23,949 nucleotides of DNA from a virus (IMGVR_UViG_3300035190_000655:1-23949); one strand, 5' to 3'; positions 1 to 23,949 are shown, numbered from the stretch's first letter. Made by a program: numbers and translations. The notes: generated from the sequence alone by a model not told the origin.

Positions 1-1
1 T

Positions 2-100
2 TCTAATTCTGATAACGTTCCGTTTGTAATTGTTCACCAATATGATAGGGTTCCTGAATGGAATGAAGTTTTAGATGCTAAATATAGAGGAGAAGCATAA
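2..100 (+). CDS. C-terminal end of an unidentified protein (partial)
   Basis: An open frame runs in from the left edge and ends at TAA 98-100. Its last residues are ...FVIVHQYDRVPEWNEVLDAK and a short tail. The stop codon shares its final A with the ATG of the following methyltransferase gene (TAATG), as expected in a phage operon. A GAGGAG Shine-Dalgarno-like stretch for the next gene lies within its last codons. About 32 residues are visible, too few to assign a family. By context it belongs to the surface or sugar modification operon downstream. Confidence 0.6.
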   Translation, partial: SNSDNVPFVIVHQYDRVPEWNEVLDAKYRGEA

Positions 101-675
101 TGAGTGATGAAATTGTATTCAATACAGAAGTTGTCTCCTATGGACAAAATAAACCAACACACCAATTCAAATGTTCTGGATTTGGGTTATTAGAGCTTCT
201 AGAAAATAAAGGGGAAATTGTTGGTTTAGAAATAGGTTGTGATGTTGGAGATACCGCATTCTTCCTTTTAGAAAATAATCCAAATTTAGTGTTGCATTCT
301 ATTGACCCATATATTGATTATGTTGATTGGAATGGAAATTCTCTAAAATCTAGAGACGAAATGTATTACTCAGTTTTAAATAGAATGGAAAAGTTCGGCG
401 AAAGGTTTATTTTACACCGAACAACTTCTGACGAAAAGTTTGCGGATTTTTGCGATAAAACGTTCGATTTCGTTTTCATTGACGGGTTGCACACATACGA
501 ACAATTATCTAAAGATTGTTTAAATTATTATTCTAAAGTTAAAGATAACGGCATTTTTTCTGGACACGATTTCCAAACCATTTCTGGAGTTAATAAGGCT
601 GCGACAGAATTTGCTGAAAAATGTAAAAAAGGTATTCTACTTACGGAATGTGATGTATGGTATTGGTATAAGTAG
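100..675 (+). CDS. Class I SAM-dependent methyltransferase (Methyltransf_24-like)
   Basis: This 191-residue protein has the Rossmann SAM-binding glycine motif LEIGCDVGDTAFFLL (about residues 43-57). An acidic strand-2 end follows (HSIDPY), and then the motif FVFIDGLHTYEQLSKD near residue 125, with IFSGHDF near residue 152. The D-G-x-H-x-Y signature followed by G-H-D is typical of the Methyltransf_24 family, which methylates sugars or other small molecules in polysaccharide and natural-product loci. The start is supported by GGAGAAG about 8 nt upstream and a one-base overlap with the preceding stop. It heads a run of glycosyltransferase-like and kinase-like genes, so methylation of a glycan or glycan precursor is the most likely role. 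The substrate cannot be inferred. Confidence 0.8.
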   Translation: MSDEIVFNTEVVSYGQNKPTHQFKCSGFGLLELLENKGEIVGLEIGCDVGDTAFFLLENNPNLVLHSIDPYIDYVDWNGNSLKSRDEMYYSVLNRMEKFGERFILHRTTSDEKFADFCDKTFDFVFIDGLHTYEQLSKDCLNYYSKVKDNGIFSGHDFQTISGVNKAATEFAEKCKKGILLTECDVWYWYK

Positions 676-680
676 ACCAA

Positions 681-1369
681 ATGAAAAACTGTATAATTTT
701 CTCTGGACAATATAGAACTTTTGGTAAAACAAAAGAAAATATTAAACAATTTATCGCTTTAAATGATTTAGACGTATATTGTCATTTATGGTCTGTTGAC
801 GAAAGCGAAATTAATGATATTATTGAAAATCTTCAACCCAAAAAATATTAGTTGAAGATTTTGATTGTTATAAGCCATATTTTGAATCTATAGAGTCCAG
901 TATAAGGTTTACAAACCCAAAACCTTCTACTATGGATATTTTATCCAATCACGCATCAATGAATTTTGGAAGAAAACAAGCCTTAGACCTTATTGAAGAA
1001 GAATACGATAATTTCATATATTGTAGATACGATATAGATTTTTTTAATGTATTCAAAATAATATCTTTGTCTGATGTTATATCTGTTCCATTTGAAGAGT
1101 CTTACAATTTAATTTCTGATATTTTTTGCATATCTCCATTTAAGTACGCAAAACATTATTTTTTGTTTGACTATTTTCAGAAAATTCATTCTTCAGATTT
1201 TGAAGAAGGGTTTTTGTATTACCTCGATAAAATTAAACAATACGGATCGGAAAATGTAAGGATACATAGAGAAGAAAGGTACTGCCCGCACATGTTGTTA
1301 TTAAGAAATCTATATAATAACGGAGTTCCGTTTAACTTATATAATTTTCCAGTGAGGCTTTATAAATGA
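681..1369 (+). pseudogene. Glycosyltransferase-like protein, interrupted by a frameshift at an A6 run
   Basis: ATG 681 opens a frame (MKNCIIFSGQYRTF...LDVYCHLW...LQPKKY) that stops at TAG 849-851. The frame one base back continues at once (LVEDFDCYKPYF...) and stays open to TGA 1367-1369. Joined at the AAAAAA run (840-845), the product would be about 229 residues, against 228 for the next gene. The two proteins also match in parts: SGQ near the N-terminus, DVYCHLW versus DVFCHSW, and IYCRYD versus IRTRYD. They are therefore tandem paralogues, with the frame lost by one base in the homopolymer. A real one-base deletion, a sequencing error or slippage on the A run would all give this picture. 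The 3' end overlaps the next start as ATGA. Confidence 0.7.
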
Positions 1370-2052
1370 AAATTGCTTTATGTTTGTCTGGACAACCTAG
1401 AGGGTTGTCCAAGGCGTTTAATTATTACAAAACCAATTTGTTGGATTTTTATGATGTTGACGTGTTTTGTCATTCTTGGAATTCTGAACTTAACCATAAA
1501 ATACTAAACCTTTACAAACCAAAATCTTATATATTTGAAGACCCCAAGTTCTCAGAACAAGAAGATAAAAAGTATACAAATACTCCTGACGCTTCTAAAT
1601 GGCCACCAAGATTTACTCTTTCGGCGTTTTATTCAATAAATGAATCTAAAAAATTGTTTCAAGAATTTGGGGTTAATTACGATTTCGTAATAAGGACCAG
1701 ATACGATTATGCTCTTAATGTAAAAATAGCCTTTGAGAAAATGCATACCAATAAACTTTACATTCCTAATTGTAGAATGGTTCCAGAAAGAAATTTTGGA
1801 AACGACCAATTTGCCTTTTCTTCTGCGGAAAATATGATTAAATACATGTCCACATACGAAAATATTGATCAGTATTATTCTCAAGGAACTCAAATGATTG
1901 GAGAAGAAATGTTAAAAGCAAACCTTATACATCACAATTTGGTTGGAGAAAACCTTGTATATGTTGATATGAATAACCCTTTTCCTCCTGGACCTCATAA
2001 CGGCACTTGGCATTCTTTGATTAGAGAAGACTACGAGAAATGGGCTAAATGA
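1366..2052 (+). CDS. Glycosyltransferase-like conserved protein (R-x-R-Y-D family)
   Basis: A 228-residue soluble protein that starts MKIALCLSGQPRGL, followed by DVFCHSW. In the middle it has FVIRTRYDYALNV, and further on FGNDQFAFSS. The opening SGQPRG, the D-V-F-x-H-x-W motif and the central R-x-R-x-D (where a DxD-like acidic pair could bind metal and nucleotide sugar) recur in glycosyltransferase-like proteins of phages and surface-polysaccharide loci. It overlaps both neighbours by ATGA junctions, indicating translational coupling. It is a paralogue of the frameshifted gene just upstream. Glycosyl transfer is an inference from weak motifs and context. No signal peptide or membrane span is seen. 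Confidence 0.6.
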   Translation: MKIALCLSGQPRGLSKAFNYYKTNLLDFYDVDVFCHSWNSELNHKILNLYKPKSYIFEDPKFSEQEDKKYTNTPDASKWPPRFTLSAFYSINESKKLFQEFGVNYDFVIRTRYDYALNVKIAFEKMHTNKLYIPNCRMVPERNFGNDQFAFSSAENMIKYMSTYENIDQYYSQGTQMIGEEMLKANLIHHNLVGENLVYVDMNNPFPPGPHNGTWHSLIREDYEKWAK

Positions 2053-2789
2053 CTGTAATAAAGGCATTAAACGGGTTTTCTGGTAGTACGGTTTTGTTAA
2101 TAGAAGAAAATTCTAAAACTTTTGTCCGAAAAATAGAAAATGTAGAAAGAAATTACGAAAGAATATCTCATTTAATTTCTTGCGGATTTAATATACCAAA
2201 AATTTATAATAAAGAAGGGAATGTTCTAGATATTGAATACATTCCTTCTTTGGATATGAAAACGTACCTTGAAAATAATTCTATCAATACCTTAATTTCC
2301 TTTTTAATAGAAACTTTAACTAAATTATCTTCCCAAAAAAATTTAGTAAATTACGAAAACATATATAAAGAAAAGCTGGAACAAATAGACTTCGACGAAC
2401 TACCTTTTACTAAGAAAGACCTAATAGAAAAACTACCAAAAGAATTACATCAAAGTGATTATTTTGGAGATTTGACTTTAGAAAATATTCTATATGGTTC
2501 TGATAAAAAATTCTATTTAATAGATGCCGTTTCTATAGAATATGATTCTTACATTTTTGATATCGCTAAACTTAGGCAAGATTTAAAATGTAAATGGTTT
2601 CTACGAAACAGTAAAGTTTCTTTAGATGTAAAATTAAACAAAATAGAAAAAGAAATACTAAACAAGTTTCCAGAAGCAAATAATGATTATTTGCTAATAT
2701 TAATGCTATTAAGAGTTTATAAACACGCTAAACCTAATAGTTTCGAAAAATTATTCTTGAAAAGAGAGATCAATAAATTATGGAAATAA
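2049..2789 (+). CDS. APH/choline-kinase-like phosphotransferase
   Basis: The 246-residue protein has the kinase-like fold signature of the aminoglycoside phosphotransferase/choline kinase (APH) family. A glycine-rich loop lies at the N-terminus (NGFSGSTVLLIEE), followed by a candidate ATP-binding lysine (FVRKIE). The catalytic-loop motif FGDLTLENIL sits at residues 139-148 (D141, N146), and the metal-binding aspartate is in YLIDAVS (D159). The family phosphorylates small alcohols and sugars. Immediately downstream is a nucleotidylyltransferase-HAD fusion, so kinase plus nucleotidylyltransferase recalls the LicA/LicC logic of bacterial surface decoration (phosphorylate, then activate with a nucleotide). 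The true substrate is unknown. It overlaps the upstream gene by ATGA and the downstream gene by 10 nt. Confidence 0.7.
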   Translation: MTVIKALNGFSGSTVLLIEENSKTFVRKIENVERNYERISHLISCGFNIPKIYNKEGNVLDIEYIPSLDMKTYLENNSINTLISFLIETLTKLSSQKNLVNYENIYKEKLEQIDFDELPFTKKDLIEKLPKELHQSDYFGDLTLENILYGSDKKFYLIDAVSIEYDSYIFDIAKLRQDLKCKWFLRNSKVSLDVKLNKIEKEILNKFPEANNDYLLILMLLRVYKHAKPNSFEKLFLKREINKLWK

Positions 2790-3799
2790 TCGTACCGGCA
2801 GCAGGTTTATCTTCAAGATTCCCTAATATGCGCCCAAAATATCTTCTTGCTGATTACAAGAAGAAAATAATGTTACAATCGGCAATAAACCCTTATTTGA
2901 ATACTTGTAATATAACTATTGGTATATTGAAAGAGCACGAAGAAACGTATAACTCTACGAAACATATCAAGGCTTATCTTGGAGATAAAGTTAATATAAT
3001 TGTATTAGAAGAATTAACTAGAGGTCCGGCAGATACTGTATATCAAATTATTAAAAAAGCGAACATAGATTTAAATTCTCCCATCCTTATAAAAGATTGT
3101 GATAGTTTTTTCGATCACGAACTCACTTTTGATAATTACGTTTGTGTTTCTAGAATATCAGAACATGAAGTATTAAAGAAATTATATTCTAAAAGTTTTA
3201 CCATCTCTAATGATCAAGGCATAGTTCAGAACATCATTGAAAAGAAAGTTGTTTCTGACACGTTTTGTGTTGGAGGGTATGCATTTAAGTCTGCAAAACT
3301 CTTTTGCGATTCTTTTGAAAAGATTCAGATAAATTCAGAATTCTTCGTTTCTCATGTGATACAAAATTGTATTCAAGAAGGAGAAGTATTTTCCGAAAAG
3401 TCCATTTCCAATTATATCGACGTAGGGACTTCCAAAGATTGGTTTGAATATAACGATAGACCAGTTATATTTTGCGACATTGACGGGACTATAGTAAAAG
3501 CTCAATCTCATGGAGATTGGCATTTACAACCAACAATAATCGAAAATAATGTTAAACGGTTGTTAGAATTTTATAATAAGGGATCACAGTTTATATTCAC
3601 AACAGCAAGACCAGAAATTGCCAAACAAGACACGGAAAAAATGTTAAAGAGTTTAGGGTTTACTGAGTTTCAATGTATCTATGGATTACAAAACGCTAGA
3701 AGATTATTAATTAATGACTATAACCACGCCAACCCATATCCAAGAGCAGAGGCGATTAACGTTTTCAGAGATGCCGATAATTTGGGAGACTACCTATAA
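2780..3799 (+). CDS. Nucleotidylyltransferase fused to a HAD-family phosphatase domain
   Basis: The protein has 339 residues and two domains. Residues 1 to about 225 form a sugar-phosphate/LicC-type nucleotidylyltransferase: PAAGLSSRFPNMRPKYLL gives the G-x-x-x-R...P-K nucleotide-binding signature, and IKDCDSFF (D106, D108) gives the metal-binding acidic residues. Residues about 228-339 form a HAD-like phosphatase: VIFCDIDGT (D233, D235) is motif I and FIFTTARPE is motif II. The fusion suggests coupled activation and phosphate trimming of one metabolite. It follows a kinase gene with a 10-nt overlap and overlaps the next start by one base (TAATG), so the genes are probably co-translated. The activated substrate could be a sugar phosphate or a choline-like alcohol phosphate. 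The sequence does not decide this. Confidence 0.75.
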   Translation: MEIIVPAAGLSSRFPNMRPKYLLADYKKKIMLQSAINPYLNTCNITIGILKEHEETYNSTKHIKAYLGDKVNIIVLEELTRGPADTVYQIIKKANIDLNSPILIKDCDSFFDHELTFDNYVCVSRISEHEVLKKLYSKSFTISNDQGIVQNIIEKKVVSDTFCVGGYAFKSAKLFCDSFEKIQINSEFFVSHVIQNCIQEGEVFSEKSISNYIDVGTSKDWFEYNDRPVIFCDIDGTIVKAQSHGDWHLQPTIIENNVKRLLEFYNKGSQFIFTTARPEIAKQDTEKMLKSLGFTEFQCIYGLQNARRLLINDYNHANPYPRAEAINVFRDADNLGDYL

Positions 3800-4491
3800 T
3801 GATCCCAGATAAAAATTTGTTTATAGTAAGTTCTTCATTAAAACCCAAAATTGGAATTTTCGATAATTCAACTAGGATAAACCAAACGCTAGAAACATTT
3901 AAGAGTATAAAAAGGGTTCCAAATTCTATAATCCTTTTTGCAGATTCTTCTTCAGATTCAATTACCCAAGAAGATTTAAAACCTTTTGAGGGATATATTG
4001 ATATATTCTTAAATATCGGTCCGACAGAATTTGGAGATAAAGGATTAAAAAGTCAAGCGGAAACGGTGTTGCTATTAAATACTTTATACCAATTCAAGCA
4101 AAATATTGAATTAATGAAGTTGTTCCATTCTGTCAAGCGAATTTTCAAATTAAGCGGAAGGTATAACCTTCAAAAAACGTTTGATATTAATGATTACGAA
4201 GGATTGTTTGGTAAATATGTTTTTAGAAAAAGAATTCCCTCTTGGTTACCAAAAGAAATTCAGAACGCTTCTGGAGCAACAGACTTGTTAATAACAAGAT
4301 TATTTTCGTTTTGTCCTTCTTTATTAGATGACTATTTAATCACATTACAAAAAAATTTTGAATTGTTAAATAAAGGAATTGATACTGAGCACGCACATTT
4401 TGTTAATATCAATAAAGGACATCTTATCGAATTCGACAAAATTCATTGCGAGGGGTATGTAGCTTCAACGGGAGAATTACATATAGATTAA
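3799..4491 (+). CDS. Conserved phage protein, glycosyltransferase-like
   Basis: A 230-residue protein starting MIPDKNLFIVSSSLKPKIGIF and containing RINQTLETFKSI, SIILFADSS and RIFKLSGRYNL. The layout (a strand naming a value, R-x-x-Q-T-x-x-T-x-x-S-I, then an I-I-x-x-D-S-S acidic end and K-L-S-G-R-Y) resembles GT-A-like proteins in marine T4-like phages. F-A-D-S could serve as the nucleotide-sugar-binding aspartate. It is the last gene of the operon and is followed within 7 nt by a late-promoter octamer that opens the next block. The function is inferred from context and weak motifs. Confidence 0.5.
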   Translation: MIPDKNLFIVSSSLKPKIGIFDNSTRINQTLETFKSIKRVPNSIILFADSSSDSITQEDLKPFEGYIDIFLNIGPTEFGDKGLKSQAETVLLLNTLYQFKQNIELMKLFHSVKRIFKLSGRYNLQKTFDINDYEGLFGKYVFRKRIPSWLPKEIQNASGATDLLITRLFSFCPSLLDDYLITLQKNFELLNKGIDTEHAHFVNINKGHLIEFDKIHCEGYVASTGELHID

Positions 4492-4497
4492 AATAAT

Positions 4498-4505
4498 TAT
4501 AAATA
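4498..4505 (+). promoter_or_regulatory. T4-like late promoter octamer TATAAATA
   Basis: A perfect match to the T4 late -10 octamer, 30 nt before the ATG at 4536 in the short gap after the modification operon. Similar octamers sit before several other genes here. It would switch on the 4536-8865 block late in infection, through the gp55/gp45-type late transcription machinery. Confidence 0.7.
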
Positions 4506-4535
4506 CTTTATTGTAATTAATCCAAGTATTTTAAA

Positions 4536-5420
4536 ATGTTATCTTTTAAGCAATTTATTTTAGAACAAAAACTTCGACAAGGATTGGATAATTTAAGAGA
4601 TTTAAACCACGAAAAATTGGGAAATCTCCTTAAAGGTAAAGTTTTGTCTGGTGTTTCTACCAGAAAAACTGATGGTGCTGCCGGCGAAGTTGGGTATGAC
4701 GAAGAAGGTCCATATACGCGCTCGGCAAATTCAGATAAAATAAGAAATGCTGGAGATTATTCTGCATATACTAGAAACAAAAGGGGGGCAGACGCCGATA
4801 CTTCTGTTTCTTCTCAATATGACGACCTACATCACAGGTTAGTCAATAACCCAAAATTAATGTCTTATTTGAAGTCCAGACACGAATCAGGACTTTCTTC
4901 TTCTATTAAAGGGGAGTTTTTCCTTAGGGGAATTGGACAAAAAACCGATAAGGGTATCAAATTCGTAAATACTTCTTATAACCCAAATTCTATGGGTAAG
5001 TCTGGAATGTTTATTCTTCATCACCAACTCCCAGAAAATTCCACACATAAACCAGAAGATATTGAAAAGTTGGGCGATCACCACGTGACGTTCGATCACG
5101 ATAAATCAGAAGGAAATTCTTTTGATATAGACGTTTCTGATGAAAAGAAAGCTCATTCTGAAATTAATCCAGAATTATTAAAGTCAAGAAAATCTGCAGA
5201 TAAAGAAGCAAAAGAACAAGAAAAGATAAAGCTGAACTCTATCAAATCTTCTTTGGAAAGTAAACTATCGCAACACGCTTCTGGCGTAAAACCCAGACAT
5301 TGGGAAGTAGAAGGAGAATCGGAAGGGGACGTATTTCACACACCAAACGGAAGAATAAAAATTCAATCTTCTGCTTTTAAAAGTTTCAAACAAGATCAAA
5401 AAAATCAAAGGAATCAATAA
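4536..5420 (+). CDS. Ligase-like nucleotidyltransferase (DUF6267-like) with N-terminal capsid-targeting-like peptide
   Basis: This 294-residue protein begins MLSFKQFILEQ, like the T4 internal-protein capsid-targeting peptide (MKTYQEFIAE), with a gp21-type I-x-E cleavage point after residue 10. It then has K44-T-D-G47 (KTDGAAGEVGYDEEG), matching motif I (K-x-D-G) of the covalent nucleotidyltransferase/ligase superfamily. A downstream arginine (YTRSANS) and KGEFFL (125-130) would be the later acidic motif. I recall this arrangement in cyanophage proteins grouped as DUF6267. The C-terminal third (about 215-294) is charged, probably helical and lysine-rich. It is the first gene after a late promoter and lies 1 nt from the next gene. 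The proposed role is a packaged enzyme or nucleotide-binding protein, with K44 the adenylylation candidate. Substrate unknown. Confidence 0.6.
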   Translation: MLSFKQFILEQKLRQGLDNLRDLNHEKLGNLLKGKVLSGVSTRKTDGAAGEVGYDEEGPYTRSANSDKIRNAGDYSAYTRNKRGADADTSVSSQYDDLHHRLVNNPKLMSYLKSRHESGLSSSIKGEFFLRGIGQKTDKGIKFVNTSYNPNSMGKSGMFILHHQLPENSTHKPEDIEKLGDHHVTFDHDKSEGNSFDIDVSDEKKAHSEINPELLKSRKSADKEAKEQEKIKLNSIKSSLESKLSQHASGVKPRHWEVEGESEGDVFHTPNGRIKIQSSAFKSFKQDQKNQRNQ

Positions 5421-5421
5421 A

Positions 5422-7323
5422 ATGATTAGATTTAAAAAATTCATTTCTGAAGGTGGAAATCTACCATATCCAGTAGACGCAAATGACGCTTCTAAAGGTA
5501 CAAGAACTTCTGATAGTGTAGATACTAATAATAGGGATACCCATTCTGGGCACTTTCATGATTTTTTTAGTTCTATAGACCAAGGCGTACAAAAGCAACA
5601 CGGTCATTCTTTATTTGGAAATTCTTTAAAAACCGGGTCTGCTTATTCCGGTTCTGCTAGACCTTATATGGATAAGAATATTCCAACAGAAAAGTTTACA
5701 AAAATTAAACCAAAACTCGGCGATTTTGACGTTCAAATTCCAGAACAACATAGAGAAAAATTGAACCAGTTTTTAAAACCCGGAGATACTCATGGGAGAT
5801 TTAAGGTTTTACACACAAGAACTACAGGGAACCAAACTCATGCAGTGGTACAACATTTAGATACGGGTAAACACCACCAAATAGATTTTGAACCCGTAGA
5901 ATATGACGAAAAATCTCAAGAGCCAACTAAATTCGAGCAATTGGCTCATTCTAGTCATATTGGAGATATGGAGCATGGTATAAAAGGTCGCTTTCATAAA
6001 GAATTAATCCAATCAGCATTTCACGCCCATTCTAAACCTTCAATTATTTCTTCAATGAAAGGGCGAGGTAAAGCGAAAACTGAAACCCAAGAAGAAGCAG
6101 AAGTGCCGCCACACACGTTTTCCGTGGATAAAGGGTTACGCCAAAAATGGGAAAATATTGGAACCCATGAAAGTGGAAAGCCAATAGTGAGGGAAATACC
6201 CTCAAAAGGAGCTTCTTACACTAAAGACATTCCAACAATTTATAAATCAATGTTTAATAGAGAAGGTTCCGAACAGGATCATGAAGATATTGGTTCTTTT
6301 GGTGGGGTTATAGATCACATAAAAAAACATCTTCCTCAAGAACATCACGGAAAAATTATAAAGACTTTTGCTAATAAATTGTGGCACCATTCTTCTCAGT
6401 CTTTGGGTAATGATCCAGAAATGGATAAAACGGCAAAAGACGCTGCTTGGAATCATTTAAAATTACATTTTCCTGGAGAATCTTCTGCTATAGAATCAGA
6501 AGTAAATCAAAAGAGAAAAGAATATTATGACCCAAATAATGCAAAATCCAAATTTAAAAAGAACACCGCTCCAACAGACGAAGATTCTGGACTAAAAGAA
6601 TCGGAAGAAGAACACCATCATGTGGTATTTGCTGCTGGGAGGTTTACTGGACCTACAGAGGAACATCATAAACTTTTGAATAGAGTTTTTGATACTCCAG
6701 CACATTCTCATAGAGTTTACGTTATGGGTCCGGAGTCAAAAGAAAAAACTACAGACAAAGATCCATTAACGGTTGAAGAAAAAATATCTCAATTAAAGAA
6801 ATTATATCCAGAAAAGGCTGATTCTTTTGTTGCTGGGACTGATAGACACACAAAGAACCCATTAAAGGCGTTAGTCCATACTTGGCATTCTTTAAAGAAA
6901 CCAGGTAGAAAAGTTCATATAACAGTTCATGCGGGAGAAGGGGAAGAAGGCGTTAAATCTAAATCTTCTGCTGGTGGTTCTATAGATAGTTATAAGGGAT
7001 TAGTTGATAAATATAATAAATCTTCTTTTCCAGAATCGGTGGACGAACAAGGGAATAAAAGAGGTGGTGATCTCCGAATGGATTACGAGTCTGCCAAATT
7101 TATTGGAAACCCAAGAGGGAAAACTTCTGGTTCCGTAATGAGACAAACCGCAAGATCTTTAGATCATAATAATCCAGAACACGTTGCACAATTCAAAAAA
7201 TTATTACATCCAAACTTTTCTCACGAAGACGCGAAAGGTTTGATGCAAAAAATTAAAGAAAGAAGCAAACCGTTAAAAGAATGTTCTACTACGTTTGAAA
7301 AGGTTAAGTGGATATTAGGTTAA
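5422..7323 (+). CDS. Bidomain nucleotidyltransferase (Pol-beta-like plus HIGH-type cytidylyltransferase-like) with capsid-targeting-like peptide
   Basis: This 633-residue protein opens with MIRFKKFISEG, again of the capsid-targeting type with an I-S-E/G cleavage candidate. Residues about 65-160 look like a minimal Pol-beta nucleotidyltransferase: YSGSAR (G77, S78), then KLGDFDVQI (D101, D103), then HHQIDFE (D155) as the third acidic residue. Residues about 398-580 look like a HIGH-superfamily nucleotidyltransferase: FAAGRFTGPTEEHHKLL (T412-x-x-H415, a variant of T-x-G-H) and SGSVMRQ (569-575), close to the usual S-G-T-K-M-R but with the lysine replaced. The middle is histidine- and lysine-rich. 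It follows the ligase-like gene by 1 nt and the kinase-like gene follows by 1 nt. The biochemical target is unknown, and the missing lysine leaves catalysis by the second domain uncertain. Confidence 0.6.
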   Translation: MIRFKKFISEGGNLPYPVDANDASKGTRTSDSVDTNNRDTHSGHFHDFFSSIDQGVQKQHGHSLFGNSLKTGSAYSGSARPYMDKNIPTEKFTKIKPKLGDFDVQIPEQHREKLNQFLKPGDTHGRFKVLHTRTTGNQTHAVVQHLDTGKHHQIDFEPVEYDEKSQEPTKFEQLAHSSHIGDMEHGIKGRFHKELIQSAFHAHSKPSIISSMKGRGKAKTETQEEAEVPPHTFSVDKGLRQKWENIGTHESGKPIVREIPSKGASYTKDIPTIYKSMFNREGSEQDHEDIGSFGGVIDHIKKHLPQEHHGKIIKTFANKLWHHSSQSLGNDPEMDKTAKDAAWNHLKLHFPGESSAIESEVNQKRKEYYDPNNAKSKFKKNTAPTDEDSGLKESEEEHHHVVFAAGRFTGPTEEHHKLLNRVFDTPAHSHRVYVMGPESKEKTTDKDPLTVEEKISQLKKLYPEKADSFVAGTDRHTKNPLKALVHTWHSLKKPGRKVHITVHAGEGEEGVKSKSSAGGSIDSYKGLVDKYNKSSFPESVDEQGNKRGGDLRMDYESAKFIGNPRGKTSGSVMRQTARSLDHNNPEHVAQFKKLLHPNFSHEDAKGLMQKIKERSKPLKECSTTFEKVKWILG

Positions 7324-7324
7324 T

Positions 7325-8173
7325 ATGAATAATGCTATTTTTATTATTGGTGGTCCTGGTTCTGGTAAAGACGTCGCCATAAAATATATTTCTGAAAGGT
7401 ATTCTATTAAAGAATATACTATAGAACAGCTTATTAAAAACATCAAAAAACATAATGTTGAAAATAATTTTATAGTGAAAGGGAATGCTTACGAAGAATC
7501 GAAAATATTAGAAATTAAGTCAATATTAGAAAATACCCATATAACATCAATGATATTTGTTGACGTAGAAAATGCTGTTTCAAGGGGTAGATTATCAATA
7601 AGACATATTTCTGAAGATTTAAGAAATGAAAGGTTCAAATCTTCTAAAGAAAACCTTTGGGTTTTCGAAGGGTTATTTGATAGTTTTTACGTTTTTGATA
7701 ATAACTCCGAATATAACGCGATAAATGTAGAAGAATTAGAATCATTCGTAGAGAGATTAATTAATCCTATAAATTATATAACAGAAAAACATATTAATAA
7801 AGCGAAAGATTACGTTTATAATAAGTTCATGTTAGATAAAGATAAAATAAAAGACGATAAAAAGAAATTTAAAAGTTTTTATTCTCATAGCACGTTAAAA
7901 CCAGATGGATATAATGAATATGATATTAGAGCGTCTGGGCAAAGTAATGTTGTCCATAATTTTGAAGATATCGGTTCCCCAGAAACTTTAAATTCTTTAA
8001 CTGGAATGAGTTTTTCTAATAAAGACGATATTGATAAATTAGATAAAGTTGAATTCTCTCCTTCAAAAGATAAACAAAAATACAATAAGAAGTTTAATTC
8101 TTCAGCAAAGAAAAACCCAGACGAAATTGTTTGGAAATCCACAAAACGAATAATTTTCGGGAATAAGAAATGA
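7325..8173 (+). CDS. P-loop kinase-like protein
   Basis: A 282-residue protein whose N-terminus NAIFIIGGPGSGKDVAIKY carries a Walker A motif (GGPGSGKD, residues 9-16) of the small-molecule kinase type. A strand ending SMIFVDVENA near residue 80 could supply the Walker B acidic residue. An arginine-rich LSIRHISEDLRNERF segment could be a lid. The C-terminal 130 residues are lysine- and asparagine-rich with little recognisable fold. It lies 1 nt after the bidomain nucleotidyltransferase and overlaps the next gene by 4 nt (ATGA), so the three enzymes are probably made together. Nucleotide or polynucleotide phosphorylation is possible, but nothing in the sequence identifies the acceptor. Confidence 0.6.
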   Translation: MNNAIFIIGGPGSGKDVAIKYISERYSIKEYTIEQLIKNIKKHNVENNFIVKGNAYEESKILEIKSILENTHITSMIFVDVENAVSRGRLSIRHISEDLRNERFKSSKENLWVFEGLFDSFYVFDNNSEYNAINVEELESFVERLINPINYITEKHINKAKDYVYNKFMLDKDKIKDDKKKFKSFYSHSTLKPDGYNEYDIRASGQSNVVHNFEDIGSPETLNSLTGMSFSNKDDIDKLDKVEFSPSKDKQKYNKKFNSSAKKNPDEIVWKSTKRIIFGNKK

Positions 8174-8865
8174 ACCTAAAAGAAAAGTTGTTAGAAGACT
8201 ATTTCCTTCTACAAGAAAGAGTATCACCTCTAAGAACATATATCTCTTTTACTGGAAGGGATCCATACAAACTGTCCGCAAAACAACTTGAGAAAATATC
8301 TAATAGTTCTGCATATAAACAATGGAAATTATTTAGAAGGATGAAACGTCAAGCCGAAGAAGCAAAAAGGAACGTTTCAGAAGATATGATTTTAGAATAT
8401 AAAAGGGGTTTGATAAAGGGTGGTGATAAAAAACGTTCTACCCGTTTAGACGTCGGTCAGTGGCACAAATCCCAATACCACGTCGGAAGAGGTAAGAAAA
8501 GGGAAGCAATTAAACGTCAATTAATCAGAGCATTGGGTTCTGGTAGGGATGTTCACCAATTTGCTGGAGCAACATTTCATAAATCTTTGGGTAAAAGGGG
8601 GTTTTTGGCAATACCAAAAGGTATGTCAGTAGTATCTCCAAAAAAGGGCAAACAGCAAACAACAACATATAGAGAAGAATTGGTAATAGAAATGGACGTA
8701 AGACAAGAAACGGTAAGTAAAAACGTAAAAAATAAAGGCGTTGTCGAACTTTCTCCAAAAACCCAAAAAGTTTACGATAAATTCAAAAATAAAGAAATAA
8801 AATTGAATAAACAAGATTCTATAGTCATTAACCCTAAAGTTGGTGACGAAGAAGATGATGATTGA
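8170..8865 (+). CDS. Basic protein of unknown function
   Basis: A 231-residue, strongly basic protein without a family I recognise. The first 115 residues are rich in lysine and arginine in helix-like runs (LFRRMKRQAEEAKRN, GRGKKREAIKRQLIRALGSG). The C-terminus turns acidic (VGDEEDDD). It starts MNLKEKLLEDYFLLQE, which lacks the aromatic pattern of the targeting-like peptides nearby. It closes the ligase-like/nucleotidyltransferase/kinase set by an ATGA overlap and is followed by a late promoter. A nucleic-acid-binding or internal-head role is possible from charge alone. Confidence 0.5.
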   Translation: MNLKEKLLEDYFLLQERVSPLRTYISFTGRDPYKLSAKQLEKISNSSAYKQWKLFRRMKRQAEEAKRNVSEDMILEYKRGLIKGGDKKRSTRLDVGQWHKSQYHVGRGKKREAIKRQLIRALGSGRDVHQFAGATFHKSLGKRGFLAIPKGMSVVSPKKGKQQTTTYREELVIEMDVRQETVSKNVKNKGVVELSPKTQKVYDKFKNKEIKLNKQDSIVINPKVGDEEDDD

Positions 8866-8877
8866 AAATTAGAAAAT

Positions 8878-8885
8878 AATAAATA
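8878..8885 (+). promoter_or_regulatory. Late promoter octamer AATAAATA
   Basis: Matches the NATAAATA form of the T4-like late octamer, 35 nt before ATG 8921, in the 55-nt gap before the structural gene. The surrounding A/T runs raise the chance of a random match, but its position before a structural gene fits. Confidence 0.5.
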
Positions 8886-8920
8886 ATAATAAATTCATTA
8901 ACTTTCATAGGAATACGATT

Positions 8921-9439
8921 ATGTCAGCATGGGGAAATAAAGATTTTGCAAATAACGAACCAAAAGTTCTACAAACAAATACTCCTGGTAATACCAATTT
9001 ATATATGGCAACAGACACCAGATTAGCAAACGCAACTTTCGGTAGCGGAAAGGGTGTTGCTCATAGCGGTTGGGTTAATATTACTCAAGGAACTGGGTTT
9101 ATCAAAGAAATCACTGTTTCTAAAGGTACTGTAACAACAGACACTTTTGCAAACGGGTTTTTAACGATTACTGGTGGTGGTACCGCTAATACTACTGCAA
9201 ACGCTAGGTTATTGGTTCTAGGCACCAATAACGTTTCTATTATTCTAAATTCTGGCGGATCAAATTACGAAAGTACACCAACCATCGCTGCTCCAGCCGG
9301 TTCAAATAACGCTAATCTAGTATTCTCTGTTGTTATGGGTGGTAGAGCGAATAGAGTTCAAGCAGAGACTTTAGTTGCACTTTCTGAAGAAACCGCATTA
9401 GACACAAATTCTGGTCTACCCTACTTTACTGGCGTATAA
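8921..9439 (+). CDS. Cyanophage-type virion structural protein
   Basis: A 172-residue protein rich in glycine, asparagine and threonine, with predominantly beta character. Conserved landmarks are KGVAHSGWV (44-52) and GGRANRVQAETLVAL (140-154). The H-x-G-W-V and G-G-R-A-x-R-V-Q-x-E-T-L-V-A pair is familiar from abundant small structural proteins of T4-like cyanophages. Between them lies a beta module (ILNSGGSNYESTPTI, from residue 108), of a type often found in phage surface proteins. A late promoter precedes it and a small CTS-like gene follows 2 nt after its stop. It is probably a head or surface decoration protein. The exact position in the virion is inferred. Confidence 0.65.
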   Translation: MSAWGNKDFANNEPKVLQTNTPGNTNLYMATDTRLANATFGSGKGVAHSGWVNITQGTGFIKEITVSKGTVTTDTFANGFLTITGGGTANTTANARLLVLGTNNVSIILNSGGSNYESTPTIAAPAGSNNANLVFSVVMGGRANRVQAETLVALSEETALDTNSGLPYFTGV

Positions 9440-9441
9440 TA

Positions 9442-9675
9442 ATGAAATCTTTTAAACAATTTCACGATGAAATTCATACTAAGGTTCAGACCAAAAAATT
9501 GGGGTTAAATCATCCAGTTAAAGATAAATCTGAAGAAAACGAACAATCCGTCGGAAAAGAGTTATTGGGCGTAAATAGGTCAGTAAACGTTCACGATGAA
9601 TTTAAAGGTTCTGAAGGAAATTTTGTATTAAAAGCAAAAAAAGGAAAATATTCTCTCGAAAAGGGAGAAAAATAA
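9442..9675 (+). CDS. Small basic protein with capsid-targeting-like N-terminus
   Basis: A 77-residue, lysine-rich protein starting MKSFKQFHDEIHTK. The first ten residues match the M-K-[ST]-[FY]-x-x-F pattern of T4 internal-protein targeting peptides, although the cleavage-position residue is histidine rather than isoleucine or leucine. The rest is charged and low in hydrophobics. It follows the structural gene by 2 nt. By size, charge and N-terminus it could be a T4 IP-like internal protein ejected with the DNA. No enzymatic motif is present. Confidence 0.55.
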   Translation: MKSFKQFHDEIHTKVQTKKLGLNHPVKDKSEENEQSVGKELLGVNRSVNVHDEFKGSEGNFVLKAKKGKYSLEKGEK

Positions 9676-9690
9676 GGAAACACCTTTATA

Positions 9691-10080
9691 ATGCTTGATG
9701 ATAATTTGACTCATGATAATTTTTTGTTGTATGCGGCGAGACACTACATTTCGCCGCATTATATTGAACAAGAATTTTTTTCCGATTTAAAGCGCATAAA
9801 ATATACTAAAAGGTTGATTCAAAAGTATATTATATATGGGGATTTAAAAGAAAGGCTGATATTAAATCATATTATATCAACATATAATGTTTTCGATACA
9901 GAACCATGTACAAAAATGTTGTTTTTGAAATTGGGTCAAAAAAATTATTCTCCATTAAAAACTTTTTTGGTATATTTAAATTGTATGCCAGAAGTTGTTT
10001 TTAATGTTGAAGGTAAAAATATTATATCTTCTGATATAACAATAGATTTCAATATAGCAAATAAACTAAGAACTTTATGA
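9691..10080 (+). CDS. Conserved T4-like/cyanophage protein (DUF7207-like)
   Basis: A 129-residue, mainly helical protein containing NFLLYAARHYISP, KRIKYTKRLIQKYI, GDLKERLILNHIISTYNVF and FLVYLNCMPE. This order of motifs is highly characteristic of a small protein conserved in T4-like marine phages. I associate it with the DUF7207 family, function unassigned. No signal peptide, membrane span or catalytic motif is visible. It sits between small structural or internal genes in the late region, and its TGA stop overlaps the ATG of the next small gene (ATGA). Confidence 0.65.
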   Translation: MLDDNLTHDNFLLYAARHYISPHYIEQEFFSDLKRIKYTKRLIQKYIIYGDLKERLILNHIISTYNVFDTEPCTKMLFLKLGQKNYSPLKTFLVYLNCMPEVVFNVEGKNIISSDITIDFNIANKLRTL

Positions 10081-10253
10081 AAAAGAATAACTACAAAAAG
10101 AAACTTATCAAAGAGTTTGAAGAAATAATTAACGAATTTACTGGAGTTGCTGGTATTGCCGGGGTTGCTCCTGGAGAAGAACCTCCTGGACCTAAAAACG
10201 TTATGGTAGGAATCTTCAAAAGAAAAAGATTAAATAATAGGAGAAAGGTATGA
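10077..10253 (+). CDS. Small phage protein, 58 residues
   Basis: ATG 10077 overlaps the preceding stop by ATGA. The frame runs 58 codons to TGA 10251-10253, which in turn overlaps the next ATG (10250). It encodes a basic N-terminus (MKKNNYKKKLIKEFEEI), a glycine/proline patch (TGVAGIAGVAPGEEPPGP) and a basic end. Stop-start coupling on both sides and full use of the gap between two genes support it. The T-G-V-A-G-I-A-G patch recalls short proteins of marine T4-like phages, but no function can be given. Confidence 0.6.
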   Translation: MKKNNYKKKLIKEFEEIINEFTGVAGIAGVAPGEEPPGPKNVMVGIFKRKRLNNRRKV

Positions 10254-10672
10254 TCACTTTTAGAGAAATTACAGAAGAACTAGACTTAGAAGAAGCTATT
10301 GATGGACAAGACCCATCAGCAAAAGCCGCAGAATTGATTGCCAGAGCGTTTGCAGCTAGAAATGCCGCACATTTCGCTCACCTTATGACCCCAAGTTATG
10401 CGGCTCATATAGCATTAAACGATTTTTACGACGGTATTATTCCTTTGGTTGATTCTTTTGCTGAATCTTATATTGGAAGGTACGGAAAGTTCCAAATGTT
10501 TCCGAACGTTAAAGAATCTTCTCCTGATGGTCTAAGCGTTGTTGGAAATCTAACCAAATGGATAGATTCAAATAGACAAATGATTTCTGACGTTTCTGAA
10601 ATTCAAAACATTATCGACGAAATCCTTTCTCTTTGTAATTCTACTGCTTATAAGTTAAGAGAACTAAAATAA
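10250..10672 (+). CDS. Ferritin/Dps-like phage protein (DUF5856-like)
   Basis: A 140-residue helical protein. After MITFREITEEL, which fits the aromatic/I-x-E pattern of capsid-targeting-like peptides, it has NAAHFAHLMTPSYAAHIALNDFYDGI and LVDSFAESYIGRYG. This is the H-x-x-H...S-x-x-x-H-x-x-x-x-x-F-Y-D-x-I...D-x-x-x-E layout of the phage family I recall as DUF5856, thought to adopt a Dps/ferritin-like bundle. Histidines and acidic residues in those positions could bind metal. A clear intrinsic terminator follows 28 nt after the stop. Possible roles are metal storage, DNA binding or a packaged protein. This is family-level inference. Confidence 0.6.
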   Translation: MITFREITEELDLEEAIDGQDPSAKAAELIARAFAARNAAHFAHLMTPSYAAHIALNDFYDGIIPLVDSFAESYIGRYGKFQMFPNVKESSPDGLSVVGNLTKWIDSNRQMISDVSEIQNIIDEILSLCNSTAYKLRELK

Positions 10673-10699
10673 ACCAAAATATGAATTAGATATCAACGT

Positions 10700-10733
10700 A
10701 AGGGTTAGACGTATTTCTAACCCTTTATTTTTA
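10700..10733 (+). terminator. Rho-independent terminator closing the late block
   Basis: A perfect 10-bp stem (AAGGGTTAGA at 10700-10709 with TCTAACCCTT at 10716-10725) and a 6-nt loop, followed at once by TATTTTTA. It lies in the gap after the ferritin-like gene and before the endolysin gene, an apt place to separate the structural block from the lysis genes. Confidence 0.8.
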
Positions 10734-10755
10734 TGGTAAAACAGAGGGTTAGAAT

Positions 10756-11571
10756 ATGAGCATTTTTTCAAAAATAATATCTATTTTCAAATCTCCTACT
10801 ACATACGAAGAAAAGGTATTTCAAAATGCATTGGATGGAAAGGTTCCAGAGTTAAAACCGATACAAAAAGAAAATTCAGATAAGCTCAAAGCTGATAACA
10901 TAATAGTAACTAGGGAAGATATAAAAGATTTAAATAAAAATCTTTATACTTTCGATTTCACTTTTGAAAAGTTTTCGAAAATATTAATAAACCCACAAGA
11001 AAAAGAATGGTACGACGCAATATATGACGTTTTACCAAAATATGGAATTAATACTCCAGAAAGAGTTGCTGGATTTTTGGCACAAACTTGCCATGAATGT
11101 TTAGATTATACCGTTATGGAAGAAAATCTTTATTATTCTGCGGCAGGATTGAGAAAGACCTTTCCTAAATATTTTGCTTCTGTTGCTGCGGCGAGTTCTT
11201 ATGCAAAAAACCCCCAAAAAATAGCAAATAGAGTATATGCTAATAGAATGGGAAACGGTTCTTCTGCTTCAGGAGATGGATATAAATTCAGAGGGAGAGG
11301 ACCAATTCAATGTACCGGGAAAACTAATTATACTGCTTGTTCTAAATTTTTATATAACGATTTAAGATTAGTTAGTGATCCAGACTTAATATTAAAGGAT
11401 AAAAAAATTGCAATTATGTCTGCCTGTTGGTACTGGTCAACAAATAATCTAAATCGTTATTGCGATAAAAACGATGTTACTGGTATGACTAAAAAAATTA
11501 ATGGCGGCACAAATGGACTTCAAAGTAGAAAAATTAAATTTGAAAAATATCTAAAAATATTAAAACCTTGA
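10756..11571 (+). CDS. GH19-type endolysin
   Basis: A 271-residue protein. Residues about 85-271 form a glycoside hydrolase family 19 (chitinase-like lysozyme) domain: FLAQTCHECLDY (catalytic-type H113-E114), MEENLYYSAAGLRKTFPKYF, NPQKIANRVYANRMGNG, SGDGYKFRGRGPIQCTGKTNY and a later CWYWSTNNLNRYCD. This matches phage endolysins that cleave peptidoglycan glycan strands. The first 80 residues are a lysine-rich extension without signal peptide or membrane span, so export would need a holin. AGAGGG upstream of the ATG is a good ribosome-binding site. It follows the terminator and precedes two small membrane proteins, separated from them by an HNH gene. Confidence 0.85.
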   Translation: MSIFSKIISIFKSPTTYEEKVFQNALDGKVPELKPIQKENSDKLKADNIIVTREDIKDLNKNLYTFDFTFEKFSKILINPQEKEWYDAIYDVLPKYGINTPERVAGFLAQTCHECLDYTVMEENLYYSAAGLRKTFPKYFASVAAASSYAKNPQKIANRVYANRMGNGSSASGDGYKFRGRGPIQCTGKTNYTACSKFLYNDLRLVSDPDLILKDKKIAIMSACWYWSTNNLNRYCDKNDVTGMTKKINGGTNGLQSRKIKFEKYLKILKP

Positions 11572-11574
11572 TAT

Positions 11575-12201
11575 ATGAATTATTTGAAACATTACGAAAA
11601 ATTAATTTCTTCCAAAAAATTAATTGGTAGGAAAAAGGGCGGAACAGAATATTTTGAAAAGCATCATATTATTCCAAAATGGTTGGGTGGAAATAATTCA
11701 AAAGATAATTTGGTATTATTGACAGCAAGAGAACATTTTGTTGCTCATTGGTTATTATGGAAACACTATAAAACCAGACCGAGTGCTTTAGCTTTCCACA
11801 AAATGACCAAAAGCAAAAATAAAAGTCAAGAAAGAAATTTCAATTCAAAACAATTTGAAATTGCCAGAAAAGCCTTTTCAGAATCTCAAACTGGCTGTTT
11901 GAACCATATGTGGAATAAACCTTCACCAAACAGAGGAAAGCCTTCAAAATTAAAAGGAATTTCAAGACCAGATCATTCTAAATTGATGGAGGGAGAAAAT
12001 AATCCTTCTAAAAGAAATGATAGTAGAGCAGCGATATCAAGAGCTTTATCAGGAAAGAAAAAAAGTGATTCTCATATAGAAATTATGAGAATCAATATAT
12101 TAAACGCGCCAAAGAAAACCTGCGAATTTTGCGGAAAACATATTGATATTAGGAATTATTCAAGATGGCATGGCGATAATTGTAAAAATAAGAATAATTA
12201 G
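11575..12201 (+). CDS. HNH homing endonuclease (NUMOD3-type, C-terminal zinc finger)
   Basis: A 208-residue protein. The HNH core is at about 28-65: EKHHIIPKWLGG, then DNLVLLTAREHFVAHWLLWKHY. It is followed by a NUMOD3-like DNA-binding segment (GENNPSKRND, RAAISRALSGKKKSDSH) and a C-terminal zinc-finger-like CEFCGKH...HGDNC motif. The core is closely similar to two other HNH proteins in this window (15027-16049 and 20938-21546), including the MNYLK start shared with the latter. It begins 3 nt after the endolysin stop, an insertion typical of a free-standing homing endonuclease. Homing activity is inferred from family and position. Confidence 0.85.
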   Translation: MNYLKHYEKLISSKKLIGRKKGGTEYFEKHHIIPKWLGGNNSKDNLVLLTAREHFVAHWLLWKHYKTRPSALAFHKMTKSKNKSQERNFNSKQFEIARKAFSESQTGCLNHMWNKPSPNRGKPSKLKGISRPDHSKLMEGENNPSKRNDSRAAISRALSGKKKSDSHIEIMRINILNAPKKTCEFCGKHIDIRNYSRWHGDNCKNKNN

Positions 12202-12221
12202 CTGACCGAAAAGTTAGATAT

Positions 12222-12256
12222 AATAAATACCTTTCAATTTTAAAGAATAATAAATA
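12222..12256 (+). promoter_or_regulatory. Two NATAAATA late-promoter octamers in the post-HNH gap
   Basis: AATAAATA occurs at 12222-12229 and again at 12249-12256 within the 131-nt gap between the HNH gene and the membrane-protein gene. They lie 103 and 76 nt before its TTG start. This is farther from the start than the other octamers, and the gap is A/T-rich, so one or both may be chance. The rest of the gap holds a short GGGA/TCCC hairpin near 12280 and nothing else I can support. Confidence 0.4.
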
Positions 12257-12332
12257 ATTATATAAAATTAATGTTTCCGGGGAGTATTCCCTTTATTGAC
12301 TATAAAAACGCCTAAAATAAAGGAATATTACT

Positions 12333-12743
12333 TTGGATCAGAACAATCCTCAAGAACTTTGGTCAAAGGTTTTCGTGTTAGAAAGAGACTTATTGGAGAA
12401 TCAAAAATCTTTGAATAGGATGGATTCTTCATATAACGAAGTTTTAAATAAACTCGAAAAATTAAAAGAAGAAATAAGAAGTAAAAAATCTGTTGACGAT
12501 TTCGAAGACAGACTAAAAGACCTTGAAGAAATGGTTGATTCTCTCAGACAGGAGATGCCTGAAATGAGATTAATTAGAAAAATCGTTTTTGCTCTGGTTG
12601 CTTTCATACTTACAGCCTTTTTGGGTGTATTGTGGAATACTGTTATTATAAATCAACAAAAATCAAATACTATGAGAATAGAGAATTCTCAAGAAGTAGT
12701 TAAAAAAATATTAGAAGAATATAATAATAAGGGGTTAAAATGA
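12333..12743 (+). CDS. Coiled-coil protein with one membrane span (XhlA/holin-like)
   Basis: The 136-residue frame begins with TTG at 12333, chosen because AAGGA sits 8-9 nt upstream and no in-frame ATG fits better. Residues about 14-75 are a charged heptad-like coiled coil (LERDLLENQKSL, LNKLEKLKEEIRSKKS, FEDRLKDLEEMV). A single hydrophobic helix follows at about 84-107 (IVFALVAFILTAFLGVLW) and then a polar tail. A soluble coiled coil followed by a C-terminal span resembles XhlA-type accessory holins. It follows the endolysin, with an HNH gene inserted between, and overlaps the next membrane-protein gene by ATGA. A lysis role is likely from context but unproven. Confidence 0.5.
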   Translation: MDQNNPQELWSKVFVLERDLLENQKSLNRMDSSYNEVLNKLEKLKEEIRSKKSVDDFEDRLKDLEEMVDSLRQEMPEMRLIRKIVFALVAFILTAFLGVLWNTVIINQQKSNTMRIENSQEVVKKILEEYNNKGLK

Positions 12744-13294
12744 TTTTAAAGGGTAAAAGTTCATCAACCAACTGTCTCAATCTTAGAATAAAAATAGCAT
12801 TTTTTTGTATTGGCATTTTAATTGGAGCTTTTGGAAGTTTATTCTGGCAAGAAATATTATCCCCAGCAAACATTATCGGAAGGCACGCAATAACAGAAGA
12901 AGAATTGCACCTTTTACAATCAGAAACAAGAGAAAAATTATTAAGGTATGTAGAAGGAAAATGGAGATCTTCGATTGGAGATTTAATAGTTAATATACAC
13001 GACACTGATATAAACGGTAGTTTTTTAGTTATAGAAAATACTACAATACAGCCTAAAAAGGCAGAAAAATTTAAAGTAATATCTATTGATAAAGTAGACG
13101 GTTTATTTGGTATAATCGAATTGACGTTATGCAGTGAAAATGGCGCTTGTAATGACGAAAATAGAATACCTATTCAAATTAATAAAGTTTTTGGAATTAA
13201 AAATACTATAACTATTTCTTACGATAGAAGGTTTTCTTATTGTATAAACGGAGTAGACTGTACTAGAGCTTTTAAAGAAGTAGAAGAATTCTAA
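12740..13294 (+). CDS. Signal-anchored periplasmic protein, lysis-associated candidate
   Basis: A 184-residue protein with a basic N-terminus and one membrane span at about 18-38 (IKIAFFCIGILIGAFGSLFW). About 145 polar residues with beta character follow, predicted outside the cytoplasm. Two cysteine pairs (CSENGAC, and YCINGVDC near the C-terminus) could form disulfides in the periplasm. It overlaps the coiled-coil membrane protein by ATGA. The pair next to the endolysin could be a holin/spanin-like set, but no family match is recognised. Confidence 0.5.
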   Translation: MILKGKSSSTNCLNLRIKIAFFCIGILIGAFGSLFWQEILSPANIIGRHAITEEELHLLQSETREKLLRYVEGKWRSSIGDLIVNIHDTDINGSFLVIENTTIQPKKAEKFKVISIDKVDGLFGIIELTLCSENGACNDENRIPIQINKVFGIKNTITISYDRRFSYCINGVDCTRAFKEVEEF

Positions 13295-13343
13295 TATCTA
13301 TAGATCAACCGGGGTACATACTTATCTTATTTTTATTTTTATA

Positions 13344-13374
13344 AAAAGTAAAGCTTTTTTTTAATTTTACTTTT
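13344..13374 (+). terminator. Weak A/T-rich hairpin, possible terminator
   Basis: AAAAGTAAA (13344-13352) pairs with TTTACTTTT (13366-13374) around a 13-nt loop that holds eight consecutive T. It lies in the 127-nt gap between the membrane-protein gene and the primase gene. The stem has one G-C pair per arm and T-runs lie in the loop as well as around it, so it is a weak call. No NATAAATA octamer precedes the primase, and its ribosome-binding site is also poor. Confidence 0.3.
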
Positions 13375-13421
13375 CTCGTAATAGGGGTAGAATAGAACTT
13401 TTACAACCTTTCATTTTCGTT

Positions 13422-14432
13422 ATGTTCTATCTTGACACAAAATATCTGAAACTGCTTTCTGTAAAATTGGACGGTTTCGTTCAAAAGAAACAAGACCTTT
13501 GGAATTGCAGGTGTCCATATTGTGGAGATTCTGCTAAAAAGAAATCCAAAAAAAGAGGATTCTTTTATAAAAAGGCAGACAACCTTTTCTTCCGCTGTTT
13601 TAATTGTGAAATTTCTACAACTTTCTATAAAGTATTAGAATATCTTGACCCTTTCCTAGCTAAAGAATATTCTTTGGAAAGATTTTCTGCTGGATCAAGT
13701 AAACACGGAAATTATTCAAAACCAAAAACGGTAGAATTCAAAAAACCAGTTTTTAACAAAACCCCCACGCTAAATATTCCTGCTATTAGTTCTTTGTCTG
13801 AAGATAATCCCGCAAAACGTTATATCCTAGGAAGAAAAATACCAAAAGGTCAACATAAAGACCTTTATTTTGCTGAAGACTTTAAAAGTTTCGTAATAAG
13901 TATTAAACCAGATTATGAAAAAGAATTGGTTGATAACGATCCCAGAATTGTTATTCCGTTTAGGAACGAGAATGGTGATATTTTCGCTCTTCAGGGGAGA
14001 GCTTTGAATAAAAACCCTTTGAGGTATATTACAATAAAATTGGATGAAGATAAACCGAAAATATTTGGTTTAGATAGGTTAAATAAAAAAGAAACAATAT
14101 ATGTGACAGAAGGTCCAGTAGATTCTATGTTTCTCAAAAACGCTATTGCTACTGCAGATTCTAATTTGACCGTTGCTGAATATTTGGGAAAAGAAAAATT
14201 GGTTTTGGTGTTTGATAATGAACCCAGAAATACGAGTATTGTGAAACAAATAAAGAAAGCGATAGATAAAGGGTTTAGGGTTTGTTTATTTCCTTCTAGT
14301 TTTCATGGTAAAGATATAAATGAAGCGGTATTGAATGGATTTACTAAACCTCAAATTCAACGTATAATAGAAGAAAATACGTTTGAGGGGTTGCGCGCAG
14401 AATTGGAGTTTAATAATTGGAAAAAGTGCTAG
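13422..14432 (+). CDS. 61: DNA primase, T4 gp61-like
   Basis: A 336-residue primase that makes RNA primers for lagging-strand synthesis with the replicative helicase. The N-terminal zinc-binding domain shows CPYCGDS (C31, C34) and CFNC (C59, C62). Its CP-x-CGDS...K-x-x-RGF-x-Y pattern matches T4 gp61. The central linker is basic. A TOPRIM-like catalytic region has IYVTEGPVDSMFL (E230) and LVLVFDNEPRN (D265), with RIVIPFRNENGDIFALQGRAL before it. The length is close to T4 gp61 (342 residues). The ATG at 13422 lacks a clear Shine-Dalgarno sequence. The 3' end overlaps the next gene by 16 nt. Confidence 0.9.
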   Translation: MFYLDTKYLKLLSVKLDGFVQKKQDLWNCRCPYCGDSAKKKSKKRGFFYKKADNLFFRCFNCEISTTFYKVLEYLDPFLAKEYSLERFSAGSSKHGNYSKPKTVEFKKPVFNKTPTLNIPAISSLSEDNPAKRYILGRKIPKGQHKDLYFAEDFKSFVISIKPDYEKELVDNDPRIVIPFRNENGDIFALQGRALNKNPLRYITIKLDEDKPKIFGLDRLNKKETIYVTEGPVDSMFLKNAIATADSNLTVAEYLGKEKLVLVFDNEPRNTSIVKQIKKAIDKGFRVCLFPSSFHGKDINEAVLNGFTKPQIQRIIEENTFEGLRAELEFNNWKKC

Positions 14433-14890
14433 AACATCTTAATTCTTGGAAAGAATTTGTTTCTACTCCAAGAAAAGAGTTAAATGGTTTTCCTATTTGT
14501 CCGTTTGCTAAAAATGCGGAAATTCTGTTTGATATAATTGAATCAGAAGAAATGTTACTGATACAAGTTTTGAAAAGAGAAAGAAGTTCAAAACAACTGT
14601 TTATGTTTGTTGATATTAATAATGTATTAACTTATACGATAGCAAATTATTTAATTGATTTTTATAATAGCATTTCTAGAGATTATCAATATTTTGTAGA
14701 TGATGTTAACAATCCGCAATTTATGAATAGCGTTAATACTAGCAATAGTAAATATCTCATAATAATAGGTCAAAGAAACGATATACTAAATCTCTCTAGA
14801 GAGAAATTGATGAAAACTGGATATTATAAATTCTTGGAAAAAAAATATTTGAAAAAAATAGGAGTAGATGTGGAGAAAATTAATGATTGA
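14417..14890 (+). CDS. Conserved T4-like phage protein downstream of primase
   Basis: A 157-residue protein whose start is probably TTG 14417, supported by GGAG 8 nt upstream inside the primase gene. GTG 14426 is an alternative. The N-terminal LNSWKEFVSTPRKELNGFPICPFAKNA is a landmark I recognise from marine T4-like phages: W-x-x-F-x-S-T-P-R-x-E-L-N-x-x-P-I-C-P-F-A. It is followed by an alpha/beta region. The function is unassigned. The C-P-F-A cysteines could be redox or metal ligands. Its TGA stop overlaps the start of the thyX remnant (ATGATTGA), so in the ancestor this gene and thyX were translationally coupled. Confidence 0.6.
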   Translation: MEKVLEHLNSWKEFVSTPRKELNGFPICPFAKNAEILFDIIESEEMLLIQVLKRERSSKQLFMFVDINNVLTYTIANYLIDFYNSISRDYQYFVDDVNNPQFMNSVNTSNSKYLIIIGQRNDILNLSREKLMKTGYYKFLEKKYLKKIGVDVEKIND

Positions 14891-14987
14891 AGCAAAAATT
14901 ATTAAAGATAGTATTTCACCAGAAGGTGTTAGGGTTACGACTTTCGAACTGAAATATCCAAGGTTTATTTTAGCAGAGTTTACTTAA
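14883..14987 (+). pseudogene. thyX: 5' remnant of a second thyX gene (34 codons)
   Basis: ATG 14883 opens a 34-codon frame ending at TAA 14985-14987: it contains IIKDSISPEGVRVTTFELKY followed by PRFILAEFT. The complete ThyX beginning at 16042 has IICDSISPLGVRLTTFELRY followed by CRFILSEFN. Over those 29 positions 22 are identical by my count. The remnant stops exactly where the intact protein continues into THRVFSRNSASSR, the ThyX signature. Its start overlaps the preceding gene's stop, the usual coupling for a real gene. It is the head of a displaced thyX, cut off next to an HNH endonuclease gene. Confidence 0.85.
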
Positions 14988-14999
14988 AACTTCTGTCAT

Positions 15000-15007
15000 T
15001 ATAAATA
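15000..15007 (+). promoter_or_regulatory. Late promoter TATAAATA with a strong ribosome-binding site for the HNH gene
   Basis: A perfect T4 late octamer 20 nt before ATG 15027. It is followed by AAGGAGGT (15014-15021), a near-perfect Shine-Dalgarno sequence. The HNH gene therefore carries its own late expression signals inside the break between the thyX remnant and intact thyX, like the late promoters of T4 intron endonucleases. Confidence 0.75.
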
Positions 15008-15026
15008 ATGGATAAGGAGGTCCGTT

Positions 15027-16049
15027 ATGTTTAAAGAAAACAAATATAAAAAAATCTATTTTTCAATTGTAGAAAATTCAAAGAATAAAACTTATGATGG
15101 ATATACTGAAAATCATCATATAATACCAAAATGTTTAGGGGGTTCAGATGATAAAGAAAACCTGATAAAACTCTCTGCTAGAGAGCATTTCATTTGCCAT
15201 CTTCTTTTAACTAAAATGTCTGACGATGATAAATTAAAATATGCTTTTATATGTATGCGAGTTTCTAATGGAAATCAAGATAGAAATTATAAAATAAATT
15301 CTTGGGTATATAGTTTATTAAAAGAGTACAATTCCCAATTATGTAAAGAAAAATTTACTGGTAGAGTTTGTCCAAACGAAAATAAAGAAAAATATTATGA
15401 TCCCTTGACGGGAATTTCAAAATTTTATGAAAAGGGTGCTCAACCCGATAATTGGATTAAAGGTTCTTCTCCAGAAACTAAGAAAAAGTTTTCTGGTATG
15501 CATAAAAATAATGTTTATTACCATAACCCAAAAACTGGAAAAGTTATCTCCATAAAAAATTTTGATACCCCTCCGGTGGGATATGTTAAAGGAAACCCAA
15601 ATGCTAATAAAGGAAATGATAAGAATGTAGGTAAAATTAGTTGTTATTGTAATATAACTGGTATTGTTTTAAAAATTGATAAAAATAATATTCCTGAGAA
15701 TTATACTATAGGAACACCTTTTGTTTGGATCAATAATGGAGTAGATTCAAAAATGATAAACAAAATAACTGATTGTTTACCAGATGGGTGGAAGTTTGGT
15801 AGATTAAACCTAAAAACTTCATTGACAATTTTAAACAAAACTGATAAAATGATAGAAACTCCTCTAGGTATTTTTAATAGTCCGAGAAGATTTTGTGAAA
15901 AATATAACTGTGATATTAGTTTTTTTGATAATTTAAATACGAAAATAAGAAAAAATAGAAAATCATTATATTTTTTAGTTTCAGAATTAGAAATGATTGG
16001 GTATAATTTTAATAAAACAAAAAAAGAGAATGGGTTTAAATATGTCTAA
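15027..16049 (+). CDS. HNH homing endonuclease with tandem DNA-binding-like modules, beside thyX
   Basis: A 340-residue protein. The HNH core (about 28-65) reads ENHHIIPKCLGGSDDKENL, then LSAREHFICHLLLTKM. Residues about 110-265 hold four loose repeats ending in a P-x-x-W/Y-x-x-G pattern: YYDPLTGISKF...PDNWIKG, YYHNPKTGKVISI...PPVGYVKG, CYCNITGIVLKI...PENYTIG and a last one ending LPDGWKFGRL. These probably contact DNA. The C-terminal TPLGIFNSPRRFCEKY matches TPFGIFTCIYDFAHYC in the HNH protein at 18240-19199. It lies between a thyX 5' remnant and complete thyX, has its own late promoter, and its stop overlaps the thyX ATG by 8 nt. The likely homing target is thyX. Confidence 0.85.
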   Translation: MFKENKYKKIYFSIVENSKNKTYDGYTENHHIIPKCLGGSDDKENLIKLSAREHFICHLLLTKMSDDDKLKYAFICMRVSNGNQDRNYKINSWVYSLLKEYNSQLCKEKFTGRVCPNENKEKYYDPLTGISKFYEKGAQPDNWIKGSSPETKKKFSGMHKNNVYYHNPKTGKVISIKNFDTPPVGYVKGNPNANKGNDKNVGKISCYCNITGIVLKIDKNNIPENYTIGTPFVWINNGVDSKMINKITDCLPDGWKFGRLNLKTSLTILNKTDKMIETPLGIFNSPRRFCEKYNCDISFFDNLNTKIRKNRKSLYFLVSELEMIGYNFNKTKKENGFKYV

Positions 16050-16884
16050 AAAGAATGATAATGGCGGAATTAGTGCTAAAATTATTTGCGATAGTATCTC
16101 TCCTTTAGGGGTTAGGTTAACAACTTTCGAGCTTCGTTATTGTAGGTTCATTTTATCTGAGTTCAACACACATAGAGTATTTTCTAGAAATTCCGCTTCA
16201 TCCAGAGCAATCCCAGTTAAGAAAATGATTGCTGATGTTATTTCTGACCCAGTTATTCCAGTTTTTTGGGGTAAGAATCAACCCGGGATGCAAGCAAAAG
16301 AAGAACTATCTGGCGGGGAACTGTCAATCGCTAAATTTCTTTGGAGTTTTGCTAGATACCCTGCTTGTTTAGTTGCTTATGCTTTAAATAAAATTGGATT
16401 GCATAAGCAAATTTCTAATAGAATTATTGAACCTTGGATGTGGACTAAGACTATTGTAACATCTACTGAATGGGATAATTTCTTTGAATTAAGAATGCAT
16501 AGCGATGCTCAACCAGAAATTTATGCCCTTACTTGTGAAATGTATGGAGAATATCTTAATTCAGTCCCTACAAAATTGAATTATGGGGATTGGCATTTAC
16601 CTTACGTTACAGATAACGAAATTTGTAATAATCTTATGGTTGATTGTATTAAAATGTCGGGAGCAAGATGTGCTAGGGTGAGTTATCTAACTCATGATGG
16701 AAAAAAACCATCAAAAGATAAAGATTTTAAATTATACGATGACTTGGTTGGTTCTGTACCAATTCATGCTTCTCCAACAGAACATCAAGCAACTCCAACA
16801 AAAGATAAAGAATATCATAAAAACTTTAGAGGTTGGAAACAACATAGGGCAGATATTGAGTATAAATTTAATAAAGGTGAATAA
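16042..16884 (+). CDS. thyX: Flavin-dependent thymidylate synthase ThyX
   Basis: A 280-residue ThyX, which makes dTMP from dUMP using FAD, NADPH and methylenetetrahydrofolate. It shows FILSEFNTHRVFSRNSASSR (from residue 36), the family signature with the nucleotide-binding H-R and S-x-R residues. Further landmarks are FFELRMHSDAQPEI, SGARCARVSYLTHDG and a C-terminal HASPTEHQATP...NFRGWKQHR, as in cyanophage ThyX. I chose ATG 16042 rather than upstream in-frame codons because it matches the start of the remnant copy upstream and overlaps the HNH stop by 8 nt. The homologous remnant at 14883 implies this copy arrived by recombination with the HNH gene. It works with MazG and NrdAB in nucleotide supply. 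Confidence 0.93.
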   Translation: MSKKNDNGGISAKIICDSISPLGVRLTTFELRYCRFILSEFNTHRVFSRNSASSRAIPVKKMIADVISDPVIPVFWGKNQPGMQAKEELSGGELSIAKFLWSFARYPACLVAYALNKIGLHKQISNRIIEPWMWTKTIVTSTEWDNFFELRMHSDAQPEIYALTCEMYGEYLNSVPTKLNYGDWHLPYVTDNEICNNLMVDCIKMSGARCARVSYLTHDGKKPSKDKDFKLYDDLVGSVPIHASPTEHQATPTKDKEYHKNFRGWKQHRADIEYKFNKGE

Positions 16885-16887
16885 AAT

Positions 16888-17307
16888 ATGAATAAGGCAA
16901 GTAAAGTTGATTTAAATCGTTATAAAGAGTTTGTTGCTTCGGTAACGTCTAATGAATCTAATGACGTAGAATTCTTTATCAATAGGGTAAAGGAATTACA
17001 ACACCAAAAGGTTGCTAATATTCCGCTACTATTGACTGCTGGTATTGGACTTGCTTCTGAAGGTGGTGAGTTCGACGAAATTGTTAAAAAGGTTTTGTTT
17101 CAAGGAAAACCTTTGGATGAAGATACCAAGTATCATCTATATAGAGAACTTGGGGATATTGCTTGGTATTGGATTAATGCTTGTCGTGCATTGGATTTAG
17201 ATCCAAATGACGTTATCAGAGAAAACGTTAATAAGTTGATTAATAGGTATCCTGCTGGACAATTCGATGTTCATTATTCGGAAAATAGACAAGATGGCGA
17301 TCTATAA
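16888..17307 (+). CDS. mazG: MazG-like nucleotide pyrophosphohydrolase
   Basis: A 139-residue all-helical protein with the MazG metal-binding pattern: SEGGEFDEIVKK (E58, E61, E64), then YRELGDIAWYWINACRALDL (E87, D90). The end NRYPAGQFDVHYSENRQDGDL is near-identical in pattern to cyanophage MazG proteins. Such enzymes hydrolyse NTPs or dNTPs to NMPs. In cyanophages the preferred substrates are reported to be dGTP and dCTP, suggesting recycling of host DNA precursors. It starts 3 nt after thyX and overlaps the next ORF by one base (TAATG). It belongs to the nucleotide-supply operon with thyX, nrdA and nrdB. Confidence 0.9.
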   Translation: MNKASKVDLNRYKEFVASVTSNESNDVEFFINRVKELQHQKVANIPLLLTAGIGLASEGGEFDEIVKKVLFQGKPLDEDTKYHLYRELGDIAWYWINACRALDLDPNDVIRENVNKLINRYPAGQFDVHYSENRQDGDL

Positions 17308-17504
17308 TGAATGATAAGGTTTATCTGTTGCTAGAAGAACATAGATTTATCAAACCAAGAAGATTTACTATAATTGCGGCTTACGATAGTCCAGAATCAG
17401 CAATGAAAGATTATAAAAGTTATAGTAAACACATAACCTGTGATGAATATCCTTATCTAATTAAATTAGAAGAATGGGACGTAAAGAATGGATTTAAAAA
17501 TTAA
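17307..17504 (+). CDS. Small protein of unknown function
   Basis: A 65-residue protein coupled to mazG by a TAATG junction. It begins MNDKVYLLLEEHRFIKPRRF and contains a beta strand pair and the motif AYDSPESAMKDYKSYSK, which suggests a small alpha/beta fold. No family is recognised. Overlapping junctions and lack of spare sequence support it as a real gene in the nucleotide-metabolism operon. Confidence 0.55.
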   Translation: MNDKVYLLLEEHRFIKPRRFTIIAAYDSPESAMKDYKSYSKHITCDEYPYLIKLEEWDVKNGFKN

Positions 17505-17580
17505 AAAACTTATATTTGAAGCAAATGGATTCTATCAGGATTGTTGTAATATAGAAGGGTTAAATTATGAGCGAATGTAA
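17488..17580 (+). CDS. Possible 30-codon ORF bridging two small genes
   Basis: ATG 17488 lies inside the end of the preceding gene. The frame runs to TAA 17578-17580, overlapping the next start at 17567 by 14 nt. The product, MDLKIKKLIFEANGFYQDCC and ten more residues, fills the 62-nt gap exactly. It could be a coupling leader peptide or chance. No homology can be judged at this length. Confidence 0.25.
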   Translation: MDLKIKKLIFEANGFYQDCCNIEGLNYERM

Positions 17581-17785
17581 AATATACTTAAATAAATTTG
17601 ATTTAACTAAAATGATGCATATTATTGGAAATTTTCCAGAATATGATCTACATGAATCCAAAAGTTTTAAATTAATTTATTATTCTTGCGAGATTGGATA
17701 CACGCTTGATATGGTTATAGAAACAAAGATAAATGGAATTTATGGAGAATTAAAAATCCCGATTGTAGGGGTATCAGATTGGTAA
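17567..17785 (+). CDS. Small protein of unknown function
   Basis: A 72-residue protein, MSECKIYLNKFDLTKMMHII..., with alternating strands (LIYYSCEIGYTLDMVIETKI, then GELKIPIVGV) suggesting a small beta-rich fold. AGAAGGG upstream is a reasonable ribosome-binding site. No family recognised. It is the last gene before the late promoter of nrdA. Confidence 0.5.
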   Translation: MSECKIYLNKFDLTKMMHIIGNFPEYDLHESKSFKLIYYSCEIGYTLDMVIETKINGIYGELKIPIVGVSDW

Positions 17786-17786
17786 T

Positions 17787-17794
17787 AATAAATA
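17787..17794 (+). promoter_or_regulatory. Late-type octamer AATAAATA before the nrdA 5' gene
   Basis: A NATAAATA octamer 33 nt before ATG 17828, in the gap after the small gene. GGAAGGG just before the ATG is a strong ribosome-binding site. The gap also contains other A/T repeats, so confidence is moderate. Confidence 0.45.
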
Positions 17795-17827
17795 AAAAAC
17801 CGAAATTAATAAGAAAGGAAGGGTAAA

Positions 17828-18358
17828 ATGGAAGAATATCTTGGTATCAAAACAAATCCAGAAAGAGATAATTTATTTGATGAATTAGGAATCAAAAGGT
17901 TAAAAGAATCATATATGACAGAAACGGAAATTTCTCCTCAACAAAGGTTTGCTTTTGTAGCAAAGTCATTTGGTTCTAATATTGAACACGCTCAACGATT
18001 ATATGATTATGCTTCTAAACATTGGTTAAGTTTTGCTACTCCAATTCTTTCTTATGGAAAATCTAAAAATGGACTACCAATTTCTTGTTTTGCTGAAGGA
18101 ACTTTAGTTAATACTAAAAATGGATTACTTCCGATAGAACTTCTTAATGTTGGAGATGAAGTTCTATCGGACGATGGAACATATAACCCGATAGAAAAGA
18201 TTAAATCGGAAGATAGTCAAGATTTATACGAATTAGAATTTATGGGAGAAGTTTTTGTTGTGACAGGTAATCATTTAATTCAGACCAGAGAGGATGGTTG
18301 GGTTCGGGTAGATGAACTTGATTTAGATTATCATAATATTGTTCGATTAAAGGATTAG
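17828..18358 (+). CDS. nrdA: NrdA N-terminal extein fused to an N-terminal split intein
   Basis: A 176-residue protein. Residues 1-86 are the start of class Ia ribonucleotide reductase large subunit (RFAFVAKSFG...RLYDYASKHWLSFATPILS...NGLPIS). The chain then turns at C87 into an intein N-fragment of 90 residues: CFAEGTLVNTKNGLLPIELL is block A, and GEVFVVTGNHLIQTRE is block B with the T-x-x-H motif. The stop follows the intein fragment. The matching C-intein and C-extein are encoded at 19268-20935. Trans-splicing would join ...LPIS to CFLSYM..., restoring the redox-active cysteine equivalent to E. coli C225. The extein is short: 86 residues precede this cysteine, against 224 in E. coli, so the ATP-cone domain is absent. 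Confidence 0.9.
   Translation: MEEYLGIKTNPERDNLFDELGIKRLKESYMTETEISPQQRFAFVAKSFGSNIEHAQRLYDYASKHWLSFATPILSYGKSKNGLPISCFAEGTLVNTKNGLLPIELLNVGDEVLSDDGTYNPIEKIKSEDSQDLYELEFMGEVFVVTGNHLIQTREDGWVRVDELDLDYHNIVRLKD
18086..18355 (+). mobile_element. Split intein, N-terminal half (90 residues)
   Basis: It begins at the TGT codon 18086 (C87), the splicing nucleophile, and contains blocks A and B (VGDEVLSDDG; TGNH). With the 36-residue C-half the intein totals 126 residues, which is HINT-domain size without an internal endonuclease. The endonuclease function seems to be carried by the separate HNH gene in the break. Confidence 0.88.
18130..18171. repeat. Perfect 14-bp inverted repeat inside the intein N-half
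   Basis: TCCGATAGAACTTC (18130-18143) and GAAGTTCTATCGGA (18158-18171) are exact reverse complements separated by 14 nt. They lie in the codons for block A of the intein, and also 69 nt past the stop of the antisense HNH gene. No T-run follows on either strand, so a simple terminator is unlikely. It may stabilise transcript ends or act on translation. Confidence 0.75.
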
Positions 18359-19199
18359 TTTTTTCAATAAAAAAGAATCCCAATTCTCTTGGAGTTTTTC
18401 CTATTATATTTTTGTTGAGTTTAGGGTTCTTTTTTGTGTGGTGAGAATTGAATGGTTTATCAGGGTTTTTACAATAATGAGCAAAATCGTAAATACAAGT
18501 AAAAATTCCAAAAGGAGTAATATAAATTCCGTCTTTAATTCTTTTTAAATATTTTCCTTCTTTTCTTGTATCATCATAATATTTTTGTATAGATTTTGCT
18601 AAATTTTTGTTATGAGTTTCTGGACGATTTTTTGAATATGAAGACATTTTTGTAGTGTCTGATTTTTTACTTCCAGAACAAGCGATGCTTTGTTTTATTC
18701 TATTTTCTTCTATAGAATAGAAATCGGTTTTGAGTTTTGATAGTTTTTGTCTAGTTTCTGGTAATACGTTTGGGGTTCCATCTTCTTTATATCCTCTGGT
18801 ATAAACCCCCTTTCTCTTATCTGAAAGGTCTTGCTTTATTCTAGATATTAGTTTAGAATTGATTGATTTTAATGATAAATGTTTTGTGTGTTTTTGATTG
18901 ATTGTTCTTAGTATTGATAATGTTTGAGAAACAGTATTATATGCTTTCCATAATAAGATATGAGCAATAATATGTTGACGATAAGTTAAGATTGCCTTAT
19001 TCCAAGGATATTTTTTAAACGAGTTATATTCTGGAAACATATCTTTAGATTTTGGTAAAATGTGATGATTTTCTACATAAACTAATTCTTCCTGGGTTTT
19101 TGTGGCATTTATTTCTGTGCATTTGTTGATGAAGTTATAATACTTTAATAAGTAGTGGTAGTTGTTTGATTTTGAATTCAAAATTGATAAGATTTCCAA
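18240..19199 (-). CDS. HNH homing endonuclease gene inserted antisense in the nrdA/intein break
   Basis: A 319-residue protein on the minus strand. The start is TTG 19199, supported by AGAGGAAT about 9 nt upstream on that strand. The HNH core (about 42-82) reads VENHHILPKSKDMF, then KAILTYRQHIIAHILLWKAY. A C-terminal segment TPFGIFTCIYDFAHYC resembles the TPLGIFNSPRRFCEKY element of the HNH protein at 15027-16049. The spacing in its HNH core is wider than in the other three HNH proteins, so it is the most divergent. It fills the gap between the two nrdA/intein genes, and its last 39 codons overlap the end of the intein N-half convergently by 119 nt. It probably cuts the intein-free nrdA allele. 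Confidence 0.88.
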   Translation of the reverse strand: MEILSILNSKSNNYHYLLKYYNFINKCTEINATKTQEELVYVENHHILPKSKDMFPEYNSFKKYPWNKAILTYRQHIIAHILLWKAYNTVSQTLSILRTINQKHTKHLSLKSINSKLISRIKQDLSDKRKGVYTRGYKEDGTPNVLPETRQKLSKLKTDFYSIEENRIKQSIACSGSKKSDTTKMSSYSKNRPETHNKNLAKSIQKYYDDTRKEGKYLKRIKDGIYITPFGIFTCIYDFAHYCKNPDKPFNSHHTKKNPKLNKNIIGKTPRELGFFFIEKTNPLIEQYYDNLNQVHLPEPNHPLWSELNDYLSQQKLLP

Positions 19200-19214
19200 A
19201 GTTTAATTCCTCTA

Positions 19215-19222
19215 AATAAATA
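19215..19222 (+). promoter_or_regulatory. Late-type octamer AATAAATA before the nrdA 3' gene
   Basis: A NATAAATA octamer 45 nt before ATG 19268, in the 68-nt divergent gap between the antisense HNH gene and the nrdA C-gene. It would give the C-half its own transcript, needed because the HNH gene separates it from the nrdA 5' gene. A/T-rich context lowers confidence. Confidence 0.45.
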
Positions 19223-19238
19223 TATTTAGTTGTTTTTT

Positions 19239-19246
19239 AATTTATA
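19239..19246 (-). promoter_or_regulatory. Possible minus-strand late promoter for the HNH gene
   Basis: On the minus strand TATAAATT, seven of eight bases of the T4 late octamer, lies 39 nt upstream of the TTG start of the HNH gene. It is the mirror partner of the plus-strand octamer in the same gap. Confidence 0.35.
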
Positions 19247-19267
19247 TAGTAGATAAAAGGTAAAAAA

Positions 19268-19375
19268 ATGAATTTTAGTTTAAAAAAACTTGATATTTCT
19301 AAAAAAGTTTATGATATTCAAGTAAAAAATAATCCAACATTTACGGTTGGAAGGAGTAAACTTGTTGTCCATAAT
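19268..19375 (+). mobile_element. Split intein, C-terminal half (36 residues)
   Basis: Residues 1-36 of the downstream protein, MNFSLKKLDISKKVYDIQVK followed by NNPTFTVGRSKLVVHN, carry block F (VYDIQVKNNPTFTVG) and block G (VVHN). The penultimate His and terminal Asn needed for cyclisation are present, and a +1 Cys follows (TGC 19376-19378). All residues expected for active trans-splicing are there. Confidence 0.9.
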
Positions 19376-20935
19376 TGCTTCCTTTCTTACATGCAAGACT
19401 CTTCTTCTGGTCTTGTAGATACCCTTTCTGAAGTTAATACCCTCTCAATGCTTGGCGGTGGTGTTGGTATTGGTGTTGATATTCGCTCCGCAGACGATAA
19501 AAGCGTTGGAGTTATGCCCCACCTAAAAATCTATGACGCTTCTTGTTTAGCATATCGTCAAGGTAAGACTCGTCGCGGTTCTTATGCTGCTTATCTAAGA
19601 ATAGATCATCCAGACGTTATGATGTTTCTTGAAATGCGTAAGCCCACCGGAGACCAAAACGTAAAGTGTCTTAACCTCCATCATGGTATTATCCTTACTG
19701 ATAAGTTCATGAATATTATTGAGCAATCTATGATTGACCCGGACTTTGATGATTCTTGGAACCTTTATGATACCCATAATCCAGACAAAATAAAAGAAAC
19801 TGTTTCTGCAAAAGAACTTTGGCAAAAGATTATTGAATTAAGAATGCAAACTGGCGAACCATATATATTGTTTATTGATACTGCTAACGAACAAATGCCA
19901 GAGTTCCAAAAGAAGCTTGGTTTAAGTATAAAACAATCCAACATCTGCAGCGAGATTTTACTTCCAACTGACCACGAAAGAACTGCGGTTTGTTGTTTGT
20001 CTTCGGTTAATCTAAGATATTATGATGATTTTAAAGATAATTATCAATTCTTTCGTGACGTTGCGGAAATGTTGGATAATGTACTAACAACTTTTATTGA
20101 TAATGCTCCAGAAGCAATTTCAAGAGCAAAATATTCAGCAATGAGAGAAAGAGCAATTGGTATTGGAACGCTAGGATTTCATACTTATCTGCAACAAAAT
20201 AGTATTCCTTTTGAATGTGCTATGGCAAAATCCAGGAATATGCAGATATTTAAGAATATTAGAACTCATTTAGATCAAGCTAATAAAGAATTAGGGTTTG
20301 AAAGAGGAAATTGTCCGGATTTTGAAGAAGGGGTTATTGGAGAAAAACTATATTATCAAAGGTTTAGTCATTTAATGGCGATTGCTCCTACTGCTTCTAC
20401 TTCTATTATTATGGGTAATATTTCCCCTTCTATTGAACCTATTAGAGCAAATGCTTATCGTCAAGATACTATGTCCGGTTCTCATTTGAACAAGAATCAC
20501 GTACTCGACGAGTTAATTAAAGAAAAGATAAAGGGTAACTCCAAACTAGACTACGATTCTATTTGGTTGGATATTATTTCTAATGACGGTTCTATACAAC
20601 ATATGGATATGTTTACTGATGAAGAAAAAGAAGTATTCAAAACTGCGATGGAAATTGATCAACGTTGGGTAGTGGATTTTGCTGCGGATAGACAAAAGTT
20701 TATTGACCAAACTCAGTCGTTGAACTTATTTTTCAGACCAGACGCGCATATTAAATACCTTCATGCGGTTCATTTTAAAGCTTGGAAAGAAAAATTACCA
20801 ACGTTATATTATTGCCGTTCTGATAGCTTAAAGAAATCTGATAAAGTCTCTAAACAAATTGAAAGAAATATTATTGAAGAAATCAACCTTCAGGATATTA
20901 TTTCTGGTGAAGAATGTTTGGCTTGTAGTTCATAA
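19268..20935 (+). CDS. nrdA: C-terminal split intein fused to NrdA C-terminal extein (catalytic bulk)
   Basis: A 555-residue protein: the intein C-half is residues 1-36, and the C-extein is residues 37-555 starting CFLSYMQDSSSG. It holds the RNR catalytic core. C37 is the C225-equivalent, NICSE (225-229) carries the thiyl-radical cysteine C227 and glutamate E229, and VCCLSSVNL (241-249) gives the C462-type partner. LYYCRS (Y514, Y515) is the radical-transfer tyrosine pair. The terminal CLAC (C550, C553) is the shuttle dithiol. Spliced to the 86-residue N-extein it gives NrdA of about 605 residues, against 761 in E. coli, with no ATP cone. The enzyme reduces ribonucleoside diphosphates with NrdB. 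An HNH gene starts 2 nt after the stop. Confidence 0.95.
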   Translation: MNFSLKKLDISKKVYDIQVKNNPTFTVGRSKLVVHNCFLSYMQDSSSGLVDTLSEVNTLSMLGGGVGIGVDIRSADDKSVGVMPHLKIYDASCLAYRQGKTRRGSYAAYLRIDHPDVMMFLEMRKPTGDQNVKCLNLHHGIILTDKFMNIIEQSMIDPDFDDSWNLYDTHNPDKIKETVSAKELWQKIIELRMQTGEPYILFIDTANEQMPEFQKKLGLSIKQSNICSEILLPTDHERTAVCCLSSVNLRYYDDFKDNYQFFRDVAEMLDNVLTTFIDNAPEAISRAKYSAMRERAIGIGTLGFHTYLQQNSIPFECAMAKSRNMQIFKNIRTHLDQANKELGFERGNCPDFEEGVIGEKLYYQRFSHLMAIAPTASTSIIMGNISPSIEPIRANAYRQDTMSGSHLNKNHVLDELIKEKIKGNSKLDYDSIWLDIISNDGSIQHMDMFTDEEKEVFKTAMEIDQRWVVDFAADRQKFIDQTQSLNLFFRPDAHIKYLHAVHFKAWKEKLPTLYYCRSDSLKKSDKVSKQIERNIIEEINLQDIISGEECLACSS

Positions 20936-20937
20936 AA

Positions 20938-21546
20938 ATGAATTATTTAAAAATATATGACAAATTATGTTTTGTTGGCAAGTTGGAAAGAACTTGTGTA
21001 GAAGTTTTTGAGACACATCACATAGTACCAAGATGTTTAGGTGGAACTGATTCTTCGGAAAATTTAACAAAATTAACTCCAAGGGAACATTTTATCGCTC
21101 ATTTACCATTAACAAAAATTTATAAAAATAATCATAAAATAATGTTTGCTTTTAATATGATGTTATTGGAAAACGAAAATCATAAAAGACATATTCCGAG
21201 TTCAAAATATTATGAAATTTCTAGAAAAAATATTTCTCAATGTATGAGAGAAAATAATCCTATGAAAAATGAAAAAAACATAGAAAAGATGAGAAATAGT
21301 AGAAAAAGAAAATTTGTTGAAGGATTAATAAAACCGAATGTTCCTACAATTAATGAACGAAAAAGAATTTCTGAAAGAATGAAAGGGCAAAATAACCCTT
21401 GCAAAAGATATCCAGAAACTCACAATTTCAAAAAAGGAACTTTTTGGTGGACTGATGGTATTCTTAATATAAGAAGTTGTGCGTCGCCTGGAGAAAATTT
21501 TAAAAGAGGAATAACTAAAAAGAATATGATTAAAAACATAAGGTAA
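20938..21546 (+). CDS. HNH homing endonuclease between nrdA and nrdB
   Basis: A 202-residue protein. The HNH core reads FETHHIVPRCLGGTDSSENL, then LTPREHFIAHLPLTKIY, closely similar to the proteins at 11575 and 15027. NUMOD3-like segments follow (MRENNPMKNEKN; RISERMKGQNNPCKRYPETH). A C-terminal WWTDGILNIRSCASPGENFK module is like the repeats of the 15027 protein. It begins 2 nt after the nrdA stop and ends 6 nt before nrdB. Its position matches mobE, the HNH gene found between or within nrdA and nrdB in T4-like phages. The probable target is nrdA or nrdB of related phages. Confidence 0.87.
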   Translation: MNYLKIYDKLCFVGKLERTCVEVFETHHIVPRCLGGTDSSENLTKLTPREHFIAHLPLTKIYKNNHKIMFAFNMMLLENENHKRHIPSSKYYEISRKNISQCMRENNPMKNEKNIEKMRNSRKRKFVEGLIKPNVPTINERKRISERMKGQNNPCKRYPETHNFKKGTFWWTDGILNIRSCASPGENFKRGITKKNMIKNIR

Positions 21547-21552
21547 AATAAT

Positions 21553-22527
21553 ATGGTAAAAAGAAAGTTAAAATTAACAGATACTAGAACAACATTCAAA
21601 CCGTTTACTCATCCAGAATTTTATGAGTATTGGTTGAATCACGAACGTATGCATTGGATTCACACTGAAGTAGAATTAGTTCAAGACATTAAAGACTGGC
21701 AAAATAATGTAACAGAAAAAGAAAAGAGTTTTTTAACTAATATTTTTAGGTTTTTTACTCAATCCGATATTGATGTTGCTGGAGGGTATGTAAAAAATTA
21801 TTTACCTATTCTTCAACAACCAGAACTTAGGATGATGTTGTTAAGTTTTGCTGCTAGGGAAGCAGTTCATATTGCCGCCTATTCTCATTTAATTGAAACT
21901 CTAGGGATGCCGGAATCCACATATACAGAATTTTTAAAGTATGATGCTATGAAAAATAAGCATGATTATATTGAATCTTTTGTTGGTTTAGATACTAAAC
22001 GTATTGCTCAACAAATTGCTTTATTTTCTGCATTTACTGAAGGTATGCAATTATTCAGTTCTTTTGTAATGCTTTTGAATTTCCCAAGAAGGGGTAAAAT
22101 GAAAGGAATGGGTCAGATTATTTCTTGGTCTATCCTTGACGAACAACTTCATTGCGAAGCAATGATAAAAGTATTTCGTATTTTTATCGAAGAAAATCGG
22201 GACATTTGGAACGACGAACTTAAATCAGAATTATACTCAATAGCTGAAAAAATGGTAGAGTTAGAAGACGCTTTCATTGATATTTGTTATGATATGGGTG
22301 AATGCGAAGGGTTGAATATTGAAGATTTAAAGAAATACATCCGATATATTTGTGATCGTAGACTTATTTCTATGGGGCTGAAAGGTGTTTTTAAAGTTAA
22401 AAAGAATCCGCTTCCTTGGGTAGACGAAATGATTTCTGCTCCACAGCACACAAATTTCTTTGAAAATAGAGCTACTGCCTACGCAAAGGGTGCTTTAAGC
22501 GGTGGTTGGAAAGATGTATGGGCTTGA
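21553..22527 (+). CDS. nrdB: Ribonucleotide reductase class Ia small subunit NrdB
   Basis: A 324-residue radical-generating subunit. The diiron ligands are D72 (FTQSD), E103 and H106 (REAVH), E163 (FTEG), and E197 and H200 (DEQLH). The spacings from D72 to E103 and from E163 to E197 are the same as in E. coli NrdB (84 to 115 and 204 to 238). The radical tyrosine is present as Y110 (EAVHIAAY), so this is a tyrosyl-radical class Ia enzyme rather than a Tyr-free subclass. The gene is intact, with no intein or intron. It partners the trans-spliced NrdA. The C-terminus GGWKDVWA would dock into NrdA. Confidence 0.95.
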   Translation: MVKRKLKLTDTRTTFKPFTHPEFYEYWLNHERMHWIHTEVELVQDIKDWQNNVTEKEKSFLTNIFRFFTQSDIDVAGGYVKNYLPILQQPELRMMLLSFAAREAVHIAAYSHLIETLGMPESTYTEFLKYDAMKNKHDYIESFVGLDTKRIAQQIALFSAFTEGMQLFSSFVMLLNFPRRGKMKGMGQIISWSILDEQLHCEAMIKVFRIFIEENRDIWNDELKSELYSIAEKMVELEDAFIDICYDMGECEGLNIEDLKKYIRYICDRRLISMGLKGVFKVKKNPLPWVDEMISAPQHTNFFENRATAYAKGALSGGWKDVWA

Positions 22528-22537
22528 GTAAAATGTA

Positions 22538-22545
22538 TATAAATA
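22538..22545 (+). promoter_or_regulatory. Late promoter TATAAATA downstream of nrdB
   Basis: A perfect T4 late octamer 27 nt before ATG 22573, in the 45-nt gap after nrdB. Its 3' half overlaps the left arm of a hairpin (22541-22550 with 22561-22570, AAATAATTTC/GGAATTATTT, one T-G wobble) that would cover the AAGGA ribosome-binding site of the next gene. Confidence 0.7.
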
Positions 22546-22572
22546 ATTTCATTTTTAAAAGGAATTATTTGT

Positions 22573-22758
22573 ATGAAAAAAGTTATTTCAACCCTATGCG
22601 ACAATTGTGATTCGGATTTTTCTTTATCTTTTAATGAAAATTTAGTAAAAGATCATGAAGAAGTATTTTGCCCCTTTTGTGGCGAAATAATAGAAACGAT
22701 AGAAGAAGACATCCCGGAAGAAGAAGATTATATTTCTCAAGAAGAAATGTGGGATTAA
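22573..22758 (+). CDS. Small zinc-ribbon protein
   Basis: A 61-residue protein with two C-x-x-C knuckles: CDNC (C9, C12) and CPFC (C33, C36). An acidic tail (EEDIPEEEDYISQEEMWD) follows. This is a minimal zinc ribbon, common in small phage proteins and in regulators that touch transcription or translation factors. It is preceded by a late promoter and an RBS-covering hairpin. The 3' end lies in a palindrome that also covers the next start. Partner unknown. Confidence 0.6.
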   Translation: MKKVISTLCDNCDSDFSLSFNENLVKDHEEVFCPFCGEIIETIEEDIPEEEDYISQEEMWD

Positions 22759-22817
22759 TCCCATGTCTTGGTTGTATGATAAAGAACCTTTCGAAGATCC
22801 CCAGGACTACTGGGGAT
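22750..22817 (+). promoter_or_regulatory. Palindrome and hairpin around the GIY-YIG start
   Basis: TGGGATTAATCCCA (22750-22763) is a perfect 14-nt palindrome whose last base is the A of the GIY-YIG ATG. A second perfect stem, ATCCCCAG (22797-22804) with CTGGGGAT (22810-22817) and a 5-nt loop, follows in the coding region. Both could limit translation initiation. A palindrome without a loop folds poorly as a hairpin, so a dimeric DNA-binding site is an alternative. Confidence 0.4.
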
Positions 22818-23161
22818 TTGTTTATATAATAACCAATATTTCTAATAATAAAAAATATATTGGAAAAAAACAATTTTACTTTAAAAAATACAAAACAGTT
22901 AAAGGAAAGCGAAAGGGTTATCTAGCAGAATCTGATTGGAAATGTTATTTCGGTTCTTCAGAAACTTTAAAAGAAGAAGTTTCTGGTTGTGGAGAAGACA
23001 ATTTTAAAAGAGAAATATTGAAATTGTGTAAATCTAAATCTGAATGTACTTACTGGGAAACCAAATACCAATTCGAGTTCGATGTTCTTTTGAAACCAGA
23101 AGAATATTACAATGAATGGATCATGGCAAGAGTGAGAAGATCACACTTAATTAAAAAATAG
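22763..23161 (+). CDS. GIY-YIG family endonuclease
   Basis: A 132-residue protein with the GIY-YIG module: GFVYIITNIS (18-27) and KYIGKKQF (31-38) form the core pair. KCYFGSSETLKEEV follows, and ECTYWETKYQFEFDVLL supplies the catalytic-type glutamate E99. Its form (WLYD...F, YGSS-like, F-K-R-E-I-L, C...E-x-K-Y-Q-F-E) matches a small GIY-YIG protein common in T4-like cyanophages and differs from T4 Seg and DenA proteins in detail. It starts 5 nt after the zinc-ribbon stop. Homing or host-DNA degradation are both possible. Confidence 0.8.
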   Translation: MSWLYDKEPFEDPQDYWGFVYIITNISNNKKYIGKKQFYFKKYKTVKGKRKGYLAESDWKCYFGSSETLKEEVSGCGEDNFKREILKLCKSKSECTYWETKYQFEFDVLLKPEEYYNEWIMARVRRSHLIKK

Positions 23162-23185
23162 TTTACTTTTTGAGCAAAATATTAT

Positions 23186-23548
23186 ATGATGAAACCTAAA
23201 GAAGTTATAAAGAAAATTTTTGAAGAAGACCCAGATGGGATAACCTTCCTTCCAACACAAAATTTTGACTTGACAATGTCAGGGTTTAATTATCAAAAGA
23301 AATCAAAATACGAAATAAGTAATGCTGGGCATCATTTATATCATATAATGATATATAAAAGCGACAAATATGGTAACATATATCATCCAGATAATTTTGT
23401 TGCGGTTTTAACTGATCCATATGTTTATGTCAGTCATTTGGTTCAGTGTGGATTTTTTGGCTTGGTTGTAAAGAAAACTAAATCTTCAACCAGATTTGTT
23501 AATGATGTTTATAAAAAAGTGATGAAATCTTTAAATGAAAAAGGATAA
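23186..23548 (+). CDS. Conserved phage protein of unknown function
   Basis: A 120-residue alpha/beta protein starting MMKPKEVIKKIFEEDPDGI, with NAGHHLYHIMIYKSDKYG and a middle TDPYVYVSHLVQCGFFGLVV. Either of two adjacent ATG codons (23186, 23189) may be the start. No family is recognised and no catalytic motif is clear. The 3' end overlaps the next gene by 14 nt (ATG 23535), so the two are coupled. Confidence 0.5.
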   Translation: MMKPKEVIKKIFEEDPDGITFLPTQNFDLTMSGFNYQKKSKYEISNAGHHLYHIMIYKSDKYGNIYHPDNFVAVLTDPYVYVSHLVQCGFFGLVVKKTKSSTRFVNDVYKKVMKSLNEKG

Positions 23549-23949
23549 ACCCAGAATTAGTGTAAATGTAGAATCCCTGTTTATTGGTGATGAACCTACT
23601 TGGGGCGATAAAAACGAAATCTCTGTCCCTAGAGCATTATCTTGGTACGCCAATCAAAAGGATTGGAAAGACTCCAAGAAATATGCTATAGATTATGCAA
23701 AATCTGAGAAATTCGCAAAATCTGATTTGGAAAAATTGTCTTCTTCTTCTGAAGATTTGTTCAAAAATTTGGGTTTTGTCTGTAGGATGAAATCTAGAGG
23801 AGCAGATTTAGATAAAGACGTTTGGATCAAAGAAAGGTTTGCTGAAATTTTAAATTTTGACGTAAATTCTGTTATAATTTCCTCTATTGCTGCTCAAACA
23901 GTTAATAAACCTGTAAAGGTTGAAAAGTCTATCCAAGATAGAGTTTGGG
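23535..23949 (+). CDS. Conserved T4-like phage protein, truncated by the window end
   Basis: ATG 23535 overlaps the preceding gene, and the frame stays open for 138 codons to the right edge. The visible part contains FIGDEPTWGDKNEISVPRAL, SWYANQKDWKDSKKYAIDY, FVCRMKSRGADL and FDVNSVIISSIAAQTVN. The P-x-A-L-x-W-Y and C-R-M-x-x-R-G patterns recall a conserved protein of marine T4-like phages located near the nrd genes. The function is unassigned. The C-terminus lies outside this window. Confidence 0.6.
   Translation, partial: MKKDKPRISVNVESLFIGDEPTWGDKNEISVPRALSWYANQKDWKDSKKYAIDYAKSEKFAKSDLEKLSSSSEDLFKNLGFVCRMKSRGADLDKDVWIKERFAEILNFDVNSVIISSIAAQTVNKPVKVEKSIQDRVW

Follow-up and report, generated by a model that had tools for sequence, protein, structure and literature searches.

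In fractured genes, a conserved enzyme gene is reportedly broken by a split intein, with a free-standing endonuclease gene lying in the break; the endonucleases are said to include a Vsr-like family, which is not required for a gene to belong to the class. Such genes were described from Global Ocean Sampling data (Dassa 2009, NAR 37:2560, as cited in PMC3653736, PMC10448857 and PMC7090010), and the genes concerned include nrdA and nrdJ (PMC3653736). In Pseudomonas phage MIJ3, polB carries a split intein with the HNH homing endonuclease gene orf154 between the halves (PMC6892783). Neither a fractured gene nor an HNH gene within a split intein is new in itself. In Aeromonas phage Aeh1, a T-even-type phage, nrdA is broken by the HNH homing endonuclease gene mobE, but there the unjoined pieces already make an active enzyme, and splicing is unreported (PMC2988022). 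Finally, contiguous inteins of the LAGLIDADG type occupy the redox-cysteine site of NrdA in a huge phage (LR756511) and in an Enterococcus phage (OP559178).

The locus studied here lies in a viral record of 23,949 bases, analysed as a whole and called the window below. Its nrdA gene is divided between two ORFs on the plus strand. The N-half ORF (ATG 17828 to stop 18358, 176 aa) consists of an NrdA N-extein of 86 aa (17828..18085; all-alpha domain, no ATP cone; Pfam PF00317 Ribonuc_red_lgN, 46 bits) followed by 90 aa of IntN plus the stop codon (18086..18358). The C-half ORF (ATG 19268 to stop 20935, 555 aa) starts with 36 aa of IntC (19268..19375) and continues as the NrdA C-extein of 519 aa (19376..20935; Pfam PF02867 Ribonuc_red_lgC, 360 bits). 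In the break, on the minus strand, a gene for an HNH homing endonuclease of 319 aa runs from a TTG start at 19199 to a stop at 18240 (18240..19199). Its C-terminal tail and the second half of IntN overlap on opposite strands by 119 nt (18240..18358), the last ~39 HNH codons falling within the IntN coding sequence. The starts of the HNH gene and IntC are separated by a divergent intergenic region of 68 nt (19200..19267), in which both genes have a ribosome-binding site, as read from the sequence. IntN, the antisense HNH gene and IntC together form the complete mobile cassette of 1290 nt (18086..19375), which was present in four contigs (L005-L008) and absent from six (L011-L016). Outside the cassette, a free-standing HNH gene on the plus strand (20938..21546; phrog_655, 2.7e-39), which has an internal deletion in L005, lies between nrdA and the small subunit gene nrdB (21553..22527, plus strand; Pfam PF00268, 244.8 bits). 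With a probability of roughly 0.87, we read the locus as a mobile split-intein cassette placed directly before the redox cysteine of NrdA, in which trans-splicing, homing driven by the HNH enzyme and a dual-coded overlap come together.

Both intein halves were recognised by profiles, Hint_2 in the N-half with 37.3 bits (Pfam cut-off 28.4) and intein_Cterm (TIGR01443, NCBIfam) in the C-half with 26.3 bits (cut-off 15.6). A single NrdA model, NF006577 (NCBIfam), was divided between the two ORFs, the N-half covering positions 12-97 and the C-half 90-603. The residues required for splicing were judged in every relative covering the respective positions. Cys1 (codon 18086-18088) is invariant in alignment A5 together with L205, block B (T60-G61-N62-H63, TGNH) is invariant among the relatives, His35-Asn36 at the end of IntC (VVHN) are invariant in alignment A6 and the +1 Cys (codon 19376-19378) is present in all. 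IntN was conserved across seven lineages, and the profile of alignment A5 matched the gp41-1 intein 6qaz (E=1.9e-6) as well as 6riz, 6zgq and 8ubs, with the NrdHF and NrdJ-1 inteins among the profile matches. The halves are similar in size to those of gp41-1, NrdJ-1 and NrdHF, but the window intein constitutes a separate sequence family at a separate insertion site. Cys1, the block B T-x-x-H, His-Asn and the +1 Cys, distributed over two separately translated ORFs with one extein apiece, identify a class 1 split intein, whose conserved residues suggest activity in trans. These results agree with an earlier note on this DNA, which had proposed a split intein on two genes with all expected splicing residues and had asked for comparison with the Hint profile and with known NrdA split inteins. 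By tblastn, no bacterial genome with this IntN was found, nor did any isolated phage carry the IntN family of the window, the best match there being 42% identical over most of IntN. Matches of ~35% in L184 and L186 were set aside, because they belong to another intein, carried by a helicase-like gene.

The NrdA encoded here is short, with no space for an ATP cone. Its +1 Cys is, by family knowledge, presumably the position of E. coli C225. Among solved structures, 6dqw is the closest in sequence, and in alignments with 6dqw and 3hnc the first Cys of the C-extein fell on the N-terminal redox cysteine of human RRM1, which supports the placement of the splice point at the redox cysteine in the earlier note. 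SNICSEI, at the C439 position, is uninterrupted in the C-extein of the window. The inteins of LR756511 and OP559178 share the site before the redox cysteine and are 42-47% identical to IntN; theirs, however, are single open frames with an internal endonuclease-like domain, whereas the window intein is split and has an antisense HNH gene.

In the proposed mechanism, the phage would produce NrdA as two polypeptides, which would be joined by trans-splicing once their intein halves have associated. Cys1 would undergo an N-S shift, the +1 Cys would accept the chain and Asn36 would cyclise, so that the ligated NrdA, ~605 residues long, would carry its redox cysteine right at the splice point. Alternatively, the two NrdA pieces could form a non-covalent complex without splicing, the intein pieces being relics, as for Aeh1, the split NrdA of which is active without intron (PMC3653736, PMC2988022). 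We regard this as very unlikely, given that the splicing residues are invariant in divergent lineages, even in those without the HNH gene, and that an unspliced C-half would keep its redox cysteine behind 36 intein residues.

To consider mobility, the related contigs were compared over the cassette and its flanks. The IMG/VR metagenome contigs L005, L006 and L007 showed 0 mismatches to the window over the 1290-nt cassette. L011 represents an empty allele, in which window positions 18090 and 19375 are adjacent, the upstream DNA is 96% identical and the N-extein is 100% identical at the amino acid level; L012-L016 are likewise empty at the redox-cysteine site. Thus, the intein-free and intein-containing alleles for which the earlier note had suggested a search do exist. 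L008 differs from the window at 3 of 1290 nt in the cassette, but in its flanks, which span about 600 nt on the upstream side (4641-5234) and 300 nt on the downstream side (6590-6900), it is 98-100% identical to the intein-free L013/L014, compared with an identity of only 45-88% to the window. On the left, L014-like sequence gives way to window-like sequence between L008 positions 5234 and 5246; on the right, the changeover lies between 6574 and 6590. The co-conversion tracts thus measure 13-24 nt and 26-41 nt, respectively. Compared at the sequence level, these contigs show the cassette to have been transferred in a single block between nrdA alleles of ~80% identity. An occupied, donor-type contig (L006) and an empty, recipient-type contig (L013) were recovered from one metagenome. 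Mobility at this site is thereby recorded both as a presence/absence polymorphism (L011-L016 empty) and as a converted empty allele (L008). Between NrdA clades, IntN is 53-63% identical and the N- and C-exteins only 18-32% and 34-40%, so the cassette has also crossed clades at the same site.

As the data consist wholly of metagenome contigs, a misassembly or strain chimera had to be weighed, and a misassembled junction was the objection raised in the earlier note itself. For the window cassette it is ruled out because three additional contigs match it without mismatch. At the joints of L008, the stretches shared by the two strains measure only 11 and 15 nt, which an assembler running at k >= 21 could not have bridged, and the same arrangement recurs in independent lineages; we consider the chance of an artefact negligible.

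On the reading of the cassette as mobile, the antisense HNH enzyme would cleave nrdA alleles that lack the intein, at the insertion site or close by, and IntN, the HNH gene and IntC would be copied together as a single unit during repair. The one conversion event points to a cleavage site at or near the insertion point, and more generally we infer splicing and DNA cleavage from the conserved residues and the transfer pattern. The HNH protein could instead be an inactive passenger and the cassette could have spread by ordinary phage recombination, which is heavy in phages like these, L008 being mosaic at several other places. This is improbable, as the conversion tracts reach only 13-41 nt past the cassette on either side, the catalytic residues and the frame are conserved, and the insertion point is exactly the same even in very divergent nrdA genes, which share only short stretches of ordinary homology.

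The cassette HNH protein matched the phrog_655 homing endonuclease (3.4e-21), so that an endonuclease gene lies between the intein halves and the locus belongs, as previously suggested, to the fractured-gene class. The motif HH45-46...P49...N67...H76...H80 was found, with its residues invariant in five lineages. The relatives have an ATG start at the alignment column of the TTG, which marks the TTG as the homologous start. Where computable, dN/dS was below 0.5, with dS near saturation, pointing to purifying selection on the HNH gene. Its matches were to homing and HNH families only, not to the Vsr-like family; a Pfam profile search gave no match and sequence comparison with the PDB nothing credible, and the AlphaFold model (pLDDT 51, 5-row alignment) was too poor for a fold search. 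Further relatives (L097-L106) are free-standing genes adjoining other phage genes and have mainly the N-terminal nuclease part in common. A group I intron was also considered at either break, but no Rfam match was obtained at gathering thresholds in the window or the related loci, and none at the L010 break even at E<=1.

The inverted position of the HNH gene and its overlap with the intein, as claimed before, were confirmed, with 119 nt on the minus strand reaching into the N-half ORF, and the overlap occurs in five intact lineages from two divergent NrdA clades. In its phase, the third position of the IntN codon is the second position of the HNH codon. IntN codons for the same residue differed between lineages in 26% of cases within the overlap and in 53% outside (p = 0.003 in a column test; p = 0.004 by permutation, falling to 0.0025 when L088 is left out), in a test of six lineages with shared ancestry partly controlled that also leaves room for constraint at the DNA level. 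The HNH frame is open in 6/6 lineages and is the sole antisense frame open in all six, which the control frames are not. The pattern indicates that both frames of the overlap are under constraint, i.e. dual coding. The tail could instead be non-functional, its frame open merely through conservation of the IntN protein; the most conserved IntN residues do fall in the overlap, and L088 and L205 retain the tail without a catalytic core. We find this unlikely in view of the 64% identity of the HNH tail between lineages, where resampling of codons under unchanged IntN residues predicted 35 ± 2%, while the identical frame beyond the overlap gave 25% against 23% expected. Moreover, synonymous differences in IntN are halved within the overlap, and an open frame, given the IntN residues, has a chance of 5-13% per lineage. 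Under dual coding, the shared DNA would tie the endonuclease to the intein, and overlap mutations would tend to hurt both, since endonuclease tail and intein occupy the same DNA.

Among the divergent lineages, L009/L092, L010, L089/L090 and L091 have the same arrangement including the antisense HNH gene and the overlap. In L088 the split intein is kept and the HNH gene is reduced to a 71-residue remnant, and in L205/L218 an internal deletion has left the HNH ends, the split intein again being kept. Both of these decayed lineages still hold the tail frame, which fits recent decay and equally constraint from IntN. That the intein outlasts the endonuclease is expected if NrdA needs splicing.

In L008, L009/L092 and L010, NrdA is encoded in three pieces with two split inteins. 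The second break falls at the C439-type cysteine (SNIC/SNLC), and the gene for the middle piece opens with an intein C-half, scored above the cut-off by intein_Cterm, and closes with an intein N-half, for which intein_Nterm reached or nearly reached its cut-off. The C439 intein of L009 is close to NrdJ-1 (5e-15), and in L008, L012 and L082 the intein sits one codon later than in L009 and L010, being contiguous in L082. The C439 break contains a sense HNH gene in L008 and L012, a sense ORF resembling, by eye, a GIY-YIG nuclease in L009/L092, and no endonuclease in L010. Natural splicing from three pieces was not reported in the literature searched.

The claim that the C-half has its own late-type promoter was not supported. 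No exact TATAAATA occurs upstream of the C-half on the plus strand, and copies of the motif with at most one mismatch were at chance level in the window (114 vs 109 ± 11). Where present, the motif faces the HNH gene: in the window as TATAAATT at 19246-19239 on the minus strand, 39 nt before the HNH start, and as exact TATAAATA on the minus strand 20 nt (L009) and 31 nt (L089) before it; it is absent from L010. Predicted sigma-70 promoters were likewise discarded (12 vs 11.8 in shuffled sequence). The C-half, preceded in the sequence by a ribosome-binding site, is probably translated from nrdA read-through transcripts, and the HNH gene would be transcribed separately, perhaps late.

Compared with the fractured genes of Dassa 2009, the endonuclease in the window is of the HNH type, antisense and shares 119 nt with IntN, the orientations of the 2009 loci lying outside this comparison. 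With MIJ3 polB the locus shares a split intein in a phage replication gene and an HNH gene between the halves, but host gene and intein are others, and an antisense overlap is not mentioned for MIJ3 in the excerpted text (PMC6892783). To the earlier note, the combination with an inverted HNH rather than Vsr-type gene looked unusual; an HNH gene in a split intein is not unusual in itself, because MIJ3 polB has one, while the antisense dual-coded layout does appear undescribed. No report of an antisense endonuclease in a split intein was found in the literature searched, to which Dassa 2009 itself did not belong. The conserved antisense dual-coded HNH organisation is thus apparently new, though it may already be on record in that work.

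Tentatively, and with somewhat more doubt than confidence, the antisense dual-coded junction may define a stable class of mobile split intein in its own right, in which endonuclease and intein are hard to separate because one DNA stretch encodes the HNH tail and the catalytic half of the intein, expression from the opposite strand would decouple the timing of the endonuclease from nrdA, and some relatives would assemble NrdA from three genes by two splicing events. The overlap offers a testable reason for endonuclease and intein staying together. The two different split inteins in one NrdA are a naturally occurring pair, expected to be orthogonal to each other and useful for protein ligation. 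A single site displays all stages of the homing cycle, empty, freshly converted, occupied and with the endonuclease decayed, and provides a sequence-level view of a split intein and its endonuclease travelling as a unit, which had so far been assumed for fractured genes.

In three relatives carrying the window-type split-intein cassette (L008, positions 5001-9487; L092, 1-3931, with L009; L010, 2430-5978), NrdA was encoded by three genes and contained two distinct split inteins, one at the C225 site and one at the C439 site. The second inteins of L008, L012 (a relative empty at the C225 site) and L082, where this intein is contiguous, are apparently homologous to those of L009 and L010, and the insertion points of the two groups differ by one codon: in the first group the intein follows the cysteine and the +1 residue is Ser, and in the second it precedes the cysteine, which is then the +1 residue. 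In L205, a lineage that kept the split intein, an additional NrdA break was found at 5600-5760, where GEAPDA is followed by an odd insert (QSEILFEDDSGNS...GDELKI) and then a stop; this is possibly another split element. The NrdA of the huge phage LR756511 (L175, 3363-7256) had both sites occupied by full-length contiguous inteins.

Exact copies of TATAAATA occurred only three times in the window (4498, 15000 and 22538, all on the + strand), each 20-35 nt upstream of an ORF start, compared with about nine expected from base composition on both strands.

Around thyX, nrdA and nrdB, five homing-type nuclease genes, four HNH and one SegE-like GIY-YIG, lie in a 12-kb part of the window, at 11575-12201, 15027-16049 (HNH), 18240-19199 (HNH), 20938-21546 (HNH) and 22763-23161. 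The HNH gene between nrdA and nrdB (20938-21546) was full-length in the window and L006, and internally deleted in the related contigs L005 (8111-8281) and L008 (9490-9660). Upstream of the HNH gene in front of thyX (15027-16049; region 14801-16300) is a remnant of a thyX 5′ end, truncated and 96% identical to the thyX of L011, a relative with intein-free nrdA in which thyX is uninterrupted; the downstream thyX has a divergent 5′ end (about 61-72% to L011), the remainder being nearly identical. This HNH gene looks like a homing gene that supplied a replacement 5′ end to its target thyX.
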